Under the pieces are notes generated by a model. It was not told the origin of the DNA and did not search any database. It worked only from the letters and a program-made list of their open reading frames with translations. From a virus, in the IMG/VR virus record IMGVR_UViG_3300008267_000016, positions 21,269-85,268 of that record: a stretch of 64,000 nucleotides of DNA; one strand, 5' to 3'. A program made the position numbers and the translations under genes. Below are positions 1-64,000 of the stretch, piece after piece; position 1 is the first letter of the stretch; each line of letters opens with the position of its first letter.

Positions 1-158
1 GTCAAGAGCCTTGCGGATTCCATTTAATGTGGCGTTGTGAATGAAGACAACGCGAAAAGGTTAGCAGGAATCTTCATGAAGTGAATCTGTGATTCTTGGC
101 TTAAGGTTAATTTTAGGTTTCAACCCGGTAGACTAGGGGGACGCATTAGACCAGGGCC

Positions 159-407
159 ATGGCGATCCGCATCGCTGGTGAGATTTTCAAGGGCTACAAC
201 CAGCCTCGGCGGGACTCGGATGGCGGTAAAAAGTTCGCTGTGGCGGCCAAGGAAGGCGACGAAGTGCGCTTGGTTCGTTTTGGAGATCCCAATATGACAA
301 TCAAAAAGCATATTCCAGAACGTCGGGAGAACTTTAGAGCACGTCATAACTGCGATAATCCTGGCAGTAAACTGAAAGCTCGTTATTGGGCGTGCAAAAG
401 TTGGTGA
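159..407 (+). CDS. Small conserved phage protein with RARHNCD/ARYW motif
   Basis: This is an 82-residue protein with a basic core and the C-terminal signature RARHNCDNPG followed by KARYWACKSW. I recognise the pattern KFAV-GDEV-RFGDPNM-K-RARH-CD-ARYW from small phage proteins, where it also occurs fused to the C-terminus of prohead protease or scaffold proteins. A role in head assembly is therefore possible but inferred. The ATG at 159 has only a weak upstream purine tract. It is followed by an NblA-like gene and a lysozyme on the same strand. Confidence 0.8.
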   Translation: MAIRIAGEIFKGYNQPRRDSDGGKKFAVAAKEGDEVRLVRFGDPNMTIKKHIPERRENFRARHNCDNPGSKLKARYWACKSW

Positions 408-461
408 GCCTTAGGCGAAATTATGATTTGATTTAAACTGAGATTAGATGCACTTCGGGCG

Positions 462-695
462 GTGAGAGACGAGAGAGAGCAGCTTCACGTCGGCCTGACT
501 TTGGAAGATGATTTCACCTTGACACGGTTGAAGAACGCCGCTCACGCACTCAAGGGAGAAGATCGAGATCAGTATTTATGGAAAACAATTTTTAGATTTG
601 TATGCCGCGAACGAGCTTTTAAATCAGTTATGGAAGAAATTGGCGTGGTTATTGACACTAATATAGATATATTCGACGAAGAAGAGGATGAGTGA
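462..695 (+). CDS. NblA-like phycobilisome degradation protein
   Basis: This 77-residue protein starts at GTG and contains GLTLEDDFTLTRL, then a helix with the CRERAF segment and a short acidic tail. The pattern L-T-L-E-x-x-F-x-L, a spacer and a second helix is the layout of NblA, the adaptor that brings Clp protease to phycobilisomes. Phage copies are known in several freshwater cyanophages. A second NblA-like gene lies at 31195. Its 3' end overlaps the lysozyme start by 8 bases. The acidic tail (FDEEEDE) is unusual for NblA, so the call is by fold pattern only. Confidence 0.55.
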   Translation: MRDEREQLHVGLTLEDDFTLTRLKNAAHALKGEDRDQYLWKTIFRFVCRERAFKSVMEEIGVVIDTNIDIFDEEEDE

Positions 696-1512
696 TCTTA
701 TAAGCCCCAACGCTCGTCGTTGGTTAAATCTGCTTTCTTACGCTGAAGGCACTTGGGGAGGTTCTGCGCCACGTTACGACATTACGTTTGGTTATAAACC
801 AATAAAAGATCTCAGTCGTCACCCGAACCAAGTGGTTCAAGGTGGTAAGTATTCGAGTGCAGCGGCAGGTGCTTATCAGTTCATGCCTAGCACTTGGGCT
901 GGTGTAGCCAAACAGCAGGGACTTAAAGATTTCGGACCGAAATCTCAAGATATTGCTGCGTTAGCACTGATTCGCGCAAAAGGGGTAGACCCTGATCGAG
1001 ATCCGATCACTAAAGACACTGTTGCTAAGTTATCGGGAACTTGGGCTTCTCTCCCTACGCTGCAAGGAAAGAGTGCTTATGGACAGCCTGTAAAGAGTTT
1101 TGAATCGCTACGTCAGTTTGCTGAAAAACAAGGAGCTTCTACGGCCGCAGCACCACAAGCTACCTCTGAGCAAACTACAGCTTCTAAAACTTCTGGACTC
1201 GGGCAAGTATTGCTAAATAAATTCATCGACATGATGGGTGCGATGGGAGGCCGTGGATTTGGCCAACGCTCTGCTCTGCCAACTCCAGGAATGCCGGATT
1301 ATTCTGAAAGTTCTATTAGCCCAGGACAGCAGGAAATTGGGGTGTTATTAGATGCGTATAAAGGGCGTAAAAATACTGAACAGTACCAACAAGCTGCTGA
1401 ACAAGATCTGGCACGAAATCTTCGAGGTAACGTAGCGGCTGCTGAAGCAGCTAAAGCTGAACTCTTAGCTCAAGCTTTAGGTGCTTTTGGTGCTCCTTCC
1501 TCTGTTATTTAA
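688..1512 (+). CDS. GH104 (lambda R-type) lysozyme/transglycosylase with C-terminal extension
   Basis: Residues 1-145 match the phage lambda endolysin family. They contain LLSYAEGT with the predicted catalytic Glu at residue 20, the SAAAGAYQFMPSTW segment, GLKDFGPKSQDIAAL and GTWASLP. These enzymes cleave the glycan strand of peptidoglycan. Residues 150-274 are an Ala/Gln-rich extension without a recognised domain, longer than lambda R (158 residues). That suggests a virion-associated hydrolase rather than a simple endolysin, especially since a separate endolysin lies at 20351. The ATG at 688 has a GAAGAGG site just upstream and overlaps the preceding gene. Confidence 0.85.
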   Translation: MSDLISPNARRWLNLLSYAEGTWGGSAPRYDITFGYKPIKDLSRHPNQVVQGGKYSSAAAGAYQFMPSTWAGVAKQQGLKDFGPKSQDIAALALIRAKGVDPDRDPITKDTVAKLSGTWASLPTLQGKSAYGQPVKSFESLRQFAEKQGASTAAAPQATSEQTTASKTSGLGQVLLNKFIDMMGAMGGRGFGQRSALPTPGMPDYSESSISPGQQEIGVLLDAYKGRKNTEQYQQAAEQDLARNLRGNVAAAEAAKAELLAQALGAFGAPSSVI

Positions 1513-1544
1513 ACGTATAATCAATAGAGGTTAGTGCGTTACCA

Positions 1545-1634
1545 ATGAATCCCTTTGCTGCTGGGGTTGATGTACCGGTAAGCCTAATATTTTCTGGAAT
1601 GGCTTTTGATCCCGGCAAAACGACTATTTCCTGA
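1545..1634 (+). CDS. Possible 29-residue peptide
   Basis: In the 142-base gap between two genes, an ATG opens a 29-codon frame (MNPFAAGVDVPVSLIF and onward to TGA). The AGAGG upstream is too far to be an ideal ribosome binding site. It fills the gap neatly but has no recognisable relative, and could be chance. Confidence 0.2.
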   Translation: MNPFAAGVDVPVSLIFSGMAFDPGKTTIS

Positions 1635-1654
1635 TTCAACCACCGAGCACAAAC

Positions 1655-2386
1655 ATGGCCGCCACTGCTGCTGATTTTCCGAATACTTCTTGGAAGAATT
1701 ATTCGGAGCCAGTTTCTTCCGCTGCTGGAGAAGGGAAGATTGGATTTTCAGGAGCTCCAGTAGGGAGTGTAGCTGGCGCTTTCGATTTAAATAACTTAAC
1801 TCGTTTAGCTGGGAGTCTTGGCAGTCTATTCGGAAGTGGATCTAATTCTATTGAAGACTATATAAAACAAGCTACAAAAACACTCAAACAAGAACAACGT
1901 AGAACTACAAAAAAGATTAATACTCGCATCGAAAATATCTATCCCGAGCTCACCGGTATGACGGGTGAGGAAGCTTTAAATAAGTATTACGATGCTTTTG
2001 CTAATACTGTTGCTGACGTAACTGCTCAAGGTCGTGCAGATCTAGGAGTTACCCCTGATATTTCAGCTGAGTATGATCGCTTAAATAATCGAGTTCAAAA
2101 TATTCAAAATCAATATTCTTTAGCTGGTCGTTTAGGTGGCTACGAAAAGCTAGCACTCGACCCCCCCGTGGTTTCGATGGATGCTGCCTCTATTCGAAAT
2201 GTTGCTGATTGGGTAGACCCTACCAGTAATCAGATTAAGAGTAAGTATAAGGCAATGTATGATTATCAAGATCCTCAAAGTCAGCAGTTTATTTACGGAT
2301 CCCGTAATACTGCTGATGCTATCGGTCGTTATTACAATACAAGTGGTGATGTATCTGGTCTGATGAACTACGGCGGCCTTGGTTGA
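1655..2386 (+). CDS. Ala/Asn-rich protein, probable virion component
   Basis: A 243-residue protein I do not recognise. It has a low-complexity N-terminus, a Gly/Ser-rich segment near residues 50-65 (LGSLFGSGSNS), then a basic helical stretch (KEQRRTTKKINTR) and a mainly helical remainder. The style resembles the Ala/Gln/Gly-rich proteins at 61383-63276 that I suggest are internal virion proteins. It ends overlapping the next start by one base (TGATG). Confidence 0.75.
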   Translation: MAATAADFPNTSWKNYSEPVSSAAGEGKIGFSGAPVGSVAGAFDLNNLTRLAGSLGSLFGSGSNSIEDYIKQATKTLKQEQRRTTKKINTRIENIYPELTGMTGEEALNKYYDAFANTVADVTAQGRADLGVTPDISAEYDRLNNRVQNIQNQYSLAGRLGGYEKLALDPPVVSMDAASIRNVADWVDPTSNQIKSKYKAMYDYQDPQSQQFIYGSRNTADAIGRYYNTSGDVSGLMNYGGLG

Positions 2387-2667
2387 TGCGTAGCATCAAT
2401 AAACTAAGCATAGAAAAACGAGCAGAAAGTTACGGTCGGCGTCGTCAACACCATGTCGACCGTGATCCTTCTTTTCATCGGTTTGCCGGAGAGTTATTCG
2501 GTATAGAACTTCGTGATAAAAATCGACAACAAGAAATAAAAGCTAGGCAAAGACTACAGTCCATGCGTGGCGTAGGCTTAGGTTTTGGCGAGAGAGATCA
2601 GTTCGGCCCAGATGATTCTTGGGACACGAAAGATCCGATTAAATATACACCCTCCCAAGCGTACTAA
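2386..2667 (+). CDS. Hypothetical basic protein
   Basis: A 93-residue Arg/Lys-rich protein of unknown function, ending DPIKYTPSQAY. The ATG at 2386 overlaps the preceding TGA by one base; a TTG one codon earlier is possible but less likely. Its last 29 bases overlap the 3' end of the convergent methyltransferase-like gene. Confidence 0.7.
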   Translation: MRSINKLSIEKRAESYGRRRQHHVDRDPSFHRFAGELFGIELRDKNRQQEIKARQRLQSMRGVGLGFGERDQFGPDDSWDTKDPIKYTPSQAY

Positions 2668-3226
2668 AGTATTCAGCAAAAGTCTGTATACTTTGTTCGT
2701 AATTAGATCTAGGTGGTAAGTGATAAACGAAACCAAGTACTTTGGTTTCTATTGGCTCTAAATTTTTTTCTTTAAGTAGCTTAGGTTTATTGGCTAATAC
2801 ACAAAGAGGAAAGTCAAAATTTATCTTTTGTGTAACTAGAAGAGCAACCTCAGAAGAAGTTAAAAAAACTACCGCCTGTTCAAATTCGTTGTGAAGCCAT
2901 TTGCGATAGCAAAGTTCTAACCAGATCCTCTGGGCTGACTTCTTAAATCGGTAATTCTTTTGGAAAAGCCGCGTATTTCTTGGTTGCTCAGTTCCAGCCA
3001 AGGTGCTTCTTGGAGGAAACAGATAAACATTCTTGGCCTTCCACGGTTGAATTAGACCATTTTCACGCCAAGTGAAATAACGCTCAGCTTGAATCACTGA
3101 GTTAGCAGCTTCACTTGAAGCTGGGTCCAATTCAATCGAGCCTCCGAAGAAAGCAGCCGTGGTTGCTATTAAATCTGCAGGTGAGACGAAGTCATCATCA
3201 GAGAATGAGACTGTTTGAAAGCTCAT
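2639..3226 (-). CDS. Dam-like (phage N6-adenine methyltransferase family) protein with altered active site
   Basis: The N-terminal part follows the phage DNA N-6-adenine methyltransferase (Dam/T1-type) pattern: a DDDFVSPADLI start, FFGGSIELDPAS, then AERYFTWRENGLIQPW. In active members the next motif is a VxxNPPY/F catalytic loop. Here it reads VYLFPPRS, so the Asn and the aromatic residue are missing. The C-terminal part (FEQAVVFLTSSEVALLV) still fits the family. It may be inactive, or a binding protein derived from the methyltransferase. The ATG at 3226 is preferred over an upstream TTG at 3256; it overlaps the previous gene by 29 bases. Confidence 0.6.
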   Translation of the reverse strand: MSFQTVSFSDDDFVSPADLIATTAAFFGGSIELDPASSEAANSVIQAERYFTWRENGLIQPWKAKNVYLFPPRSTLAGTEQPRNTRLFQKNYRFKKSAQRIWLELCYRKWLHNEFEQAVVFLTSSEVALLVTQKINFDFPLCVLANKPKLLKEKNLEPIETKVLGFVYHLPPRSNYEQSIQTFAEYFSTLGRVYI

Positions 3227-3616
3227 CGATTTTTTTATTAGCCTCGATTGGATCAATCAAGTGGATTGCGATTTCATTCGATTGAACCATCGCTACTAGA
3301 GCAAGATCTGATTCGGATTCTTTTTCTATAACCTGAATTACTTTTGCGAATAAAGCTTCCGCTTTTTCATCCATTCCTTCTTGTGCTACTGCGAGGTCGT
3401 TTTCAAGTTCTTCTTTAGTTAGATATTTTGAGTTCTCCGGATCTTCTGGGTTGAATATCAAGATACCTTCGCCTCTTGCGGCTCGGTTCTCGAAATAAAG
3501 TCGTGTGATATCAGAAAGAATAGTGCGGACTACGCCTGCACTAATCATGCGCTCTGTTTCATTACCCCCAAAGAGGTTTTTGATCAAAGCGGTTGCGCCG
3601 CGAGAAAGGTCAGACA
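3198..3616 (-). CDS. Hypothetical acidic helical protein
   Basis: From the ATG at 3616 this is a 139-residue, mostly helical, acidic protein (MSDLSRGATALIKNLFGG onward). It has no motif I can assign. It overlaps the upstream HTH-like gene by 7 bases and the downstream methyltransferase-like gene by 29, so the three are probably co-translated. Confidence 0.7.
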
Positions 3617-3933
3617 TTGGTGAAATTTTTCCATGCGGCTTCCATAACCGCGTGTGGATCATACAGAAACTTAGAGGAGTTTCGCTCAGTAGGGTCTACT
3701 TTGCAATAGTGCTTACCCTCTACAAGCCCAGAGGTTCCTCCTGAAACAATCCCTTGGTGTATTAATTTATCTATAGCTACTGATGGGATATTTAGCCGTT
3801 GGCTGATGGTCTTTTTGCTTACAAATGCACTTGTTGTTTTTCCTTCCTTTTGAGAAACCAATAACTGAAGTGAAATGTCGATACTGGTGAGTGCTTCTCG
3901 AATCGTTTTGATTTCTTTAAGCGTTTGATCCAT
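3610..3933 (-). CDS. Probable HTH/excisionase-like DNA-binding protein
   Basis: From the ATG at 3933 the protein has 107 residues. A helix-turn-helix-like stretch (FVSKKTISQRLNIPSVAIDKL) is followed by a wing-like GKHYCKVDP and KFLYDPHAVMEAAW, a layout seen in small excisionase/MerR-type DNA-binding proteins. The target is unknown. It is the first gene of the 3-gene leftward set ending at 2639. Confidence 0.55.
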   Translation of the reverse strand: MDQTLKEIKTIREALTSIDISLQLLVSQKEGKTTSAFVSKKTISQRLNIPSVAIDKLIHQGIVSGGTSGLVEGKHYCKVDPTERNSSKFLYDPHAVMEAAWKNFTNV

Positions 3934-4064
3934 GTAAATAAGAGAGGGGCTCCTCTTGATCACCTGGCGCCAGGCAACCAGAGCGAATTACTGCTGGTCG
4001 GAAAAGGCTAAAACGAACACAGCACCCCTCAAACCACTGCGGCCTTTGTTACGCAGAGGTCTGT

Positions 4065-4520
4065 CTAGTCTAAGAGTGCTGAGGCTTTTGTCTCGAAGTC
4101 GGCTGGGTCCTCAATGAGAAGTGCGATCAGTTTATCAAGCTTAGAGGCGGTGTCAACCACATTAGGGGTGTTCTTGATTAACCAGTAACTATATGCGTTT
4201 AATAGGTAATAATGTGTTTGCTTAGCTTTAAGGGCGCCAACTTTCCAGCGCTCAAAATCAAAAGCGTTGCTGTGGCGACTAGATCCTGTTTTGAGTTCAA
4301 GTTCTCGGATTTCTATTTGAAGCTCGATATCCTTGATTGTGTATTCAAGTGAACTAATTTTCGCTTGACAGTCTTTAAAGCTGGCAGGCGGCTGGTTGTC
4401 TGTGTAGATCCAGCCTGGAAGATTTTCAATGCGAAATTCTTCTTCCCAAAGGCAAGGCCGCTTCAGCTCAGTCGAAGAGCTCTGTGAGTATGCGGGCGAT
4501 GTGTACGTTGTAACAACCAT
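4065..4520 (-). CDS. Hypothetical coiled-coil protein
   Basis: A 151-residue protein with a predicted coiled coil at about residues 50-80 (ISSLEYTIKDIELQIEIREL) followed by a second helical domain. I do not recognise it. It overlaps the end of the ArsR-like gene by 53 bases, so its true start may be later than the ATG at 4520. Confidence 0.6.
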   Translation of the reverse strand: MVVTTYTSPAYSQSSSTELKRPCLWEEEFRIENLPGWIYTDNQPPASFKDCQAKISSLEYTIKDIELQIEIRELELKTGSSRHSNAFDFERWKVGALKAKQTHYYLLNAYSYWLIKNTPNVVDTASKLDKLIALLIEDPADFETKASALLD

Positions 4521-4869
4521 TTAAACAATAAAGTGAGTGTTGCTCGAAAGAAGTTTTAATTACGAGGTCTAGTTGAATTAACTGCCTCAAGTGATTGCGG
4601 ACTGCGCTCGTCGATTGACCGACTACTTCGGCAATCTCCGAAATACTAGCAGGCATAATCTGCTGTAAATCGAGAATTAAGCCACTGTGGCGAGTAATTG
4701 CTTGGATGCGGCCCTGATGCCTTGGATTGTGGAAAGCGATAATTTCGTTCCGTGCTTCTCTTGTAAAACCTTTTGCGTGATCTTTGCTGAAATACCCAGC
4801 TCTTGAAGATGCTGTATCAGCTTTTCGATTTGAGGGGTAGCCTTTTGATTCGGGCTCGGTGTGATACAT
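4468..4869 (-). CDS. ArsR-like winged-helix protein (start uncertain)
   Basis: The C-terminal 75 residues form a winged helix: ASISEIAEVVGQSTSAVRNHL is a clear helix-turn-helix, followed by LIQLDLVIKT and a wing, as in ArsR/MarR regulators. The first 65 residues are encoded antiphase inside the preceding gene (4677-5399) and are probably not translated. The only other ATG in frame is at 4655, giving a 62-residue protein. The regulated genes are unknown. Confidence 0.5.
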   Translation of the reverse strand: MYHTEPESKGYPSNRKADTASSRAGYFSKDHAKGFTREARNEIIAFHNPRHQGRIQAITRHSGLILDLQQIMPASISEIAEVVGQSTSAVRNHLRQLIQLDLVIKTSFEQHSLYCLNGCYNVHIARILTELFD

Positions 4870-5399
4870 AAGTGGTATGGGTTGATACAGAATGGATTAG
4901 AGCACCTAGAGCGCACGTAGTCACTTGATCTTAGTTTTGTTTTAAAGAACGCTTCATAGATGAATCGCCTAGTACGCGTGCACTGGCCGTCATCCTCACT
5001 GTAAGTGAAGCCTCGATCCTCTGGGTACTCGAGATGCTCAACTCTGTCGATCAGAGGACGGTGCCGCTCAAGCCAAGCGTGAAGACGCCCAGCCCGACTA
5101 GAGGTGCTGGCTAGCTCAAGCCTGCACACCTCACAAGCCTGGACAAGGTCGTGAGGTAGGCGTAGACGCTTGCGGAAAGCCGCAGGGACCAGTAAAGGCT
5201 CAGACCTACCGCAAAGACAGCGCCAAGCTGAGACGTCTGCGTAGTGCTCGACGTGCCAGTGACCGAGTCTCTCGATCGTCTCAGGAGCACCTGTGGGAGT
5301 CGGCGAGTCCGTGTCGTCCAGGTCTAGGAGACCTAGTAACGCAACTGCCCGCAGGTTTAAAGCCATGCCAAGGGTCGCATCTTGGGCGCATCGTAGCAC
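4677..5399 (-). CDS. CxNPxCxNPYH zinc-loop protein with C-terminal HTH (homing-endonuclease-like)
   Basis: The centre contains RCSNPFCINPYHLC, a zinc-binding loop typical of HNH-type homing endonucleases, after a region with further Cys pairs (CLCG, CEVC). The C-terminus (TQKVLQEKHGTKLSLSTIQGI) looks like a helix-turn-helix. The same combination occurs in the gene at 32938, so the phage holds two members of this type. It could be a free-standing nuclease or a DNA-binding regulator; I see no complete HNH triad. The start is GTG at 5399, or ATG at 5366. The region is GC-richer than its neighbours. Confidence 0.65.
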   Translation of the reverse strand: MLRCAQDATLGMALNLRAVALLGLLDLDDTDSPTPTGAPETIERLGHWHVEHYADVSAWRCLCGRSEPLLVPAAFRKRLRLPHDLVQACEVCRLELASTSSRAGRLHAWLERHRPLIDRVEHLEYPEDRGFTYSEDDGQCTRTRRFIYEAFFKTKLRSSDYVRSRCSNPFCINPYHLCITPSPNQKATPQIEKLIQHLQELGISAKITQKVLQEKHGTKLSLSTIQGIRAASKQLLATVA

Positions 5400-5489
5400 C
5401 GAGGGTGCTTCAGGGACTGTTAAAAGACTATGGAGCTCACAGAACTCACAGAAAGCACAGAAGGGTAGCTGGCGCAGAACCTCATAGGA

Positions 5490-5518
5490 TTAATACTTTC
5501 TTTTTTTAGGGATTCCAA
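5490..5518 (-). promoter_or_regulatory. Possible sigma70-type promoter for the leftward 5.4-4.1 kb genes
   Basis: On the minus strand, TTGGAA and TATTAA are separated by 17 bases, about 90 bases before the GTG at 5399. Each box matches four of six consensus positions. The rest of 5400-5621 is AT-rich and shows no gene. Confidence 0.3.
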
Positions 5519-5621
5519 TACGAGACTGGGTTGAGACACAGCTTTTTATCTTTATTGAGACGTCTCCTTAATGTTTCCTGAGTAGTTTTACAAGAAACTA
5601 ACTAAGTACGTTTATCTAAAT

Positions 5622-5954
5622 TTAATTCAAATAATTTATCTCTCTCAACAACGATCCAGTTTCGTTGAGAACGTCAACTTCCACAAAAAGTTTCAAGGGG
5701 ATTTTTTTGAAGAGAGTATCCAAAAGCAACCGGCCAGCCCGTGGATTTGTTATATCTTTAAAAAGATGTAGACTTTGTGAAACGTAGAGGTGCTTTGTGT
5801 CAAAGACTACCGTCCAGCCCGTAGAAGAGATTACTTGGGAAGGCTTGCGTCGTAGAGCTACTGTGCTCGGTATCCCTGCCTGGAAACTTGCGGAGAGTTT
5901 TGCCGTGCATGAACGAAATGGCGAGCTCATATTTAAAGTTTCTGGCAGTAGCAC
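5622..5954 (-). CDS. Questionable leftward ORF
   Basis: A 110-codon frame whose C-terminal half (PRAGRLLLDTLFKKIPLKLF) looks protein-like. Its N-terminal half runs antisense to the rightward 55-codon gene at 5797, which has a better ribosome binding site. Only one of the two is likely real over the shared bases. A shorter leftward gene without a standard start codon cannot be excluded. Confidence 0.25.
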   Translation of the reverse strand: MLLPETLNMSSPFRSCTAKLSASFQAGIPSTVALRRKPSQVISSTGWTVVFDTKHLYVSQSLHLFKDITNPRAGRLLLDTLFKKIPLKLFVEVDVLNETGSLLREINYLN

Positions 5955-5964
5955 AAAGACGTAG
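5797..5964 (+). CDS. Small protein (55 residues), upstream of the tail-fibre module
   Basis: A GTG preceded at good spacing by AGAGGTG opens a 55-codon frame reading MSKTTVQPVEEITWEGLRRR and then IPAWKLAESFAVHERNGELI. The charge pattern and helix propensity look like a real small DNA- or protein-binding protein. I know no family. It is the first rightward gene before the 6-15 kb fibre block. Confidence 0.55.
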   Translation: MSKTTVQPVEEITWEGLRRRATVLGIPAWKLAESFAVHERNGELIFKVSGSSTKT

Positions 5965-6017
5965 AATTTAATCTCTCTCGGTTAAACTGGAGAATACGGG
6001 AGGGATTACGTTTTTAG

Positions 6018-7418
6018 ATGACTGAAACTAACGTACCCGCCTGTCCACTTCACGGTGCGCTTCCTCGTGCTCTCCACCCAGAGAATTTCGAAGGGATCGT
6101 AACCGTAATTGAAGAACTTATTGAAACGGTAAGCGGTGTGGGGACTTTAAGTTACTCCAGGTGCCCTTATGGGTATTCTTATAACTTTGAGGGAGTAGTC
6201 CGAGCTTTAGAAGACTTAAACGTCAGCGTTAGTGGCATAAACCTTGGTTTCCCAGACCCTGCTGGTAGCGGGATTATTGGAGGTTCTGGAATTCACGTTG
6301 AGTACAGTGGAGGTTACGGAATTATTGAGAGCCAGATTACTCAGGTTTGGCCTGGTTCTGGTGTAACTCCTGTTTACAGCGGCGAAGGTACAGTTTTTGA
6401 TGTAAATCTCCTAGGTTTTGCTGGTGTAGATGTTCTATACAGCGGCACTTATATTCAAGTTTCTGGAACCAAAGACCAGGCTGTAGCTGTTGTTAGTGGT
6501 CTTATTGGCGGCGAAGGTATAACGATTGTTGCAAGCGGCGACACGGCAGTTGTCTCTACCGATTTAGTTGGCCAAGGCTCCGTTAACTTCTCCTACAACA
6601 ATGCTGGTGTTGGTGTCATATCCGGACAAGCTCAACAGCTACTAGTTGCTGGGTCTGGTACTAGTGTCCGTTCGAGCGGTGACTATCAGATTGTCGATGT
6701 CGGCGTTCTTGGCGGCGGACTAACTGATGTTACTTACTCTGGTTCGTTTATTACCGTTGATGGCGGAACTACGTTAGTCGCCGGATCGGGTACAAGCGTT
6801 CGCACCAGTGGCGACTATCAAATTGTTGATGTCGGTATTCAAGCCGGCTCCAACATGAGCGTTGTCTACTCAGGTCAGTTTGTTGGATTGGCCAGTTCCG
6901 CCAGCGCAGGCTCCGCTGTGGTGACTGTATCTGGTGATCCTGGTTTCAACTACATAGGCGGTTCACTCTGGTTTGACACTAACGAGGGCCGTCTGTTTGT
7001 TTATGCGTCTGGTAACGGCATAGAAGAACCTGATTGGTATGTAGCTAACGCCGAAGCTCTAGCTATTAAGAGTGAAGTGCCACCTTCAGGCACTGGTGGA
7101 TTTAACGCACCACCGTTAGACGGAACCCTCTGGTTCAATACCTTGATGGGTTCACTCTTTGTTTACGATTCAACAACAAGTGGTTGGTATGAGTCCGCAG
7201 CATCCAGAACTCCTGTATATGACTCGGTAGCTCCCGTTGCTGCTGTTGACGGCACCTTGTGGACCGATTCGGGCACTAACATTATTCGCGTTTGGGATGG
7301 GTCTATCTGGGCAGATGTCACTGCTAGCGGTAGTCCTTATATTCCGCCTCCTGTTCCTTCTGGTTTAGATGCTGAAGCCGAAGGGGAAGTGATTGGCCTA
7401 ATCATGGGTCTGAGCTAA
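6018..7418 (+). CDS. Beta-rich tail-fibre-like structural protein
   Basis: A 466-residue protein. After a short N-terminal domain (PACPLHGALPRALHPENFEG) comes a Gly/Ser/Val-rich region with repeated beta units (GSGTSVRSSGDYQIVDVG occurs twice with small changes). Then follow three copies of a GTLWF-x-T-x-G-x-LFVYD-type motif common in phage virion proteins. It ends EGEVIGLIMGLS, a C-terminal tag shared with the two 503-residue repeat proteins downstream. A tail fibre or baseplate-peripheral role is inferred from this and its neighbours. Confidence 0.75.
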   Translation: MTETNVPACPLHGALPRALHPENFEGIVTVIEELIETVSGVGTLSYSRCPYGYSYNFEGVVRALEDLNVSVSGINLGFPDPAGSGIIGGSGIHVEYSGGYGIIESQITQVWPGSGVTPVYSGEGTVFDVNLLGFAGVDVLYSGTYIQVSGTKDQAVAVVSGLIGGEGITIVASGDTAVVSTDLVGQGSVNFSYNNAGVGVISGQAQQLLVAGSGTSVRSSGDYQIVDVGVLGGGLTDVTYSGSFITVDGGTTLVAGSGTSVRTSGDYQIVDVGIQAGSNMSVVYSGQFVGLASSASAGSAVVTVSGDPGFNYIGGSLWFDTNEGRLFVYASGNGIEEPDWYVANAEALAIKSEVPPSGTGGFNAPPLDGTLWFNTLMGSLFVYDSTTSGWYESAASRTPVYDSVAPVAAVDGTLWTDSGTNIIRVWDGSIWADVTASGSPYIPPPVPSGLDAEAEGEVIGLIMGLS

Positions 7419-7442
7419 ATTGGCGCTTTCGATCTGAGGTTG

Positions 7443-7562
7443 ATGTCCAAACCCAAAACCACAACGCTTATTGTCAAAAAGTTAAAAAAGACTCACCAGG
7501 GTCAAGGTCGTCACTCGAAGCCGTCACATGGCCGTAAACTCAGCCGTGGACAAGGACGCTAG
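7443..7562 (+). CDS. 39-residue strongly basic protein
   Basis: ATG with an upstream GAGG opens a 39-codon frame (MSKPKTTTLIVKKLKKTHQG, then RHSKPSHGRKLSRGQGR). About a third of the residues are Lys or Arg. It lies between the fibre gene and a small beta protein and fills the gap. Function unknown; nucleic-acid binding is a guess from charge. Confidence 0.55.
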   Translation: MSKPKTTTLIVKKLKKTHQGQGRHSKPSHGRKLSRGQGR

Positions 7563-7589
7563 AGTTTATTTATCTGCACGTGATTAGTT

Positions 7590-7982
7590 GTGCTTTTATC
7601 TTTTGTAGCTCAGCAACCTATACAAGTAGGTGATGCAGTTGCTGTAAGCACTACAGTATCAGGTCAGATAATTCCAGCTAATCCGTCTGGTTTAGTTTCA
7701 GCCAGTGTCGTAGGTGTAGCTATAGACACAGTGAGTGCTGGAGGCCTTTGCAGAGTTGTTAGTGACTCTGCGGCCTCCGTTTACTCCTCTCTTTCTCCTG
7801 GTTCGAGTTATTACTTAAGCCCTAGTGGAGGCTACGTAGTTAATTACGCGACATACGTTACAGAGTTTTATCAACTCGGTGTGTCTAGCTTGTATTTAAC
7901 TCAACTGGGCATAGCTGTCAATCAAAGCTCTATTCGCGTGAACCCAAGTGAGCCTAAGCTCGTCGTCAGTGGTTACTTGTAA
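7590..7982 (+). CDS. Small beta-rich virion protein
   Basis: A 130-residue protein from a GTG start. The order VGDAVAVSTTVSGQIIPA, VVGVAIDTVSAGGLCRVV, LSPGSSYYLSPSGG, LGIAVNQSSIRV is a compact beta-domain pattern I associate with phage fibre or decoration proteins. The protein at 8012 carries a similar domain, so the pair are probably related fibre-associated proteins. Confidence 0.7.
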   Translation: MLLSFVAQQPIQVGDAVAVSTTVSGQIIPANPSGLVSASVVGVAIDTVSAGGLCRVVSDSAASVYSSLSPGSSYYLSPSGGYVVNYATYVTEFYQLGVSSLYLTQLGIAVNQSSIRVNPSEPKLVVSGYL

Positions 7983-8011
7983 GACGTTGTAGAATTAAAA
8001 ACATCGCGTGG

Positions 8012-8536
8012 TTGTTGTCGGTGTCAAACAGGTCGATCTTCAACCGTAATTACACTAGCTATCAATCCGATGGTACTACCGTATTCTTAGCGAACGGTAG
8101 GGGTGTTGTTACAAATCCTGCTCCTGAGATAACTCTAGTAGCGGGAGCTGCATTAGTTGCCGGTGCTTGCGTAGCAGCTAGTGGTAATTATGTAATCCCG
8201 GCCACTGCTTTGAGCGGTAGCCCAACTTATGCGTTCTCTCCTATAGGGTTTGCTCAGAGTTCAGCTACTGTTGGTAACCCAGTTGTAATTAATTTAGATG
8301 GAGTTGTTAATTTAACTGGCGCCAATATCACGGCTGAGTCTTCGTTAGTGCCAGGTCAATATTATTACCTTTCAAAATTCAACGGTCAGGTTGTTAGATA
8401 CTCCACAGCTTCTGGAATTATCTCAGGTTCCGGATCTAATGCGTATGCCGCATCCTCCCCCGTGGGAGTAGCTTTAAACGGAAATCAATTGAGTATTGAG
8501 ATTGCTCCTCCCGTTCTTCTTTATACTGGAGCTTAA
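8012..8536 (+). CDS. Beta-rich virion protein related to the preceding gene
   Basis: A 174-residue protein containing AALVAGACVAASGNYVIPA, then SLVPGQYYYLSKFNGQV and PVGVALNGNQLSIEI, parallel to the domain order in the protein at 7590. The start is TTG at 8012 or GTG at 8021; neither has a clear ribosome binding site. A fibre-accessory role is inferred from position. Confidence 0.65.
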   Translation: MLSVSNRSIFNRNYTSYQSDGTTVFLANGRGVVTNPAPEITLVAGAALVAGACVAASGNYVIPATALSGSPTYAFSPIGFAQSSATVGNPVVINLDGVVNLTGANITAESSLVPGQYYYLSKFNGQVVRYSTASGIISGSGSNAYAASSPVGVALNGNQLSIEIAPPVLLYTGA

Positions 8537-8547
8537 GGAGAAGAGTT

Positions 8548-10059
8548 ATGGTAGTCCGCAGGCCGCTTGTTCTTGTTAGTGGTGCTCTTTCTGAGCTCCC
8601 TTTAGGGGATAGTATTGTTACAACTGCTTCTGGCGGGACACTAACAGCAGGTAGTGGTCTAGTCGGCGGTGGCGATACTAATGAAACTATTCGACTAGAC
8701 GTTGCTCTTGCGACTCAACCTAGCGGACTCGTATTTGTTGGCAACAAAATTGGTGTTGATGGTGTTGCTCTAGTACGTTCTCAACAAGCACTTGCTTCTG
8801 GTAACTCAGCTCTACTTAATTCTTCAATTGCACTAGCTTCCGGAAACGCAGCTCTTTCTGTAGGTCAGACAGCATTAGCTTCTGGTAATGCTGGTTTATC
8901 TGTTGCCGCTACAGCTTTAGCATCTGGAAATCAAGCCCTATCAATTTCTTTAACAGCTCTCAATTCAGGTATTGCTGCACTTGATGTTGCCAGTGATGCA
9001 CTTGCATCTGGTAGTGCAGCTGTAACAGATTCAGCTGTTGCCTTAGCTTCTGGAAACGCAGCTTTATCATTATCCGAAGTTGCTCTAGCTTCTGGCAATG
9101 CTGGTCTGTCGAACGCCGTAGTTGCTTTAGCTTCGGGTAACGCAGCTTTAGGTTTAAGCAATACTGCGTTAGCTTCAGGTAATGCTGCTCTTAGTGTTTC
9201 CGTAAACGCTTTAGCTTCCGGTAACGCAAGTCTTAGCACTTCTTTAAGAGCACTTAGTTCTGGCAACTCTGCATTATCTGATGCTCAGGTTGCTCTAGCT
9301 TCTGGTAACGCTGCCTTAAATGTTTCTGTTACTGCTTTAGCTTCTGGTAACTCAGCAGTACTTCTCGCAGATCAAGCCCTTGCTTCTGGAAACGCTGCCT
9401 TAGTTGATTCAGCTAAAGCACTAGCTTCTGGAAACGCAGCTATCGTTCTGTCAAATAGCGCGGTGGCTTCTGGAGCCGCTGCAATTCTTTTATCAGACAT
9501 TGCCTTAGCCTCTGGTTTAGCAGCACAGGCAACAGCAGATAAAGCACTAGCTTCTGGAAACTCTGCACTAACTATTGCCGTTAGTGCGCTTGCTTCTGGT
9601 AACGCCGGTCTATCTGTTGCGTCGACAGCGTTAGCTTCAGGTAACGCAGCGCTTGCGGCAGTAAATACCGCACTTGCTTCGGGAAATGCAGGTATTTCTT
9701 TAGGTCTAAGTGCATTAGCTTCTGGTAACGCAGCTCTTCTTTCTGCTTCTGTAGCTTTATCCTCTGGTAATGCTGGTTTAGCTCTTGCTTCCACAGCGCT
9801 AGCTTCTGGTAATGCTGGGCTTTTAGTAGGCTCTAGAGCTCAAGCCTCAGGTAACGCAGGAATTTCTGTAGGCCTTACGGCTTTAAGTTCTGGTAACTCG
9901 GCTATTTCCGTGGCCAATGCTGCACTAGCTTCAGGTAACGCAGCTTTAACTATTGTGCCTGCTGCTCAAGCATCAGGTAACGCAGCCCTTGCAGCCTATT
10001 TCGCTAACCCTGGCATATCCCAGGGCGAAGCTATCGGTCTAATTATCGCGCTTTCGTAA
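8548..10059 (+). CDS. Fibre protein built of about 30 tandem 14-residue ALASGNAAL repeats
   Basis: A 503-residue protein. After a roughly 75-residue N-terminal domain (including AGSGLVGGGDTNETIRLDV) comes a near-perfect tandem repeat of 14 residues with consensus xALASGNAALSVxx, about 30 copies, then a short C-terminal tag QGEAIGLIIALS. The 14-residue period equals two heptads with Leu/Ala at regular spacing, as in trimeric coiled-coil shafts of lambda-type side tail fibres. The Gly-Asn in each repeat is unusual. An AAGGAGAAG ribosome site precedes the ATG. The next gene encodes a paralogue of exactly the same length. Confidence 0.8.
   Translation: MVVRRPLVLVSGALSELPLGDSIVTTASGGTLTAGSGLVGGGDTNETIRLDVALATQPSGLVFVGNKIGVDGVALVRSQQALASGNSALLNSSIALASGNAALSVGQTALASGNAGLSVAATALASGNQALSISLTALNSGIAALDVASDALASGSAAVTDSAVALASGNAALSLSEVALASGNAGLSNAVVALASGNAALGLSNTALASGNAALSVSVNALASGNASLSTSLRALSSGNSALSDAQVALASGNAALNVSVTALASGNSAVLLADQALASGNAALVDSAKALASGNAAIVLSNSAVASGAAAILLSDIALASGLAAQATADKALASGNSALTIAVSALASGNAGLSVASTALASGNAALAAVNTALASGNAGISLGLSALASGNAALLSASVALSSGNAGLALASTALASGNAGLLVGSRAQASGNAGISVGLTALSSGNSAISVANAALASGNAALTIVPAAQASGNAALAAYFANPGISQGEAIGLIIALS
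8788..9996 (+). repeat. Coding tandem repeat, 42-bp period
   Basis: The DNA of the preceding fibre gene repeats every 42 bases, with a recurring core close to GCTTCTGGTAACGC. Synonymous codons vary between copies, so selection is on the protein while the DNA has diverged. The antisense frames show matching LPEA-type repeats that are not genes. Confidence 0.85.
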
Positions 10060-10060
10060 A

Positions 10061-11572
10061 ATGGCGACTTACCGCAGTCTAGTTTTTTCTAGTGGATTTA
10101 TATCTGAGACTAGCGACGCAGATAGTGTGTCGATATTGGGTGATTTAATCGCTGGTAGTGGCTTAGGTGGAGCTGTATTACCTCTTGGCGTTGACAATAC
10201 AGTAAGTGTATCGATACCAACAGCAGCCGCAGCCAGTGGTTTATTAGTTACAAACAACAAGCTTGCTCTAGATGGTGGCGATTTAGTACTATCACAAACT
10301 GCACTAAATTCTGGAGTTCTAGCTCAAGCTAATTCGAGCGTAGCTCTTTCTTCTGGTCTTGCTTCATTATCTGTTGCCGTAACTGCTGCAGCCTCTGGTA
10401 ATTCGTCTATATCTGCTTCTTTAAATTCGTTAAACAACTCTAATGTTGCTATAAGTTCTGGAATACTTTCTTTAGTAGATACTAACTCTGCGTTAGTCGA
10501 GTCAAATATAGCTTTAAGTTCAGGATCTGCAGCTCTTATAAACAGTTCAGAGGCACTTGCTTCTGGTCTGGCTAGTGTAAATACCTCTTTGACTGCTTCT
10601 GCATCAGGAAATGCAGCGTCTTTCATTGCTGGTTCTGCTCTTTCTTCTGGTAATGCAGCTTTATTTAATTTAAATTCTGCTGTTGTATCAGGCACAGAAG
10701 CAATCCTTGTTGCACAACGTGCAGTAAACTCAGGTTACGCAGCAGACCAAGTTAGTACGTCTGCGTTTGCTTTATCTACTGATGCTGTAATCGCTTCAAA
10801 TACGGCCTTAGCCTCCGGCGTGGTCGCTTTAAATGAAGCTAATCAAGCATTTGCGTCTGGCACTTTTGCAGTTCTTGAGGCGAATACTGCTGCAGCTTCT
10901 GGCAACCTAGCTGTAAGTGCAGCTTCAGTAGCCTTAGCTTCAGGGAATGCTGCGTTATTTAACTCAGTACAGGCTTTAGATGACGCTGATGATGCTCTGT
11001 TAACAAATTTATTTGTACATTTAATTAGTGACGATGCTGTAGAGACCTCTGCGGTAGCTATTGCTTCAGGTTCTGCAGCTATTAATGTATCTTCCGCTGC
11101 TATTGCTTCTGGCCAAGCCGCTTTTGCTCCGTCTGCGATTGCGCAAGCTTCTGGCAATGCGGCTTTAGCTCTTGCCCCTGCCGCCGTCGCTTCGGGGAAC
11201 CAAGCTATAGCTGTTTCTTTAACAGCGCTAGCTTCAGGTAATTCTGCTTTATCAAGTGCTTTTAGTGCTCAACTTTCAGGTAATGCAACTATAGCTTTAG
11301 CTTCAACTGCTTTAAGTTCTGGCAATAGCTCTATATCTGTTTCGTTAACAGCCTTAGCTTCTGGTAATTCTTCTTTAGTAGTCTCTAACGCTTCTCAATT
11401 AAATTCTAATAGAGCTATATCCTCTGGTTTATATTCTGCTGTTTCTGGTGTAGATGCACTAAGCGACAGTTTAGAAGCTTTAGCTTCCGGGAATGCCGCG
11501 TTAGCTTTAATCGTGGGGAACCCACCCGTCACAGCTGAACAGTTAACGGGCCTAATCTTTGCCTTAAGTTAA
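10061..11572 (+). CDS. Second 503-residue ASGNAAL-repeat fibre protein
   Basis: A tandem paralogue of the preceding gene, starting one base after its stop codon. The N-terminal domain (LVFSSGFISETSDADSVSIL, AGSGLGGAVLPLGVDNTVSV) matches in layout, the repeat region is more degenerate (LASGNAAL, LSSGSAAL, AASGNSS variants and interruptions near residue 310), and the C-terminus AEQLTGLIFALS carries the same tag. Equal length with diverged repeats suggests duplication followed by selection on shaft length, perhaps as a heteromeric or paired fibre. Confidence 0.8.
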   Translation: MATYRSLVFSSGFISETSDADSVSILGDLIAGSGLGGAVLPLGVDNTVSVSIPTAAAASGLLVTNNKLALDGGDLVLSQTALNSGVLAQANSSVALSSGLASLSVAVTAAASGNSSISASLNSLNNSNVAISSGILSLVDTNSALVESNIALSSGSAALINSSEALASGLASVNTSLTASASGNAASFIAGSALSSGNAALFNLNSAVVSGTEAILVAQRAVNSGYAADQVSTSAFALSTDAVIASNTALASGVVALNEANQAFASGTFAVLEANTAAASGNLAVSAASVALASGNAALFNSVQALDDADDALLTNLFVHLISDDAVETSAVAIASGSAAINVSSAAIASGQAAFAPSAIAQASGNAALALAPAAVASGNQAIAVSLTALASGNSALSSAFSAQLSGNATIALASTALSSGNSSISVSLTALASGNSSLVVSNASQLNSNRAISSGLYSAVSGVDALSDSLEALASGNAALALIVGNPPVTAEQLTGLIFALS

Positions 11573-11674
11573 CCCTTAAAGGGCTGCCGACTACAGCGTG
11601 GGCTTAGTGTGACATATTTTTGCTAGACTTTTTTTAGAACATTCAGTTAGACTTTTACTAGGGTTTGGGGAACT

Positions 11675-11992
11675 ATGGCAAGCTTCTATAACGTTGCTAG
11701 AGCCAACGTAAACAGCAGCCCGGTAACGGTACTGACTTCTGACGCAGATTCTACAATTGTTCTAAGTATTCTTGTTGCAAATAATATTGGTTCTTCTGCT
11801 GTTGATTGCACAGTAAGCATGAACACAGGTGCAACAATTAATAATTATTTAGGTTATACCATTCCTGTTCCTGCTGACTCAAACGTTGATTTTATTGCTA
11901 ACAAGTATATTCTTCCTAGCGGTAAGAGCATTCGCGTCACATCTAGTACTTCAGGTCAATTAGATGTAGCAATTTCTTACGTCGTGGTCTGA
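11675..11992 (+). CDS. Small beta-sandwich virion protein
   Basis: A 105-residue protein (MASFYNVARANVNSSPVTVL) with alternating hydrophobic beta strands and a YILPSGKSIRV segment near the C-terminus. This pattern recurs in small cyanophage virion proteins. The 100-base gap upstream is AT-rich and may contain a promoter, but I cannot assign boxes confidently. Confidence 0.7.
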   Translation: MASFYNVARANVNSSPVTVLTSDADSTIVLSILVANNIGSSAVDCTVSMNTGATINNYLGYTIPVPADSNVDFIANKYILPSGKSIRVTSSTSGQLDVAISYVVV

Positions 11993-11994
11993 TT

Positions 11995-12660
11995 ATGGAT
12001 AATCAAAATTGGTCTAACTATTACTTCACTAAAAACGGGTCGGTACCTTCTTATCCTCCTTCTAGGATTCGTCTTTCGTCAGGTTTTACTAAATACACTT
12101 CATCGTGCAGTTTAGAAGATCTGCATGATGCTGGTTATGAAGGACCGATTGAGCTTATTCCTGTTGGAGCCAATCAAAAACGTGTCTGGGATTTTGCTTC
12201 TAAAAAATTTATTTTAGTTAGTGCAGAAGGTAAAGATTCTACACTTGTTAACCGTGAGGTTCGTTCTTACTGTTCTGAGCAGATTAACTGTTTAGACTTA
12301 GATGATAAATCTTCTTATGATGATGATTTTCGTAATGCTTGGAGTCGTTACATAACAACGCTAGTAAATCTTTTAAAGAAACCAGAGTCAGAATTATTAA
12401 CTTTCGAAGATCTTCCTGAGATTCCCACAGTTGTGGAGAATCAAGCAGACCACAATGCTAAACTAGCTCAGGACTTTATTAACGAAAATTTCGAACGGTG
12501 GAAAGGTCAGTACGAAACCTATGGCTTCTGCTTCGAAGTTCCGTTAGAAGTTCAACCCTATTTTTCTATTCCGTCTGATTGGGTTGCAGGATCCGAACCC
12601 CTACCTCCAGGAACGAGTAGTTACTTCGAACACGCTGTACCCCCTCAACCGCTGCCATGA
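11995..12660 (+). CDS. Possible tail-fibre assembly or fibre-associated protein
   Basis: A 221-residue protein. The N-terminus (NWSNYYFTKNGSVPSYPPSR, LEDLHDAGYEGPIEL, RVWDFASKKFILV) resembles phage proteins encoded next to tail-collar fibres that have a short domain describing a Y-Y-F-T layout followed by a helical part. The C-terminal half is helical and acidic, ending in a Pro-rich tail. A chaperone role is inferred only from position between fibre genes. Its end overlaps the collar gene by 4 bases. Confidence 0.55.
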   Translation: MDNQNWSNYYFTKNGSVPSYPPSRIRLSSGFTKYTSSCSLEDLHDAGYEGPIELIPVGANQKRVWDFASKKFILVSAEGKDSTLVNREVRSYCSEQINCLDLDDKSSYDDDFRNAWSRYITTLVNLLKKPESELLTFEDLPEIPTVVENQADHNAKLAQDFINENFERWKGQYETYGFCFEVPLEVQPYFSIPSDWVAGSEPLPPGTSSYFEHAVPPQPLP

Positions 12661-13703
12661 CTTCGAACAAAAAACTAGGTAATTTTACGGGAAAACAAAC
12701 CCTTCCTAGTGCAGCAGGTGCGCAAGGTGCCTACGTTAGTCCTTCTGAGGTTTACCAACAAAGACTTGTCGGAGGGTGGCCGGCCACTCCCGTAGGCGCT
12801 TGGGTTGACCCTGGTCAACTTGTTTACGCCCTTTCTAGCGGAGTTGTTTCTGCTATCAGCGGAACTAACTATGCTATTTGTGATGGTTCTGAGCACGATA
12901 GAACAGCTTTCGCCAGCCTTTATGCGGTTGTCGGCAACCGTTATGGTAACGGTAACGGAATTTCCACTTTTAATACCCCTCCGATGACGCCTCGGTTTGG
13001 GTATACAAAAGCAACCACTGGATCTGGTGTCCAAGCTCCTAGTGGTGTTGCAGTCCTCCCAAACCATACACATACTTTAGAAGTAGGAGGCGTACAAAAC
13101 CCAGGCCAAGCGAGTAACGGAGGCGGTGGCGCTACAGATATCGCTTCGTTCACCTTTCAATCTAGTTTCGACGGCGGTGGGGACAACCACGGTAGGCACG
13201 TAGAGGTTATCCCACTTTTGTCTAATACGGCTCAAACAGCACCTGTTGGTACTGTTGTGATTTGTTTAACGCCTAATAATGTTTCAGCTATATCAGCTGT
13301 CGCCCCTATCAATACAGTGGTTGCAAGCGGGCAAGCTCTCAGTCGTACTACCTACGCTACATTGTTTGAGCGGATTGGTACTTTATATGGTAGTGGTAAC
13401 GGCACCACTACTTTTAATTTGCCCGATTATAGAGGTGTGTTCCTCCGTGCCCCAGTAGGTAGAAACACTATCCAACCTTCTGGATATAGAAACGGATCTT
13501 ATGGTGAAGATGGTTTTGTATCTCATCGTCATGGCTATAATCCGGCTTATTATCTTGCCAGTGGTGGTAGGCGTTGTGACTATACTCCAATCGGCACTGC
13601 AACGACTACACCAGCCTCTGGCCCATCATCTATCGGTATTGCTGGTGAAAATAGACCAGCCAACATTACCTGCACTTACTTAGTCGTTGTTTCGGAGATC
13701 TGA
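12657..13703 (+). CDS. Tail-collar domain fibre protein (two collar domains)
   Basis: A 348-residue protein with two phage tail-collar units. The first is around residues 65-110 (YAICDGSEHDRTAFASLYAV, GNGNGISTFNTP) and the second around 225-270 (ASGQALSRTTYATLFERIG, TTTFNLPDYRGVFLRAP). It ends RPANITCTYLVVVSEI, the typical end of microcystin-dependent-protein/collar-family fibres. PNHTHTLEVGG is a His-rich loop also typical of the family. It probably forms the distal, receptor-binding part of a fibre. Confidence 0.85.
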   Translation: MTSNKKLGNFTGKQTLPSAAGAQGAYVSPSEVYQQRLVGGWPATPVGAWVDPGQLVYALSSGVVSAISGTNYAICDGSEHDRTAFASLYAVVGNRYGNGNGISTFNTPPMTPRFGYTKATTGSGVQAPSGVAVLPNHTHTLEVGGVQNPGQASNGGGGATDIASFTFQSSFDGGGDNHGRHVEVIPLLSNTAQTAPVGTVVICLTPNNVSAISAVAPINTVVASGQALSRTTYATLFERIGTLYGSGNGTTTFNLPDYRGVFLRAPVGRNTIQPSGYRNGSYGEDGFVSHRHGYNPAYYLASGGRRCDYTPIGTATTTPASGPSSIGIAGENRPANITCTYLVVVSEI

Positions 13704-13706
13704 TCG

Positions 13707-14246
13707 ATGCTTACCCAAGTTATTTTTTCAGCTCGGTACTTAGGTCCTTCTTTTGTTGCGAACAACGGCGCAACTTACTATCTGTGTGACGGGCAAGCTC
13801 TTTCTCGCACTACTAACTCAAAGCTGAGTGATGTTTGGCCGGTTAATGCCTACGGAAGCACCGTAAACAATATTCACTTGCCTCCTTTAGAAGGTCTTTA
13901 CCTCCGTGGCTATGATTTTGGGTCTGGTCGTGACTCGGAAGCTGCAAGTCGAACGGCACTTTCGGGCTCTCTTCCTACCGGAAATAACATCGGTGCTTAC
14001 CAGCCCGCAAACCTTAAGTTACATACTCACGTAAATGGACGTCAAGGAGGTTCAGGGCCTTGTGCTGATGGCGCAGGTCAAGACGGAGGTAGCAGCCCTG
14101 ATACACCTATTATTACCGTTACGTCAAATTCAACGTCGCTGAATACGCTTAACTCTACTGTTGCCGCTACAGTCTCTGGTACGACAACCACTGCTTTTGA
14201 TGTCAGCAACTGCTCCTTCTGGGTCTACATCGAAGGAAGTAATTAA
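13707..14246 (+). CDS. Short tail-collar-like fibre tip protein
   Basis: A 179-residue protein whose YYLCDGQALSRTTNSKLSD, LPPLEGLYLRGYDFGSGRD and AYQPANLKLHTH segments follow the collar-fibre layout of the preceding gene, without a shaft. The C-terminal half is Ser/Thr-rich with a FWVYIEG end. Two adjacent collar-type genes suggest alternative or composite receptor-binding tips. Confidence 0.75.
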   Translation: MLTQVIFSARYLGPSFVANNGATYYLCDGQALSRTTNSKLSDVWPVNAYGSTVNNIHLPPLEGLYLRGYDFGSGRDSEAASRTALSGSLPTGNNIGAYQPANLKLHTHVNGRQGGSGPCADGAGQDGGSSPDTPIITVTSNSTSLNTLNSTVAATVSGTTTTAFDVSNCSFWVYIEGSN

Positions 14247-14766
14247 TTTTCATCCTATAGTTTTAGATAACTTTTTAAGCTCTTCAGATTTCTTAATGCT
14301 TTCTGAAGAGTTTAACTATATGCCTTTGCGCTTATGTAATTGGAGTGACTCTAATAATATTAAGTTATTTTTTGGAGTTCGAAAAACGGATAGACCAAAC
14401 CATCTTGAGTCTTTAGCATCAATTATTTCTCTTAAGGTTAAAAAACACGTTAAACGTAAATTTTTCTTTAAACGACTTCACTTAAATGGCCAAGTCTACG
14501 GACAAGAGGGTCAGCTTCATCAGGATTCACAAGAACCCACAGATATAACTGTTTTAATTTTTACGAACCGGGAGTGGAACTCAGCGTGGGGCGGCCATTT
14601 TTCGTTTGCTGATTTGTCTGATCAAGAAGTTCACACTGTAACTTATAAACCAAATCGTGCTGTTATTTTCCCTTCGTCGTTGTATCATTGCGGAAACGCT
14701 CCTTTAAGGTTTACCGACCGGATGCGGACATCTGCAGCTTTTCTCTTTGAGACTTGTGAGTACTGA
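14200..14766 (+). CDS. 2-oxoglutarate/Fe(II)-dependent oxygenase family protein
   Basis: A 188-residue protein with the double-stranded beta-helix pattern of prolyl-4-hydroxylase-type oxygenases: LHQDSQEPTDITVLIFTN gives the HxD iron ligands, WGGHFSF follows, then NRAVIFPSSLYHCGNAP supplies the distal His and DRMRTSAAFLF the 2-oxoglutarate Arg. It likely hydroxylates a protein or glycan of the virion or host. No good start lies after the preceding stop, so the ATG at 14200, 47 bases inside the collar gene, is chosen. Confidence 0.75.
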   Translation: MSATAPSGSTSKEVINFHPIVLDNFLSSSDFLMLSEEFNYMPLRLCNWSDSNNIKLFFGVRKTDRPNHLESLASIISLKVKKHVKRKFFFKRLHLNGQVYGQEGQLHQDSQEPTDITVLIFTNREWNSAWGGHFSFADLSDQEVHTVTYKPNRAVIFPSSLYHCGNAPLRFTDRMRTSAAFLFETCEY

Positions 14767-15346
14767 AACTTTTATTCGTCGCTACAACATACCTGATGTT
14801 ACTCTGTGCGATGAAATCATAAAATGGTTTGAAGACCACCCTGAGAAACAAGGGACTGGTGTTGTCCAGTCACGAGAAGGTAAACCTATAGTAAATAAAG
14901 ATTATAAAGATGGTACGTGTATTTCTGTGAATGATATTAATTATGCTTACACTCAGCCACCTCTGCGTTCGTTTCTTATTTGGCTTTGGGACTGTGTGAA
15001 TCTGTATTTAGAAGATTTCCCCGAGCTTAAAAATTCTTGTTTTGCTATGAGAGAGGGGTTTAATATTCAAAGATTTCTACCCCCAAGTCAAGGGTTTAAA
15101 GTTTTTCACCATGAAAGGATATCGTATCAAGTCTGTCCTCGTTTACTTGTCTTTATGCTTTATTTAAACGATGTAGAAGATAAAGGCGGTACAGAATTCA
15201 AGTACTACAACCATGTTGAAAAAGCTCAACGCGGCAAATTGTTGATTTGGCCAACAGACTTCACCCACACCCACCGTGGTGTAGTATCGCCAACAGAAAA
15301 AAAGTACATTATTACTGGCTGGTATGGTCTAATCCCTGCAGAGTAA
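14756..15346 (+). CDS. 2-oxoglutarate/Fe(II)-dependent oxygenase (second)
   Basis: A 196-residue protein with FKVFHHERISYQVCPRLLVF, VMLYLND-type strand, EDKGGTEFKYY and LLIWPTDFTHTHRGVVSP followed by KKYIITGWY. This is the layout of the prolyl-hydroxylase family seen in phages and marine bacteria; the first metal pair is H-x-E rather than the common H-x-D. GTG at 14756 overlaps the preceding gene by 11 bases. Its end overlaps the convergent carbamoyltransferase by 18 bases. Confidence 0.8.
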   Translation: MSTETFIRRYNIPDVTLCDEIIKWFEDHPEKQGTGVVQSREGKPIVNKDYKDGTCISVNDINYAYTQPPLRSFLIWLWDCVNLYLEDFPELKNSCFAMREGFNIQRFLPPSQGFKVFHHERISYQVCPRLLVFMLYLNDVEDKGGTEFKYYNHVEKAQRGKLLIWPTDFTHTHRGVVSPTEKKYIITGWYGLIPAE

Positions 15347-16936
15347 TCTCATATTTTCTGGAGTATACAGATAATCTATCTTTGTGTTATTTAAAGTACT
15401 TACAGCGTCTTCAAACGTTTCTATTATTGGTTGCTTATCGACATTAAATGAAGTATTACCTAGTATAGGTACTCCTGTAATTTCGTAAAAATTTTGTATT
15501 AGCTCAAAGTAATTTTTATTTTGTTCTTTTGTTATTGTTTGTATCCTGCACGTACCGTCGACATGTACTATGGCAGGTATCTTTTCTTTTTTTAAACACG
15601 TAGCATTTAGAGTCATAAAAGGGTTTTCTTCGATATCAAACCATTTTTCTACTTCTTCCTGAAGTATAGTACCTGCAAAAGGCCTAAAACTTTCTCTGTT
15701 TTTTATTCGGTTGATTATATCTTTACCGTTTGGCAGACAAGGGTTAAAAAGAATAGAACGGTTTCCTAATGCTCTAGCACCTGCTTCTGACCTCCCCTGG
15801 AACAGAGCGACTGTTTTTCCCTTGGATAACAAAAGAGCTACTTCTTTACTTGTTGTCCTGTCTCCGATTTCTTTAAAAAGTAACTCCTTTTTTGGCCCTA
15901 GGTAGATATTCTCTAACTTTCTCTTTGTCTGGTCTTTTTGCTCAGCGTGGTGCACCAACTTAGCTGCGCCATACGATAGACCTCCGTCACCAGCCATAGG
16001 GTCAATAAAAAAATTAAACTCGCTTAGTTTATCTTTGTAGTATTTATTGGCTACTATATTTAATGCAAAGCCTCCAGATAACACTATATTTTTTGTGTTA
16101 CTCAGTTTTATTGCTTTTTTTATGTAACTTAAAGCTTTTTCTTGTGTTGCTTTTTGTACGGCAAATGCTAGATCTGCTTGTAGCTGTCCCCAATCGTTTG
16201 TAATAAGCTCAGGGTAACTGTAGGTGTTTATCTTATTGTCATTAGTAAAAAGATTTTTATTCGCTTCTTTTTTGGGGCCTGTCAGTATCTCTGGGATGTT
16301 TTTATTTGCTGCTCCGTATGCTGCTAACCCCATGGTTTTACCACAGTCTAGATTTCTAAATCCTTGATGATTAGCTACTGCTTGATACATACCGCCTATA
16401 TCGATATGGGAAGTTATTTCGACTTCTGTGTTATGAAGTAAGGAACTAACAGCGCTAAAATTACTTCCTCTGTGCGGATCGACAACTAGTTTTTTGTACA
16501 GCAGCCTGAAATTATCTGGATACGAGGCTTCGTATACGGATGTTGTTTCAGCACCAAAAGCTCCGTTATTTAGCGCGAATTCTGAACCTCTCCCATCAAA
16601 AACTACGCAGACTGCTTCAGTGAAACCAGAACTGTAGAAAGCCGAAGCAGCGTGGGCTAAATGATGTATATCGTTGTGAACACTAAATCGTTTAAAAGTT
16701 ATTCCATTTTTTCTAAGTAAATGTTTTATGAAGTTTTCATTTCCGCAGTGAGTTACTATAACTGAATCTATTTCTGTGACTATATCTTTTATTTGACCTA
16801 TACATTTTATAGGTTCTGAGTCATATTTTATTTTTGATAATCTTTCTTCCTCTATGAATAGTTCAACTTCCCCATTAATTAGTAAGCAAACACTTGAATT
16901 ATGCTTACCACAATGTATTCCTAATACTGAGTTCAT
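15329..16936 (-). CDS. NodU/CmcH-family O-carbamoyltransferase
   Basis: A 535-residue, full-length member. The N-terminal ASKHA-type domain shows GIHCGKHNSSVCLLINGEVE, EEERLSKIKYD, HHLAHAASAFYSSGF and VVFDGRG. A later SGGFALNIVANKYY and DPMAGDGGLSYGAA are present, and the C-terminal domain has ALFQGRSEAGARALGNRSIL, ESFRPFAGTI and GNTSFN. The family transfers a carbamoyl group from carbamoyl phosphate to a hydroxyl, normally on a sugar. Coupled by an ATGA overlap to an oxygenase and facing two more, it may complete a hydroxylate-then-carbamoylate modification. AT-richer than surrounding genes. Confidence 0.9.
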   Translation of the reverse strand: MNSVLGIHCGKHNSSVCLLINGEVELFIEEERLSKIKYDSEPIKCIGQIKDIVTEIDSVIVTHCGNENFIKHLLRKNGITFKRFSVHNDIHHLAHAASAFYSSGFTEAVCVVFDGRGSEFALNNGAFGAETTSVYEASYPDNFRLLYKKLVVDPHRGSNFSAVSSLLHNTEVEITSHIDIGGMYQAVANHQGFRNLDCGKTMGLAAYGAANKNIPEILTGPKKEANKNLFTNDNKINTYSYPELITNDWGQLQADLAFAVQKATQEKALSYIKKAIKLSNTKNIVLSGGFALNIVANKYYKDKLSEFNFFIDPMAGDGGLSYGAAKLVHHAEQKDQTKRKLENIYLGPKKELLFKEIGDRTTSKEVALLLSKGKTVALFQGRSEAGARALGNRSILFNPCLPNGKDIINRIKNRESFRPFAGTILQEEVEKWFDIEENPFMTLNATCLKKEKIPAIVHVDGTCRIQTITKEQNKNYFELIQNFYEITGVPILGNTSFNVDKQPIIETFEDAVSTLNNTKIDYLYTPENMRLLCRD

Positions 16937-17565
16937 TGTAGTTTTAAGGTTAAACCGCTTAAGTGGTACTCATCTCCTACTGTGCCGTCAAAATAACTAT
17001 TAAAACTTATAGTAATTCTTGGTATAGGAGATTTATTTTCACTAACAGAGTGGAGAAGCATTGAAGGAAAAATCAACATAGTTTGGTTAACAGGTTTGTG
17101 CTTGTGGATTATTTGGTTTCCGTCCGCCTCGTGGTGCCCGTTAAACATTCTGTTTTCCATAGCGTAAGGGTTTAACGAGCTGAACCAAGTATCACCAGAC
17201 TCTCCTTGGATATAAATAATACCACTTAGAATCGACCACGGATGTCTGTGAGCGTGATGCCACTGACCTTCGTTACTGATGTTTGCCCACATAAGAGAAA
17301 CTTTGATATCATCAAACCAAGTGTATCCGACTTCTGTAGCAACTTCTTTTACTTTAGGGTTTATAAAGTCACATAGAAATTTCCAATTTTCTTGTCTATG
17401 TAGAGATGTCCTACCGTACGCAGATTTACCGTAATGTGGTTGACCGTCTCTTTGTTCTCTCGTTTCAAACCCAGCGTATGGGAGTTCCCTTAGGATTGAA
17501 GTATGTATGTCATCAGGTATGTCGTACTTGTACAGAGTTGTCGGAAGTATGTTAAGTTTTTCCAT
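16933..17565 (-). CDS. Putative 2OG-Fe(II) oxygenase (third)
   Basis: A 210-residue protein with WHHAHRHPWSILSGIIYIQG, GDTWFSS, and TMLIFPSMLLHSVSENKSP followed by PRITISFNSYF, matching the putative 2OG-Fe(II) oxygenase family frequent in cyanophages. The residues HxH...H plus Arg fit the iron and 2-oxoglutarate site. Its stop overlaps the carbamoyltransferase ATG (ATGA), so both are made from one message. Confidence 0.75.
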   Translation of the reverse strand: MEKLNILPTTLYKYDIPDDIHTSILRELPYAGFETREQRDGQPHYGKSAYGRTSLHRQENWKFLCDFINPKVKEVATEVGYTWFDDIKVSLMWANISNEGQWHHAHRHPWSILSGIIYIQGESGDTWFSSLNPYAMENRMFNGHHEADGNQIIHKHKPVNQTMLIFPSMLLHSVSENKSPIPRITISFNSYFDGTVGDEYHLSGLTLKLQ

Positions 17566-17671
17566 TTGCCTGTGTTTTGGGTGCCGCTATTGTACCTCAC
17601 TGCAGGAGTGATGTCTGCCTTCAGGCTCTAATACTTACTTGCTGCATTGTTGTGTAATTTTCTAGGAAAGA

Positions 17672-18079
17672 GTGATTTTTATTTGTAGAATATCGTTAGC
17701 CGCACTCACACTTGTGAGCGAACGGGATCTTCTCTTCGATCTTTCCTGTTTACAAAAGCGAGTTGCCAAAAAGAGATTTCGAAAACAAATATTTGAAGAT
17801 TGGGGTTGTTGCGCTTACTGCGGTAAAGAAAATCCGACAACGTTAGATCACGTCGTACCGAAAGCCCGTGGGGGCGCTACGACCAGAAAAAATCTTATTG
17901 CAGCTTGCGGTGACTGCAATATCCTTAAAAGTTCAGAAGACTGGTGCGTTTGGTACAGGTCTCAGTACTTTTGGACACTAGAAAGAGAGGAGCGTATTCT
18001 TTGTTGGGTTAACCAACAAGACGACGCTCCTTTTTCATTAGTACCTGTTTATTGGGGATCTACCCTCGTGGCAGCTTAA
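17672..18079 (+). CDS. HNH endonuclease
   Basis: A 135-residue protein with CAYCGKENPTTLDHVVPKAR, GGATTRKNLIAACGDCN: the two CxxC pairs and the LDHVVP/N motif of a cyanobacterial-type HNH nuclease. GTG at 17672 follows an AGGAAAG site. It may be a free-standing homing nuclease. It ends immediately next to the convergent small membrane-protein gene. Confidence 0.85.
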   Translation: MIFICRISLAALTLVSERDLLFDLSCLQKRVAKKRFRKQIFEDWGCCAYCGKENPTTLDHVVPKARGGATTRKNLIAACGDCNILKSSEDWCVWYRSQYFWTLEREERILCWVNQQDDAPFSLVPVYWGSTLVAA

Positions 18080-18259
18080 TTATTTTTTAGCCACTTTAGT
18101 TATGATACCAGCAATTATTTCAATAATTTTATACAGCTTGGCATAGAGCTCATCGTCTTTCGGCGTCGGGGTGACGTTTACGATGGCCAATGCCAGTACA
18201 TGCAGGGCGGCCAAAATACCTGCGATTTCAGCCCAGTTTTCCGTAAGATGACTAATCAT
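18080..18259 (-). CDS. 59-residue membrane protein, holin-like candidate
   Basis: The minus strand of the gap after the HNH gene encodes MISHLTENWAEIAGILAALH and onward, with a hydrophobic helix (about residues 12-29), a TPTPKDD turn and a second hydrophobic amphipathic helix ending in Lys residues. Two-helix small proteins of this kind occur in phages as holin-like or unknown membrane proteins. It is separated from the endolysin at 20351 and on the other strand, so a lysis role is only possible. Confidence 0.6.
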   Translation of the reverse strand: MISHLTENWAEIAGILAALHVLALAIVNVTPTPKDDELYAKLYKIIEIIAGIITKVAKK

Positions 18260-18303
18260 GGTGCTAACTCAGCTAGTAGAATTCTAAGAGCATTTATATA
18301 TCT

Positions 18304-18564
18304 ATGCCTGCCATACTCGACGACGCAGTCAAGTCGATTATGAAAGAAAATCCGAAGATGTCGGAGTCTTCGGCTTATGCAATCGCAACTAAACAACTTC
18401 AGCGCTCCGGCGACCTGAAAGAAGGCACTCAGGAAGCAACTAAAAAAGGGGATCGTCGCGGCGAAATGTCGAAAGCTACGCGTGCTAAAACACGAGCTAA
18501 AAAGTACAAAGAAGAGCGTAAAGCAGGTCGTAAATTTGAGCGTAATACAGAAGGTCGGGACTGA
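18304..18564 (+). CDS. Small basic phage protein
   Basis: An 86-residue protein, MPAILDDAVKSIMKENPKMS, then a Lys/Arg/Glu-rich tail. Its N-terminus (AxxIMKENPKMSESSAYAIATKQL) resembles short phage proteins annotated as conserved unknown. TGATGG links its stop to the next start, the first of a chain of small overlapping genes. Confidence 0.8.
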   Translation: MPAILDDAVKSIMKENPKMSESSAYAIATKQLQRSGDLKEGTQEATKKGDRRGEMSKATRAKTRAKKYKEERKAGRKFERNTEGRD

Positions 18565-18794
18565 TGGCTGAAGTCGCTCAGAAAAAAGATCCCGAAAAGT
18601 GGGCAAGAGCCAAAGCTAAAGCACGTAAAAAGCTTGGCGGACATTCTGCACGTGCCATGCAGTTGGCAACGAAGTATTACAAGGAGTCTGGTGGGCGTTA
18701 TGAGGGCAAAAAGTCTTCTGAAAACCGCCTGAGCAAATGGTCTAAGGAAGATTGGCAGACTCGGGAAGAGTACGAAAAAGGCGGTGAGTCCTGA
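18564..18794 (+). CDS. DUF5872-like small basic protein
   Basis: A 76-residue protein with KKDPEKWARAKAKARKKLGG, ARAMQLATKYYKESGGRYEG, and a final NRLSKWSKEDW. This sequence order matches the DUF5872 family found in phages and large viruses, of unknown function. Starts within the stop of the previous gene and ends within the start of the next. Confidence 0.8.
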   Translation: MAEVAQKKDPEKWARAKAKARKKLGGHSARAMQLATKYYKESGGRYEGKKSSENRLSKWSKEDWQTREEYEKGGES

Positions 18795-19222
18795 TGGAAC
18801 CGAGTATTCCTATCCGCTCTCAGGTATTTCTTGAAAAAGAAATTACTTCGAAGTCTCCTAGCTGCCCTACGGCAACGTTAGACGTTGAGGAGAATACAAA
18901 AAACCGTAACTGGACTATCGATAAGTTTGCTTATGGACCTTTAAATCCGGACTACCCCGATCCGGGATTTTGGGAACATAAAGCGGACTTGTGGAACACG
19001 GATATTGAGCACGCGAAATCGGCTCTCTGCGGTAACTGCGCGGCGTTCGATCAGTCGCCACAGATTCAGCAGTGCATACTTACAGGTATAAACGAGACAA
19101 ACGCAGCGGATCCGCGTGACGTTTTGGAATTAGCCGATTTAGGCTACTGCCAGCTTTTTAAGTTCAAGTGCGCAGCTCAGCGAAGCTGTGACGCTTGGCT
19201 TCATGGAGGACCCATTCAATAA
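18794..19222 (+). CDS. Cys-rich conserved phage protein
   Basis: A 142-residue protein with a C-terminal cysteine cluster: LCGNCAAFDQSP, then a Cys, DLGYCQLFKFKCAAQRSCDAW and a final GGP. The spacing suggests a metal or iron-sulfur site. The motif is familiar from phage proteins encoded among head/virion small genes. It overlaps both neighbours by one to three bases. Confidence 0.75.
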   Translation: MEPSIPIRSQVFLEKEITSKSPSCPTATLDVEENTKNRNWTIDKFAYGPLNPDYPDPGFWEHKADLWNTDIEHAKSALCGNCAAFDQSPQIQQCILTGINETNAADPRDVLELADLGYCQLFKFKCAAQRSCDAWLHGGPIQ

Positions 19223-19437
19223 TGGCTGATTTAGCGCGTGAGAAAGGCCGTACTGAGCGGTATTTACCTCGGGCAGCTTGGGCTTCGTTGTCCCCTGAGG
19301 AGCGTCGTGCGACTGACGAAAAGAAAAAACAAGCCACCCGTGGTAAGCCTGTAAACACTCAGGTCGCAAACACGGAAGCTGCCAAACGAGCTGGTCGAAA
19401 AGCTCGTGCCTTCAAGCAATCTAGAAGCAATGGCTAA
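19222..19437 (+). CDS. Small basic phage protein
   Basis: A 71-residue protein starting at the TAATG junction, with RTERYLPRAAWASLSPEERR and a Lys/Arg-rich tail (KRAGRKARAFKQSRS). It belongs to the chain of small basic proteins 18304-19570. Function unknown. Confidence 0.75.
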   Translation: MADLAREKGRTERYLPRAAWASLSPEERRATDEKKKQATRGKPVNTQVANTEAAKRAGRKARAFKQSRSNG

Positions 19438-19570
19438 GCAAGGTCCCTGCTGGGATGGTTACGTTCAAGAAGGTTATAAAAAGAAGGACGGCCGGAACGT
19501 ACCCAATTGTGTTCGTGCGAAGAAGAAAGCTAAGTCTTATCAAAAGTCTCAACAGTCCAAGGGGCGCTGA
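19430..19570 (+). CDS. 46-residue basic protein with CWDGY/PNCV motif
   Basis: ATG at 19430, 8 bases inside the previous gene, opens a frame reading MAKQGPCWDGYVQEGYKKKD then GRNVPNCVRAKKKAKS. The C-W-D-G-Y ... K-x-G-x-x-V-P-N-C-V arrangement is a known short phage motif of unknown role. Its 3' end overlaps the convergent gene by 41 bases. Confidence 0.65.
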   Translation: MAKQGPCWDGYVQEGYKKKDGRNVPNCVRAKKKAKSYQKSQQSKGR

Positions 19571-19850
19571 GGCGCATCTCGCCACCTAGGAGCTCCTGCG
19601 CTTTAGTTCCGTCTGGCGGAAGTTCAGTGTAGATAGGTTTCTGTTTTTCTTTTTCCTCTTTATCCCACGCCTCGCGGAACGCCTCTACTTGTTTGTCAAC
19701 TTCTTTAATTGCAACTTCAGCTCGAAAAGCAGCCCAATCTGGTCGACAATAATCGAGTATTCGCCTGATCCAAGGTTTTTGTTTTAGTGGATAAAACCTA
19801 CATAAGAAGGTAATCAGCTCGTAGATAAGTGCGTTTACTTTGTTGTACAT
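19530..19850 (-). CDS. Hypothetical protein with N-terminal hydrophobic helix
   Basis: A 106-residue protein on the minus strand (VNALIYELITFLCRFYPLKQ, then a charged helix AIKEVDKQVEAFREAWDKEE). The first helix could be membrane-associated. No family recognised. It is isolated on this strand within a rightward region. Confidence 0.55.
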   Translation of the reverse strand: MYNKVNALIYELITFLCRFYPLKQKPWIRRILDYCRPDWAAFRAEVAIKEVDKQVEAFREAWDKEEKEKQKPIYTELPPDGTKAQELLGGEMRLSAPWTVETFDKT

Positions 19851-19889
19851 ACCTTAGAATCTTTATATCGAGGTGTCTCCAATCTAGCC

Positions 19890-20288
19890 ATGGCCGAAGT
19901 TACCTTCAATCGTGAGACAGGAGTCGCTCCGGAAGGAATTACTCGTTTTGGCCAGTTTCGTACTCTGGACGGTAATAACGTCACCATTGGTAACTACCGC
20001 TCTTTTGCTGGTGACGGCGGCTTAGGTCTGGCCGACGTTTTCAGCCTGACCTTTGGTACCTCTGGTACCGCGACCATCACTTTAGATGCTGAAGCTTTTG
20101 CTGTGAGCAAAGTTGAAGTTTATAAAGCCGATGGTACCGTGGCAGGTACTGCAAACGCACCCAAAATTACGCGTCGCAGCAACTCCAGTTTCACTTATAG
20201 CGTCAGCAACGGCGAGACCGCTACGCTCTATGTGTTCCGTACCGGTCGCAGTGAAACTGAGTACCGGGTTACAGTTACCGCTGCTTAA
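19890..20288 (+). CDS. Beta-rich small structural protein
   Basis: A 132-residue protein with an Ig-like strand pattern (ITRFGQFRTLDGNNVTIGNY, TATITLDAEAFAVSKVEVYK, TATLYVFRTGRSETEYRVTV). It is likely a virion decoration or fibre-accessory protein. High codon quality and a strong GAGG upstream suggest abundant expression. Confidence 0.7.
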   Translation: MAEVTFNRETGVAPEGITRFGQFRTLDGNNVTIGNYRSFAGDGGLGLADVFSLTFGTSGTATITLDAEAFAVSKVEVYKADGTVAGTANAPKITRRSNSSFTYSVSNGETATLYVFRTGRSETEYRVTVTAA

Positions 20289-20308
20289 TTAAAATTTCAC
20301 GCCGCATA

Positions 20309-20350
20309 TTGTCAAACTCTGCCAGAGTAAATACAGGCAGATTTTGACAA
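20309..20350 (+). promoter_or_regulatory. Long hairpin abutting the endolysin start codon
   Basis: Bases 20309-20323 pair with 20336-20350 in 14 of 15 positions, with a 12-base loop, and the ATG of the endolysin is the next base. No Shine-Dalgarno sequence is visible. In RNA this would hide the initiation region; in DNA it could be an operator. It may delay lysozyme synthesis. Confidence 0.65.
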
Positions 20351-21586
20351 ATGCGTATTTCGCAGAAGGGGATAGATTTAATCAAAAAGTTTGAAGGTAT
20401 TCGGCTGACAGCCTATGTCTGTCCTGCCGGTGTATTGACTATCGGCTATGGGCATACTGGGCCTGATGTGCAACCAGGAATGCGCATCACCGAGGAGGAG
20501 GCCGAGCGTCTGCTGTGGGCTGATACTGAGAGTGCGCAACAGACCGTCAGTAGTTTTGTAAGCGTAAAACTTAATCAGAATGAATATGATGCGCTAGTTT
20601 CTTTTACGTTTAATGTTGGACCGACAGCGTTCGTCAACAGCACGATGCTGCGCCTGCTTAACCATGGAGCTGATCGCAAGGTCGTAGCGGGTGAATTCGG
20701 TAGGTGGGTTAAGGCCGGCAGCGATGAAGTCATCCCTGGTTTGGTACGGCGCCGAGAAGAGGAGAAAAAGTTATTCTTAGAGAAGGTGAAGCATCCTCTT
20801 TTGGCTAAGTCTCTCCTTGCGAAACGTGATACTTGGCTCAAGCGTCACCCTGTTGACTCCAGCACCTTGAAGGCCGAGGAGAAGCTTTTTGTCCCTAAAG
20901 GCAGCGCGTGGCAGTGGACTGAAATCAGGATGTATGCCGGAGAAGCTCACCAGCGAGTGCTCCTAGAGAAGCAACCAGAAGTTGAGTGGTGGTTTTTCCC
21001 GGATCACTGGAAGATCATTAATGACACAGAGACTCAGGAGACACCACCCAAGACAGACGGTGAGATCAAACTAGTTGTTCCTTACTTCTCCCAACGGGAT
21101 AACAAAAAAGATCCTATGCGCACCTGCTTTTCCAGCAGTTGTGCAATGCTCCTGGCGGCTCTCGATCCTGATGCTATTGATACTGACGATGAATACATCA
21201 GTGAAGTATATAAGTACGGTGATACCACATCGGCTTCAGCTCAACTGGACACTCTGAAGCACTTTGGTGTCGACGCTAAGTTTGTTCAAAACGCAAGCTG
21301 GGATACCATCGAGCAGCAGCTCAAGCGAGGCATCCCTGTCCCAATGGGCATCCTCCACAAAGGTCCAGTTTCCAATCCTGTTGGAGGCGGCCACTGGATC
21401 TGCTGTGTGGGCGTCACCGCAGACCGCCAGAAACTTTGGGTGCATGATCCTTTCGGCGATCTTGATCTGATTGGTGGGTCTTACGTTTCTACTGATGGGA
21501 AATACCGCTTGTATTCCAAGAAAAACTTAGGCCCTCGTTTCCTTGTTGAAGGACCTAAGAGTGGCTGGGTAATCCTGGCTAGCTGA
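20351..21586 (+). CDS. Endolysin: GH24 lysozyme plus C39-like peptidase
   Basis: A 411-residue two-enzyme protein. Residues 1-143 are a T4-type lysozyme (GLIKKFEG-type start with Glu 15, TIGYGHTG). Residues about 155-235 form a linker domain (KRDTWLKRHPVDSS, EEKLFVPKG, WWFFPDHW) that may bind the wall. Residues 240-411 are a papain-like C39 family peptidase: RTCFSSSCAMLL with catalytic Cys near 258-263, GGHWICCVG with the His, and WVHDPFGD. It would cut both glycan and peptide bonds of host peptidoglycan. No signal peptide is seen, so a holin is expected. Confidence 0.9.
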   Translation: MRISQKGIDLIKKFEGIRLTAYVCPAGVLTIGYGHTGPDVQPGMRITEEEAERLLWADTESAQQTVSSFVSVKLNQNEYDALVSFTFNVGPTAFVNSTMLRLLNHGADRKVVAGEFGRWVKAGSDEVIPGLVRRREEEKKLFLEKVKHPLLAKSLLAKRDTWLKRHPVDSSTLKAEEKLFVPKGSAWQWTEIRMYAGEAHQRVLLEKQPEVEWWFFPDHWKIINDTETQETPPKTDGEIKLVVPYFSQRDNKKDPMRTCFSSSCAMLLAALDPDAIDTDDEYISEVYKYGDTTSASAQLDTLKHFGVDAKFVQNASWDTIEQQLKRGIPVPMGILHKGPVSNPVGGGHWICCVGVTADRQKLWVHDPFGDLDLIGGSYVSTDGKYRLYSKKNLGPRFLVEGPKSGWVILAS

Positions 21587-21615
21587 GGTAGACTTCGTAC
21601 TCTCTCCTTTGAGCC

Positions 21616-21855
21616 ATGGTTTCTGTCGGCGCTGAGTTCGATTATCAGAAAATTCTAGATAACTGGAGTGTTACTGATGAGCAAAGCAAGGCAGATTTCT
21701 TAGATGCGCTCTATGAGTTTTATGGATGTAATAACGGTCTGTACTCTGGGCTTTTCCAGCGTTTTCAGTCGGATCTGACTGAATTTGCTCGGCATTTAGT
21801 TACCATGCGGGGCATGGCAGTAGCTGAGTTGTTTCGTGCTGGCTTAGAATTGTAA
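21616..21855 (+). CDS. Hypothetical acidic protein
   Basis: A 79-residue helical protein (FDYQKILDNWSVTDEQSKAD onward) with no recognised motif, directly downstream of the endolysin. Confidence 0.7.
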   Translation: MVSVGAEFDYQKILDNWSVTDEQSKADFLDALYEFYGCNNGLYSGLFQRFQSDLTEFARHLVTMRGMAVAELFRAGLEL

Positions 21856-21870
21856 AAACTTAATCAGCTG

Positions 21871-22104
21871 ATGGCGTATAAGCGAGACTATAAGGAAGAG
21901 TACCGTAATTACGACGGCACTGAGAAAGTTAAAAAGCGCCGTGCAGCTAGAAATAAAGCGCGGCGTTTTATGGAACGCGAAGGTCGGGTCCATAAAGGCG
22001 ATGGTAAAGATGTCGACCATAAAGATCGGAACCCGCATAACAATTCGCCTTCTAACTTAAGGGTAATGGATGCCTCGAGAAATAGATCTAGGAAACCTGA
22101 TTGA
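21871..22104 (+). CDS. Small HNH-like basic protein
   Basis: A 77-residue, Lys/Arg-rich protein with KDVDHKDRNPHNNSPSNLRV, which gives the His-Asp and Asn spacing of an HNH-type fold without the zinc Cys pairs. Small phage proteins with the DVDHKDxNxxNNxxxNLRV motif are usually labelled HNH endonuclease. Activity is uncertain at this size. Confidence 0.75.
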   Translation: MAYKRDYKEEYRNYDGTEKVKKRRAARNKARRFMEREGRVHKGDGKDVDHKDRNPHNNSPSNLRVMDASRNRSRKPD

Positions 22105-22118
22105 GCTAAGATAAAACT

Positions 22119-22634
22119 ATGAACGGCCAAAACTTCTTACAACGCCCCGGTGGCTTAGGCCCTATGGCTGCCCGAGTGAAACCACTCGGTAGCCTGGCTA
22201 CGGGCAACCCCGCGATGTACCAGAACACTCCTGAGATGATTGAGTTGAATCGGGCAACCGGTTTAGACAACATCAATCGAGTGTATTCACAGTATCAGCA
22301 CGATATTGGAGAGTATGCGCGAGAGCCCGTGGGACCTACGGATGTTCAAGCTAGTAATATTGTTCCTAGCCAGCAGTTGACAGGGCCTGCCGGGTACAAC
22401 CATAGGGATAACCTAGTGATCCCGGAGCGACCTGCTGATATGAGTAAGGGTGAGTATCTGGTTAAAACTCAGAACACTCTTAATCCTGAGATGCGTAATA
22501 AGTTAAAGATTCTGACGACGGTTCCTCAGCAGAACTTTCTGAGTGCCATGGATCCGACAATGGCGATGATCCCCCAGAATCTCAACACGGCGGGAACTTT
22601 ACCCCTTCAGCTTCCTATTAAAATTAAAAAATGA
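22119..22634 (+). CDS. Hypothetical, probable virion protein
   Basis: A 171-residue Pro/Asn/Met-rich protein of low predicted order (RPGGLGPMAARVKPLGSL, ...LPLQLPIKIKK). It has the composition of phage structural or scaffolding proteins. Its TGA overlaps the ATG of the next gene. Confidence 0.65.
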   Translation: MNGQNFLQRPGGLGPMAARVKPLGSLATGNPAMYQNTPEMIELNRATGLDNINRVYSQYQHDIGEYAREPVGPTDVQASNIVPSQQLTGPAGYNHRDNLVIPERPADMSKGEYLVKTQNTLNPEMRNKLKILTTVPQQNFLSAMDPTMAMIPQNLNTAGTLPLQLPIKIKK

Positions 22635-22771
22635 TGCACCAGGACGCTGATAAGGTTCGCATGGCTGGGATGCGTCTCGGTTGGGGACCTGCTGACCTCG
22701 CTCGAATGGTTTCAAACCCGAGCGAGATTACTGCTAGATTACGGTACCAACAAGCTTTTCCACGTAGCTAA
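22631..22771 (+). CDS. 46-residue hypothetical protein
   Basis: ATG-ATG at 22631 overlaps the previous stop, and the TAA at 22769 overlaps the thyX ATG (TAATG). The product reads MMHQDADKVRMAGMRLGWGP then ADLARMVSNPSEITARLRYQ. The tight coupling on both sides is the main evidence that it is a gene. Confidence 0.55.
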   Translation: MMHQDADKVRMAGMRLGWGPADLARMVSNPSEITARLRYQQAFPRS

Positions 22772-23469
22772 TGAAGCTGCATTCCGCTGATCTGGATTGG
22801 GTTACACCAGATGCGGAAAAAGTAATCGCAAGACACGCCAGAGTTTCCACAAAAGATCCTGATCGTGAAGAGTACGAAAAGCTATTAACGTACTGTATTA
22901 AACACGCACACTGGTCGGTTTTCGAGCAAGCTTCGGCCAGCTTTGAAATTAGTACAACTCGAGCTATTTCACCTCAAATCTTGAGGCACAGGAGCTTCGT
23001 ATTTCAAGAACTGTCTCAGCGCTACTGCGAACCTAACGAAACACTTGATTTAGAAGAGAAACCCTTTCAATTTGAGCTGAGGTTTCAAGCCTCAAAGAAT
23101 CGTCAGAGCAGCGTGGACCGCCTTCCGGTTTACATGTGTGAATCGTTCTGGGAGCGGCTTGAGTTTATCGACAGTCAGGTTCAAGGGCTGTATAAGGAAA
23201 TGCTCGACGCAGGCGTGGCTCGTGAATGCGCAAGGAATATTTTACCCTTGTACACACCCACTCGTATGCATATGAGCGGCACTGTGCGTAGTTTCCTGCA
23301 TTATGTTGGTTTACGCGGCAAGGATGATACTCAGGCTGAGCATCGCCAGATTGCTAGGTCGATTGGTTATCGCCTTGCCCGTGAGCTTCCTACTGTCGTG
23401 AAAGCAGTTAGAGCTTCCGAAGATCCATCTCTTAAGGGTTGGGATTTCCTTAGGTATCTTCCTCAGTAG
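22771..23469 (+). CDS. thyX: Flavin-dependent thymidylate synthase ThyX
   Basis: A 232-residue, full-length ThyX. It has the signature RHRSFVFQELSQRY (RHRxxSxxxxSxR form), the N-terminal WSVFEQASASFEI strand-helix, and the C-terminal ARNILPLYTPTRMHMSGTVR and DTQAEHRQIA. The enzyme methylates dUMP to dTMP using FAD, NADPH and methylenetetrahydrofolate, supplying dTTP for phage replication together with the dCTP deaminase at 42914. Its stop overlaps a convergent gene by 20 bases. Confidence 0.97.
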   Translation: MKLHSADLDWVTPDAEKVIARHARVSTKDPDREEYEKLLTYCIKHAHWSVFEQASASFEISTTRAISPQILRHRSFVFQELSQRYCEPNETLDLEEKPFQFELRFQASKNRQSSVDRLPVYMCESFWERLEFIDSQVQGLYKEMLDAGVARECARNILPLYTPTRMHMSGTVRSFLHYVGLRGKDDTQAEHRQIARSIGYRLARELPTVVKAVRASEDPSLKGWDFLRYLPQ

Positions 23470-23695
23470 CTTTGTTTACTGGTGTTACACCAGTTAGCTC
23501 TTCGTAAGCATCAAGTTCATTAGCCAAGGCTCGCAGATCGTCTTCGCAGATGATTCCGTCACCTGTGGCGTGGCCAAAGCTCAACCTATACGCTACTTCC
23601 CGGAGAACAGCAGCTATAGCTTTTTTATTACACCAATCAACTTCATGAGCTTTTTTGATTACCGCATATGCGTCAGCTGATAGTCCTTTTGCCAT
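23450..23695 (-). CDS. Hypothetical helical protein
   Basis: An 81-residue protein (MAKGLSADAYAVIKKAHEVD) with an LREVAYRLSFG and DDLRALANELDAYEEL layout. It resembles the small modular proteins further right (LRA-x-A-x-x-L...LxxxAxEL) but without the conserved A-L-R-A-A core. Ends inside thyX. Confidence 0.65.
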   Translation of the reverse strand: MAKGLSADAYAVIKKAHEVDWCNKKAIAAVLREVAYRLSFGHATGDGIICEDDLRALANELDAYEELTGVTPVNKATEEDT

Positions 23696-23738
23696 TAGTT
23701 GAGTTCTTTATAAACGGTGAGTATTGAGATTGTTGATG

Positions 23739-23838
23739 GCCTGAGTGTAAACCGCCTCATAAGGACGGAGCAGAGACTCAGGCTCTATCGATACTGAGTG
23801 TAACAGAAGCACCATTTTGTTGACGTTAACAAAATGGT
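23739..23838. promoter_or_regulatory. Two inverted repeats in a 156-base intergenic gap
   Basis: Bases 23739-23746 and 23776-23783 form a perfect 8-bp inverted repeat (GCCTGAGT). Bases 23811-23821 and 23828-23838 form a perfect 11-bp inverted repeat with a 6-base loop. Neither is followed by a T-run, so they may be operators or mRNA hairpins ending the leftward array rather than rho-independent terminators. Confidence 0.5.
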
Positions 23839-23851
23839 TTAGTGAGTTTGA

Positions 23852-24004
23852 CTATTGAGCTTCAAGTTCATTAACAATAAGCATCATTTGAAGTAGTGCA
23901 AAAACAACACCATCACTGCGGTCTGTGTCGGATTTATAGTAAATATCCTCTATCTGCTCTACAGCAGCGCGAAGAGCGGCGGCGACGGAGTAGCGGTGAA
24001 CCAT
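23852..24004 (-). CDS. 50-residue member of the small modular protein array
   Basis: Reads MVHRYSVAAALRAAVEQIED then YKSDTDRSDGVVFALLQMML and ends NELEAQ. The AAALRAAVEQ core and the final ELxAQ match the proteins at 24725 and 25386, of which this is a truncated form lacking the N-terminal LSPAAQAVLDA part. Confidence 0.6.
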   Translation of the reverse strand: MVHRYSVAAALRAAVEQIEDIYYKSDTDRSDGVVFALLQMMLIVNELEAQ

Positions 24005-24015
24005 AATTGATTAAA

Positions 24016-24213
24016 CTAAGATAGTAGAGAGATGCGTTCAACACGCCGTACTTCCAGCAAGTGCGGACCATCTTCAGAGTAAATGGCCAAGTAATGTTGG
24101 CCTTCATTCCAGGCTTGCTCCAGGGTGGGGGCTGTGCCGCCCGCTTGTTCTTCGCCGTTGTCGTCGAGCACCGAGAACTCGTAACTAGTGTCAAGCACTG
24201 TGTAGTCAGCCAT
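24016..24213 (-). CDS. Small acidic protein
   Basis: A 65-residue protein (MADYTVLDTSYEFSVLDDNG) with an APTLEQAWNEGQHYLAIYSE segment that looks like a small alpha-beta domain. A longer antiphase frame over the same bases is a shadow. Function unknown. Confidence 0.6.
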   Translation of the reverse strand: MADYTVLDTSYEFSVLDDNGEEQAGGTAPTLEQAWNEGQHYLAIYSEDGPHLLEVRRVERISLLS

Positions 24214-24233
24214 AAGGACAGAAGAGGGTCTGA

Positions 24234-24431
24234 CTAAGGGAGCAACGATGAACTATCTGGGAATTCCGGAGGGTTGACCAAGCCGCAACGGCCCCAGTAA
24301 CCCCTCCGCATTGCTGAGCCAATCCAACGCTTGTGAATCCAGTCTGGCCAGCGGGTGTCTGAATTGACCCAGCGGAAGTTGCCAATCTTCCCCGCGTGGC
24401 TGCAGACGTAGATAAATGGAAACTCAGACAT
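24234..24431 (-). CDS. Small hypothetical protein
   Basis: A 65-residue Trp-rich protein (FPFIYVCSHAGKIGNFRWVN, DTRWPDWIHKRWIGSAMRRG). No family known. It ends 20 bases before the next leftward gene and is part of the GC-rich array. Confidence 0.55.
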   Translation of the reverse strand: MSEFPFIYVCSHAGKIGNFRWVNSDTRWPDWIHKRWIGSAMRRGYWGRCGLVNPPEFPDSSSLLP

Positions 24432-24445
24432 CGGAGTTGATCGGA

Positions 24446-24706
24446 CTACTGGCCCCAGCGGGCGAGAACAGCGCGGGCATAGACACGCCAGCTTTCGGGC
24501 TCACCGCTCTGGTCGATCTCGGTGAACAGCTCGTCAAGAGCCTCATCAGTCGGCCCCTTCGGCTCAGGCTCAGCCAGTGCGGCATCAGCGCGGCGCAGGA
24601 GAGCTTCAAGCTCGTGGAGGCTGTAGCCGTTGTCTTCGATGTACCAACACTGGTAGCGGTGCAGATTGTCTGCCAGCTCTTCGCACAGTTGTTTGTAATC
24701 AGTCAT
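24446..24706 (-). CDS. Array protein with ARAVLARWG C-terminal module
   Basis: An 86-residue protein: N-terminal MTDYKQLCEELADNLHRYQ, then ALAEPEPKGPTDEALDELF and a final YARAVLARWGQ. I recognise the GPTDExLxEL ... ARAVLARWG module as common in cyanobacterial and cyanophage proteins of unknown function. The N-terminal module is shared with the protein at 25003, so these proteins are module combinations. DNA is GC-rich. Confidence 0.75.
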   Translation of the reverse strand: MTDYKQLCEELADNLHRYQCWYIEDNGYSLHELEALLRRADAALAEPEPKGPTDEALDELFTEIDQSGEPESWRVYARAVLARWGQ

Positions 24707-24724
24707 GGTAATTAGTGAGGTGGT

Positions 24725-24967
24725 CTACTGGGCTCCAAGTTCGGTGGCGATAGCTAAGAGTTGAAACTTTGCTTCATCTAGGTCCGTCCAATCACCAGAA
24801 GGGTCAGCCTCCTTTGGCATGACCTGATTAACAGCCTCTCGAAGAGCAACAGAAACCTCGAAAGCTATGCGAGCAGCTTCATTGGGAATGTCCTCAGGGT
24901 TGAGGTCGTACTGCTGCCGAGTGACAGCATTCAAAACAGCCCACGCAGCGAGTGAAAGTTCAGACAT
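24725..24967 (-). CDS. Array protein, LSPAAQAVLDA-type
   Basis: An 80-residue protein: LSLAAWAVLNAVTRQ at the N-terminus, EVSVALREAVNQVMP in the middle and LLAIATELGAQ at the end. It is a clear paralogue of the protein at 25386, a family I know from cyanobacteria and their phages, with unknown function. Confidence 0.75.
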   Translation of the reverse strand: MSELSLAAWAVLNAVTRQQYDLNPEDIPNEAARIAFEVSVALREAVNQVMPKEADPSGDWTDLDEAKFQLLAIATELGAQ

Positions 24968-25002
24968 AGAGGTGATGTTGACATGTGGGCTTGAGGTTTG
25001 TG

Positions 25003-25389
25003 TTAGTCACTAAGTTGAGCCATTTGTTTTTCCATGTGATCCGCCCATGCCACCAGATCGCTGGCACGGACAAGCTGCTCACCAGTATCAGCAACGCGCC
25101 ACTGAACTGAAGCAGTATCGCGGATGGCTTGATCAATCACCTTGCGGATCAGAAGGACCGTGGCTCGACGGTGGAGCTGCCGAGTAATCTGATCAGTGAC
25201 AGAGGCCGGTTCCCTGTCGTCGGACACAGCCGGTCCATCTGGCTCGGCCAGCAGTGCGCGGGCGCGGTTGATCCGCTCAAAGCTGGCAGCGGTGTGCTCG
25301 TCGGCAGGATCGTTGATTAAGTAGCCGTCGATCCATCCCTCCAAGTCATCAGTCAGCTCAACGCACAGGGCGCGAAAGTCAGTGGTCAT
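25003..25389 (-). CDS. Array protein with TDFRALCVELTDDLE N-terminal module
   Basis: A 128-residue protein. The N-terminus FRALCVELTDDLEGWIDGYL and RINRARALLAEPDGP match the module order in the protein at 24446. The C-terminal half is different: a helical DQITRQLHRRATVLLIRKVI region. Overlaps the next array gene by 4 bases (ATGA). Confidence 0.75.
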   Translation of the reverse strand: MTTDFRALCVELTDDLEGWIDGYLINDPADEHTAASFERINRARALLAEPDGPAVSDDREPASVTDQITRQLHRRATVLLIRKVIDQAIRDTASVQWRVADTGEQLVRASDLVAWADHMEKQMAQLSD

Positions 25390-25640
25390 TGCGCACCCCC
25401 GTCCAGCTCGGCGGCAATGGCGAGAAATTGCCGGCGGATGGCTTGCTTGTTTAAGCGGATCGCCTCCGTTGTGAAGTACATGGCTTCTTGCGGATCATCT
25501 GGCACCACCTGATCCGCAACAGCGCGAAGGGCGGCGGCGGCTATCTGTCGAGCTTCGTTGAGGCAATCTTCTGGGCCATAGGCGCTGCTGTTGTTGGCGG
25601 CATCCAACACCGCCTGCGCGGCGGGGGAGAGGTCAGTCAT
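25386..25640 (-). CDS. Array protein, LSPAAQAVLDA-type
   Basis: From the ATG at 25640 this is 84 residues: MTDLSPAAQAVLDAANNSSA, AAALRAVADQVVPDDPQEAM and LAIAAELDGGAQ. It is the best example of this cyanobacterial/cyanophage family in the window. Coupled to both neighbours by short overlaps. Confidence 0.8.
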   Translation of the reverse strand: MTDLSPAAQAVLDAANNSSAYGPEDCLNEARQIAAAALRAVADQVVPDDPQEAMYFTTEAIRLNKQAIRRQFLAIAAELDGGAQ

Positions 25641-25977
25641 CGAGTTTCTCCAGTGCGCGGCGGATGGTATCTGACTGATCGGTATTGCCGTAACACTCAG
25701 CCGCAAGCTCCGCCAATGCTTGCAGCGCCTGCTCCTTCAAGCTCGGCGGCTTGGGGCGGCGGGCGGTGCGGAGTTCATCAATAGGAACATTTACCACCGG
25801 CCAAATACTCCCTAGCCACTCACAGCACGCCTCCAGCTCCTGGTCGGCTCCCCAGCGGGCGGCTTGGGTAGCGACGTAAAGATCACGCTGATCATCACAT
25901 TCGGTTTGTTGGTAAATAGTGTCAGCCCATTCAACAACCAGCTCAGGCGGCGGAGTAATCGGGTGTTCTTGAGTCAT
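25633..25977 (-). CDS. Array protein, MTQEHPITPP-type
   Basis: A 114-residue protein: MTQEHPITPPPELVVEWADT, then AARWGADQELEACCEWLG and LRTARRPKPPSLKEQALQAL. The family is widespread in Synechococcus-type cyanobacteria and phages. A second member sits at 45609 with the same N-terminus but a different end. It is the first gene of the leftward GC-rich array; the 135 bases upstream are AT-rich and hold no gene. Confidence 0.8.
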   Translation of the reverse strand: MTQEHPITPPPELVVEWADTIYQQTECDDQRDLYVATQAARWGADQELEACCEWLGSIWPVVNVPIDELRTARRPKPPSLKEQALQALAELAAECYGNTDQSDTIRRALEKLDD

Positions 25978-26112
25978 TGTTGAACCTCGTAGTGTGTAGA
26001 ACTAAGAATGTGCTTAAAAAACAATTTTGGTTTGAAAAAAATACGTTTGTCGAATCTGTTTTGCACAAAAACGCTAATGCGTATCCAATAAATTGATTTG
26101 ACCTCAGTTCTT

Positions 26113-26682
26113 TTAGGGGTTTACATTCTCCCAAGGACTGATCTCACTAATGGGAGCTGGAGACTTAGGAGCTGTTGCCGCTGCTTGTTGGAGTTGCATG
26201 TACTGCAGAGCTTGTTTGTGTTGATTTAATTCAGCAGTTAACTGCTGTGTCTGTGCTTCGGCCCACTTCCGGGCATTCGCAGTCAGCTCATCGAGTGCTG
26301 ATTGGGAGTGCGGGAAAGCAAAAATAACGCCACCACCTTGCCGTACCGTAATTTTTTGACCGTTCGTGGTCTCAGCCAGATCGTTCAGGAATGCGTGAGC
26401 TCGGTCTCCAGGAATGTTTGCAAGAAGTCCAAGCTGAGCAGGATCGACGACCCCACGATTTGCTTCGTACAGGGCAGTGAAGCAAGACGTCACTCGTGTT
26501 GCAACTTCGTCAGTACGTTGCTTACGGAGCGCACGTTCGCGCCCCAGCCCAGCACCGCCAATTAAACCACCAGCAAAAGCCAGAGAAGCTCCGACAAACT
26601 GAGGAGCCGTGATCGCTGTGGTGATCCCAACTGCAGCAGTAGCAGCCAGGGCGATCGCCAGATTAGGGTTTGACCGGGTCAT
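26113..26682 (-). CDS. Membrane-anchored protein with winged-helix-like domain
   Basis: A 189-residue protein. Residues 7-45 hold two hydrophobic helices (IALAATAAVGITTAITAP, GASLAFAGGLIGGAGLG). Residues 60-115 (FTALYEANRGVVDPAQLGLL, HAFLNDLAETTNGQKI, VRQGGGVIFAFP) look like a winged helix, and the remainder is a Gln-rich coiled coil. It overlaps the primase-helicase gene by 20 bases and may place replication at the membrane; that is inference. Confidence 0.6.
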   Translation of the reverse strand: MTRSNPNLAIALAATAAVGITTAITAPQFVGASLAFAGGLIGGAGLGRERALRKQRTDEVATRVTSCFTALYEANRGVVDPAQLGLLANIPGDRAHAFLNDLAETTNGQKITVRQGGGVIFAFPHSQSALDELTANARKWAEAQTQQLTAELNQHKQALQYMQLQQAAATAPKSPAPISEISPWENVNP

Positions 26683-29434
26683 GTTTTTGAAAAGCTGTGT
26701 CCCAACGAGTGCTGTTCATGTCCTGAGCGAACTCCACGGGTGAGGGCAGTCGATCAGGTCCTTTAGCTGCGCGATCGGATTGTAAGTCAAAAGCTTTGAT
26801 CCGAAGCCCCTTTATACCAGGAATGCCGTCATTTAACACTACTTTTACGTTTGGTATTTTCAGAATGTTCGTCATAGCTTCTTTAGTCCGTTCAACAAAA
26901 CGATGTTTTGCTGCGGGCTTATAACCACACGATTTGCAGAAGTTGGCATAGCTCGGATAAAGAGCACCGTAAGCATTAGCTACATACATACCTTTTTCCG
27001 CTTCGTCAGTGTTTGGCTTCCGGGCACCTTGTCCTACAGGGGCGATGCTGTTGGGTGCGTACAAACAGCAATCGTGGAGCCACGCAACAAACTGATTGTT
27101 GAAGAGAAGTGCTTCGATGTTTGTTTTATTGAGCGAAGGCACGTGTTTTGTGGGGTTTGCCAGGACATCCTTCATCGTTGCGTAAGGCATCGATAAAGCC
27201 CACGTGACAATGCCGCTCATCTCTGGAACAAAAGCCCCTTCGATGCGATCGTCAAAGACGCTGATAAGTTCTTTACGCAGACTGGGATCTACGACCTTAT
27301 CCATAACGATTGTTAAGCGCCGACGCTCTAGGCCGCTGCTCGAATCGTTTGATGTGATGTGTTCGTTACTCGCGATACAGACCAAACATTCAGGCTTGAA
27401 GCTGATGATCTCTTTTCCATACTTTCTTTCTGCACGCAGTGTGTCCGAAGCTGACGTCAGCTTCTTGAGGACATCCATCCGCCGGTTGTAGTTGGATTCA
27501 TCAGTCAGGAGCAGAAGCTTCTTTCCAATCAGGTTGTAGCTTTCAAATTTATTAGTTTCAATGACCTCCAAGCTTGACGTGTGAGTGCCGTGGAAACCAG
27601 CGAGAGCCACCATGAGCTGCTGCATCGTTGACTTGCCTGTACCGCCTGGGCCAACCAAGTGCAGGAATCTCTCACCAGCTGTGTAGCCAGTCAGGAGTGC
27701 TCGTGCGAAAGCCTGGATTAAAACTTCTTGCCCTTTATCCAGCGCAGAAGTGATCCAGCGCATAAACTCAGGACACTGAGCTTTGGCATCGTACTCATAG
27801 GGTAGTTTGTGACGCAGATAAAGCTCTTTATGCCGACCTTCTTCAAACTCCAGAGTCGTTGTATCTAGTACACCATTTCGGAAAGGAATATAGCCACGGG
27901 CTTTTGTCCAGATACTGCGACGACCTCCGTCAGCCGAACGGAGCAGCTTGGCTTTCAGGATCGAAAACACGCTGTTAATCATGGCCGCGTTGTACTTTGA
28001 GAGCACACCAGCAGTCACGAACGAATCAAGAGCTTTTACGATTCTGCGCTTTATGTGCTGCTCATCCTGGTGATACCAGATGTCTTGATCTTCATCGTAG
28101 TGATAGAACTGATCTAAATAGCTGTCGTATATAAACTGATCGCCTTGGTTGGTGACGATGATATCAGCAACGTCATTCTCAGAGAATTCTCTATTTCTAG
28201 TCCCACCTTGAAGGTTTACAAGTTGCGTGGGTGTCGAAGGAGTGCTCATGTCTTCAGTTTTCTGTTTAGTTTTTGTTGTTGATTTTGATGTTGTTATCTC
28301 AGGTGTACTGAGATCAAATTCAGACATATCGAGCACAGCGTTTACAGCTGCTTCTCGTTTTGCTTGAGCTAGTGCTTCTTTGACTTCATCAGAAGCGTGT
28401 GTGTCAAAAACAGATCGGCTGATACGCCTGATCTTTTTCCAAGTGCCGAGCTCTCCAAGCTCCGACGCCAGGGCTACGGCAGGTAATAGCTCCTCTGGAT
28501 TCCGGATGGAGTTGAGGATTCGATCGAACTTGCCATCGATGTCGTGCGGGTAACCATATATGTTATAGAACGCACGATGCGCCACTGTCAAGGGTGAAAC
28601 GCATAAAGCGATTTTATTTGACTCACACCAGTTCGACCACCCTAAAAGTTCCTTGAAAACAGCAGCCATGGTGGAGCTGCGATCTCCGACCTCCTCTCCC
28701 TCCAGCACGGACCGGACCGTGTTTGAAACGAGCCTCTCCAGATCCATCCCGTTTTCTCGGATGGTTACCTTATTTAAAAACTCAGAGGGATCCCCACCTA
28801 GATCAGTTTCATCTGGGGGCAGTGCCGCAAATGCCCTGATGGCTTCCGAGATTTTTTCCTTGGGAATGTATTTACCAGGCGTTGCGAAGATAGCTTCTTT
28901 ATTTTTTGGTCCGTAAAAAAGATTCGGTACCGTTGTTGCTCGAACGTCGGAACCAGGAATCTGAGAATATATCTGCTTACAGAACCACTGGTAGAAACTT
29001 GGATTGATGACCGTAGTTTCTAACCCAAAAACCAATCGGAAGCGAGGCCAGTTTTCCCGCGTGGACGGCGAGTAATACCCAAGCGTTAGATATTTTTTAC
29101 AGATATCAAGTTCAAGAGCTTGTTCAACAGTTAGCTCTTGCTTTTGTACTTTGTTACCGTCTTGATCTTTATGGTCTGCCTGGTTATCAATATCGACAAT
29201 AATCAGTCCAGCTTTTATAACACCAGTTGAGTTTCTCTGTCTTTTACCATCTTGTAAATGCCAGGCACATAAACCCGCTTGCTGACCCAACACCGAAGCC
29301 AGTTCACCCGTGGTGAGCTCGCAAGCATCCCAGTTCGAGTTGAACGCAGAGAAGTTGCCACCGTCAGCGATCTTGCCCAGCTCGGGATGGAGGTGAGGGA
29401 CCACCCCGAGGTTTACAGAGCAAATGAACTTCAT
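26663..29434 (-). CDS. Primase-SF3 helicase (D5/P4-type)
   Basis: A 923-residue replication protein. The N-terminal region has GLIIVDIDNQ and RPRFRLVF-like WPRFRLVFGLE, suggesting an archaeo-eukaryotic-type primase domain. The C-terminal half is a D5-type superfamily 3 helicase: LVGPGGTGKSTMQQL (Walker A, about residue 598), KLLLLTDESN (Walker B), and CLVCIASNEH followed by LERRRLTIV. It should prime and unwind DNA for the family A polymerase at 34851. Complete length. Confidence 0.9.
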   Translation of the reverse strand: MKFICSVNLGVVPHLHPELGKIADGGNFSAFNSNWDACELTTGELASVLGQQAGLCAWHLQDGKRQRNSTGVIKAGLIIVDIDNQADHKDQDGNKVQKQELTVEQALELDICKKYLTLGYYSPSTRENWPRFRLVFGLETTVINPSFYQWFCKQIYSQIPGSDVRATTVPNLFYGPKNKEAIFATPGKYIPKEKISEAIRAFAALPPDETDLGGDPSEFLNKVTIRENGMDLERLVSNTVRSVLEGEEVGDRSSTMAAVFKELLGWSNWCESNKIALCVSPLTVAHRAFYNIYGYPHDIDGKFDRILNSIRNPEELLPAVALASELGELGTWKKIRRISRSVFDTHASDEVKEALAQAKREAAVNAVLDMSEFDLSTPEITTSKSTTKTKQKTEDMSTPSTPTQLVNLQGGTRNREFSENDVADIIVTNQGDQFIYDSYLDQFYHYDEDQDIWYHQDEQHIKRRIVKALDSFVTAGVLSKYNAAMINSVFSILKAKLLRSADGGRRSIWTKARGYIPFRNGVLDTTTLEFEEGRHKELYLRHKLPYEYDAKAQCPEFMRWITSALDKGQEVLIQAFARALLTGYTAGERFLHLVGPGGTGKSTMQQLMVALAGFHGTHTSSLEVIETNKFESYNLIGKKLLLLTDESNYNRRMDVLKKLTSASDTLRAERKYGKEIISFKPECLVCIASNEHITSNDSSSGLERRRLTIVMDKVVDPSLRKELISVFDDRIEGAFVPEMSGIVTWALSMPYATMKDVLANPTKHVPSLNKTNIEALLFNNQFVAWLHDCCLYAPNSIAPVGQGARKPNTDEAEKGMYVANAYGALYPSYANFCKSCGYKPAAKHRFVERTKEAMTNILKIPNVKVVLNDGIPGIKGLRIKAFDLQSDRAAKGPDRLPSPVEFAQDMNSTRWDTAFQKHDPVKP

Positions 29435-29536
29435 GGGTTGTCGCTGAGCGCTTCTAGTATGACCTGGTTTGGGGCTTTTGGAACCGAAGAAATGCTGAAG
29501 AACCCAGAGCCCGCCTGCCTTCCGGTGCGATTGATT

Positions 29537-30316
29537 CTACGCTGCCGGGTTTAGTTCGTAGTACTGTTTGACAACTTGGAACCAACTTTCTTCGTCTTTT
29601 TCTATTTCTTCGCCTCCAAATGTAAATATCTGAGTGTTGAATTCTTTGATTGCCGTAGTGACAATAATTTGTGTTTTACTAATTTTAATCCCCAAGCAAG
29701 CTTCTGCGGCTGCTTTATAAGCTGCTAGCTGCAGTCTGGTCTTCTTTGTTTTAAATACTCCGGAAATTAGAGCCTTTCGAGTTCTTTCGTCGATGTTTTG
29801 ATTTTTGTTCGGGAATCTAGCTGAGTAGGGTCCGTTACTCGTCTTGAAGTCGGCGAGGACAATCTCAGCGTTTGCGTTCATGTAAATCAAATCGCAGCAG
29901 CCGGCATACCCGTGCCCTGTTTTCTCATCGTAATAATGAATACGACCGACACCATCATCACCAACGTATCTAGCCCAGCGTGGTTGATTAAAAGGTTTTT
30001 CAGACCACAGCACTCGACCACCTTCTAAAAGGTTATCCAGGAGCTCTGGCACTCCGTCCCAATATGGTTTGTACTGCTCTGATGGTATTACGCGAAGACC
30101 CCTCAAATAATCTTCTACGCTGTTGTGAATCCAAGTTCCTCTAGTAGCAGCTGCATCAGCAGCTCCTGGATTTAACGCATTCCAGTGAGCCAGCTTTGCC
30201 CGCGTGGCTTCTGTTTGAGTAGCGCTGAGAATAGAAGTGACTGAAGGTAGAGGTTTGGGTACGCCGTTACAAACGTAGTGCCTTAAACCATTAACCGTTA
30301 CGCGTGTATCGGACAC
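29537..30316 (-). CDS. PD-(D/E)XK nuclease, RecB/Cas4-like
   Basis: A 259-residue protein with the nuclease order: GTWIHNSVEDYL, GYAGCCDLIYM, EIVLADFKTSN (D...DxK) and KTRLQLAAYKAAAE (the QLxxY helix). Such phage exonucleases act in recombination, end-processing or host DNA breakdown. No Fe-S Cys cluster is visible. It lies next to the primase-helicase. The start is GTG at 30316. Confidence 0.88.
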   Translation of the reverse strand: MSDTRVTVNGLRHYVCNGVPKPLPSVTSILSATQTEATRAKLAHWNALNPGAADAAATRGTWIHNSVEDYLRGLRVIPSEQYKPYWDGVPELLDNLLEGGRVLWSEKPFNQPRWARYVGDDGVGRIHYYDEKTGHGYAGCCDLIYMNANAEIVLADFKTSNGPYSARFPNKNQNIDERTRKALISGVFKTKKTRLQLAAYKAAAEACLGIKISKTQIIVTTAIKEFNTQIFTFGGEEIEKDEESWFQVVKQYYELNPAA

Positions 30317-30342
30317 AATAAAGGTGTCAATTCTTTCTCAGC

Positions 30343-30663
30343 TTAGAATGAACTTGAGATCATAGTTCCTTCGTCTTCATCTTCATCATCTTCGTCGTCA
30401 CCACCGAGGAAGAATTCTTGTTTTTGATACTGATAGTCTCTATTACGCTGCTCGAGCTCAGACATTAGGCACAGTGCCGCAGAGAAACTTTCTATAGTGA
30501 TGTCTGCACACTCCTCTGCTGTGCGTGCGTTGCCCTGGTAATCAACACACTCAGTTAAAAGCTGCTGACCCACAAGCAACGCACTGATCTTATCTAATAA
30601 GATGTTCTGTTCTTTTTGAAGTTCAATTAAATGATCGAGCTGCTTGTACAGACGCTTGCTCAC
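30343..30663 (-). CDS. Hypothetical acidic-tail protein
   Basis: From the GTG at 30663, which overlaps the previous stop (GTGA), this gives 106 residues: a helical part (KRLYKQLDHLIELQKEQNIL) and an Asp/Glu tail (GGDDEDDEDEDEG). Acidic tails like this occur in DNA mimics and in proteins that contact SSB-type partners. The function is unknown. Confidence 0.65.
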   Translation of the reverse strand: MSKRLYKQLDHLIELQKEQNILLDKISALLVGQQLLTECVDYQGNARTAEECADITIESFSAALCLMSELEQRNRDYQYQKQEFFLGGDDEDDEDEDEGTMISSSF

Positions 30664-31196
30664 AGCTTTAAGTCTTGAGGGCGGTGCCAGCCTACTTCGA
30701 AATCTATTTGTGTATTGACAGCAGCTGCTCCTGCTTTTTGAAAAACAAACCACGCAGACGTCACAGGATCTTTTGCAGTTGTACCATCGGCACGAAATGA
30801 AGGCCGAGGACTCAAGATCTTAATGTTTGTGAGAGATGAATCTTGTAAGAAATCTTCTCGTGCCCGTGTGGGCTCCAAGAACGTTAAACGATCTAAGATG
30901 CACACACCTTTTCTAGAGATCTGGAGTCCACACTCTGTTATCCACTTCGTGTAGTCTTTCATACCTTGTGTAATTGCTATCGTCCAGTCCACACTGTTTT
31001 TGTGCGTAGCCCACCAGTCAAGATCAACTAGGTTCTCTTCGTTATCGTTTGACTTGATATCTGTTATTCCTTTCTTTCTGATCTGTTTTTCGAGCTGCCC
31101 ACTGAAGTCGCAAGGCAGTAAAACCACACCTTCGATCAGATTGCTGTTCCCGATAGGATCAAAGATATAACGAGGAACGGTGTAGAAGTTGGACAT
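30660..31196 (-). CDS. Degenerate N6-adenine-methyltransferase-like protein
   Basis: A 178-residue protein. The C-terminal half (GVCILDRLTFLEPTRARED, then ILSPRPSFRADGT and SAWFVFQK) follows the phage N6-adenine methyltransferase layout, and the N-terminus (FYTVPRYIFDPI, LEKQIRKKGITDIKSND) fits its start. The AdoMet loop, normally EPCAGxG, reads LPCDFSGQ, and the catalytic NPPF is replaced by AITQGM. It looks like a full-length but inactive relative. Its ATG overlaps head-on with the ATG of the NblA-like gene. Confidence 0.6.
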   Translation of the reverse strand: MSNFYTVPRYIFDPIGNSNLIEGVVLLPCDFSGQLEKQIRKKGITDIKSNDNEENLVDLDWWATHKNSVDWTIAITQGMKDYTKWITECGLQISRKGVCILDRLTFLEPTRAREDFLQDSSLTNIKILSPRPSFRADGTTAKDPVTSAWFVFQKAGAAAVNTQIDFEVGWHRPQDLKL

Positions 31197-31428
31197 GTCA
31201 AAAGGGCTGCTGGATAAACTTAAGTCACACTTGACTCTTGAGCAGAGTTTTACGCACCGTGCGTTTCTAGATGGGTTTGAAAAGCTGAACCCGCAAGAAG
31301 CTCGCGAGGTTCTTGAGATTGTATATGCAAACTACCTAATTCGAGGCAAGCTACTCGAGAAGATCATAGATTATTGTGTTGCGTATGGTGTTTACTTACC
31401 TTCGTTTGGTGATCTTATAGACATGTAA
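31195..31428 (+). CDS. nblA: NblA-like phycobilisome degradation protein
   Basis: A 77-residue protein with KSHLTLEQSFTHRAFLDGFE, LNPQEAREVLEIVYANYL and LLEKIIDYCV. The LTLEQxF-x-x-R start, the N-P-Q-E-A helix turn and the second helix match NblA (about 60 residues) closely. NblA targets phycobilisomes for Clp degradation; phage copies may free amino acids or reduce light harvesting. The ATG at 31195 is preferred over TTG at 31189. It is the only rightward gene between 23.5 and 52 kb and shares a CATG palindrome with the opposite start. Confidence 0.65.
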   Translation: MSKGLLDKLKSHLTLEQSFTHRAFLDGFEKLNPQEAREVLEIVYANYLIRGKLLEKIIDYCVAYGVYLPSFGDLIDM

Positions 31429-31432
31429 CCAC

Positions 31433-31471
31433 AAAAAAGGACGCTGTAGTAGCGCCCTTTAGTGATTTTTT
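31433..31471. terminator. Bidirectional rho-independent terminator
   Basis: AAAGGACGCT at 31436-31445 pairs with AGCGCCCTTT at 31451-31460 (9 of 10). A T-run follows on the plus strand (31466-31471) and an A-run precedes it (31433-31438), so it works for both convergent transcripts. Confidence 0.85.
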
Positions 31472-31484
31472 GATGACTAACTGG

Positions 31485-32315
31485 TCAGAAGTCCAGACCT
31501 GCTGCTTGGAGAGCTGCTTTCTGTTCTTCCGTCAGATCCTTTTTGGCAGTTGCCTTTTTGGGAGCCGGCGGTTCCGTGGCCTCAGGCTTAGCTCCTGGTG
31601 TTCCGGCGCCAGCTGGCAGAGCTGACAACCCAGCCGGAGCTGCGCCTTCGAGACGTTTGGGGTTCGCTTCTATAAAGGCTTCTTTAATCGCCCCGTGATC
31701 TTCCCCCAGAGGAAGCTCAACCAGATTCGAACCGGGGATAGAAGAACGTAGTGCAGATGCCACCAGATCTCCTGAGCCAGCGTCAAGCCACGCTGCAATA
31801 TCCTCGATGAGTTTGCGCTCTTCGTCAGTTTGTGCGGGCCGATCTTTGAATTCCAGCGCGTTGTAATTAATCTTGGCTCCATCGGCCCCCGTCATCGGGT
31901 CCCTCTCGTTGAAGGACTTCTGAACGAATTTAGTCGATGTGATTACCTCACCAACGTTAATCCGATTGTTGTAGAGCGTCTGGAAGTAGGAGATAAAGTT
32001 CTTTTGACTCGATTTACCGCTGATGATGCTAGTACATACGCAGCGTGGAGGAAGCAGACGATGAGAAGGTGTGACACCAATGTAACTAATACGAATAAAC
32101 TCTTCATGCGACCGCATACCGAGGTTACCGAAATACGGCGTGAACCCAAGAAGGATGAATTCAATCGGTATACCGTTGTCGTTGGAGTCCGTGATGGCCG
32201 CATCAGGGTCAGTATCGGATTTCCAACGGCGTGCTTGAAGATCGATTCGGAGCGTGTGAGGCGGGATTTGGCAGAGAATTTCATCAGCCGAAAATTTGCC
32301 AGCAATAAAAACCAT
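31485..32315 (-). CDS. Hypothetical protein next to SSB-like gene
   Basis: A 276-residue protein. The folded part (IPIEFILLGFTPYFGNLGMR, FIRISYIG, FISYFQTLYNNRINVGEVIT) is alpha-beta. The C-terminus is a long Pro/Ala/Lys linker ending in a helix (LTEEQKAALQAAGLDF). A similar end, small helix plus aromatic, is common in replication partner proteins. It is encoded directly after the SSB-like gene and may act with it, but I cannot name the family with confidence. Confidence 0.7.
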   Translation of the reverse strand: MVFIAGKFSADEILCQIPPHTLRIDLQARRWKSDTDPDAAITDSNDNGIPIEFILLGFTPYFGNLGMRSHEEFIRISYIGVTPSHRLLPPRCVCTSIISGKSSQKNFISYFQTLYNNRINVGEVITSTKFVQKSFNERDPMTGADGAKINYNALEFKDRPAQTDEERKLIEDIAAWLDAGSGDLVASALRSSIPGSNLVELPLGEDHGAIKEAFIEANPKRLEGAAPAGLSALPAGAGTPGAKPEATEPPAPKKATAKKDLTEEQKAALQAAGLDF

Positions 32316-32324
32316 GATTGTTAA

Positions 32325-32972
32325 TCAGAGAGAGAAGTCCAGTGATCCGAGAGCAGCCGTAGAGACGCGACCTTTATCGGGGTCTGCCGCTTTGGCGGGA
32401 GCAGCTTTTTTGCTGCGAGGCAGGTAGAGAATTTTCTCCACACCGTAATTAAGATACTTGCGATCTTCCTTTTCGGAAGTACTTACGCGACCCACAGCAA
32501 TAGTCGGTGTGCCTGGCGCAAGTTCGGCAAGTTGAGTTGAAAGGCTGTCCCAAGCTGTCAGCTTGAACCAAGCGGTTTCACCTTTTTCATCTTGCCAGGC
32601 CAGCGAACGGTTGGTTACTGTGTTGTCACCGAGCTGAGTTTCTTCAGTCGCAGGACCGAGGCCACCTGTGGAGATGAACAGGTTTACTGCCAGCAGGTCA
32701 TCCCAGTTCTTGTCTGTAACAACCAACATGGGCTGCATCTGTAACACTCCATCCGGTGTTGTCTTGGTTGGCCCAATCGCAAGGATCGTTTGATTTTCTT
32801 CGAGAGTCTTGAGGATCTTGCCAACGTAATGATCCTCCTTCATTGAGAGCTGGACCTTCGTGGCTACCCGCTTGTCGCTAGAAGGAAGGGATTCAGCGAG
32901 TACGTGTGTGATTTTGTTTTCGTCGGTGTCGGCGCCATCAGTGACGCGGAGCCCGAGTGTGAAGATGTTCAC
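32325..32972 (-). CDS. SSB-like OB-fold protein
   Basis: A 215-residue protein. The middle (RSLAWQDEKGETAWFKLTAW, LSTQLAELAPGTPTIAVGRV, KYLNYGVEKILYLP) follows single-stranded DNA-binding protein OB folds, with a basic Pro/Ala/Lys linker and a final LGSLDFSL resembling an SSB tail. An N-terminal half of similar size may be a second OB fold. It would coat ssDNA at the phage fork. GTG start at 32972. Confidence 0.65.
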   Translation of the reverse strand: MNIFTLGLRVTDGADTDENKITHVLAESLPSSDKRVATKVQLSMKEDHYVGKILKTLEENQTILAIGPTKTTPDGVLQMQPMLVVTDKNWDDLLAVNLFISTGGLGPATEETQLGDNTVTNRSLAWQDEKGETAWFKLTAWDSLSTQLAELAPGTPTIAVGRVSTSEKEDRKYLNYGVEKILYLPRSKKAAPAKAADPDKGRVSTAALGSLDFSL

Positions 32973-33495
32973 GGTTTAACGTCCGGTAAATCGTTGAGCG
33001 ATGTACGTTGAGTGCCTTGGCGATTTCCCTAGCAGGGACGCCCTGGCTGGAGAAGGCTAGTACCAAATTCACGTCCGCGTCCCCTAGTTTTGAGGCCTTC
33101 ATTTTTTTGTAAGAATTGTGGTAAGGGTTTACACACAATGGGTTTGAGCATGACGGTTTGACACAACCATCTTTATTTATTTCTAAGTAATCTAAAATCA
33201 GTGGACGCACGTAATATTTCTGTTTCAGAGCATAGATGACGGGAGACTTGTTGCAAAACCTGCCCCACCACTCATCACACTCTTCGTGCTTGAAATCGCT
33301 CGTAGCCAGCCGCCTGAATAAATAGGACAACTTGCTTTCTTTTACGCTCTTGTACGTCAGAGCAAACGTATCTGCCTGTAGAGCTCTGGCTATATCGGAG
33401 GATTGCGCTTGCGCGTGGCCAGCGTCATTCGCGGCTAAAGCTATTTCTAAAGTGCTGTCTGCCTTACCTAGTACCAAGCAATAACTAGTAGACAT
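32938..33495 (-). CDS. CxNPxCxNPYH zinc-loop protein with C-terminal HTH (second copy)
   Basis: A 185-residue protein. It has PSCSNPLCVNPYHNSY, the same zinc-loop motif as the protein at 4677, and a clear C-terminal helix-turn-helix (VPAREIAKALNVHRSTIYRT) as in Hin-type recombinases. It is either an HNH-like homing nuclease or a regulator. The two copies share little outside the motif, so they are old paralogues or separate acquisitions. Confidence 0.7.
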   Translation of the reverse strand: MSTSYCLVLGKADSTLEIALAANDAGHAQAQSSDIARALQADTFALTYKSVKESKLSYLFRRLATSDFKHEECDEWWGRFCNKSPVIYALKQKYYVRPLILDYLEINKDGCVKPSCSNPLCVNPYHNSYKKMKASKLGDADVNLVLAFSSQGVPAREIAKALNVHRSTIYRTLNREHLHTRAPRH

Positions 33496-33619
33496 CGTTT
33501 GGCTGGAAGTCGGCCGCCTCCAAGATACGCCTGCGGTCTTCCTCGTTAGCCGCGAAGATTGGATAAAGATTCAGCCATCTGCCGAACCTACCTTCCAACA
33601 GCTTTTTAAAAAGTTTCAC
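33485..33619 (-). CDS. 44-residue protein
   Basis: GTG after an AGAGG site opens a frame reading MKLFKKLLEGRFGRWLNLYP then IFAANEEDRRRILEAADFQP. It overlaps the next gene by 11 bases. The basic amphipathic N-terminal helix could bind membrane or nucleic acid. No relative known. Confidence 0.6.
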   Translation of the reverse strand: MKLFKKLLEGRFGRWLNLYPIFAANEEDRRRILEAADFQPNDVY

Positions 33620-33668
33620 TATCCTCTTTCCGATAACTACTCAAGCGTAAACGCTCAGACGCTCGGCG

Positions 33669-33932
33669 TCACTGCTTTGGCTTTTCGATCGTTCTGAAAC
33701 CTGTAAATACAGGGGCTGCAGCTTTGGGTCCCTGTTTCTCTTCAAAGGTTTTAAAACCAGTAAATACTTTTGCGGCTTCTGTCCCACCCACAGACCTAGG
33801 CCCCGTGGGAGCCGCCTCAGTTCTCTTTGCAGGGGACCGAAGCTCTGGGTAGTAGTCCAAAAGGACTGAGGAGGTGTTTCCGGAATTACCTAAGGAAATT
33901 CCGAAGTAATCACCTGCGTATCTGGTTGCCAT
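33669..33932 (-). CDS. Small protein with repeated VFTGF motif
   Basis: An 87-residue, Pro/Gly/Ala-rich, probably disordered protein. Its second half contains KVFTGFKTFEEKQGPKAA then PVFTGFRTIEKPK, two copies of one short motif. A similar PVFTGTRS occurs in the protein at 54803. These may be binding motifs for a shared partner. Confidence 0.6.
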   Translation of the reverse strand: MATRYAGDYFGISLGNSGNTSSVLLDYYPELRSPAKRTEAAPTGPRSVGGTEAAKVFTGFKTFEEKQGPKAAAPVFTGFRTIEKPKQ

Positions 33933-33957
33933 CTATGGAGACCTCAGTCCTTAGATT

Positions 33958-34854
33958 CTACTTATTTTCTATAAAAAACCTCTTAAGGTCAAACCCTGGA
34001 CCTACCGTACCCTTTAGAACACGCATAGTCATTTTAGCTTTTTCGTGACATGTAAAATACATAGCTTTTTCTTTGTTTGATGTGTAGCTTACTAAGTTGC
34101 GCCTTTCTTTATCTAAGCACTCACTTACATACATCGAGTCTTTAATAATTACCCACACTTCTTGGAAACGCAGGAGCGGCATCGCCTTGGTCTCGTCGAG
34201 TGTGTACAGTCTCGACCTTAAGGTTACCTTTTTATTAGTTTTCTTGACTACACATTTTGTAGTTTCTTTTGTCTTTTTTTTGGTTTCTTTACAATCTTGC
34301 TCTATCGGGTTTTCCAATAGCCTCTTGAGGTTTCGTGCTTTGTTAGCTGCCTCTAGTGCACTCGAAAAAACATCAGACGTGAAGCAGATTCCGTTAGTTG
34401 TACGGGCACAACCGACGTAACCGTTTTCCGTTTTTGCGGTGAATACTTCTTTATCTTCAACGACCTGCAAGTTAAAGATAGTCACAGAAGTTGTCGACTT
34501 CTTTTTACTTTGCTTGGGGACTACATCTACTTTTATTGGCTTCTCTAGTTCTTGTGCAACGACAGAAGCCTCGTGGACCTTCAAGCGATTCTGTTCGTGT
34601 TCAGTCGTCGATTTCATCCCATCCCACAGGATCGAAGCAAAATGCCTCCTGTCTCCTCTTTTGTTTGTTTTGACAAATACTTCTTTCACTGTCCCTAGCC
34701 GCGTGTTGTTCACGTAGCCAGCAATCTTGTCCTTAAGCTTTTGATCAGAGAACTCACTGTAGCAAGTGATGTTCTTGATACCCAGTGTGACTCGATCACC
34801 AATTTTGAGCTTGCTTGGTGAGAGGGGACGTTCGCGCTTTTTGGTGTTACTCAT
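33958..34854 (-). CDS. Lys-rich hypothetical protein, coupled to DNA polymerase
   Basis: A 298-residue protein with an N-terminal KOW/SH3-like strand set (KLKIGDRVTLGIKN, RLGTVKEVFVKTNKRGDR), a middle beta domain, a Lys-rich linker (KETKKKTKETTKCVVKKTNK) and a C-terminal domain. ATGA overlap follows the polymerase gene, so it is translated with it; a DNA-binding accessory role is inferred from charge and position. Confidence 0.6.
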   Translation of the reverse strand: MSNTKKRERPLSPSKLKIGDRVTLGIKNITCYSEFSDQKLKDKIAGYVNNTRLGTVKEVFVKTNKRGDRRHFASILWDGMKSTTEHEQNRLKVHEASVVAQELEKPIKVDVVPKQSKKKSTTSVTIFNLQVVEDKEVFTAKTENGYVGCARTTNGICFTSDVFSSALEAANKARNLKRLLENPIEQDCKETKKKTKETTKCVVKKTNKKVTLRSRLYTLDETKAMPLLRFQEVWVIIKDSMYVSECLDKERRNLVSYTSNKEKAMYFTCHEKAKMTMRVLKGTVGPGFDLKRFFIENK

Positions 34855-36740
34855 TTTTCAGACCAGGTTTCTCCGTAACTAGCGTCTGCTTTAGCAGGCA
34901 CCTCCTTTAAAATCGTTTCAGCGGCTTCTTTCATACAGCGCTCAAGTACTTCTTTGTAGTACTCAACTTTTGTTTCTACAGCCTCTAAAACGATTTCATC
35001 GTGGACACAGGCAACTAAATAAGCTTCGTCGCACAGATAAGGATTGAGCTTCGCTAACGACAGCTTAAGGATATCAGCACCGGCACCTTGTATAAGCGTA
35101 TTGGCACAGGCAGTCATGGTTGCATCTGAGTACGAAAGCAGACGCCTGCGACCTAACGGAGTTCTCACGAAGGTCCACCCATCTTCGACCATCGCAGCAC
35201 GCTCCCGGTGCCACTGCCTTAAACGTGGGTATGCGTTATGGAACGCTGTGTGAGCTACTTTTGCTTCTGATAGAGAAATGATTTTTCCGCTTTGAGCTGC
35301 GTACGTTTTGTACTTACGGAAGCCCATGCCGTATAGCAATGCAAAGTTAAGCGTTTTACCTTCCTGTCGCTGGTTCTTCTGAACCTCTTCTAAAGGTATG
35401 TTGTAGATCAAACTAGCGGTAACCGTATGGAGATCATGACCTTGTTTAAACGCCTCAATCATCTGAGGGATTCCGATCAGCTCCGCACCGAGGCGTAGCT
35501 CAATCTGACTGAAGTCACAGATGATCAGCTTGTAGCCAGGCGTGGCTACGAAACATTCCCGAAACTCTTTGTCTCTCGGAATCTGTTGAGCGTTGATCGC
35601 AAACTGACTTTTAACTTTCTTGGCCGCTGTTTTCTTAGCTCCGCTCGAAGTAAATCTTCCGGAGTTTGCTCCGTACTGGTTATAACCTGAGTGAATTCTG
35701 TGTGTTATAGGGTTGATATTTGCGATTAGTTTTTCTGCGTGTTCGAGTTGAGTTTCGATTTTTGTGCGCTTTCGATAGAGGTTTAAGAGCGGGTCATCCG
35801 AATCAAATTCCGCGAGCTGGATCTGATTAAGAGTGCTCTTTCCTGTTCCTGGATTTGTTGGAAGTGCAATGCCAAGTGCTTCGAAACACTTTGTGCATTG
35901 GACACCGGATCCGGGGTTGAACTCTTTGCGTAAGTTTTTTCCAATTGCCAGTGATCCATCGGTTCTCCTGGGTAGCTTTAGATCCTCTGGTAGAGCGTCG
36001 TCAAGCTTAGTGCAGAATTCTAGAGTAATTTCATCTAACTTTTGCTCGATCGTGTGCTTTAGGGCTATTAGCTTAGTAACATCTACGTTAAATCCTTTGT
36101 GACACATCAGTGCCACGGGGCGTACGCATTTCGACTCCAACGAGTAAACATCAAGCAGAGCTTCTTCTGCTAGCTCTTTAAGTTGATCCGCAGCGATCGT
36201 GGGGAGAAGGTCAACGTCCTTTGCTGCGTATTCGATTTGCTCTATATCAAGATCAGGTTTGCTCCAGTCAGAGATCTGTTGTTCTTTACTAATTTCAATC
36301 TCGAGTCGTCGCTCAACAACAGCCTTCAGTGAGCAGCTAACGTCATCGAAATATGGCTTTTGGAGTTTCGGGCTAACTTTCTTTTCCTTAAAACCAGCCC
36401 GCAAACAACGCTCAGCTACATAAGTATCGAATACCTTTCCTTGATAGTCGATGCCGAGAGACAGCAGGAACTGAAAATCGAAATTTAAGTTGTGGCCGAG
36501 AATCATTTCCCGGCTTTCGATAAATTCCTTTAGCCCACTGGTATCGGTGATTTTGAACAGATCGAGAACGTATACCGTTCTGTCAATAGTCTCTGTCGTA
36601 CACAGCTGAAGCAGTCGAGCTTTAGCCACGTGCGAGTCCAAACCAGTCGTCTCGAAGTCCAGGCATACCTTGGGAATTAGCTGCAGCTCCCCAAGAGCTT
36701 TTTGGTACTCGCTGTTGCTTGTGATGTAACGGATCTGCAT
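34851..36740 (-). CDS. Family A DNA polymerase with 3'-5' exonuclease
   Basis: A 629-residue replicative polymerase. Exo I is CLDFETTGLD (Asp 28, Glu 30). The polymerase domain has motif A LIICDFSQIELRLGAE, motif B RQEGKTLNFALLYGMG, and motif C ACVHDEIVLE near residue 580. The residue equivalent to E. coli Pol I 762 is Phe, which in virioplankton surveys is linked to virulent phages. There is no 5'-3' exonuclease domain. Transcription starts after a terminator, so it may have its own promoter. Confidence 0.96.
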   Translation of the reverse strand: MQIRYITSNSEYQKALGELQLIPKVCLDFETTGLDSHVAKARLLQLCTTETIDRTVYVLDLFKITDTSGLKEFIESREMILGHNLNFDFQFLLSLGIDYQGKVFDTYVAERCLRAGFKEKKVSPKLQKPYFDDVSCSLKAVVERRLEIEISKEQQISDWSKPDLDIEQIEYAAKDVDLLPTIAADQLKELAEEALLDVYSLESKCVRPVALMCHKGFNVDVTKLIALKHTIEQKLDEITLEFCTKLDDALPEDLKLPRRTDGSLAIGKNLRKEFNPGSGVQCTKCFEALGIALPTNPGTGKSTLNQIQLAEFDSDDPLLNLYRKRTKIETQLEHAEKLIANINPITHRIHSGYNQYGANSGRFTSSGAKKTAAKKVKSQFAINAQQIPRDKEFRECFVATPGYKLIICDFSQIELRLGAELIGIPQMIEAFKQGHDLHTVTASLIYNIPLEEVQKNQRQEGKTLNFALLYGMGFRKYKTYAAQSGKIISLSEAKVAHTAFHNAYPRLRQWHRERAAMVEDGWTFVRTPLGRRRLLSYSDATMTACANTLIQGAGADILKLSLAKLNPYLCDEAYLVACVHDEIVLEAVETKVEYYKEVLERCMKEAAETILKEVPAKADASYGETWSEK

Positions 36741-36745
36741 GTGAC

Positions 36746-36778
36746 TTAAAAAGGGCGCCTTTCGACGCCCCGTTTTTG
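36746..36778. terminator. Rho-independent terminator, likely bidirectional
   Basis: GGGCGCC at 36753-36759 and the complementary GGCGTC/GCCCC side up to 36771 form a GC-rich hairpin. An A-run (36748-36752) and a T-run (36773-36777) flank it. On the minus strand it closes the MoxR/VWA operon before the polymerase gene. Confidence 0.85.
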
Positions 36779-36796
36779 TGGTTGTTGGATGAAGCT

Positions 36797-37609
36797 TTAA
36801 GCAGCGTAGACCCTTCTTTCGCGGATGCGACTACTCCACTGGTGGCTGATGAAGTCTGAGATGTCGCCCCATTCGTGCGCCACTTTCTGTCCCATCGCTG
36901 TGGGAGTCACAGCATAGACAGTCCGGCGCAGCTGACGGCTGTTTTCATCCAGATCTTTATCCTTGCTACCGAACTCGATGTGTTCGCTCATTTCGATAAG
37001 CCCCCACTCTTTGAGCAGAGCTGCCCCATCACGAACCGCGTTATACATCGGAGAGGCGTGGTAGCAGGCAGACCGAGGGATGCCTGGCCCCTGATTCAAA
37101 GTTCGGTAGTGCCCATCTGCATCTTTTACAAAGCCCATGAAGCACTGCGAGTCTGGGCTCACAGATCCCCGGTAGGCCATCCCATTGACGGAGCTAGTGG
37201 CGATTTGTCGCAGGGTCCGGCTATTGCCGTCCGAGATACCGTCGAGAATCATGGCAGCTCCAATTGCTTTCAAGCTCTTCATTTGACAAAGAGCATCGAT
37301 TGCTTGAGCCGGTTGGCTGAAGGTCTCCTTAACTTCAATCCTTGAGATCCGGTTTGCGTCCGTACGCGTATACGTACGCTTTTTAGGAGTCTCGACACCT
37401 TCGATAGCAAAGCGTGCTGCTAAGGAAGCAAGCGTGGGATTTTTGGTTTCCACGCTGATCGAAAACAGCTTTTTGGCATCGATCATTGTTGGATCGATGT
37501 GCTCGGCAATGTCTACGACAATTGCGCTATCACGGCCTGCTGCACTCAAGAGAGCACGAGCTTCGCTGTTGTCCAGGCTGGTTTCACCGATTTTGAACTT
37601 GAAGTTCAT
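36797..37609 (-). CDS. Hypothetical protein with C-terminal winged-helix-like part
   Basis: A 270-residue protein, last in the MoxR/VWA operon. The N-terminal 80 residues are alpha-beta. The C-terminus (DGAALLKEWGLIEMSEHIEF, RTVYAVTPTAMGQKVAHEWG) reads like the recognition wing and following helix of MarR-type proteins. No DNA-binding helix is obvious, so regulation is only possible. Confidence 0.6.
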   Translation of the reverse strand: MNFKFKIGETSLDNSEARALLSAAGRDSAIVVDIAEHIDPTMIDAKKLFSISVETKNPTLASLAARFAIEGVETPKKRTYTRTDANRISRIEVKETFSQPAQAIDALCQMKSLKAIGAAMILDGISDGNSRTLRQIATSSVNGMAYRGSVSPDSQCFMGFVKDADGHYRTLNQGPGIPRSACYHASPMYNAVRDGAALLKEWGLIEMSEHIEFGSKDKDLDENSRQLRRTVYAVTPTAMGQKVAHEWGDISDFISHQWSSRIRERRVYAA

Positions 37610-37690
37610 GTAATGAAAAAATGGAACGAGAGAAGCCTATCTTTCCAATGCACACCCAGCCAGATACTTCAGATTATCTTAAGGTTTTAG

Positions 37691-38119
37691 TTAATGCGGT
37701 TTACCCATCAGCACTTCGTTCGCTAGTGTCATAAGGTCGTACCAGTGCAGCATATCCGTCACTATCTGCATTGACATCAACTCAAAGTCATGTTCGCTCA
37801 GCATCAGAGCCATCTCTACCTCCGCTTTGTTGCTAAGTTTGCGTACACCATAATTCTTGTGTAAAAAGTTGCTCAGCAAAATGCAGTGTTCTGTTATGTT
37901 TTTGTCTACTAATCTTGTTATGTTAAATAGTTCCGTTGTTGGGACATAGATAATAACTGCTTCTCGGAACCTAAATAATGCTGACTGGTTCTCAGTTAAA
38001 TTATGGTACGTATCAAATAATTGTTGAGCTACCCAATCCTCCAGCTCAAATCTCTCCGTGGCAGGAGAATACTCTGCTTCTAATCTTTTAATAGCGGCTG
38101 CTTCAGCTTGTCGGTTCAC
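37691..38119 (-). CDS. Hypothetical helical protein
   Basis: A 142-residue helical protein (RQAEAAAIKRLEAEYSPATE, LEDWVAQQLFDTYHNLTENQ). Part of the MoxR/VWA operon by position. GTG at 38119 lacks a good ribosome site, so the start is uncertain. Confidence 0.6.
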   Translation of the reverse strand: MNRQAEAAAIKRLEAEYSPATERFELEDWVAQQLFDTYHNLTENQSALFRFREAVIIYVPTTELFNITRLVDKNITEHCILLSNFLHKNYGVRKLSNKAEVEMALMLSEHDFELMSMQIVTDMLHWYDLMTLANEVLMGKPH

Positions 38120-38172
38120 TTAGGAGACAGCGCTTGTCCCCTAATTTAAACCTGGTTTATATGGTCTGTGTT

Positions 38173-39714
38173 TTATCGCATCGCGTCTTGAAACAGTTCG
38201 GCACTGCTTGGGTCGTCTAGAGGATCTACAGTGTGTACATTATCACTGAACTCTTTTAGCACACGGGCCTGTCTGCCTATGCAGAAGCTGTTCCACTGAA
38301 CACCGTGCTCTTGTTTGAACGCATTTAGACGGCGCACGAAAGGATCAGATACTTCGGCGTTTCCGTCTGTAATCATCAAGATGTCCGCTTTTTCAACGAA
38401 ATTGATCTTTGTCAGCGCGTGGTCGATCACCGAACAGAACGAAGTTCCGCCTTTCGTTGTCCAACTAAGAACAAAGTTCAGAAGTTTTTCGTTGTCGGCT
38501 CTGTCTTTCTCCAGATGAATACTTTTCTGAACCACCGTGTCGAATAGGTGAATGTGTGTTGCCCTGTTTTGCTTCAAGCATTCCTCTGCGATGACATAAG
38601 CCATAGCTTTCGACCAGAGCTCTGACTCACCTGCCATCGATCCGCTGATATCGATGTACATAACAACAGGACCTTTATCAAGCTCTTTGATCTTTGCTTC
38701 GTAGTCCTTAGTGAGTAGAGTCTTTTGGCTGTACTTAAGAGCAAACAAGGCCCGCCCTTGCTCCGTGGCAGCCAGCGCGATCTCAGCTGGGTATGCTTTG
38801 ATGACTTCATCAGAGAATTTCGCTCCAACGATGTCACTGTATTTTGTCTGTGCTTTACGTGCACGCTTCCGATCCGCCCAAGCTTGACGCAGAGCACCTA
38901 ACTTCCGGACCAGTTGCTTGAGGCCAGGGTTTGCACCAAGCCTTCGTGCAAGCTTGCGCTTTTGCTCCAGATCGTTCAGCGCCACACCCTTCCCTGCTTC
39001 GGAACCAGCAAGCTGGCTCATTGCTTCCTGAGTGTCCTTAGCGCTTTGGTGCGCTTTATCAATCGCTTTATCCACTTGTGGTTGGAGAGCTTCACCTGCT
39101 CGTTGGACAGACTCTTCGAGCTGTTGGCCTAGCTCCTTTCCTTTTTGGCGAAGTTGAGCTGCCTTTGCATTATCCCCTTCTCTTTTAGCGGCCATGAACT
39201 GTTCTCGGATGTCCTGCAGCTCTTTGCCTGCGTCTGCCAATAGTGCGACGTCAAGAATCCCCTGTTCGATTTGAGATTCGATTACTTCACTCAGCTCATT
39301 GAGCACATTGACAGCATTGTTTCCTGCAGTGAACTGATCGCCGACCGAGAGACCCATCAACCGTGGCCATGCCGGTGACTCACACACTTGAATGAATAGG
39401 TTCACCCAAAAAGCTGATTCAGGCTTGTAACCCTTTGGGAACTCTGGATTCTGGCCGTTCTGTTTCGCACGAAAGTACGTTTCAGCTTCATCCAGAGTGA
39501 TGACCGTAGTGCACTGACCGCCGTTGTACAGGAAGTCGAACAACTCTTTCCCGAAACGAGAGAGCTGTTTGATGTTGTACCGATCCTCCAGATACTTAAC
39601 GATCGGCCGAGTGTCCCGAACAAAGTCATCCCACAGGAAGTCCGACAGTGGAGAAACAGCAAGAACCAAAGGTTCGTTGTTTATCAGGCGGAGGAACTCG
39701 GTGTTTGTTTTCAT
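38173..39714 (-). CDS. VWA domain protein, ViaA-like
   Basis: A 513-residue protein. Residues 1-160 are helical, 165-260 a Gln/Lys coiled coil (REQFMAAKREGDNAKAAQLR), and 340-513 a von Willebrand A domain with a full MIDAS: MYIDISGSMAG (about 355), KGGTSFCS and LMITDGNAE (about 450). The order of helical region then C-terminal VWA matches ViaA, the partner of the MoxR ATPase RavA. ATGA overlaps the MoxR gene. In bacteria such pairs insert cofactors or remodel membrane and respiratory complexes. Confidence 0.85.
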   Translation of the reverse strand: MKTNTEFLRLINNEPLVLAVSPLSDFLWDDFVRDTRPIVKYLEDRYNIKQLSRFGKELFDFLYNGGQCTTVITLDEAETYFRAKQNGQNPEFPKGYKPESAFWVNLFIQVCESPAWPRLMGLSVGDQFTAGNNAVNVLNELSEVIESQIEQGILDVALLADAGKELQDIREQFMAAKREGDNAKAAQLRQKGKELGQQLEESVQRAGEALQPQVDKAIDKAHQSAKDTQEAMSQLAGSEAGKGVALNDLEQKRKLARRLGANPGLKQLVRKLGALRQAWADRKRARKAQTKYSDIVGAKFSDEVIKAYPAEIALAATEQGRALFALKYSQKTLLTKDYEAKIKELDKGPVVMYIDISGSMAGESELWSKAMAYVIAEECLKQNRATHIHLFDTVVQKSIHLEKDRADNEKLLNFVLSWTTKGGTSFCSVIDHALTKINFVEKADILMITDGNAEVSDPFVRRLNAFKQEHGVQWNSFCIGRQARVLKEFSDNVHTVDPLDDPSSAELFQDAMR

Positions 39715-40895
39715 GAGGAGAGGTTCGAGATGGATGTAGCTACAGATTGAGAGGAGGATTCGATTGCTTGGGCGAGTTTGGTAGCAGTTTGTCTAGCACC
39801 TGCACTGATTCGATACTGACCTGATTCTAAGATGTTGTCTAGTTTGTTAGAGAGTGTATCCAGATCACGGTGCATCTTTCGCAGCTTACCTACCAGCCGG
39901 TTTAGATCCTCTACGCTTTTAGATTCCTGTGAGTGAACCGCGTGGTATTCCGTCAGGATTCCACTGTGAGCACGCTTGATACTCTCCAGGAGACGTTCTG
40001 CTGTAGGTACTGCTTGCTCTAGAACTTCCTTGATAACTTGTACATCATCTTGTGTTTGATACACAATGTGCACTAAGGATCTGTGCAGGTGCTCTGGATA
40101 GAGTTCTTCATCTCCTTGCACAAGCGCCCAACCACGCAAGAACTTAAGAATCTGAACTCGGCGGCGATCGCTGATAGTGATTCCCCGCGTAGCCAGAAGG
40201 TCAATTACTTGCGAGAAGGAATCAAGAAACTCATCGCTAGCTTTGATTGATACAACCTCTTGTTGTAACTGTTGAAGATCTTCGAAAGTTAGATCTGACT
40301 TAACGGTCGGTCTGTCCTTGAGACCGAGGGCCCATGCGTCAAGCGTGCGCTTCGATGTGGGTTTCTTGAGAAGATCTACTGTAGGTCTAAACAAGAATCG
40401 ATCACAGAAGGCTTGAAGAGATTCCTCTTGAGGGAAGCTGTTCGTAGCAGCAACGATTGATTGAATCGGAGTTTCGATTACTTCGCGACCGTTGTTGAAG
40501 ATACGCTCGTTGAGAATAGTCAGGAGAGAGTTAAGTACAGCAGAGCTGCCACGGAACAGCTCATCTAAGAATGCAATGTTGGCACTGGGTAAGTATCCAG
40601 AGACATCACGTACATACTCGTCTTTCAGGAGCTTCGAAACTGCCACCGGGCCGAATAGTTCACTTGGGTCCGTTGTGGGCGAGAGCAGGTAACCAAAGAA
40701 CTGAGATCCTTTGAATCCGTTCGAAACAGCCCGTACCAATTCGGATTTACCCGTACCAGGCAATCCAAACAAGAAGCAATTTTGTTTAGTGATAAGTGAA
40801 GCCAGAAGTCCGTCGACAATGTCTTCACGTTCCAGGAAGCTGGTGTTGAGCGAAGAGCGGAAGCCTTGGAGGTTTGCAAAGAGAGTGTCGTTCAT
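39711..40895 (-). CDS. MoxR-family AAA+ ATPase, RavA-like
   Basis: A 394-residue ATPase. Walker A is FGLPGTGKSELVRA (about residue 46), followed by PTTDPSELFGPVAVSKL, Walker B SANIAFLDELFRG (about 109), and the MoxR insert LLTILNERIFNNG with sensor 1 VAATNSFPQEE. The sequence around the Walker B resembles E. coli RavA more than CobS. Residues 280-394 are coiled coil. It works as a hexamer with a VWA partner, encoded by the next overlapping gene. Confidence 0.9.
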   Translation of the reverse strand: MNDTLFANLQGFRSSLNTSFLEREDIVDGLLASLITKQNCFLFGLPGTGKSELVRAVSNGFKGSQFFGYLLSPTTDPSELFGPVAVSKLLKDEYVRDVSGYLPSANIAFLDELFRGSSAVLNSLLTILNERIFNNGREVIETPIQSIVAATNSFPQEESLQAFCDRFLFRPTVDLLKKPTSKRTLDAWALGLKDRPTVKSDLTFEDLQQLQQEVVSIKASDEFLDSFSQVIDLLATRGITISDRRRVQILKFLRGWALVQGDEELYPEHLHRSLVHIVYQTQDDVQVIKEVLEQAVPTAERLLESIKRAHSGILTEYHAVHSQESKSVEDLNRLVGKLRKMHRDLDTLSNKLDNILESGQYRISAGARQTATKLAQAIESSSQSVATSISNLSS

Positions 40896-41035
40896 CAGTC
40901 GAAGATTTTGTAAAGGGTCTCGGCGAGAGCCTTGAAGAAGTTTTTCTTACGCGTGTCGCGGTAAGGTCCACTCAAGCTTTTCGTTGCTAGCAGCAGAACG
41001 ATTGCTTTTTGATCCAGATTAGAAGTCAAGTTCAT
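40895..41035 (-). CDS. 46-residue protein in the RavA/ViaA-like operon
   Basis: Lies in the gap before the MoxR gene and reads MNLTSNLDQKAIVLLLATKS then YRDTRKKNFFKALAETLYKI. Its start overlaps the previous stop by 17 bases and its TGA overlaps the MoxR ATG by one base (TGATG). The first helix is hydrophobic, the second basic. Tight coupling suggests it works with the ATPase. Confidence 0.6.
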   Translation of the reverse strand: MNLTSNLDQKAIVLLLATKSLSGPYRDTRKKNFFKALAETLYKIFD

Positions 41036-42236
41036 CAGTGGTTTCTGCTTCAATAGTTTTTACCTCGTCGATCAGATCATCCAGGTTTGCTGATTGAGCT
41101 TTCACTAGCTCAGTTCGTTGATCGAACAGAATTTGTAGATGCTTAGCTCGTTGTTGGTAGACATCTTTTTCTACTTGAAGTTCCTGATGGAGTTCATCTA
41201 ATTGCTCTTGTGTTTCTGCTGTGTTTATCTTCGTGAGTAGGTCACGATAAGTATTAGAAAGAGCCAGCGATTTCTTCAGGGACTCAAGTCCGTCGCTGGA
41301 GTTTCGAGAGCTGACGATTGCTTCGAGTTCATTACGAATCTTGCCCTTCAGATCCGCATACTCTTTAAAGGCTTGGTTCTTTACCTTTGCAGAATCACTC
41401 TGAAGCCTTACACCTACATCGAGTAAATCTTCCGAAAGTTTGAACAGATCTTCGAAACCTGGGCAGTGTCTAGTAATCAGCTGCAGCGTTTCCGCTGTGA
41501 TCTGCCACGAACCGCGCCGCCGAGCTCCGCCGGTTTGGCGCTCACCAACCTTAGATGAGACTCGAACGTCTAGGTCATCGAGAAGTTCGGCTGCTTTGGC
41601 CAATGCCCGATCAGCAGCACCTTCACGGGCAGCCTCAAGAACTTCGTTTGTGTTGAACAGAGCGGCTTCCTGAATCGCTGTGGAAATAGAGTGCTCCTCT
41701 TTGTTTTCAGAAACAACCAAGCTGACTGGGTTTGGTCCGACCACAAAGACTCTGATTGGATTCTCGAACTCCTGCTTGGTAGGGAAGATAGTTAAGTAAG
41801 CTTCTTTAGCTAGCTTGAAACCTTCGGGGTCATCACGGAACAACGGCTCAAGAAAGCCTTCAACTGTGTTCGACCAGCGAGTGTATTCTTCCAGCCAAAG
41901 TTCGTTCAGCTGTTCGTTGTACTTCGCAGCGTCAGAACGAATCTTGGCGATTCGCTCCATAGCTTCTTCAAAGTAGTCCTCGTGGAGGAAGTGAACGTCA
42001 CCGTTGTGAATTGTGCACTCGTCGTACAACTTACGTTGTTCGATCCTCAGAAGATTAAGGAACTCCTTCAATCTCCCAGAGAGCGTAGGACGCACTGAGA
42101 CTGATTGTTGTTTCTCGAGTACGTCGATAACAGCACCAGGCAGTTGAAGGTCTGCCATCTTTATCTGAGTGCTCTGTCGAACAGAGGCACTCACAGAGCA
42201 GTGAATCAGGAAGATCTTTTCGTTATTCACGATCAC
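41019..42236 (-). CDS. Coiled-coil protein of the MoxR/VWA operon
   Basis: A 405-residue mostly helical protein. From the more likely ATG at 42158 it reads MADLQLPGAVIDVLEKQQSV, then long helices (YDECTIHNGDVHFLHEDYFE, ELAAAREGAADRALAKAAEL-like), ending in a strong coiled coil. It shows features of DUF3150-type phage proteins that accompany MoxR and VWA genes, but I cannot confirm that family. A GTG at 42236 also forms a GTGA overlap with the preceding stop. Confidence 0.7.
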   Translation of the reverse strand: MIVNNEKIFLIHCSVSASVRQSTQIKMADLQLPGAVIDVLEKQQSVSVRPTLSGRLKEFLNLLRIEQRKLYDECTIHNGDVHFLHEDYFEEAMERIAKIRSDAAKYNEQLNELWLEEYTRWSNTVEGFLEPLFRDDPEGFKLAKEAYLTIFPTKQEFENPIRVFVVGPNPVSLVVSENKEEHSISTAIQEAALFNTNEVLEAAREGAADRALAKAAELLDDLDVRVSSKVGERQTGGARRRGSWQITAETLQLITRHCPGFEDLFKLSEDLLDVGVRLQSDSAKVKNQAFKEYADLKGKIRNELEAIVSSRNSSDGLESLKKSLALSNTYRDLLTKINTAETQEQLDELHQELQVEKDVYQQRAKHLQILFDQRTELVKAQSANLDDLIDEVKTIEAETTDELDF

Positions 42237-42658
42237 TTAAGACGACGGAAGACTGCGGTGATTTTGTCAGTGACCAGATCGACTGCCCCAGTCAAGTTGA
42301 GTTGCTTAATCAAGCTGTCGCGTTCGATCTTCGCCAGCTTCAGCTTGCGCTCTAGGTCTGCGATCTTGTCGTTGATCTTGTCAAGTTTGATGTGAGGCGA
42401 GGGGCTCCGGTCGATACGTACAACGATGTTCGTACGGAACTCAGGGAACTTAAACAGGGAGTCGTCGCCCTTGAAGACGGACAGATCCAACCCGAAGTGA
42501 TCCGCGTGGCAGAGCATGGTTGTGAGGTTGCTCCGAGCAGCTTCGTACTCTGTCCCGAAACTTCCGTTCAGCTCGGCCAGGGCGTTGTCGCACGCGTCGT
42601 AACGCTCTGCACTGATGCGCCCCTGTTCGACCAGGGATTGTGTAGTGACCTTAGTCAT
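42233..42658 (-). CDS. Hypothetical coiled-coil protein, first of the MoxR/VWA operon
   Basis: A 141-residue protein with a helical N-terminus (VTTQSLVEQGRISAERYDAC) and a C-terminal coiled coil (KINDKIADLERKLKLAKIER). Preceded by AGGAGG-type sequence close to the ATG and by a strong promoter, it opens the operon. Function unknown. Confidence 0.7.
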   Translation of the reverse strand: MTKVTTQSLVEQGRISAERYDACDNALAELNGSFGTEYEAARSNLTTMLCHADHFGLDLSVFKGDDSLFKFPEFRTNIVVRIDRSPSPHIKLDKINDKIADLERKLKLAKIERDSLIKQLNLTGAVDLVTDKITAVFRRLK

Positions 42659-42715
42659 TTGATGTGATTCGAAGGAGGCGCACCACGTTTAGGGCCGGTG
42701 CCGCCCATGCAGAGC

Positions 42716-42744
42716 AATGTACATCACTCAGCTTACCGTGTCAA
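42716..42744 (-). promoter_or_regulatory. Sigma70-type promoter of the MoxR/VWA operon
   Basis: On the minus strand TTGACA (perfect -35) is followed after 17 bases by TACATT (-10). The start site would lie about 50 bases before the ATG at 42658. Host sigma70-type recognition suggests early or middle expression. Confidence 0.75.
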
Positions 42745-42886
42745 CCCTTGCGCAGAAATTTATCTGCACACGCTTGGCGGGGTACTATGTGTAACTTTTC
42801 ATAGTTAAATTTCTTTTTCTATAAAAAGATTATCAACAAACCTGGACATACTTAAATACTTTTATCTTTCTCATCTGAGTCTTACG

Positions 42887-42906
42887 GGATCTCTCTGCAG
42901 AGATCC
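42887..42906. terminator. Hairpin after the dCTP deaminase gene
   Basis: GGATCTCT and AGAGATCC form an 8-bp stem with a 4-base loop, 8 bases beyond the deaminase stop. On the minus strand no T-run follows, so it may be an attenuated or processing hairpin rather than a strong terminator. The rest of 42659-42913 holds the operon promoter and AT-rich DNA without a gene. Confidence 0.5.
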
Positions 42907-42913
42907 GTTTAGA

Positions 42914-43429
42914 TCAGAGGAGACCTTTCGATCTGGCTACCTTGGCATCGTGATTGTATCTGCCTGTGTACCTGTAGCTAACTTGAGGCGTGTCAGACAT
43001 TTCAGTAAAGATGATCTGACCGCACCGCATACCAGGCCACAGAGGGAAAGCACTAAACCTTTTAGCGTTCTTGAACTCGAGAGTCAGAACAGAATCATTG
43101 AAGCCTGGGTCGATGTAGCCCGCCATCAGGTGCTCTAATCCCGCACGGGCGAGGGATGACTTAAGCGCAAACTGAGCGCAGATAAAGTCTGGGATGTTAA
43201 AGACTTCTGCGCTTTGAGCCAGGATGAACTCGTTAGGAAGCAGTAAGTACGGATTAGATCTTGTGTGATCTGAGATGTCTTTAGGCAGTAGACCTCCGTC
43301 TTCAACCTCTATGAAAATGTTTGTTCCGAGAGTTATGTCCAGACTGGCCGGGTTGACCATCGTGGGATCAAAAGGCTCGATCATCCCACCTTGGCAGAGA
43401 GCTGTGATCCGCCAGTCTGGAAGCACCAT
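42914..43429 (-). CDS. dcd: dCTP deaminase
   Basis: From the ATG at 43429 the protein has 171 residues. It has the family core FALKSSLARAGLEHLMAGYI, then DPGFNDSVLTLEFKN with the catalytic Glu, and a C-terminal YTGRYNHD. The enzyme turns dCTP into dUTP, feeding thymidylate synthesis with the phage ThyX. It has the bacterial Dcd length and lacks a kinase or other fusion. Confidence 0.93.
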   Translation of the reverse strand: MVLPDWRITALCQGGMIEPFDPTMVNPASLDITLGTNIFIEVEDGGLLPKDISDHTRSNPYLLLPNEFILAQSAEVFNIPDFICAQFALKSSLARAGLEHLMAGYIDPGFNDSVLTLEFKNAKRFSAFPLWPGMRCGQIIFTEMSDTPQVSYRYTGRYNHDAKVARSKGLL

Positions 43430-43454
43430 AAGAAGCAATAAGCTGACAGAGAGA

Positions 43455-43769
43455 CTAACTCAGTTTGCTGTGAATTTCATCAAAGAGTGCCCGACCCTTC
43501 TCTGTTAGTTTCACAAACTTGATTCTTTGATCTGCGTGCCAGGGTTCCCTGCTGATGAGGCCCATCCCAGGTTCACCCTTTTGAGTTTGTGAATCTAGGA
43601 TGCTGCAGTTTCTACTAACGCTTGACTTTGGGATGTCTAGCTTCCTGGCTATGTCCGTCTGAAGGAGTCCCTCTTGAGACTCCCCTACGGCAAGAAAGAT
43701 AAGTAATGTCGTACAAGATACTTCACGCGGGTTATACCGAGCGAAGGGTTCTATTGCGAGCGAGAGCAT
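43455..43769 (-). CDS. MarR-like winged-helix regulator
   Basis: A 104-residue protein with LLQTDIARKLDIPKSSVSRN as helix-turn-helix, GLISREPWHADQRIKFVKLT as wing and EKGRALFDEIHSKLS as the final helix: a minimal MarR/winged-helix repressor. Probably controls the leftward early genes around it; the site is unknown. Confidence 0.8.
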   Translation of the reverse strand: MLSLAIEPFARYNPREVSCTTLLIFLAVGESQEGLLQTDIARKLDIPKSSVSRNCSILDSQTQKGEPGMGLISREPWHADQRIKFVKLTEKGRALFDEIHSKLS

Positions 43770-43948
43770 TCAGGTTTTAGTTGCAGTAATTTAATGTCAA
43801 GGTCATGCAGATTCACCAGCGTAGCTGTGATCTCTTCTTTCATCGACTCAGAGGCAGACAGCAAGTTAAGTTCCTGCCTGACAACTAAAGCATTTAGGGC
43901 ACGTCGGAGCGTGAGAATCTCCTTGAGCGTGAAGCTTACTTCTGACAT
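43751..43948 (-). CDS. Small coiled-coil protein
   Basis: A 65-residue helical protein (MSEVSFTLKEILTLRRALNA, HDLDIKLLQLKPECSRSQ). It overlaps the regulator gene by 19 bases and the upstream secreted-peptide gene by 13. Confidence 0.65.
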   Translation of the reverse strand: MSEVSFTLKEILTLRRALNALVVRQELNLLSASESMKEEITATLVNLHDLDIKLLQLKPECSRSQ

Positions 43949-44058
43949 TGTTCTTGGTTGACTTCGGTGTATTGCCCTGTGTGATGCGCGTGGGCAGCCA
44001 CAGAGCTAAAAGAAACAAGACTGATTGAGATCAGGATGAGGTTAGTGAGAAGCTTCAT
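43936..44058 (-). CDS. 40-residue secreted peptide
   Basis: Reads MKLLTNLILISISLVSFSSV then AAHAHHTGQYTEVNQEQCQK. It has a classic signal peptide (Lys, hydrophobic core, Ala-x-Ala cleavage after about residue 24), leaving a mature peptide of about 16 residues with one Cys. Part of the exported-protein group in 43.9-48.1 kb. Confidence 0.6.
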   Translation of the reverse strand: MKLLTNLILISISLVSFSSVAAHAHHTGQYTEVNQEQCQK

Positions 44059-44080
44059 GCTTGGGGTGTGCGTCAGAAGT

Positions 44081-44335
44081 CTACTTGGATAGGTCTTCCA
44101 AGATCGGGATGAGTCGATTTGCTAACTCACGAGCTGGCTTGCTCTTGCTCCCCTTGATCACAGAGAGCAATGTTTGAGGGCTTATGTTTGTGTAGGTGAT
44201 GTGTTTGCTGCTGATCTGAGAGTGAAGAACGATGGTGATTGGGGAATTCACAAGCAGCCGGAGGTTTCGGGTTGAGTTTAAGGTTGAATCTTCATCAGCA
44301 ACCAGGTCCGTAATGGAGTTTGCCGTTGGGAGCAA
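44081..44335 (-). CDS. Hypothetical protein, start uncertain
   Basis: A frame of 84 codons from TTG at 44335 (TLNSTRNLRLLVNSPITIVL, TLLSVIKGSKSKPARELANR). The helical C-terminus looks real. It overlaps the previous gene by 41 bases, and a GTG inside gives a shorter alternative. Confidence 0.5.
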   Translation of the reverse strand: MLPTANSITDLVADEDSTLNSTRNLRLLVNSPITIVLHSQISSKHITYTNISPQTLLSVIKGSKSKPARELANRLIPILEDLSK

Positions 44336-44453
44336 CTGGGCATTGCATCGAATCCGTTTTTGCCACTGTTCCTCCTCGCATCACAGCACTCAACAAAACT
44401 GAAGCAGAGAAGATTAGGGCGAAGATCTGCAGTTTCTGGTAAGTGGTGCGCAT
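44295..44453 (-). CDS. 52-residue exported or membrane peptide
   Basis: From ATG at 44453, sharing one base with the previous TGA (TGATG), it reads MRTTYQKLQIFALIFSASVL then a Gly/Thr/Lys segment and MQCPVAPNGKLHYGPGC. The hydrophobic N-terminal helix is a signal or anchor, and two Cys in the mature part could form a disulfide. An antiphase frame over it is a shadow. Confidence 0.55.
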   Translation of the reverse strand: MRTTYQKLQIFALIFSASVLLSAVMRGGTVAKTDSMQCPVAPNGKLHYGPGC

Positions 44454-45196
44454 CACGATTGAACAATGAGTTTGGATACGTTGAAGTGCTTGATCCACGT
44501 CACGAGCTTTACAGTTGCGTCGACGTTCTCAAGACCGATGCAGCCGCTAGTGCCTGACTCTCCGTTGAGTTTGCCCCAGGAAGGGTCAACGTGAAAGCCA
44601 AGATCGGATCGCCCTGTGGCGAACATAGGTGTGATCGGCACCCAATAGCCGCTACCTAGTTCGGGATCGCTGAAGGGTCCGCTTTCGATTCCTGCTCGCT
44701 CAATCCGGTAAGTTCCGACAGGCAGAGGGGCCTTTGTGCCAGCGATGTGACGATTAACTGCTTGTCGGGACGCTCTACCCGTCACAGCCTGCAGGCTATC
44801 TAGGACAGTTCCATCCTTACTGATCAGCTGGAGTGTCCAAATAGGATCTTTAGTTGATTTGATCGACTGCGATGATTTTTTAAGTACAAGGAACGGTGCG
44901 TTAGATAGTGGAGGAAGTGCTGGAGGTTGATTCGTGAACTGTATGGAGGGGCGTAAAGATCCTGGTTCGTTTTGGTAGCCTGGCTCAGGTGTAGCGTCCA
45001 GAGGTAACCCACCATCAGGATAAGTTCGAGCCGGATCGTTGCCCAACTCTAAGGGTTGTTCCATGGCGAGCAGCATCTGTTGGTGATACTCGCTGACTTC
45101 CCCTCTTGATTCAAAAAACTTTTGACCTTGATGGATGCCGAGAGCTAGTACAACGCCACCGACTGAACCAATTAAAGCGTACATTTTGAGTTTCAT
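44453..45196 (-). CDS. Membrane-anchored L,D-transpeptidase-like protein
   Basis: A 247-residue protein. Residues 5-22 are a membrane anchor, 30-110 a Pro-rich linker, and 100-247 a YkuD-type catalytic domain with LGFHVDPSWGKLNGESG and TSGCIGLENVD: the conserved His and the S-G-C-I-G-L nucleophile loop. These enzymes cross-link or edit peptidoglycan peptides. Phage-borne copies among exported proteins could strengthen or change the host wall during infection. Confidence 0.8.
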   Translation of the reverse strand: MKLKMYALIGSVGGVVLALGIHQGQKFFESRGEVSEYHQQMLLAMEQPLELGNDPARTYPDGGLPLDATPEPGYQNEPGSLRPSIQFTNQPPALPPLSNAPFLVLKKSSQSIKSTKDPIWTLQLISKDGTVLDSLQAVTGRASRQAVNRHIAGTKAPLPVGTYRIERAGIESGPFSDPELGSGYWVPITPMFATGRSDLGFHVDPSWGKLNGESGTSGCIGLENVDATVKLVTWIKHFNVSKLIVQS

Positions 45197-45199
45197 TAG

Positions 45200-45598
45200 T
45201 TACATGTTCCCAGGGCCTGTTTGTACAGACGGAGGAGGTAGGTAAGGAGCAGGTGACTCGAAGTTACCCGGACCCACTGTAGGCGCTGGCGGGGCAGCAA
45301 CATGTGCTGGGTCAGCTTGTTGAAACACAGCCGTTTCAGGCGCTGGTTGTTGTTCCTTTGGTGCCTCTGCCTCTGGTGTTTCCTTGGCTTCTTTCGAAGC
45401 GGTCGGGCCACCACCTTCGAGCTGCTGTAGCCACTCAGATTTTGCCGCCTGCTGTGGGTCAGCTTCGAGTTTCCCTGGTTTGTCTTTAGATGCGCCGGGT
45501 ATCAAAGCTGATACAACCATACCCCCTAAACTTATGCAGATTGAAGCCACGAGGAAGGCGCCAACACCTGCAGCCACTAAAGCTATCTTGCGAAACAT
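45200..45598 (-). CDS. Single-pass membrane protein with Pro/Ala-rich tail
   Basis: A 132-residue protein. Residues 5-35 form a hydrophobic helix (IALVAAGVGAFLVASICISL); the rest is acidic and Pro/Ala/Gln-rich with PGNFESPAPYLPPPS at the end. It lies just upstream of the transpeptidase gene, with the same membrane-plus-linker style, and could be its partner. Confidence 0.65.
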   Translation of the reverse strand: MFRKIALVAAGVGAFLVASICISLGGMVVSALIPGASKDKPGKLEADPQQAAKSEWLQQLEGGGPTASKEAKETPEAEAPKEQQPAPETAVFQQADPAHVAAPPAPTVGPGNFESPAPYLPPPSVQTGPGNM

Positions 45599-45608
45599 GA
45601 TTGTTCAG

Positions 45609-45998
45609 TTAGTTGACGGCTTCGCTACCCCAGCGATTCAAGACTGCACGGAGTCCAGCTGCTTGAGCATCAGGACCATTACGATCCTTACAGGAGTAGT
45701 AACCCTCTAAATAAACTTCTTGAAGTTCCCTATCTGTCGGCCGCTTGTCTGAGCCTCGCGGTTTAGGACGACGAGCCTCACGCAGTTTTTTCACAAGGAT
45801 TCTTCGTTGAAACTTAGTACCACAGCAGGGATCAACTTCAACTAAAGCACAACACGCTTCTAGCTCCGTATCTGCACCCCACTGAGCAGCTTCGTTAGCT
45901 ACATCAATTACCCACTGATTTGGGGGTAGAGCTTTAGCCCCTAGAAACCATCGCTGTACCAATGCTTGTGATGGGGTGACTGGATGTTCTTGAGTCAT
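45609..45998 (-). CDS. MTQEHPVTP-type modular protein
   Basis: From the ATG at 45998, 129 residues: MTQEHPVTPSQALVQRWFLG, AAQWGADTELEACCALVE and LREARRPKPRGSDKRPTDRE, ending AAGLRAVLNRWGSEAVN. The N-terminal module is shared with the protein at 25633 and the ending resembles the ARAVLARWG module at 24446. It therefore joins two modules found apart in the GC-rich array. Confidence 0.8.
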   Translation of the reverse strand: MTQEHPVTPSQALVQRWFLGAKALPPNQWVIDVANEAAQWGADTELEACCALVEVDPCCGTKFQRRILVKKLREARRPKPRGSDKRPTDRELQEVYLEGYYSCKDRNGPDAQAAGLRAVLNRWGSEAVN

Positions 45999-46023
45999 TT
46001 TTAAATTAAATACTGTTTTGAAA

Positions 46024-46302
46024 CTATCTGCATAGATAGTCAGAGCGCATCCAACCCACGAGTCCGTTGTACTCAACTTTCCACCAGCGCAGTTTGTCTC
46101 CACCCCACACCCAAGTCAGTGCACGGAGATAACTTTCATTCGGGATCGAAGCAACAACAGTTGCTCGTGTTGATGGTTGTGTCCGTAGATTTACTGAGCT
46201 GTTGTAGTCACGAGTGCAAGTCATCGCCCACTGAGCTTTAGCCGGCGTGGCGATGAGAAACGAAGCGAAAGAAGAAAGGAGTAAGGAAGTAAGGAGTTTC
46301 AT
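46024..46302 (-). CDS. Secreted SH3-domain protein
   Basis: A 92-residue protein with a signal peptide (MKLLTSLLLSSFASFLIATP, AKAQ cleavage) and a bacterial SH3 domain (SSVNLRTQPSTRATVVASIP, WWKVEYNGLVGWMRSDYL). Bacterial SH3 domains bind peptidoglycan or proteins in the periplasm. Confidence 0.8.
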   Translation of the reverse strand: MKLLTSLLLSSFASFLIATPAKAQWAMTCTRDYNSSVNLRTQPSTRATVVASIPNESYLRALTWVWGGDKLRWWKVEYNGLVGWMRSDYLCR

Positions 46303-46304
46303 GG

Positions 46305-46559
46305 TTAGTTGAGGGACTGAGGGATTACATCTTCGAGAGGAACTAGAAGCTTAATTGTCCAGGCCCTGAAGTTGTTACTAGTGCGGTCGATTTCTACAAG
46401 TTTCCGTTCTTCTAATGAAGCAACAGCTTTTAGAAAGACGTTTTGCCTACTTGCTGTGACTTTGCCGAGGTAGCAAGGTTCGTCGGGATAACGGTGTTCG
46501 TGTTGTGCTACCAAACGTATGAGGTTACGTTGGTTAGTTCGCAGGTTAGGCAGAGGCAT
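46305..46559 (-). CDS. Winged-helix-like small protein
   Basis: An 84-residue protein (NLRTNQRNLIRLVAQHEHRY, SRQNVFLKAVASLEERKLVE, then a strand ending in the wing-like NNFRAWTIKLLV). The pattern is that of a MarR-like winged helix. Its ATG overlaps the previous stop by one base. Confidence 0.55.
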   Translation of the reverse strand: MPLPNLRTNQRNLIRLVAQHEHRYPDEPCYLGKVTASRQNVFLKAVASLEERKLVEIDRTSNNFRAWTIKLLVPLEDVIPQSLN

Positions 46560-46924
46560 TAGTGCATTGGAACGCGGCTAACAGTGTAATCCTGCTTGTC
46601 CACCATGGGGATGACTTCGTTCTGTGTAGTCAGAAACCACTCGAAATTAGTTTGTGACACACAAGCACCGCAGAACTCACGCAAGATAACGTGCAGGCGA
46701 GACTTAGTTGTGTTTGTTCGCCACCCACAGTTGTTGACTGTTACATCGTCGGGAGTCACCGTGGCGATGAGGTTGTTGTGCAGGTAGACATTGCAGCGGT
46801 CGATGATGCGATCTTCAGAATCCACAGGATGTGGGAAGTGAATACACTCAACGCGAGTGTTATCCAAGCTGAAGTTCTTGCGCTCGATGATTGCGCTGAG
46901 CATCTTCTTTTCGATGGTTCTCAT
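46559..46924 (-). CDS. Conserved phage protein (MRTIE...TKSRL family)
   Basis: A 121-residue protein: MRTIEKKMLSAIIERKNFSL, VYLHNNLIATVTPDDVTVN, CGWRTNTTKSRLHVILREF. This arrangement is common in small unknown proteins of many tailed phages. The Cys pair CGAC after it is variable. Coupled by ATGA-type overlap to the next gene upstream. Confidence 0.8.
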   Translation of the reverse strand: MRTIEKKMLSAIIERKNFSLDNTRVECIHFPHPVDSEDRIIDRCNVYLHNNLIATVTPDDVTVNNCGWRTNTTKSRLHVILREFCGACVSQTNFEWFLTTQNEVIPMVDKQDYTVSRVPMH

Positions 46925-47292
46925 GATTCAGTGTTGTAATGGTTGACTACAGCTTCGAACGAATCAGGCGAAGCGATTGGTTTGAACCGACGAACTTGGT
47001 TTAGCCACTGATCTTTGTGTACCCAGGATTTTGCATCAGGCTCTGAGCCGGGTAGTTCATCTTTGAACGTGAGATCCCACGCTTTAGCTAGTTTGATTGC
47101 TTCGTTCATGGGACCGTTATACCTGCCGGCCGTCATTCCTGACTCAATGTGAGTGATTGTCCAGGTGCATTTCTCTTTGCTGAGTTTGCCACCGAAACCG
47201 ACAACTGGGCGGTGGACAGCCAAGGCTTCTCCCATCCACTTAGTAGGGATCTTGAAAGCGCCTTCGTTCGTGTTAATCGTCACCATCTTCAT
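46921..47292 (-). CDS. Conserved phage protein of unknown function
   Basis: From ATG at 47292, 123 residues: a beta strand (VTINTNEGAFKIP), then TWTITHIESGMTAGRYNGPM and AIKLAKAWD. The WxITHxxSG-x-x-AG and final helix suggest a small alpha-beta protein known from phage early regions. It overlaps the gene at 47273 by 20 bases. Confidence 0.7.
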   Translation of the reverse strand: MKMVTINTNEGAFKIPTKWMGEALAVHRPVVGFGGKLSKEKCTWTITHIESGMTAGRYNGPMNEAIKLAKAWDLTFKDELPGSEPDAKSWVHKDQWLNQVRRFKPIASPDSFEAVVNHYNTES

Positions 47293-47476
47293 GGTCTGCA
47301 ATGGATTGTTTAAGCTGGTCGATTGCCTGCATCAGGCGATGGGCACGCGCTGAAGTTATGCAGTCTTCGAGTGAAGATTCCAATTCATTCAGTGCATGGC
47401 GTGCATCTTCAATAGTTAGGAAAGTGTCGACGGCGTACGGTGCGCCATACTCATCATCAACGACAATTTGAATCAT
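47273..47476 (-). CDS. Small acidic helical protein
   Basis: From ATG at 47476, 67 residues: MIQIVVDDEYGAPYAVDTFL, EDARHALNELESSLEDCITS. Starts at a TGATG junction with the gene before it. Confidence 0.65.
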   Translation of the reverse strand: MIQIVVDDEYGAPYAVDTFLTIEDARHALNELESSLEDCITSARAHRLMQAIDQLKQSIADHEDGDD

Positions 47477-47700
47477 CAGATCATCCCGTGAGAGTCGATG
47501 TGGGCTTGAATCATGTCGTCTGTAGGTTCCCAACCTTCGAGATACTCAAGGGCAGGGATGATGTTGTCCTCGATCTGCTCGATTACATCTGCGGGAATCG
47601 TGTCATCGTGCCGCACGATTTGCTTGAAGCGAGCGAGAGAGTGATACGCGAGAGAGTGCCAGCTCAAGTTGTAAAGATCGTAAGGAATGTGATTTGTCAT
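47476..47700 (-). CDS. Small hypothetical protein, first gene after a strong promoter
   Basis: From ATG at 47700, 74 residues (MTNHIPYDLYNLSWHSLAYH, IPADVIEQIEDNIIPALEYL). The 5' leader between promoter and ATG contains the GATGACCGTAGAA repeat described separately. Confidence 0.7.
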   Translation of the reverse strand: MTNHIPYDLYNLSWHSLAYHSLARFKQIVRHDDTIPADVIEQIEDNIIPALEYLEGWEPTDDMIQAHIDSHGMI

Positions 47701-47710
47701 GATCAAAAAT

Positions 47711-47723
47711 GATGACCGTAGAA
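47711..47723. repeat. GATGACCGTAGAA repeat, copy 1
   Basis: The 13-base sequence also occurs at 51188 and 52098, where it extends to 17 bases. Here it lies in the 5' leader of a leftward operon. Confidence 0.85.
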
Positions 47724-47749
47724 GATGTGATGCAGCGAGAGGCCGCCAC

Positions 47750-47777
47750 ACTATACCATGCCTGTCGGAACAGTCAA
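47750..47777 (-). promoter_or_regulatory. Sigma70-type promoter
   Basis: On the minus strand TTGACT is followed after 16 bases by TATAGT. It lies about 50 bases before the ATG at 47700 and drives the 47.7 kb leftward genes. The same TATAGT box precedes both tRNA genes. Confidence 0.8.
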
Positions 47778-47786
47778 GGCACTGTG

Positions 47787-48104
47787 CTAGTAGTGGATGG
47801 ATACTGTTGCGATACCATCAATCGGTACACCTAGGCGATAGGCTGCGCCAGCTGACAAGTCGATCGAGTTACACTCGCAGCGATCTGTGATTGGTACAGT
47901 CAGGGTTCGCCCCTTGTGCTGAACGCGAACCTTTGTGCCGCAAGGTAACCAAGGGTGAGCAGCTGAAATACCCCAGTGCTGGTAAGTTTGACCGCAGTAA
48001 GTTTCTCTCGCGTGATACCACTCGTGGTAAACAGTTGCAGTAACTGGGCGAGCACTAACTGGGTTGATGAACATCATAGGGAACAACAAAAGCAATCGTT
48101 TCAT
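47787..48104 (-). CDS. Secreted RlpA-like double-psi beta-barrel protein
   Basis: A 105-residue protein with a signal peptide (MKRLLLLFPMMFINPVSA) and a barrel domain: WGISAAHPWLPCGTKVRVQH, LTVPITDRCECNSIDLSAGA, YRLGVPIDGIATVSI. The GTxVxV, VTDRxxC and D-L-S-x-x-A marks fit RlpA-like proteins, some of which cut denuded peptidoglycan. It is one of at least five exported cell-wall-type products in this region. Confidence 0.85.
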   Translation of the reverse strand: MKRLLLLFPMMFINPVSARPVTATVYHEWYHARETYCGQTYQHWGISAAHPWLPCGTKVRVQHKGRTLTVPITDRCECNSIDLSAGAAYRLGVPIDGIATVSIHY

Positions 48105-48146
48105 GTGATGTTGAAGTGATTGTGTGAGTTGGCCCCGCTTCAGCGG
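48105..48146 (-). repeat. Intergenic hairpin element, copy A
   Basis: On the minus strand the element has CCCGC-TGAA-GCGGG followed by GCCAACTCACACAATCACTT and then the ATG of the RlpA-like gene. The stop codon of the upstream gene lies inside the hairpin loop. Confidence 0.75.
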
Positions 48147-48544
48147 GCATTAAGGATCGCTTCGATGTCGATTAGTTTGTTGCTGTTGTCGTAGTAAGTG
48201 CAATCAGCTGAGATACCTGCCCGACTATCGTATGAAGTCCACACGATCTTCATGAACTTGCTGGTCATTAGGCAAGCGTAGTGATCAGTGATGAAGTCAA
48301 AGATCTCGTTGTCGCTGTTGATTTCCTCCGTGTCCATTGTCACTGTGAGCTTGTCGCCGACAAGTTCTACATAGTTTGAGACTTGATCAGCAAACTCTTC
48401 GAAGGAAGCACAATCCTGCAGAGCTTCGGGGATCTCGTCTTCGTGGTTAGTCAAGTAGTCATAAAGATTAGAGCAGAGATCATTAACGTCGAGCACGTTG
48501 TTAATGCTGCAGGTAGCGATTGCGCAGTGTTGTGTGAAAGACAT
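48140..48544 (-). CDS. Hypothetical acidic protein
   Basis: A 134-residue Asp/Glu/Cys-containing protein (AIATCSINNVLDVNDLCSNL, KFMKIVWTSYDSRAGISADC). Flanked on both sides by the repeated hairpin element. No family recognised. Confidence 0.7.
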   Translation of the reverse strand: MSFTQHCAIATCSINNVLDVNDLCSNLYDYLTNHEDEIPEALQDCASFEEFADQVSNYVELVGDKLTVTMDTEEINSDNEIFDFITDHYACLMTSKFMKIVWTSYDSRAGISADCTYYDNSNKLIDIEAILNAR

Positions 48545-48589
48545 TGTGTTGTTGAAGTGATTGTGTGAGTTGGCCCCGCGTTAGCGGGT
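48545..48589 (-). repeat. Intergenic hairpin element, copy B
   Basis: Same element as copy A with the hairpin CCCGC-TAAC-GCGGG, followed by the same 20-base tail before the ATG at 48544. Confidence 0.75.
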
Positions 48590-48804
48590 TAGGTTAGGTA
48601 GTCGCTGTCTAGATTGTCTTGCTCAAGCTTTAGCTCAATCGCTTCTTGATAAGACTCAACGACATTCATAAGATCCTGCAGACGTTGGTGCATACGAGCG
48701 TGGAGATACTCGTGATTAATTACAAGTTGCTCAGCATCGTGCAGTAGTGTCCACAGATCTATTGCTCTAGTTTGTTCACGGACTAGGTTGGCTGATTGTT
48801 TCAT
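48589..48804 (-). CDS. Small helical protein
   Basis: A 71-residue helical protein (LVREQTRAIDLWTLLHDAEQ, RMHQRLQDLMNVVESYQEAI). Overlaps the upstream gene by 29 bases. Function unknown. Confidence 0.65.
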   Translation of the reverse strand: MKQSANLVREQTRAIDLWTLLHDAEQLVINHEYLHARMHQRLQDLMNVVESYQEAIELKLEQDNLDSDYLT

Positions 48805-48967
48805 TGTCTGGGTAGATAAGTTTCTGCTGTTTGAGCAAGATCATGTGATCAAGCGCGTCACCTAAAGTCGACCGAATGTACTCATCTTTAAGTGCTGCAA
48901 ACTCATAAGCTTCGTAGATAGCTGTGTAGAGTTTGTCAAACTGTGTCTGTGTCACGATTCCCTCCAT
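48776..48967 (-). CDS. Small helical protein
   Basis: A 63-residue protein (TQTQFDKLYTAIYEAYEFAA, GDALDHMILLKQQ). Overlaps both neighbours by 16-29 bases, typical of this packed leftward set. Confidence 0.65.
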   Translation of the reverse strand: MEGIVTQTQFDKLYTAIYEAYEFAALKDEYIRSTLGDALDHMILLKQQKLIYPDNETISQPSP

Positions 48968-49119
48968 GCTTTACAGCAACGTGAACTGATGTAATAGTCG
49001 GCTGAGTAATCACAGATTTGATACTCATGCAGCGTGGCTTTAGCCTCTTTGTGAGACTCGAACTCGTCAACAGTTTCTAGGTAGTTGTGGTTGATTGAAC
49101 GGCGTTGGATGTAGTACAT
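48952..49119 (-). CDS. 55-residue protein with YYISSR-CKAW motif
   Basis: Reads MYYIQRRSINHNYLETVDEF, ESHKEAKATLHEYQICDYSA and YYISSRCCKAWRES. The L-E-T-V-D-E-F ... E-A ... L-x-E-Y ... Y-Y-I-S-S-R-x-C-K-A-W pattern is one I recognise from short unknown phage proteins. Lies 2 bases after the next gene's stop. Confidence 0.7.
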   Translation of the reverse strand: MYYIQRRSINHNYLETVDEFESHKEAKATLHEYQICDYSADYYISSRCCKAWRES

Positions 49120-49121
49120 AG

Positions 49122-49403
49122 TCAGGCGAAGGTAAGTTCTTCGTAGGGACGGAAGTAGCGATCCTGTAGATACTCAATGTCTTCGTGAGTTAGTGACTTC
49201 GATGCACTGTGAAACACATTCACACAACGCTTGCAATGTAGAAACGTGTCGCTGTATTCTTGCGGCCACTGTTCGTTGTTAGCTTGAACGTGAACCTCTG
49301 TGGTGTTAGCTAAGCGAGCAACGTGGACATTAACGCACCTACCTGACGGTAGTTGTACGTATTCTGTGCAGCCACGATGAAGATTAAAGACGGAAAGTTT
49401 CAT
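49122..49403 (-). CDS. Hypothetical protein
   Basis: A 93-residue protein with a beta-rich start (LSVFNLHRGCTEYVQLPSGR) and CKRCVNVFHSASKSLTHEDI. The CxxC could bind metal. Preceded by hairpin element copy C. Confidence 0.65.
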   Translation of the reverse strand: MKLSVFNLHRGCTEYVQLPSGRCVNVHVARLANTTEVHVQANNEQWPQEYSDTFLHCKRCVNVFHSASKSLTHEDIEYLQDRYFRPYEELTFA

Positions 49404-49447
49404 GGTGATGTTGTTGGTATTGTGTGAGTTGGCCCGCGTTAGCGGTT
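49404..49447 (-). repeat. Intergenic hairpin element, copy C
   Basis: The hairpin is CCGC-TAAC-GCGG, with a 4-bp stem still paired, followed by GCCAACTCACACAAT before the ATG at 49403. The TAA stop of the upstream gene is in the loop. Confidence 0.7.
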
Positions 49448-49663
49448 AGGTTCTACTTCGCCGAACATTTGATCAAACAGAGAAGGCTCGGATTCATACT
49501 TAATCTGCTCACGAACGTTGCGCAGTTCGGATAACAAAGCATCATGCTTGAGCTTCATCTTGTGTAGTTCATTCCAGCTAGCTAGAACATCACGCTGGAG
49601 GGTGAATTGCTTGTTGATGAGATCGTCCATGATGATGTAAGTGTCGTCGATGTTGTTAGTCAT
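49439..49663 (-). CDS. Small coiled-coil protein
   Basis: A 74-residue protein (FTLQRDVLASWNELHKMKLK, ALLSELRNVREQIKY) with a predicted coiled coil. ATGA overlap with the upstream gene. Confidence 0.65.
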   Translation of the reverse strand: MTNNIDDTYIIMDDLINKQFTLQRDVLASWNELHKMKLKHDALLSELRNVREQIKYESEPSLFDQMFGEVEPNR

Positions 49664-49974
49664 GACCAGAAGTTACCTAAACGAAACTCAGAAACGAAGC
49701 TGTGGGCGATAGATTCTGCAGCCACAAGGCGCTCAGGTTTGGGAAACATAGCGTTCCACGATGTAGCCATAGAGCCGTAGCAGAGTTTGTAATCTTTAGC
49801 AGCTGGCACAAGTAAATAACGCTCGATGTAAGCAATAGCCCGGTCGAGACTAAACGTACCTTGCTTGTAGAACTTAGATAGAGTCTTGCCCACTGTGTTG
49901 TAGTGAGCAGATGAGAAGTTGACTGCGTACACTTCTAGTTCGCGTGCAGCAACTGTGTCGATTGTGTGAGCCAT
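49660..49974 (-). CDS. Hypothetical protein
   Basis: A 104-residue protein (TIDTVAARELEVYAVNFSSA, FKQGTFSLDRAIAYIERYLL-like helix, WNAMFPKPERLVAAESIAHS). No motif assigned. Confidence 0.65.
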   Translation of the reverse strand: MAHTIDTVAARELEVYAVNFSSAHYNTVGKTLSKFYKQGTFSLDRAIAYIERYLLVPAAKDYKLCYGSMATSWNAMFPKPERLVAAESIAHSFVSEFRLGNFWS

Positions 49975-49977
49975 TTG

Positions 49978-50139
49978 TCAGACTTGCAGGGCGAATGTTT
50001 GGAAAGCTTCTAGGAGGTTGTAAAACTCGTCTCGCTCGATAGGATCAATCTCGCCAGACTGTGCGAGTTGATTAAGCGCAGCGAGAGTGAACTCAACCTC
50101 ACGACGACTAACGAAGTTAAAGTGCGGGATCGGTTGCAT
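49978..50139 (-). CDS. 53-residue protein
   Basis: Reads MQPIPHFNFVSRREVEFTLA, ALNQLAQSGEIDPIERDEFY, NLLEAFQTFALQV. A compact helical protein fitting exactly between its neighbours (2-3 base gaps). Confidence 0.6.
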   Translation of the reverse strand: MQPIPHFNFVSRREVEFTLAALNQLAQSGEIDPIERDEFYNLLEAFQTFALQV

Positions 50140-50141
50140 GA

Positions 50142-50540
50142 TCAATCAATGTCGCTAACAAGTTCATCACCTGAGAGGGTGAATGGGTCGCCGTTGATGT
50201 AGTCAACGCAGTTAAATGACGGGCACGCAGACCACGTTTCAGTTTGCATAAAGTGATCAAGTGCAAACTGTGTGAACATCTTAGCGCCAGAGTTTCTGTA
50301 GAACTGACCGAGACAATAGTGCATTGTCTGTGTCTCAAACTGTGGATTAACAGTTATAACCTCAGCGAACAATAGGCCAAGAGTCCTACCCTCACCAATA
50401 CGGAATGACACAGTGAACTTATAGTTATCGTCTGTGTAGAAACTAACATCCTGAGTGTAGATTCCACCGATCTCAGGCTCACCATCCCACTGCCAATAAG
50501 CACTCCATTCGAGTTTGGATTGTGTGAATGTGGTTGTCAT
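50142..50540 (-). CDS. Hypothetical protein
   Basis: A 132-residue beta-rich protein with many aromatic residues (LEWSAYWQWDGEPEIGGIYT, KFTVSFRIGEGRTLGLLFAE). No family recognised. Confidence 0.65.
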   Translation of the reverse strand: MTTTFTQSKLEWSAYWQWDGEPEIGGIYTQDVSFYTDDNYKFTVSFRIGEGRTLGLLFAEVITVNPQFETQTMHYCLGQFYRNSGAKMFTQFALDHFMQTETWSACPSFNCVDYINGDPFTLSGDELVSDID

Positions 50541-50571
50541 GATCAGATTGCAATGGTGTTAGTTACAGTTA

Positions 50572-50877
50572 TCAGGAAGAATAACGGCCGACGATGACAT
50601 CGTTGCCGCACAACTTAACTAGCGTTCCTGTGAAATAGGAATCGTTAGCGATACCGTGCCAACCCTTAAACGGACCGTCAGGGTTAGTGTTAGTCAGGAA
50701 CTCGCAGAGGTTGTAATACCAACCGCGATAGCGAAAGAATGAACAATCGCGGTCGAACTCTTCATCGCTCATCCAATCAAATTGGTGGCGCAGTTTGGCA
50801 CGCTGAGACTGCGAAAGTTCGCAGGGGTTGAACAACGGGCGTGGTTGATTGTTGGTCTTAATTGTCAGTTCAGTCAT
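50572..50877 (-). CDS. Hypothetical protein, first of the leftward block
   Basis: From ATG at 50877, 101 residues: MTELTIKTNNQPRPLFNPCE, LSQSQRAKLRHQFDWMSDEE, RYRGWYYNLCEFL. The short SQSQRAKLRHQFDWMSDEEF segment looks like a folded helical unit. It is the first gene of the early leftward block. Confidence 0.65.
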   Translation of the reverse strand: MTELTIKTNNQPRPLFNPCELSQSQRAKLRHQFDWMSDEEFDRDCSFFRYRGWYYNLCEFLTNTNPDGPFKGWHGIANDSYFTGTLVKLCGNDVIVGRYSS

Positions 50878-51187
50878 GTAAATACACCTGTGAAACTGTT
50901 GTAAACGGTGAGGGTAGAGGCCCTCAGTGTGCATCGTAACACACAGTGAGAGCGTCACACACACAAACGCAGAAACGAAACTTTGCACCATGATCAAATG
51001 TGATCACGAATACAAAGAAATCCACCCCTAAGTAGAGCCCGGTAGGTAATACCAGGCCCCACTAAAGAGTGATTCCGGGAAACTGACCCCAAATTAAAGT
51101 CAGTTATGGCGCACATTATGCGCACAAAAGCTATTAAATTGTGCCAAACCTGCAAAATTAAAAGCTTGCGGGCATGGCTGCAGAGAC
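50878..51187. other. Protein-poor segment between the leftward block and the structured RNA
   Basis: No convincing gene. It has a near-perfect inverted repeat around 50920-50952 (CTCAGTGTG and CACACAGTGAG), and a palindrome GCGCACATTATGCGC at 51110-51124. Promoters for the leftward block are expected here, but I could not place matched -35/-10 boxes. Confidence 0.6.
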
Positions 51188-51204
51188 GATGACCGTAGAA
51201 AGAA
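51188..51204. repeat. GATGACCGTAGAAAGAA repeat, copy 2
   Basis: The 17-base sequence is identical to 52098-52114, and the first 13 bases match 47711-47723. It marks the left end of the structured segment. Confidence 0.9.
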
Positions 51205-52097
51205 CTCCTATGGGCTCTGTCCAGCGTACCTGTGTGAGGGACAGATACTCTGGACACAGCATCCCTGCGGTTGAGAAAGTTAAATTGTGCCCGAGCTGGG
51301 TAGGACGGGCTATTGCGTCAGGCCACACCAGATCTATAAAGGTCGCAACGATACATGTAGCCGGGAATCTGATTCTCACTGGGCTACTGCGTTAGTCACA
51401 AGCTCGCAAGTCTGGGGACTTAACTAACGACAACCTGCCAAAGTTAAATACTTTGAGCATGGGACCAAGGGCCTCTCGGGCAAGCCACTAGCTTCAAGCC
51501 TCCCTTAACGTGACTCGCAGGCCATCGTCGGGTGAGCGGAAGATTCTAGTGGGGGCAAGGGGCTTAGGCTCGCGAGAGCTTGTGGGCACACCCCGCCTCT
51601 GACTACTAGCATCTGAGGGTATCGGTCCCCGCCCGCCTAACTGCCAGCCACTACTACCAGGTGCGATCCCTTATGGGTCTGCTCTCACCCTGGTGGGCGT
51701 CAGTCTTGACGGTCGGTTGTCCTATGTCGTCGACCCTTTCGGGCCGTTGCTGGAATCCTACAGCATGGTGCGGAGCTTGTCGGAACGATCGAGTGACGGT
51801 TTGGCGATCGGCACAAGGGGGAACGCATAGGTTCACAGGCCTTGGCTGATCAACCGCCGGATCGCGCCGGGGCTGGCGTGGTGCTGATCGGATTGTCCAG
51901 ATTCTGCCGATCGGGCTCTCGCCCTTCGACCCCTTAATGAGATCACACCACGGCGCACTAGGTCAACCCCTTGCAACCGGATTGCGGATTGGCACACTGT
52001 GTGCGCTCAGTGCGCAGGAGATGGAACCGCGCCCGCACATGCGCGCGAGGGTAGCACACGACGGGCAGATCTTAATAAGAATAAACGACAACCCCCT

Positions 52098-52114
52098 GAT
52101 GACCGTAGAAAGAA
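52098..52114. repeat. GATGACCGTAGAAAGAA repeat, copy 3
   Basis: Identical to copy 2, 910 bases away in direct orientation, and marks the right end of the structured segment. Confidence 0.9.
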
Positions 52115-52281
52115 TTAAACAGTGCTGTGTATAAACAATAAACAATAGGTGAGTTACAACAACGGCAGTGTTATACTGTACCATCATGGCATCATGCTGC
52201 CCGCAATTTCCGCTCTTTTTTTTAAATAGAGAGCTTACGCGACGACGCGGGCGAGATACCTCTGGTCTTCGGCGGGGTAAA

Positions 52282-52312
52282 TTGACCCCAAAAGGTCCAT
52301 TGTCAGTATAGT
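52282..52312 (+). promoter_or_regulatory. Promoter for the CAU tRNA
   Basis: TTGACC and TATAGT are separated by 19 bases, slightly long. TATAGT ends 9 bases before the tRNA 5' end, the same distance as at the tRNA-Leu gene. Confidence 0.55.
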
Positions 52313-52321
52313 GGCACGGCT

Positions 52322-52394
52322 GGGGGTCTAGCTATCTGGTGAAAGCGGTCGACTCATAATCGATTTCAGGCGAGTTCGATCCTCGCGATCCCCA
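52322..52394 (+). tRNA. tRNA with CAU anticodon (Ile2 or Met)
   Basis: The 73-base cloverleaf is complete: acceptor GGGGGTC with GATCCCC, a D-arm with GGT, an anticodon stem GTCGA/TCGAT with loop CTCATAA, and a T-arm GCGAG-TTCGATC-CTCGC. The CCA end is not encoded. The anticodon CAU could be read as Met or, after lysidine modification, as tRNA-Ile2 for AUA. The loop and G/C pattern resemble Ile2, but the choice cannot be made by eye. Confidence 0.92.
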
Positions 52395-52476
52395 TCAAAA
52401 AAATTTTCGGCGCCACGTGGTCGTGGTTTAAACCTTTTAAAGGCACCTAAGCTGGTAGAAAGGTTCGTGCAATCGA

Positions 52477-52794
52477 ATGCTTTCCACGGAAGTGCGTCAG
52501 AAAGTTGAATTTATTTGCCAACGGATAGCAAAGGGAGAAGAAGTTCAGTTCAAAGATATGGAATGGATACAGAAATGGGCTAAATCAAACCATTCTGTAG
52601 ATGCTATGCTCCGTAAAGCACGTCGTGAAGGCATTCACGGTGCTTTTCAGGACGGAACTTTGGATGATTTCATGCAAAAAATGGATTTAGGGGATCCTGA
52701 CCCGGCTTCTCACCTCAACGGAGCCCAAGATCCCGTCACTTTGGCTGAGTGGTTCTCTGAAAAACGAAAATGGTTTAGAGGTACGGCTGAGTAG
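52477..52794 (+). CDS. Conserved cyanophage-type hypothetical protein
   Basis: A 105-residue protein: LSTEVRQKVEFICQRIAKGE, EWIQKWAKSNHSVDAMLRKA, LGDPDPASHLNGAQDPVTLA, EWFSEKRKWFRG. I recognise this order from unknown proteins in cyanophages. It ends in a 20-base overlap with the convergent gene. Confidence 0.8.
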   Translation: MLSTEVRQKVEFICQRIAKGEEVQFKDMEWIQKWAKSNHSVDAMLRKARREGIHGAFQDGTLDDFMQKMDLGDPDPASHLNGAQDPVTLAEWFSEKRKWFRGTAE

Positions 52795-52993
52795 TACCGT
52801 TTTGGTTTTTCTCGAGTTCCAATATCATATCTTTTACATAAGCCACATATTGTCTTAGATAATGCGCTGCTACTAGGTGCTTATAGCTGTTTGTTTTTAA
52901 ATAATGGTCGTTATGTCGATCTATAGCATCCAGTGATGCTTTAATCATTCCGTTCCAAGGCTCACGAACAGGCGTGTTCCACTCCCTTGCCAC
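52775..52993 (-). CDS. Conserved small phage protein
   Basis: A 72-residue protein from GTG: MAREWNTPVREPWNGMIKAS, LRQYVAYVKDMILELEKNQ. The REWxxPVREPWNGMIKASL start is conserved in cyanophage proteins of unknown function. Confidence 0.75.
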   Translation of the reverse strand: MAREWNTPVREPWNGMIKASLDAIDRHNDHYLKTNSYKHLVAAHYLRQYVAYVKDMILELEKNQNGTTQPYL

Positions 52994-53125
52994 GGGAGGA
53001 ATGCAGAGTACCTGTAAATTCTACGACTGAAGTCTGGGTTTAACAGTTTAATATGTGTTTTGTATAGCAGTAATACAGTATCAATCGCTACCAATTCCTA
53101 CAATGTAGGAAGTTACAGGCTACCC

Positions 53126-53287
53126 ATGACTGTTTTAACGTATCGCGGTAAACAGTATGACACCGTTGAGCACCAGAAGGAGGTGCTTGACTGGCAAAAA
53201 ACGACCCGTGAAGCAAGCCCTCGGTGTGTTTATCGAGGCGTGGAAATAGATCCTCGTTATTCGCACGAGAACACCACGCTAAAGTGA
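53126..53287 (+). CDS. DUF4278-like small protein
   Basis: From ATG at 53126, 53 residues: MTVLTYRGKQYDTVEHQKEV, RCVYRGVEIDPRYSH. Two copies of an L-x-Y-R-G-x-x-Y unit match DUF4278, a small family found mainly in cyanobacteria and their phages. Confidence 0.7.
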   Translation: MTVLTYRGKQYDTVEHQKEVLDWQKTTREASPRCVYRGVEIDPRYSHENTTLK

Positions 53288-53321
53288 TTGGTGTTCCCGC
53301 TCTGCTCTTCGCATCGGGCTG

Positions 53322-53393
53322 CGTGAGTAGTTCAAGGGGTAGAACGCTGAGCAAATAGCTCAGAAATGGGCGGTTCAAATCCGCCCCTCGCGA
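53322..53393 (+). tRNA. Degenerate tRNA-like element
   Basis: It has a D-arm (GTTC-AAGGGGTA-GAAC), a perfect 5-bp anticodon stem (CTGAG/CTCAG) and a strong T-arm (GGCGG-TTCAAAT-CCGCC). The acceptor stem pairs 6 of 7 only if one base is shifted, and the anticodon loop CAAATAG lacks the universal U33. It is probably a decayed tRNA or a tRNA-like RNA. Confidence 0.35.
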
Positions 53394-53440
53394 CTAGAAT
53401 GTCAGAGTTCCTGCCTAGGGACAACGGACAAGGGGACTCC

Positions 53441-53467
53441 GGGGGGCCTAAGGGCCCCTATTTATTT
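53441..53467 (+). terminator. Rho-independent terminator
   Basis: GGGGCC-TAAG-GGCCCC forms a perfect 6-bp stem-loop followed by TATTTATTT. It lies after the DUF4278-like gene and the tRNA-like element. Confidence 0.8.
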
Positions 53468-53516
53468 GGTTTTATAGCTGGCTTATAATTAGTTCTCAGG
53501 AGTAAAAGGTCTAAAA

Positions 53517-54185
53517 GTGGGTTTCCGTCTTCCCGTAGCTTTAAATCCTTTTAAGAGTCGGACACCTACTACTCGTCTTGGTGCACTTGGTAAAGCTTTC
53601 AACCCTTTAAATCCTGTAAACGCTGCAACGATGCTCTTAGAAGAGGCAATCGGCGGCGTCGTGGGTAAAGCTTTGGGTCCTGAAGCAAGGACTCGAGTTG
53701 AGTATTTTGGGTATGGCGGTGTTCTGCCAGGTATTGCACTGAATGTTCTGGATGCAGGAGCAGTTAGTGCTAACCAGGATCAACTGGTTAAAGCAGCGCA
53801 GGCTCAATATTTACAAGAGCAAAAACAAAAAAGGGCAGAGCAGACTCGAGTTGCTGAGTTAGCTGCCCCTCAACAGACCCGCGCTGCTGCTCCTAGTCCT
53901 GCTGCTCAACGCCCTGTAGAAGAACGGCACGCTCCTGTTACGCGAGAAGTTGCACCATCTCCTACACCACAACCAGAAAGCATGAATGAGCTTGCTCAGG
54001 TGTACGCTCGTCAGCGTCTGCTGGGTGCTGAAATGGCTAAAGGTGGTGAATTACAGCGTCGTCTCTATGAAGGTGGCGCTGCTGAAGGTATGCCTATTGA
54101 GTCGTTTATGTCTTGGGTTGAGGCAAACCCGGATCTCGCCTACCGTTTAGCTGAAAAACGCGGTCTCCTGCCGCAAGCTACCTGA
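53517..54185 (+). CDS. Probable virion-associated protein
   Basis: A 222-residue protein. N-terminus MGFRLPVALNPFKSRTPTTR and a hydrophobic Gly/Ala-rich segment (AATMLLEEAIGGVVGKALGP) are followed by a disordered Ala/Pro/Gln region (residues 105-160) and a helical end (LAQVYARQRLLGAEMAKGGE). This layout resembles phage internal or scaffolding proteins. GTG start. Confidence 0.6.
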   Translation: MGFRLPVALNPFKSRTPTTRLGALGKAFNPLNPVNAATMLLEEAIGGVVGKALGPEARTRVEYFGYGGVLPGIALNVLDAGAVSANQDQLVKAAQAQYLQEQKQKRAEQTRVAELAAPQQTRAAAPSPAAQRPVEERHAPVTREVAPSPTPQPESMNELAQVYARQRLLGAEMAKGGELQRRLYEGGAAEGMPIESFMSWVEANPDLAYRLAEKRGLLPQAT

Positions 54186-54286
54186 TGACCTCTGTGGTTT
54201 GGCCAGTCATTTTCTTGATTGGTATTCTTTTTGTCTTACTGATGCTTGTTGTTGCAGCAGTAATTCTTGAAGCGAACGATCTGTAA
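54185..54286 (+). CDS. 33-residue single-pass membrane peptide
   Basis: Starts at the TGATG junction with the previous gene and reads MTSVVWPVIFLIGILFVLLM then LVVAAVILEAND. Nearly the whole product is one membrane helix. Such tiny peptides occur near lysis or head genes in phages. Confidence 0.5.
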   Translation: MTSVVWPVIFLIGILFVLLMLVVAAVILEANDL

Positions 54287-54412
54287 GCAGACATTATCTA
54301 GGTACATAATCACAAAACCAACTGCCCAAAGTAGCAAGATTACAGCTATAGAGCGTTTAACGCCTTTAGGAGGTTCTAAAATAGACTGAGGTTTGTTGCC
54401 GAAGAGAAGCAT
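54236..54412 (-). CDS. 58-residue membrane protein on opposite strand
   Basis: A minus-strand frame reading MLLFGNKPQSILEPPKGVKR, then SIAVILLLWAVGFVIMYLDN and CLQIVRFKNYCCNNKHQ. A Lys/Arg-flanked hydrophobic helix lies in otherwise unexplained DNA (54287-54410). Its end is antisense to the 33-residue peptide. No good ribosome binding site, so moderate doubt remains. Confidence 0.45.
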   Translation of the reverse strand: MLLFGNKPQSILEPPKGVKRSIAVILLLWAVGFVIMYLDNVCLQIVRFKNYCCNNKHQ

Positions 54413-54773
54413 GTACCGGGACCTTGTGTATCGACCTGGCGAAGATTCTTACGGTACACGAGATCTTGTATTTCGTCCCGGCATGGACTCTACTGCTGTA
54501 GAAGTTCTCTCTTACCTTCCCAACAGAGAGGCTTCTATTCAAAAAGTTGCTGAGGATTTTCTCGAATCTTTTCTGCGTGGTGGGGGACAGGATGTAGCTG
54601 GGTACGTCCCTTATAAAGGCGTAGCCCCTGCAGATGTTGACCCAGGTGGTCCTGAGTCTCCTGAAGCTTATGCCCGTTTGGCTGATTGGCTGCGGACTCG
54701 TCGCGAAAGCGGTCACATTGATCGTGCTCGGGAGAACCTCAGAAAGATGGGATATCCCCTAGGTGGGGTTTGA
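54411..54773 (+). CDS. Hypothetical protein
   Basis: A 120-residue protein (MYRDLVYRPGEDSYGTRDLV, then FRPGMDS, a near-repeat of RDLVxRPGxDS). The C-terminus is helical (LADWLRTRRESGHIDRAREN). AAGAGAAG precedes the ATG. Confidence 0.65.
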   Translation: MYRDLVYRPGEDSYGTRDLVFRPGMDSTAVEVLSYLPNREASIQKVAEDFLESFLRGGGQDVAGYVPYKGVAPADVDPGGPESPEAYARLADWLRTRRESGHIDRARENLRKMGYPLGGV

Positions 54774-54802
54774 TTTAGAGTTATTTAAAAGGTATATCTA
54801 AG

Positions 54803-55300
54803 ATGACTACCCGCCGAGCTCCCTCGCGTGAGTTTGCTATTGGCTTTGGGGATTACATGTTCCCCATTTCCGGCAAACAAAGCTCTGGTCGCTCGAAGTT
54901 AGGTGTACCTTCTAAAGACTTTTTAGAAAACTTTTTGCAAGGTTTAGCTACAGCGCAGACGCCTGCACCTGTTTCTGACACAGTAAGTGTTCCTGCGACC
55001 ACCCCAGCTTCTTCCACTGTGGGTGCTGACAAGCTTGCGTCGTTCTTTTCTTCAAAGAAACCTCGACGCGGCGGTTTTAGTTATCAAGGTAGTCCCGTTT
55101 TTACTGGTACTCGTTCTGTTCCTACTGGGCAGCCCACCGCAGAAGCCTCTGGTTCCGAGTTTGCTGAAGTTTTAGGAGGCGGTGCTGACAGTCTCAAGCT
55201 TTTTGCTCGGGAGACTGCCGCACCAAGAGGAACTACATCGGGCGCCTCTAAGCAATCTGCGGTGAAAAAAGCTCGGAGACGCCTGGATCAAGCGGCTTGA
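54803..55300 (+). CDS. Disordered hypothetical protein with PVFTG motif
   Basis: A 165-residue Ser/Thr/Pro/Ala-rich protein, low in order, with SPVFTGTRSVPTG in the middle and a basic tail (SAVKKARRRLDQAA). The VFTG motif recurs in the protein at 33669. Confidence 0.6.
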   Translation: MTTRRAPSREFAIGFGDYMFPISGKQSSGRSKLGVPSKDFLENFLQGLATAQTPAPVSDTVSVPATTPASSTVGADKLASFFSSKKPRRGGFSYQGSPVFTGTRSVPTGQPTAEASGSEFAEVLGGGADSLKLFARETAAPRGTTSGASKQSAVKKARRRLDQAA

Positions 55301-55373
55301 GTACGTCGTTTTGCAACGACTGTGTGCAGAGCCCACATTGATTACGTAAAGTTAAGAACACGCAAAGCCTGTC

Positions 55374-55559
55374 GTGGGCGACCCCTGCAAAGCATTCGAT
55401 CGGATTTCGACGCAGCTGGCAAAACTGTTAGCATTATCCGCTGATCGGAAGCCTGGTCGCGCTTCAGTTTCAGTTACAACTCGACAAGCTGAAGGCCCTC
55501 AATACCATTTGATGCACAGCATGACTTGGGATGAGGACGGAGAGTTAGATATTCGTTGA
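55374..55559 (+). CDS. Small hypothetical protein
   Basis: A 61-residue protein from GTG (CKAFDRISTQLAKLLALSAD, YHLMHSMTWDEDGELDI). No family recognised. Confidence 0.55.
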   Translation: MGDPCKAFDRISTQLAKLLALSADRKPGRASVSVTTRQAEGPQYHLMHSMTWDEDGELDIR

Positions 55560-55636
55560 CTCCCTTCTTTGTATATTTGTCGGTTAAGTTTTGAGTTGCG
55601 TTGTTAACGCGTGGAATTCAAGAAAGTTTGTATTAG

Positions 55637-55819
55637 ATGAATCGGCGCCGTCAAAAGATCTTTAAGATCTGGGCTAATGCCTTGGGTCCTAAGAGTGCTG
55701 ACTGCCAGCAAACAGCAGACCATGTCGCTTGGGTTAGGACTTTCATATTCGTGACTTACTTTGTGACGAACTGCTTTATCGTTGCGGGTGTCATCCGTCA
55801 CTGGAACGATGCCCTTTGA
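55637..55819 (+). CDS. Small membrane protein
   Basis: A 60-residue protein: MNRRRQKIFKIWANALGPKS, then a transmembrane helix TFIFVTYFVTNCFIVAGVI. I recognise this basic-head, single-helix type from cyanophages; function unknown. Confidence 0.65.
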   Translation: MNRRRQKIFKIWANALGPKSADCQQTADHVAWVRTFIFVTYFVTNCFIVAGVIRHWNDAL

Positions 55820-55820
55820 G

Positions 55821-56054
55821 ATGTGCACCTACGAAGAAGGTGTGTATAAAAGGCTAGAGGAAACTATATGTGAGTATATGGATGAGGATATGACGGGCAA
55901 ACTGGTATCACATCTAAAGAAAGCTTTATGTCGGGAGCTGGCGGATCGTCGCGCTCGGGTTAACCAGGTAGAGTCCATCATGAATTCTCTTTTCCCTGGC
56001 GAGGGTTATGCCCCGACTCAGTTCAGCAACGAGGGCTCTGCTGAAAAAGCTTGA
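55821..56054 (+). CDS. Conserved cyanophage-type hypothetical protein
   Basis: A 77-residue protein: MCTYEEGVYKRLEETICEYM, LVSHLKKALCRELADRRARV, ESIMNSLFPGEGY. An ATG 4 codons earlier is possible. Helical, acidic then basic; a familiar pattern in cyanophages. Confidence 0.7.
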   Translation: MCTYEEGVYKRLEETICEYMDEDMTGKLVSHLKKALCRELADRRARVNQVESIMNSLFPGEGYAPTQFSNEGSAEKA

Positions 56055-56238
56055 GAACGCCTATGTCGTCTGTTCTGACTGTGGCGACAAATACGGCGTT
56101 TATTCGGTCGGCTGCAGCTCAGTTTGGGAAGGCGACTGCGATGTTTGCGGGGAATCGAAGCCTGTTACTGAGGCGCGTGATTACGCGTACCTCATTACGG
56201 GTATTCGGAAACTCAGCCGTGGTGAATCCTTAGATTAA
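56008..56238 (+). CDS. Zinc-ribbon small protein
   Basis: A 76-residue protein with two CxxC knuckles: VVCSDCGDKYGVYSVGCSS and GDCDVCGESKPV. It is probably a zinc-binding regulator or adaptor. Overlaps the previous gene by 47 bases and the convergent gene by 9. Confidence 0.7.
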   Translation: MPRLSSATRALLKKLENAYVVCSDCGDKYGVYSVGCSSVWEGDCDVCGESKPVTEARDYAYLITGIRKLSRGESLD

Positions 56239-57066
56239 GGATTTCGGAGTCGCGAAGCCTTTTTGGGCTAAAGCGGCAGCAGCAGCGCTTCCCGCGCCTT
56301 GTACATATTGGGGAGTTTGCTTTCCTTCAGGCTTTTGCCCCGCTTTTTCTAGCAGAAGCTGCATCACAGTTTGATCGATTTCTTCGCGGGCCTTGCGGAA
56401 TGTTTCGGGGCTAGGCCCTGTGTAGCTGCTGCTGACTTCGATTTTGGGTTTTGTGAGCTCACCGATCTTTTCGAGTAGGAGCTCTTCGGCAGATTTGTTT
56501 TCGGGTTTTGTTGTGCCGGGTTGAGGTGTAGCTTGTTGAGCGACAGCAATTTCGCCTTCTTGCTCGGGGCGGTTGATGTCACCGTGGCCGACACGGAATA
56601 CCACGCGGCCGCTAGGGTCCATGGCTTCGCTGAAGTAACCATAACCACCACCTGCACCACGGCGAATTTTGCCGCCAGGTACGCCTGGGATAAAGATCGA
56701 GGCGCCCTCGACCGCACCCGTATCGAAACGGGATTTACCTTTAAACGGAACGTAAAAATCTAGAGGATCCCAGCCGGGCCGAGTCGCGTGGGCCTTAGTG
56801 GCAGCTTCGAATAAAGCTTTCTTTTCTTCGGGACTGGCGTTTGGGTTCCAGCGTTGGCTGGAGACGGCTTGGTTGGAGAACTCGATTTCACGGCCAATAC
56901 TGCTGTACTGCTGGGCCAGTGAATCCAGGGCTCGGATCTTTTCTTGTAGGGGAAGGGCGCTGAGGATTTTGAGATCGATGTGATACGGCGATGAACCACC
57001 GATCCGTTCACTCGGACCAGTGAAACCGGAACGATATGTCGGTAAGTATTGAACGCCGTTAGTCAC
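56230..57066 (-). CDS. Hypothetical, possibly virion-associated protein
   Basis: A 278-residue protein. Residues 90-165 (RPGWDPLDFYVPFKGKSRFD, ASIFIPGVPGGKIRRGAGGG, YGYFSEAMDPSG, VVFRVGHGDI) look like a beta fold with some resemblance to degenerate M23 peptidases, but the metal ligands cannot be assigned. The C-terminus is a helical, Ala-rich tail. It is leftward in a rightward region. Confidence 0.55.
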   Translation of the reverse strand: MTNGVQYLPTYRSGFTGPSERIGGSSPYHIDLKILSALPLQEKIRALDSLAQQYSSIGREIEFSNQAVSSQRWNPNASPEEKKALFEAATKAHATRPGWDPLDFYVPFKGKSRFDTGAVEGASIFIPGVPGGKIRRGAGGGYGYFSEAMDPSGRVVFRVGHGDINRPEQEGEIAVAQQATPQPGTTKPENKSAEELLLEKIGELTKPKIEVSSSYTGPSPETFRKAREEIDQTVMQLLLEKAGQKPEGKQTPQYVQGAGSAAAAALAQKGFATPKSLI

Positions 57067-57137
57067 TGCTTTCCCTTGGTTTTAAGGGTGTAATATCACT
57101 CTAGCATTTATGTTTGTTTGGGGGCACTGTGCAGTAT

Positions 57138-57359
57138 ATGACTTATGTGCATGTAGATGAAGATGATTTCGAAGTGATTGGCGTTGATGATTATGGGATC
57201 TTGGTTAAGGCAGCGTGGGGTGAGCAGAGTTTTGTTAGTAGTTGGCACCTGGTGGATGAACGGAAAATCCAGCTAACGCGAAGGACAAAGCCAGCGGACT
57301 GGGACGCAAAAAAAGAGGCCCATAAGCAGGCCGTAAAAGACGAAGGGCAGCAGGTGTAA
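57138..57359 (+). CDS. Small hypothetical protein
   Basis: A 73-residue protein (MTYVHVDEDDFEVIGVDDYG, SSWHLVDERKIQLTRRTK, then a charged tail). The start may instead be GTG at 57129 after a GGGGG site. Confidence 0.6.
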   Translation: MTYVHVDEDDFEVIGVDDYGILVKAAWGEQSFVSSWHLVDERKIQLTRRTKPADWDAKKEAHKQAVKDEGQQV

Positions 57360-57382
57360 GAAAAAACTGCGTGCGTGCGCAG
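57357..57382 (-). terminator. Rho-independent terminator for leftward genes
   Basis: On the minus strand CTGCG and CGCAG pair around a 6-base loop and are followed by TTTTTT. It ends the two-gene leftward set that starts at 58361. Confidence 0.75.
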
Positions 57383-57456
57383 CTACTAGTGGGGAAAGGT
57401 GTGGGGAGCGCGTCGAAACTCCCCAAGCGCCAATCTTATGTGTCTCATTTGAGATT

Positions 57457-57651
57457 TTATTTAATTGGCTTGAACTGCCCGCACCAGTCTTTGTCAGCGT
57501 TGACTTGAGGCCACTGCGATCGTGGCAGTAGTGCAGATTGAATATAGACGGGAATAGGGGAGAAGCGACGACACTGACCCGTCGCATTCACCTCGGCATC
57601 GTGCGTCAGCTGGAAAAACCGACAGGTTCTACAGCGATCCTCTGCGTTCAT
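57457..57651 (-). CDS. Four-Cys small protein
   Basis: A 64-residue protein with CRTCRFFQLTHDAEVNATGQ, CRRFSP and WCGQFKPIK. The C-x2-C...C...W-C-G-x-F arrangement is a short metal-binding pattern seen in cyanobacterial and phage proteins. ATGA overlap with the methyltransferase gene. Confidence 0.7.
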   Translation of the reverse strand: MNAEDRCRTCRFFQLTHDAEVNATGQCRRFSPIPVYIQSALLPRSQWPQVNADKDWCGQFKPIK

Positions 57652-58361
57652 GCGACTTTAGTAGCAAGTTGCCAGCCGGTGAAGATCGCAAGTTTCATCG
57701 AAGCAAAGGCAGTAAGAGCCCCGTCGACACCGCGCTGAACGTCGGGATGACCATAATCGTCAAAAATAACGACGCCACCAGATTTAACCATCGGGACATA
57801 CAGCGTGGTATCCCGTGCGACAGAAGCAGGATCATGCGCACCATCAATATAAAGGACATCGATCCAGGGTTCGCCGCCGTTACGACGGTTTAGTTCGGGA
57901 AAAACGTCCCAGCTGCAGCCTTTAATGATTTCAATCTTGGCAGCGTTGTCAGATTTAGCGATATTTCCACGAGCGATGAGCTCGATTTCTGCTAATTCGG
58001 GGTAATTTTCGGGTTTTTCGTGGTGCTCAGAGCTTCCAGTGAACGGATCGATCGAAATTAAACGAGACTCTGGGTGCGAAAGATAAAAATCAGACCAGAA
58101 GCAGCTGGATGCCCCTTCATAAACGCCAATTTCGACGATTTGACGCTTTGCGGAAGGGTCTAAACGCAGTTCTGCCGCTTCGTCACGGGTGCAGAGGACT
58201 AGATCGGTATTCAGCAGAGCGTCATACCAGGTTTGATTGAAGCTGTAGCGCTCGTCCAGCTTCTTTTTGCCTTGAATTTGGACAGTCGGTACAGCCTCTT
58301 CAACTTCATTGCCCAGTTGAGCCATGAGTTCTTTAAAGCTCTGCTTGCTGGCTGCAGTCAT
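57648..58361 (-). CDS. Class I SAM-dependent methyltransferase
   Basis: A 237-residue protein from ATG at 58361. AdoMet-binding loop IVEIGVYEGASSCFW, LISIDPFTGS, then WIDVLYIDGAHDPASVARDT and GGVVIFDDYGHPDVQRGVD match the Methyltransf_24 type. Such enzymes modify small molecules or sugars; with the glycosyltransferase at 59559, it may decorate virion glycans. The target is not shown by the sequence. Confidence 0.8.
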   Translation of the reverse strand: MTAASKQSFKELMAQLGNEVEEAVPTVQIQGKKKLDERYSFNQTWYDALLNTDLVLCTRDEAAELRLDPSAKRQIVEIGVYEGASSCFWSDFYLSHPESRLISIDPFTGSSEHHEKPENYPELAEIELIARGNIAKSDNAAKIEIIKGCSWDVFPELNRRNGGEPWIDVLYIDGAHDPASVARDTTLYVPMVKSGGVVIFDDYGHPDVQRGVDGALTAFASMKLAIFTGWQLATKVA

Positions 58362-58452
58362 CTGCCGATTTGTCAATGTCGTTATGGTAGCAGCATTTTG
58401 TTGACACGCTGCCCTTTGGGTTGTATGCTTGTAGTGTCACTAGGTGACTCAC

Positions 58453-58737
58453 ATGACAAACGACATCCAAATCAGAGCCAACTCCAGCGACGCCGTTGCA
58501 TACGCGATCTTCTCTCATGCTTTCGGGTTGACTGTTTCGGTCTGCACCCTGATCACATTTGCCACGCTGTTTCCAAAATTCGTAACCAACCAGAGTTCTT
58601 ACGCGGCTCGCATGAAGGAGTTCAACCAGGCTGTTGGCGAGTGTCTTGTCCGTCAGGTTGAGGTTTATGGGCGGCGTGACATTCGGACTTGTAAAGCCGC
58701 CGTTAACGCCCGCCTGAATTTTTATGAGCACCGTTAG
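58453..58737 (+). CDS. Hypothetical membrane-associated protein
   Basis: A 94-residue protein with a hydrophobic helix (HAFGLTVSVCTLITFATLF) and a C-terminal helical Cys-containing part. Starts from ATG at 58453. Confidence 0.6.
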   Translation: MTNDIQIRANSSDAVAYAIFSHAFGLTVSVCTLITFATLFPKFVTNQSSYAARMKEFNQAVGECLVRQVEVYGRRDIRTCKAAVNARLNFYEHR

Positions 58738-58740
58738 CCT

Positions 58741-58980
58741 GTGGGTAGTCGCCTGCGGTCTGTGTCAGACTCCCTTGAACTCACACCGGAAGAGCAAGAA
58801 CTTCTCGATAGTGCGATCAAAAACTTGCAAACTTTTATCAAGGAGGAGACCACGCATTACGTGTTTGTAGAGGATCCTCGTAACGATGAGGACTACGATA
58901 CGTTTGAATATGGTACAGAGCCACTGCCTGGCGACCAAACCTGGAAAAACTCTAACGAGCCCCCTTCGGACAGCCAGTAA
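58741..58980 (+). CDS. Small acidic protein
   Basis: A 79-residue protein (LTPEEQELLDSAIKNLQTFI, YVFVEDPRNDEDYDTF), GTG start 3 bases after the previous stop. The tRNA-Leu promoter region lies in its 3' end. Confidence 0.6.
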   Translation: MGSRLRSVSDSLELTPEEQELLDSAIKNLQTFIKEETTHYVFVEDPRNDEDYDTFEYGTEPLPGDQTWKNSNEPPSDSQ

Positions 58981-58983
58981 GTT

Positions 58984-58991
58984 GCTATAGT
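58984..58991 (+). promoter_or_regulatory. Extended -10 promoter of tRNA-Leu
   Basis: TGCTATAGT (extended -10) ends 9 bases before the tRNA. No clear -35 box is present, which fits an extended -10 promoter. The TATAGT box is the same as at 52307 and 47750. Confidence 0.5.
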
Positions 58992-59000
58992 GCTCATGCC

Positions 59001-59082
59001 GCTGCAGTGGCGGAATGGTATACGCTGCGCACTTAAAATGCGTTGAGTTTCACTCATGTGGGTTCGAGTCCCACCTGCAGCA
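59001..59082 (+). tRNA. tRNA-Leu (UAA)
   Basis: An 82-base class II cloverleaf: acceptor GCTGCAG/CTGCAGC, anticodon loop CTTAAAA (UAA), a long variable arm (GAGT-TTC-ACTC) and T-arm GTGGG-TTCGAGT-CCCAC. CCA is not encoded. Confidence 0.93.
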
Positions 59083-59096
59083 TTAACAAACATCTA

Positions 59097-59546
59097 ATGG
59101 CACCTCAAAAGAAAAAACACGACAACAATCAGCTTCAGGGGCTCTACGAGTTCCACAAAACAAAGGAGTGCCCCCTTTGCGGCGAACTCAAAGCCAAGGT
59201 AAAAGAAAGCAGAAAGATATTTGAAGGTACCAGAAGGCGTTATAGCTGCTTTGGGTGTGATCATAAATACACAACGTATGAGATAAACTCTGAGGCTTAT
59301 GAAGAACTGCGTACTCTTCGTATTAAGTTTAGTCAACTAGAAAATATTTTTAACAGCGTCCATCAACCTGTACAACAGCCTGTCCAGCTCGAGCCAATTT
59401 CTGCGGTGCCTGAAGGGATACCGTGTTCTGATTGCGCTCACTTAACGCCTTACGGTTGTTCGTTTGATATACCAGAAGCTCAGACTGAGGAGGCTCAGGG
59501 GTGCAACCTGTTTCAGTCGATATTTTCTGATAACATGCTGACATAG
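59097..59546 (+). CDS. NrdR-like zinc-ribbon protein
   Basis: A 149-residue protein. Residues 20-62 hold CPLCGELKAKVKESRKIFEG and TRRRYSCFGCDHKYTTYE, which match the zinc ribbon of NrdR, the repressor of ribonucleotide reductase. The ATP-cone domain is absent; instead a coil and a C-terminal Cys-rich part (PCSDCAHLTPYGCSFDIPEA, GCNLF) follow. It may bind DNA or RNA without nucleotide sensing. Confidence 0.7.
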   Translation: MAPQKKKHDNNQLQGLYEFHKTKECPLCGELKAKVKESRKIFEGTRRRYSCFGCDHKYTTYEINSEAYEELRTLRIKFSQLENIFNSVHQPVQQPVQLEPISAVPEGIPCSDCAHLTPYGCSFDIPEAQTEEAQGCNLFQSIFSDNMLT

Positions 59547-59558
59547 ATCAGTTGTCTA

Positions 59559-60332
59559 ATGCGTTCTTCCATTCCTGTACTCGGCACAGCAATCGTCAAT
59601 AATCCCTACTGGTTACATAGGCTCTTTATGAGCATCGACTATCCGGTCGATAATTTTGTCGTATTTAACAACAACGGCCGGGGTCAGATTACGGACGCGG
59701 TAGAAAGTGTTCGTAAGTTGTCTAATCCGTTTGTAAAGAAAGTGCATGTGACGCACATGCCTTCAAATGTGGGTTGTTCAGGCGCTTGGAACTTAATTAT
59801 TAAGTGCTTTATGCAAGCACCATATTGGATTATATCAAACCATGATGTCATGTTCGAACCTGGTTTCCTACAGGAGATGAACGAAAAAGCACAGGCTGAG
59901 GATGTTGGGGTTGTCCACGGCTGTGGCGGCGGTTGGGATATTTTTCTTCTTAAAGACTGGATGGTACAACGATACGGATTATTTGACGAGAATTTATACC
60001 CTGCTTACACAGAGGATATGGATTATGGTATGCGCTTCATCCACGATGATGTCAAGCGTGTGATGTCACTCGAGCATGGTTATTATCACGGAACTAGTAA
60101 AAACGATTATTCGGATGGCTCACAGACCTGGAGATCCGATCCAGCTTTGGCTCAGCCTATTCACATTGCTCACGAATTAAACAAAAGGTATTTACATATG
60201 AAGTGGGGTGAGGGCTGGCAGGTTCACGTGGATGAGCCCACTCATAAACACCCGTTTAATAACACTGAGTTCCCTATTAGCTTTACAACGTTTGATCTTG
60301 GTTTCTGCCGCCGTAAGCACTTGGGCTTTTAA
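59559..60332 (+). CDS. GT-A type glycosyltransferase
   Basis: A 257-residue protein with a GT2-like order: VVFNNNGRGQITDAVES, HMPSNVGCSGAWNLIIK, YWIISNHDVMFEPGFL (a DxD-like site) and YTEDMDYGMRF. It would transfer a sugar to a virion or host surface target. It has no signal or membrane anchor. Confidence 0.75.
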   Translation: MRSSIPVLGTAIVNNPYWLHRLFMSIDYPVDNFVVFNNNGRGQITDAVESVRKLSNPFVKKVHVTHMPSNVGCSGAWNLIIKCFMQAPYWIISNHDVMFEPGFLQEMNEKAQAEDVGVVHGCGGGWDIFLLKDWMVQRYGLFDENLYPAYTEDMDYGMRFIHDDVKRVMSLEHGYYHGTSKNDYSDGSQTWRSDPALAQPIHIAHELNKRYLHMKWGEGWQVHVDEPTHKHPFNNTEFPISFTTFDLGFCRRKHLGF

Positions 60333-60378
60333 CTTTATTAAATCTCGAAGTATTATGTGCAGATCGGGTGTATGAGTC

Positions 60379-60651
60379 GTGCCTTTTTACTCTTCGCATA
60401 CAGCTTCAGGTAAGCTAGTAAATACACTTAAAGCGCTGTTGGACACTAAAAGGTTGTCTTCGTTTGCGTTAAGCAAGCAGGCCAACCTATCGCCAACTAC
60501 GACAAGAAAGATCTATACCGATTCACACTACATACCGTCGCCTGACGTATTAGAGAAGTTGTGTATGACTTTAGAGTGCCTGCCTGGCGATATTTTAAGT
60601 ATTCGCGGTAATATAGAAGAATCAGCTGTGGTGGTATCCGGTGTTTTCTAA
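60379..60651 (+). CDS. XRE-family HTH regulator
   Basis: A 90-residue protein from GTG: LSSFALSKQANLSPTTTRKI is the helix-turn-helix, and YIPSPDVLEKLCMTLECLPG is the typical end of Cro/C1-type domains. It may regulate late or lysogeny-type functions; no operator is identified. Confidence 0.8.
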   Translation: MPFYSSHTASGKLVNTLKALLDTKRLSSFALSKQANLSPTTTRKIYTDSHYIPSPDVLEKLCMTLECLPGDILSIRGNIEESAVVVSGVF

Positions 60652-61138
60652 AGCCGATTACGAATTAGCTGCTCGGATTCTCGGGCTTCCGGTACCTCAA
60701 ACTCCGGCAGAGATGGCTGCAGCCACTCCCGCTGTTGCTCAGGTTGTTCGTCGTTTTGGGCAAGGTCTGCCCCCGATGCCTGGTCAAGAGGGCGACGGCT
60801 TCTACACCGGGGCTACTCGTTCGCTGAATGGGTATCCGGATAACACGATGCCTATGCAAAAGGCTCAGTTGGCTTCTCGGCTGCGGACTGAGCCTGAGCG
60901 TCCCCACGAGGATGCTTATTTGATGGAGCTGATCAATATGCTCGATCCCGAGGAATTCAATTTGATCATGGCTCTTCTTGAGCGTCTTGCTGATCAGGAA
61001 GATGAAGAATCTGATCGGTTGTCTTCTCAGCGCCCTTTAGAGTATGACACCCCGAATCTGGGTTCTAACTACAGCGTTCTGAACGCACCGTCTTCTAACG
61101 GTATTGAAGCTTCTCGCGCTTATCAACCTCTCGGCTAA
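60641..61138 (+). CDS. Probable virion protein
   Basis: A 165-residue protein (MFSKADYELAARILGLPVPQ, LINMLDPEEFNLIMALLERL). Mostly helical and acidic, first of a coupled set ending at 63734. Overlaps the regulator by 11 bases and the next gene by one (TAATG). Confidence 0.6.
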   Translation: MFSKADYELAARILGLPVPQTPAEMAAATPAVAQVVRRFGQGLPPMPGQEGDGFYTGATRSLNGYPDNTMPMQKAQLASRLRTEPERPHEDAYLMELINMLDPEEFNLIMALLERLADQEDEESDRLSSQRPLEYDTPNLGSNYSVLNAPSSNGIEASRAYQPLG

Positions 61139-61380
61139 TGACACTTAACGCACGCCAACAACAACTGCGAGAGCGTGACGTACGCAAGCTCTCACCGGAG
61201 CTAAATCCGGACACGTTTATGCAAATGTATATGGAAAGTAATTTTCCTCAGACATCTGCATTCCCTTCCGCACAGCAGATGCAGCGTGGTTTTGATAACC
61301 AACAGTTAGCAGATAGTTTAAAATTAAAACAGACTAAGCCTAAGTCAGGCACTGGTTACGACAATCCTGGTCTTTCCTGA
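61138..61380 (+). CDS. Small virion-set protein
   Basis: An 80-residue Gln-rich protein (LNARQQQLRERDVRKLSPEL, FPSAQQMQRGFDNQQLADSL). Function unknown; part of the coupled set. Confidence 0.6.
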   Translation: MTLNARQQQLRERDVRKLSPELNPDTFMQMYMESNFPQTSAFPSAQQMQRGFDNQQLADSLKLKQTKPKSGTGYDNPGLS

Positions 61381-61382
61381 TT

Positions 61383-61877
61383 ATGACCATTCAAACGGTT
61401 GCTGGTAAGGGCGCTGAGTTTATCGGCGGCAGCCAGTTGCTCAATTCGATTATTGCTGAGCTGATCGGTCAGGGCGCTGCAGGGTTGTTTGGAGCTACTC
61501 GTTCGGGCCTTGAACCCATGACGGAAAGTGGCGGCCAAGGCAGCAAGTACATGATTACTTTGCCTGAGGCTCAGCGACTTGAGCTCGCTTTTGCTAGCGA
61601 AAATTTCCGTCGCAGTATGCTCGGACTGGAGCCTCTTGATGCAGGCGAGTTTCTCGCTGAGCGTGAGAGCGCTCTGAGGGAGTCTGCTGCTCAAGCCGGT
61701 CAGCGTGATTTTGCTCGCAAACAACTGGAAGTTCAACAAGCTGTTGTTCCTGCTGTTGCACAGTTAGCCGGTACTCAGGCACAAACAACCGGTGGCGTAG
61801 CTCAGCAAGGTATCGCATCGTTGTTAAATCGTCCTAGTATTGATCCAGCGGTCGCAGCGATGGCAACGGGACGATGA
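61383..61877 (+). CDS. Ala/Gln/Glu-rich protein, ejection-protein candidate
   Basis: A 164-residue protein (AGKGAEFIGGSQLLNSIIAE, LIGQGAAGLFGATRSGLEPM, then a long Gln/Glu helix). Gly-rich hydrophobic start plus long helices is typical of internal virion proteins that pass into the host. Confidence 0.6.
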   Translation: MTIQTVAGKGAEFIGGSQLLNSIIAELIGQGAAGLFGATRSGLEPMTESGGQGSKYMITLPEAQRLELAFASENFRRSMLGLEPLDAGEFLAERESALRESAAQAGQRDFARKQLEVQQAVVPAVAQLAGTQAQTTGGVAQQGIASLLNRPSIDPAVAAMATGR

Positions 61878-62521
61878 GCTTAGGAACTCTTGCTGGTAGT
61901 GGCCTTCGTTTAGCCGGTAAATATATCGGTATTCCGATTGCTGGTGCTGTCGGTCTTGGTGCTTTGCCTCACTTAGCCAAGATCAGTCAATCCGTCGCTG
62001 GCGTCGGTCAGCCCGAAGCTAATCCCACGGCTACACCTCCTCCGAGCACGGCCAGCACCCCTGCACCTGGAGCTCCTGGTACTCCTGCACAAGCAGCAAC
62101 TGTTGATCAGAATGCTGCGTTGCTTGCTCTGCTTGAGAAGTTAGCTGCTGAAAGTGCTGAGCTGTCTCAGGCTGAGCAAACGGATCGAGCAAAACTCTAC
62201 GATAAACTCATCGATCCCGGTCTGTACGCTGAGCGTGCGGCAATTGATCTTGCTAACTACGAGCGTCAAGCCGAGTTAGCTCGTCAGGCGGGTATGGAGC
62301 AGACTCGTGAGCTGTCCCGCCGCAAGATCGAAAGCGACACAATCGCAGCGTGGCAAGGTATCACTCAAGCTCAAATTAATGCCAACGCTCAGATTGGGCT
62401 TGGCATGATGAACCTGGCTTACTCAGCTGGCGTTCCCAACCCGAATGTTTTACAAGCTGGTGCGTCCTTGGCTGGCCAAGGCCGTTCTGGTTTTTCTGCC
62501 CCTTCCTCCACTATTAGCTGA
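61874..62521 (+). CDS. Probable internal virion protein
   Basis: A 215-residue protein. Gly/Ala-rich hydrophobic N-terminus (LAGKYIGIPIAGAVGLGALP), a Pro/Thr linker (residues 50-75) and a long helical part rich in Ala, Glu, Gln (ALLEKLAAESAELSQAEQTD) end in APSSTIS. Similar to its neighbours; DNA-ejection role inferred. Confidence 0.65.
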   Translation: MSLGTLAGSGLRLAGKYIGIPIAGAVGLGALPHLAKISQSVAGVGQPEANPTATPPPSTASTPAPGAPGTPAQAATVDQNAALLALLEKLAAESAELSQAEQTDRAKLYDKLIDPGLYAERAAIDLANYERQAELARQAGMEQTRELSRRKIESDTIAAWQGITQAQINANAQIGLGMMNLAYSAGVPNPNVLQAGASLAGQGRSGFSAPSSTIS

Positions 62522-62523
62522 TC

Positions 62524-63276
62524 ATGTCTTTCCTTGGTGGTGCTGCTCAGGGAGCTGCTGCGGGCTCAGCTTTCGGTCCGTGGGGTACCGGCATAGGCGC
62601 CGCTATTGGAGGAATCGGCAGTTTATTTGGAGGGGGCGGTAGCAGCTCTGACAATAGTCCTTATCAACAATTTGCCGCTCAGATCGCTGCTCAGAACAAT
62701 CCTTTAACTGCTGCTTATCAAGGACTGAGTCTTCTTCAAGGTGCTTTAGCTGGCGCAATCGGACAGGAGGCAACCACGAAGGCTTCTGCTCAACTCAGTA
62801 TGTTGACTGAAGCTTTGCAGCGAGCTCAAAAAGACGCCACCCTTCAGGCATCCGTAGCCGGCTACGCTTCTGGTAAAGGCACAGATACTATTTACAACTT
62901 AGGGCAAGCTAAGTTATCGACTGAGTTAGGTGCTCCTCAGTTACTCGCTCAGGCTGGTTCTGCATCTTTAGCTGGCCAAAACGCTCTAGCTAACCAGCTA
63001 GGGACTGCGAATCTTGGTGTCCGATCCTATCAAGAGCAACTCCGTGGAGACGTAGCTAAAGATCAAGCTACGACTCTGAACGATATTTTTGAAACTCGAG
63101 CTTCTAATGAAGGTCGTCTTGCTCTTGGTACTCAGCAGTTTGAAAGTGCGGCTCAGTTAGATAAAGTACGTACGCTTGGAGATCTTGCTCGCACTCAAGC
63201 TGCGACCAAAGCTCAACTAGCCCTTAAGAAATTTGGAGCTAACCAAGCGCTTGCTGGTACCCGGATGTTTGCGTGA
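62524..63276 (+). CDS. Probable internal virion (ejection) protein
   Basis: A 250-residue protein with a glycine-zipper start (GAAAGSAFGPWGTGIGAAIG, GIGSLFGGG) and then a long Ala/Gln/Leu helix. Glycine zippers followed by helical rods are found in phage pilot/ejection proteins that cross the envelope. No homologue can be named by eye. Confidence 0.7.
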   Translation: MSFLGGAAQGAAAGSAFGPWGTGIGAAIGGIGSLFGGGGSSSDNSPYQQFAAQIAAQNNPLTAAYQGLSLLQGALAGAIGQEATTKASAQLSMLTEALQRAQKDATLQASVAGYASGKGTDTIYNLGQAKLSTELGAPQLLAQAGSASLAGQNALANQLGTANLGVRSYQEQLRGDVAKDQATTLNDIFETRASNEGRLALGTQQFESAAQLDKVRTLGDLARTQAATKAQLALKKFGANQALAGTRMFA

Positions 63277-63734
63277 TTAAGTCAACGATTGGCGATTCGA
63301 CAACTGTTGGTGCTTGGTTAAGTTCGTTAGATAAGTCTCAGCAGGATGCCTTTAAGCATTATGCGAAGAATGCTGCGAGTGACATCGAGGCTTATCTTTA
63401 TGCACGGTTTTTAAAGCCCAGCTATACAGGATCTATTGCTGATCTAACAGCGTGGGTACAAGAGAAATACCCTAAAGAAGATCTACGTAAAGTCCTTCTT
63501 ATTGAGATTGACTCGTTAAAAACCGATCTCCACAACGTAAGGCAAATGACCCTTACGGGAATGTTGGATTACGCCACCGCCGCTACCAAGATTGCGGTGC
63601 TGCAAAAAGAAATTCGTTCGCACATCTCTCGTCGTGTGGAGCACGATCGAGAAAGAAGAAAAATCCTAATTTGCCGAGTTTGCGAAGGTAGACAAAAAAG
63701 CCTACCTTCTAACCCGTTTGGCTTCACGAAATAG
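63273..63734 (+). CDS. Hypothetical helical protein with CxxC
   Basis: A 153-residue protein from GTG (GTGA overlap). Helical throughout (WLSSLDKSQQDAFKHYAKNA, YATAATKIAVLQKEIRSHIS) with a C-terminal ILICRVCEGRQKS. Last of the rightward coupled set. Confidence 0.65.
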   Translation: MIKSTIGDSTTVGAWLSSLDKSQQDAFKHYAKNAASDIEAYLYARFLKPSYTGSIADLTAWVQEKYPKEDLRKVLLIEIDSLKTDLHNVRQMTLTGMLDYATAATKIAVLQKEIRSHISRRVEHDRERRKILICRVCEGRQKSLPSNPFGFTK

Positions 63735-63735
63735 T

Positions 63736-63754
63736 AGAGGTGTTAGAAACCTCT
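63736..63754. terminator. Hairpin between convergent genes
   Basis: AGAGGT and ACCTCT pair around a 7-base loop just after the preceding TAG. Only a weak T-run follows on the plus strand. Confidence 0.5.
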
Positions 63755-64000
63755 CATTTCACGGGCTCCATCAAGCTTAACACGTTAAGTACAGGAGTCC
63801 TGAATATACCCATGTAATAATCATTTACACCTAGTGACATAACTAAATCGTCACTTTCATCAACAAAACATCCGAAAGGCAGGATACAAGCGGGTTGATT
63901 TGAGATGTCACCACCAACGGCGTTTGTCCACGTCACAAGATCATCGTTTGTCGAACCCACAAATAAAGGTTCTTTCATCATTCGTGTGATCTTTGTCAGC
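63754..64000 (-). CDS. C-terminal end of a glycosidase-like protein (cut by window edge)
   Basis: The minus-strand frame remains open to the window edge, so the 5' part lies outside. Visible: KEPLFVGSTNDDLVTW, NQPACILPFGCFVDESDDLV, SLGVNDYYMGIFRTPV. The P-x-G-x-x-V-D/E-x-x-D-x-L-V-x-x-L/Y-G-V-N-D-Y pattern resembles the last blade of five-bladed beta-propeller glycosidases (GH130/GH43 type). Low certainty. Confidence 0.5.
   Translation of the reverse strand, partial: LTKITRMMKEPLFVGSTNDDLVTWTNAVGGDISNQPACILPFGCFVDESDDLVMSLGVNDYYMGIFRTPVLNVLSLMEPVK

Follow-up and report, generated by a model that had tools for sequence, protein, structure and literature searches.

A co-inherited SH3, proline-rich and YkuD-family gene cassette on the replication strand of an aquatic cyanophage

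Three genes encoding an SH3 protein, a Pro-rich protein and a YkuD-family enzyme form a cassette in the DNA analyzed here, a 64,000-nt window (positions 21,269-85,268 of the IMG/VR virus record IMGVR_UViG_3300008267_000016) that comes from a virus of aquatic cyanobacteria. We read the cassette as an accessory module that works in the periplasm to edit the peptidoglycan of the host ahead of lysis, and we give this reading a probability of about one half. A preliminary description of the region at 43936-48104 had proposed a single programme of six exported genes. Every product that it named was found, on the minus strand, but only the SH3, Pro-rich and YkuD genes travel together, and these three make up the true, narrower unit. 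The six-gene programme was rejected because the RlpA-like gene and the tiny peptides each have their own distribution. Export-like N-termini were detected in 6 of the 13 ORFs in positions 43,900-48,110 and in 2 of the 118 ORFs in the rest of the window (hypergeometric P 7e-6); this value is indicative only, since the region was given by the preliminary description rather than picked blind, and the export test was a crude one, using Kyte-Doolittle values of the N-terminus and not SignalP. One of the two flagged ORFs outside the region, a MarR-like ORF at 43455, is probably a false positive.

The YkuD-family enzyme (44453-45196, minus strand, 247 aa) is predicted to be membrane anchored, with an N-terminal transmembrane (TM) segment, a Pro-rich stalk and a catalytic domain at about residues 100-247. 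The protein passes the curated cut-off of Pfam YkuD (PF03734; E 2.4e-5, 25.4 bits vs 23.4), and VIA-align of model residues 98-247 with B. subtilis YkuD (1y7m) gave a Z of 12.2 (rmsd 2.4, 108 aligned), with unrelated rows beginning at Z 3.4. Solved structures of closest fold include two L,D-carboxypeptidases that score level with YkuD, Pgp2 (Z 11.8) and Bd1075 (Z 11.5); LdtMt2 is also near, with Z 10.7 for the enzyme of M. abscessus and at most 10.6 for that of M. tuberculosis. The model has a mean pLDDT of only 69.8, and Foldseek alone returned no PDB match for it at E<=0.001. The putative catalytic residues are His202 (44591-44593) and Cys219 (44540-44542); an H, a D, the string NGESGTSGC and a G are invariant across the enzyme alignment (n=24 sequences), and the core reads TSGC[IV]G in 24/24. 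The usual L,D-transpeptidase core is SHGC followed by R or N, a pattern that these enzymes lack. Taken together, profile, predicted fold and catalytic residues place the protein in the YkuD fold family (PF03734), the likeness to L,D-carboxypeptidases of the Pgp2/Bd1075 type being one of modelled fold alone. For Bd1075, L,D-carboxypeptidase activity is described in a published report (PMC8938487).

The SH3 gene (46024-46302, minus strand) encodes a 92-aa protein with a predicted signal peptide, two invariant cysteines (C29 and C91; alignment n=20) and a bacterial SH3 (SH3b) domain recognized by both profile and fold. Its match to SH3_3 (E 2.6e-11) reaches 44 bits vs a cut-off of 27, and the top VIA-align rows for its AF2 model (mean pLDDT 80) include the SH3b domains of NlpC (NlpC2) and of an endolysin (Z 11.2-11.0). 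The Pro-rich protein (45200-45598, minus strand, 132 aa) has one N-terminal TM segment (TM window 2.4) and a bipartite C-terminal tip, GPGNF...GPGNM. Two GPG[ND] motifs spaced by 16-20 residues, the second at the C-terminus, occur in 29/29 homologues, and the form GPG[ND]...GPGN[ML] holds throughout. Neither this protein nor the tiny ORFs scored above any Pfam cut-off. On these predictions, two of the cassette products are TM anchored and the third carries a signal peptide.

The order SH3, Pro-rich, YkuD on one strand was found in 29 of 33 records, also where the flanking genes differ between records. These 33 records hold 27 distinct sequences, the enzymes of the window, L002 and L003 being identical and other near-identical sets occurring as well; they exclude each second locus on a contig already represented (L033-L044, L046-L055, L057 and L058) and L059, whose 38% SH3 match lies within a long ORF, and they include L045 and L056 as L062 and L063. 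A query with SH3 only retrieved 27 loci, 26 of them with a YkuD gene, and in the 11 relatives that have a portal but not the enzyme (10 contigs and the cultured Synechococcus phage S-EIVl) no cassette member was found. The dN/dS values, 0.02-0.33 for all three genes where dS was computable (3/18 comparisons were saturated), indicate purifying selection. Loss of the catalytic Cys/His in related phages, which the preliminary description had named as grounds against its proposal, is not what we observed: the core is retained in 32/33 enzyme records, and the sole record without it, L011, is a deletion remnant. The full three-gene set is nevertheless dispensable, as L011 keeps only a broken cassette and L029 is without the Pro-rich gene. 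A cellular origin was rejected, since genome contigs scanned with the enzyme alignment (strict patterns) gave 0 relatives among 80 pattern matches, and those scanned with SH3 gave only five weak SH3 domains, from Firmicutes and Chloroflexi MAGs. A plasmid search returned two Nostoc records at ~30%, one of which carries a glycoside hydrolase annotation, and a sequence-profile search of the PDB found no relative.

Other ORFs of the region appear to be neighbours rather than members. Between the SH3 and Pro-rich genes lies an ORF matching phrog_32006 (45609-46103, minus strand, E 1.8e-16; likely real start ~45998), which is missing from this place in most relatives and in L010 lies on the downstream side of the enzyme gene; it is an interloper, outside the unit. 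A tiny exported-looking peptide with a hydrophobic N-terminus (44295-44453, minus strand, 52 aa from the ATG at 44453) overlaps the stop codon of the enzyme gene and is confined to close relatives, with matches in L002-L006 and L011 among 10 loci. The second such peptide, an HH/Cys peptide of 40 aa (43936-44058, minus strand), resembles one that was seen by eye beside a MarR/dCTP-deaminase block in a relative without the cassette (L164, 4759-4887), and on this basis we assign it to the corresponding block next to the cassette rather than to the cassette itself. A secreted double-psi beta-barrel (RlpA-like) protein of 105 aa (47787-48104, minus strand; DPBB_1 E 3e-18) falls below the RlpA lytic transglycosylase cut-off (TIGR00413, 44.4 bits vs 82.15). 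Its gene is present in 3 of the 10 near-full-length records tested, that is, in 3/8 of those with the cassette. By their distributions, the RlpA-like gene and one of the tiny peptides stand beside the cassette independently of it.

The cassette shares its strand with the replication genes. DNA polymerase A (34851-36740, minus strand; phrog_17 E 2e-102), used as orientation marker, lies 7.7 kb downstream on the same strand, and the enzyme is upstream of the polymerase and on its strand in 11/11 records. The main endolysin candidate, a phage lysozyme with a Peptidase_C39-like domain (20351-21586, plus strand; PF00959 E 6.5e-45, PF13529 E 9.6e-9), is far off and on the opposite strand; the preliminary description was right that the region is not beside the lysis genes. 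The enzyme is likewise opposite the lysozyme in 9/9 records having both, so that the placement of a lysis-cassette gene was not observed, and the clustering of exported wall-type proteins on the replication strand, far from the lysozyme, is borne out. The other gene named for lysis, similar to lambda lysozyme (688-1512; PDB 1am7, E 2e-17), may instead encode a virion enzyme. The label "early-type" holds as far as the position on the replication strand goes, position being its whole basis; promoter and terminator scans gave fewer matches than shuffled sequences. One record, G004 (L010), goes counter to the pre-lytic reading, its cassette lying on the same strand as the portal gene.

The sequences show co-inheritance, gene order, a site on the replication strand and a YkuD fold whose His/Cys core is intact, together with two TM anchors and one signal peptide among the products. 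In the mechanism that we propose, the enzyme, held at the inner membrane, would have as its targets the L,D (mDAP) bonds within stem peptides; trimming, hydrolysis or exchange is likelier here than the building of 3-3 cross-links. The SH3 protein would dock on the wall, on the Pro-rich rod or on both, and the conserved GPGN tip of the rod may keep the partners in the gap between inner membrane and wall. In the most speculative step, the changed wall would hinder a second phage or leave the cell intact until the lysozyme acts; superinfection exclusion or wall stabilization is a plausible purpose. Counting against a pre-lytic module are the fact that the phage proteins closest to the enzyme are lysis or tail enzymes, the late transcription of gp80 in phage Mic1, the dispensability of the full set, and the Foldseek and pLDDT results. 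In a bolder version, in which we place little credence, the cassette is a device for superinfection exclusion that can be transferred. Its inner-membrane YkuD enzyme, which would derive from the domain found in virion and lysis enzymes of other cyanophages and have been re-purposed, would edit the wall of the infected cell together with the periplasmic Pro-rich rod, whose GPGN tip would be a new docking motif for the secreted SH3b, i.e., periplasmic SH3/Pro-rich recognition.

The strand data bear directly on an alternative in which the YkuD enzyme would serve lysis, as a second lytic enzyme, membrane anchored, whose weakening of the cross-links between stem peptides assists the lysozyme late in infection. 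Nodularia phage endolysins, in which lysozyme and a related YkuD domain are joined in one protein, suggest such a role, as does the profile-related gp80 of phage Mic1, reported to be transcribed late with a muramidase (PMC11237433). However, gp80 has no N-terminal signal or TM segment and so represents a different arrangement, and the consistent position of our enzyme opposite the lysozyme and with the polymerase makes a late accessory unlikely. A true L,D-transpeptidase could instead add 3-3 cross-links, reinforcing the wall and helping the cell to outlast a long infection or to withstand lysis from without; the inner-membrane anchor and the fold near LdtMt2 are compatible with this, but the TSGC[IV]G core and the co-occurrence of the phage relatives with hydrolases render it distinctly unlikely.

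That the exported genes are an unrelated collection in a variable region, without joint function, holds for the RlpA-like gene and the tiny peptides, and the slot is indeed variable; for the trio it is quite improbable, given the order and co-occurrence kept in 29/33 records despite differing flanks. LdtA-C attach Braun's lipoprotein to peptidoglycan, and the adjacency of two anchored proteins, enzyme and rod, with a conserved C-terminal tip might recall such covalent anchoring of the Pro-rich protein. This has a very slight chance of being correct: the N-terminus should be cytoplasmic, and a Lys occurs within the last 30 residues in just 1/29 Pro-rich proteins, so that the lysine acceptor of an Lpp-like protein is absent. 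Lpp-like anchoring was rejected on this count.

YkuD enzymes of phages are usually classed with lysis functions. The one described here is predicted to be anchored, has two exported partners and is sited with replication genes, so that the idea of pre-lytic editing of a cyanobacterial wall is open to direct testing; for studies of interaction and of muropeptides, the set-wise inheritance and the GPGN tip are clear starting points. The cyanophage lineage in which the cassette occurs is large and mostly uncultured (at least 533 related places in a portal scan). No PADLOC-DB anti-phage defence model matched at E<=0.01 (0/7 proteins), and a literature search, with subscription papers mostly outside its coverage, found no paper describing this trio.

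Compared with known systems, the enzyme has in common with YkuD, Pgp2, Bd1075, LdtMt2 and DpaA the fold over residues 98-247 and the His/Cys core. It differs from the L,D-transpeptidases and L,D-carboxypeptidases of this family in its TSGC[IV]G core and long Pro-rich stalk, and in being phage-borne with regular SH3 and Pro-rich neighbours. The RlpA-like protein shares the DPBB domain of RlpA/DPBB proteins, with related proteins in several cyanophages, whereas its distribution is separate from that of the cassette. Among phages, the L,D-transpeptidase gp80 of the Microcystis phage Mic1 (MN013189) also has a YkuD domain (GRSELGLHFD...GSAGCI) and is a distant relative by profile (hhalign probability 90, E 1.6e-6), but it has 154 aa and lies on the strand opposite its direct neighbours. 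The lysozyme-YkuD endolysins of Nodularia phages (kac65v151 and relatives) share 31% identity over 118 columns with our enzyme and differ in the fusion to lysozyme; no three-gene cassette is annotated in the Nodularia phage stretch examined. The domain also has phage relatives within proteins that bear the names tape measure, GH19 and tail lysozyme. T4 Spackle, although a helical inhibitor of the tail lysozyme for which we claim no kinship of sequence or fold, is an early periplasmic superinfection-exclusion protein (PMC7677548), and to that extent it is an earlier example of a phage protein that is made early, exported and active at the wall.

The preliminary description had claimed a cluster of exported wall-type proteins at 43936-48104. 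This cluster was confirmed by matches to YkuD, SH3_3 and DPBB domains and by the frequency of exported-looking ORFs (6/13 in the region vs 2/118 outside), although the simple hydrophobicity test used is not SignalP and, as the region was given beforehand, its P value of 7e-6 is indicative. The proposed programme of wall alteration during infection is partly supported, for a narrower set of genes. An SH3 protein (46024-46302), a Pro-rich protein (45200-45598) and a YkuD enzyme (44453-45196), all on the minus strand, are inherited together, while the RlpA gene (47787-48104, minus) and the tiny peptide at 43936-44058 (minus) fall outside this unit. We give a probability of about 0.5 to the reading that the trio is an accessory wall-editing module active before lysis; its purpose may be superinfection exclusion or wall stabilisation.

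In the ten related loci compared first, the three genes always occurred together, although L007, L009 and L010 share few or none of the remaining neighbours. Of 33 records, 29 have the three in order on one strand. The exceptions were two contigs cut at their start (L031 and L064), L029 and a broken remnant (L011, 5149-5455) with an internal deletion and an internal stop. L029 (5523-6462) has the SH3 and YkuD genes but no Pro-rich gene; its SH3 is divergent and the stalk of its enzyme is Pro-rich. Since most of these records had been located via the enzyme, the converse search was made with SH3 alone, and the YkuD gene was also present in 26 of the 27 loci found. Opposite-strand ORFs from a mechanical list, some with phage-family matches, flank the trio on both sides in L028 and L056, which means that a long operon may not be needed. 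Purifying selection acts on each of the three genes, with dN/dS of 0.02-0.33 in the comparisons that could be computed.

None of the three genes was found in 10 contigs picked via the portal protein, with the window genome as positive control for the SH3 and Pro-rich searches; two are near full length (78 and 82 kb), and the other eight count little. Likewise, no cassette gene was found in Synechococcus phage S-EIVl, the closest cultured relative via the portal protein (47.5% over 78%), where the best enzyme match had an E of 0.82. Judged from these sequences, the cassette is accessory, all or none. In the 78-kb record (L164), the cassette-flanking genes lie close together (46305-like at 4185-4403; 43751-like from 4895), separated by a short exported HH peptide (4759-4887). 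Because this cassette-less record has a similar peptide, the one at 43936 belongs to the MarR/dCTP-deaminase block. Both peptides (about 40 aa, exported) contain AHAHH and, close to the C-terminus, a Cys; they adjoin MarR/dCTP-deaminase genes and are possibly metal-binding secreted peptides. The RlpA gene occurred in 3 of 10 near-full-length records. A Kyano_Gp96/phrog_554 protein of unknown function (46559-46924, minus) adjoins the cassette.

The virus record is 85,268 bases long, and the window takes in positions 21269-85268; a family A polymerase and a terminase are additional marker genes. Larger ORFs at 26-51 kb are nearly all leftward, and the cassette lies inside this block, with the polymerase (34851-36740, minus) downstream. 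Fifteen records were searched for strand comparison, with counts covering those where both genes were found. The YkuD gene was on the DNA-polymerase strand in 11/11 (one of these polymerase matches, at E 7e-4, is weak); it lay opposite the lysozyme in 9/9 and opposite the portal in 10/11, the exception being G004, the record holding L010. This arrangement supports, short of proof, early or middle expression. Elsewhere in the window, a Nol-like carbamoyltransferase (15329-16936, minus; phrog_1601, E 3.5e-145) has rightward ORFs on either side. In the viral collection, at least 533 places are related to the portal-like protein of L012 (7820-10045), of the S-EIVl lineage, against 1 match among cultured phage records. 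The endolysin candidate (20351-21586, plus) joins a phage lysozyme to a Peptidase_C39-like domain; in Nodularia phages, lysozyme is combined with YkuD instead. About 2 kb from it, on the other strand, a 59-aa protein with one TM and a basic tail (18080-18259, minus; phrog_9685 and phrog_402, function unknown) is a possible holin candidate.

H202, D204, NGESGTSGC (C219) and G221 of the enzyme are invariant in 24 sequences. Loss of the catalytic Cys or His in related phages, which had been named as contrary evidence, was thus not seen among them; the L011 remnant has Ser for Cys. The usual core motif of such enzymes is SHGC, then R or N, and it was not present in these 24 sequences. Confidence in the AF2 model is modest, with a mean pLDDT of 69.8 (catalytic-domain blocks mostly 73-91, three at 57-68), and Foldseek returned nothing from the PDB at E<=0.001. 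VIA-align gave Z scores of 12.2 for Bacillus subtilis YkuD, 11.8 for Pgp2, 11.5 for Bd1075, 10.7 for mycobacterial Ldt2 and 9.4 for DpaA, far above unrelated rows at 3.4. Matches in the viral library were a tape-measure protein, a Nodularia endolysin, a GH19 protein and a tail-lysozyme protein. Because phages pair this YkuD branch with wall-cleaving partners, hydrolysis or exchange would be favoured over cross-link building.

The SH3 protein has an SH3b domain by profile, model and fold match, with two Cys invariant in 20 sequences. A single TM is present in the Pro-rich protein, and in 29/29 sequences its tip bears two GPG[ND] motifs 16-20 residues apart, the second at the C-terminal end of the protein (in L010, one residue more follows it than in the others). 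An extra GPG[ND] occurs in the enzyme stalk of seven distinct relatives (9/33 records including near-identical copies). The SH3 of L029, which has no Pro-rich gene, is the least like that of the window (51%), and this one case hints that SH3 may recognise the Pro-rich tip.

Among known systems, YkuD-fold proteins of the Pgp2 and Bd1075 type can act as carboxypeptidases (PMC8938487). Microcystis phage Mic1 gp80, a profile relative of the enzyme, is transcribed late, together with a muramidase (PMC11237433). Mic1 gp80 lacks, by eye, an N-terminal signal or TM, and its late timing therefore does not settle that of the cassette. T4 Spackle gives a precedent for superinfection exclusion at the wall by early exported proteins of phages (PMC7677548).

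Follow-up and report, generated by a model that had tools for sequence, protein, structure and literature searches.

The noncoding stretch between two gene blocks of an uncultured virus is, judged by sequence comparison, a member of a new, widespread and previously unlisted family of cyanophage elements. Within the window, by which we mean the whole 64,000-nucleotide stretch analyzed (bases 21269–85268 of an 85,268-base uncultured virus contig), the whole conserved, hairpin-dense noncoding element runs from ~50902 to ~52259, and homologs occupy the corresponding place in other contigs. We demonstrated its conservation, its noncoding nature, compensatory changes, modular exchange and absence from Rfam. 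The stretch stands above chance because it is conserved in tens of relatives and carries compensatory changes.

A family of elements in cyanophages

Relatives were gathered in three ways, namely by a protein search from a neighboring gene for a 105-aa protein, by scanning for the core hairpin described below and by scanning for the T8...GGCGAGA end. At least 50 uncultured cyanophage viral contigs proved to carry an element of this kind, members being about 1.0–1.5 kb in length; all are metagenomic sequences, and the alignments were made by sequence. Most aligned members start with a GAGGG..CCCTC hairpin near the leftward gene and end with T8 followed by GGCGAGA. A covariance model (R1), built from 16 relatives with the window left out, gave its best window match at 50906–51009 on the minus strand (22.1 bits, E 0.027) and placed its match likewise in L006, L008 and L188, three of the relatives. 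The same model found no match in the loci from the cyanophages S-CBP4 and S-CBS2 or in bacterial control loci. In S-CBS2, the nearest isolate by flanking protein, the element is absent at that place. A DNA similarity search of phages and plasmids returned nothing convincing except the tRNA among the matches listed, and no description of the element was found in the literature searched.

Gene setting and boundaries

The start of the contig carries terminase, portal-like and major head genes. The element sits between a leftward gene block, which includes genes for primase and DNA polymerase, and a rightward block headed by a tRNA, a placement that the initial annotation had described correctly. 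The first gene of the leftward block (50572–50877, minus strand) has its start codon ~25 nt from the element. On the other side lie the tRNA with a CAU anticodon (52321–52396, plus strand), which is a neighbor and no general part of the family, and the first gene of the rightward block (52477–52794, plus strand), coding for the 105-aa protein of phrog_507, whose function is unknown and whose other occurrences are in cyanophages. In the window, L006, L008, L042 and L188, 60–120 nt separate a tRNA from the element, and most other members have none nearby, so that the tRNA adjacency noted earlier holds for these five loci but not for most of the family. Positions 52395–52425 contain AAAAAAATTT followed by a GC-rich inverted repeat; the arrangement is similar in relatives and, judged by eye, resembles a minus-strand terminator.

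The element boundaries were set by the conserved 5′ hairpin and the T8/GGCGAGA block. The left edge (~50902) is formed by a hairpin that precedes the leftward gene's start codon by 25 nt, and the minus strand of the element enters this start codon without a terminator-like site in between. The sharpest conserved boundary, present in most members, extends from the T8 tract (52216–52223) to GGCGAGA (52250–52256), and a block related to this end was found in 40 viral stretches. No promoter-like site was found on either strand between 50800 and 52500, and the GC skew shows no sign change at the element.

Several features reported at the outset were borne out. There is no credible gene in the stretch, the longest open frame of the window's element being 87 aa against a shuffle median of 106 aa; its GC content is 0.57–0.61, compared with ~0.46 in the surroundings; and inverted repeats are numerous. 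The ~930-base extent given at first is a real stretch but only the middle of the larger unit. It had been delimited by a 17-base repeat, GATGACCGTAGAAAGAA, which is indeed exact at both ends (51188–51204 and 52098–52114). The second copy, however, is lineage-specific: it is shared only by the window and L006, the window's closest relative (94% identical), and is missing in L008 and L042. A third contig with the 17-mer (L002) has no more than 21 bases in common with the window. The perfect repeat was rejected as a defining end signal because it is lineage-specific.

Conserved structure and compensatory changes

Analysis of covariation in relatives, which had been proposed beforehand as a check, revealed compensatory changes in both halves of the element. 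In the 5′ domain alignment (17 sequences), 55 pairs were recognized with 94.9% of cells paired, and 20 of these pairs had changed on both sides; the covariation score reached 0.306, compared with 0.117 for shuffles and at most 0.073 for slid partners. In the 3′ domain, 14 of 34 pairs showed double changes. The consensus energy of the full alignment of 14 members was −296, against −156 for column shuffles. Helices and motifs were invariant in all 17 sequences of alignment A2 at a mean identity of 63%, and long-range helices were retained among relatives. Covariation and folding energy beyond shuffles thus indicate that the structure has been selected, or at least maintained.

Several parts could be delimited in the window. 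The structured domain matched by R1 (50906–51009, minus strand) lies beside the start codon of the leftward gene and has a folding z of −7.3 on the minus strand vs. −3.8 on the plus strand; a conserved TGATCA-AATG-TGATCA hairpin (50991–51006) is present in all aligned members. The first copy of the 17-base repeat holds the 5′ arm, CCGTAG (51193–51198), of a conserved hairpin; its partner arm is CTATGG at 51208–51213 and CTACGG in L006. The core hairpin (51219–51255) has the imperfect arms GTCCAG.GTACCTG and CAG.TAC.CTGGAC around a variable 8-base spacer. The hairpin with a GNRA loop noted at the outset is present at 51568–51579 (GCTC-GCGA-GAGC), and its stem has changed in step in L008 (GCCC/GGGC); the loop, though, reads TCGC in L188, so the GNRA loop is not conserved. 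In the 3′ domain, ATTGTCCAGATTC at 51892–51904 represents a recurrent TTGTC.AGGTTC motif conserved in the alignment. Long alternating purine-pyrimidine tracts (CACGCACACGCG...) occur in the element of several members (L008:2960–3110, L042, L012, L107 and L188) and are absent from the window.

Strand of the folding signal

RNase P RNA of 12 bacterial genomes served to calibrate three strand tests. Compared with dinucleotide shuffles, the stretch had a z of −3.93 on the minus strand, and on the plus strand (z −0.72) it folded no better than its shuffles. With column shuffles of the window's subgroup, the minus-strand signal was larger or equal in 13 of 13 windows (mean −4.5 vs. −2.1 for plus); for RNase P, the true strand was preferred in every window, by a smaller margin than in this subgroup. 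The broader set of 14 members displayed a weak preference (minus −5.15 vs. plus −4.71). Single-sequence z values against dinucleotide shuffles, taken over 85 windows in 12 members, averaged −2.33 for minus and −1.69 for plus, with a Wilcoxon p of 0.0006 that is optimistic since the windows overlap and the members are related. The folding signal hence speaks for the minus strand, with a clear margin for the window's subgroup and a weak one for the other members, and not for the strand leading into the tRNA as had been supposed. By both z tests the RNA would be of the minus strand, at any rate close to the leftward gene.

The third test counted wobble cells on helices picked without using G.U on either strand. 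The G.U/A.C counts for the element were 26/27, 28/27 and 85/84, and 15/22 in the window's subgroup; for RNase P they were 42/16, 18/4 and 10/1 (contrast with the element, Fisher p 0.008 and 0.003). Unlike RNase P, the element shows no excess of G.U over A.C on strand-neutral helices, and the wobble test indicates no strand. A plus-strand wobble excess among plus-predicted pairs (50 G.U vs. 13 A.C) was withdrawn, as such a count favors whichever strand is folded.

Mosaic architecture and the core hairpin elsewhere

Pairwise comparison shows the element to be a recombination mosaic whose building blocks have been shuffled between viruses. Between L139 and L191, identity is 41–45% in a 170-nt stretch and ~95% to either side of it, and the same pattern is seen between L014 and L123. 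Identity between the window and L042 is 95–100% for most of the first half and 39–60% beyond. In addition, for 18 of 54 contigs the end falls within the element, which lies within 2.5 kb of a contig end in 30 cases against eight expected, a count based on approximate contig coordinates. The ends are scattered, in keeping with failed assembly at a site that is hypervariable and recombines, and not with a fixed genome end.

The core hairpin, with the general pattern GTCCAG.GTACCTG-N8-.CAG.T...CTGGAC, was present in at least 119 IMG/VR viral stretches and was nearly always intergenic. A host repeat of the REP-like kind was rejected as its origin, given that it occurs at background level in cellular genomes (19 scattered matches in 257 Gb). 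In T7-like cyanophages it adjoins thyX in either orientation, and elsewhere it lies ~30 nt past the stop codons of tail-fiber-like genes; these thyX and tail-fiber-like settings were observed in L089, L094, L148, L172, L185, L101 and L196. In two contigs the large element is accompanied by a tail-fiber copy of the core hairpin, and the spacers differ. Its use in so many settings suggests a putative shared partner, protein or RNA.

The circular record of S-CBP4 (KC310804.1; L221:1–25 and the end of L222) was opened inside the core hairpin (..GTCCAGAGCATCT / GCATCAGGCACAGGTACGCTGGACA.., the slash marking the opening), for which a physical end, a sequencing stop or chance may be the cause; across this join the hairpin is located in the region 43966–257 of the record. 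In the T7-like-sized contig 3300035664_000025 (46,028 bases; L128 and L183), the core hairpin lies near both ends, which suggests overlapping ends or terminal repeats. In L148, L196 and L159, short inverted motifs (AGTCCCCTTCACT / AGTGAAGGGGACT) border the tail-fiber-like genes beside the core hairpin, as if these genes were exchangeable cassettes.

Possible modes of action

Our leading explanation, held with somewhat less than even confidence, is that the element is transcribed leftward into a giant RNA of modular, structured build, either a leader or a noncoding RNA. We infer its action as RNA, together with transcription, strand, start site and role, from covariation, the minus-strand folding preference, the direct run into the start codon and the lack of coding potential. 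Transcription would start at the right side near the T8/GGCGAGA block, where no consensus promoter was found, and RNA would be polymerized leftward from the minus strand across ~1.3 kb of hairpins. The transcript would fold while being made and pass straight on into the gene that opens the leftward replication operon, 25 nt away. Acting in cis, it may be a structured leader of great length by which read-through or translation of this operon is controlled; alternatively, it may be processed and released as a free large RNA. The put RNA of phage HK022, an antitermination RNA of a phage early leader, is likewise structured and placed at the head of an early operon, and it is far smaller than the element. 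This leftward-RNA reading is weakened by the lack of a G.U excess, by the weak preference in the 14-member alignment and by the lack of a promoter-like site.

Because strand-neutral helices show no G.U excess, action as DNA was kept as the main rival reading, one that we regard as rather unlikely. In that case hairpins in cruciform or single-stranded form would be arrayed where the leftward and rightward blocks diverge, and the element would be read by proteins as DNA at a replication origin, recombination hub or packaging region. The absent wobble asymmetry is consistent with this, as are the two orientations that the core hairpin takes toward thyX among T7-like cyanophages, the alternating purine-pyrimidine tracts in or near the element of several members, and a loop that is GCGA in some members and TCGC in another. 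The clear minus-strand folding preference in the window's subgroup argues against it; moreover, neither a replication protein nor an origin repeat was identified, and the GC skew keeps its sign at the element. The broader proposition that kilobase-sized, cassette-like hairpin arrays act as single-stranded or cruciform DNA and not as RNA appears to us slightly less probable still. If it were true, compensatory changes on either strand alike would maintain the arrays, cyanophage recombination would shuffle them, and the element would constitute a replication, recombination or packaging hub unlike described phage origins and packaging sites.

The proposal made initially, a plus-strand giant RNA of the GOLLD or ROOL type linked to the tRNA, now seems improbable. 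Size, phage location, modular halves and the tRNA lying 3′ of the element in the window agree with it, and the plus fold of A2 yielded the G.U surplus that we withdrew for favoring the folded strand; against this, GOLLD and ROOL are unmatched at E up to 10, folding prefers the minus strand, tRNA adjacency is confined to one subgroup, and the T8 tract lacks a preceding hairpin in most members. We give equally little credence to a non-functional recombination hotspot at which template switching perfects palindromes, so that compensatory changes would reflect mutation and not selection. The strong mosaicism, as between L139 and L191, and the accumulation of contig ends in and near the element would be expected from such a hotspot, but helices and motifs invariant in 17 of 17 A2 sequences at so low a mean identity would not, nor would the retention of both long-range helices and a fixed genomic place. 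Least probable in our view is a role of the core hairpin as a site for site-specific recombination or as a genome end, with the remainder accessory. Its two 14–15-base arms around an 8-base spacer, its usual single copy per locus and its position in S-CBP4, with the terminase/thyX end on one side and the early genes on the other in a record opened within it, resemble such a site; yet spacers differ between two sites of the same contig, contig ends are scattered over the element instead of falling at one base, and the other covarying helices would be left unexplained.

Comparison with known structured RNAs

The element is neither GOLLD nor ROOL. A scan of the region with all 4,227 Rfam families at E up to 10 gave only the tRNA and low-complexity or background matches, and searches of the whole 85-kb contig with RF02032 (GOLLD; a model of the conserved region, 416 positions) and RF03087 (ROOL; 574 positions) gave no match at E up to 10, contrary to the membership suggested in the initial annotation. 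The whole-contig ROOL search was silent in 14 control genomes as well and alone cannot show absence, but it agrees with the library-wide scans. Rfam scans of relatives likewise returned just tRNA and low-complexity or background matches: in 12 short loci, most of which are relatives, GOLLD and ROOL were unmatched at E up to 10, and no GOLLD match exceeded the gathering score in larger sets. The broader claim of a large structured noncoding phage RNA fared better: compensatory changes and the lack of a conserved reading frame uphold its structured and noncoding parts, and action as RNA is probable only to the degree given above.

Like GOLLD, the element exceeds 800 nt, is elaborately structured and phage-borne, and has one variable and one better conserved half. 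The GOLLD example solved by cryo-EM was first found in a metagenome beside a tRNA-Met, and GOLLD expression rises during phage lysis, the RNA forming a 14-mer nanocage (PMC12286853). In contrast, the present element has different motifs, a strand preference opposite to the tRNA and mostly no adjoining tRNA. ROOL is a large phage or prophage RNA without a known partner, often located near tRNAs, highly abundant and assembled into a multimeric RNA nanocage (PMC12286853); the element differs in being longer, mosaic and without general tRNA linkage. Structured RNAs reported from cyanophages include the manA, wcaG and PhotoRC-II motifs; potential 5′ UTRs of metabolic genes are a common location of manA RNAs (PMC2864571). 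None of the three was matched in the Rfam scan, and the element heads a replication block instead.

Giant structured RNAs are few, and the element would add a GOLLD-sized family rich in natural variants, carried by viruses of major photosynthetic bacteria. Owing to the mosaic build, its modules could be compared like natural chimeras. Since the core hairpin is present in the cultured phage S-CBP4 (Synechococcus CB0101), its acting form, RNA or DNA, is directly testable.

Two further observations concern other parts of the window. ARAGORN predicted a tRNA-Ile with the unusual anticodon AAU at 53320–53394, which fell below the cut-off in the window-wide Rfam scan and scored 36 bits in a small scan. 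At 15329–16936, a phage-borne carbamoyltransferase gene (Carbam_trans_N and _C) adjoins genes that appear, by eye only, to be oxygenase-like.
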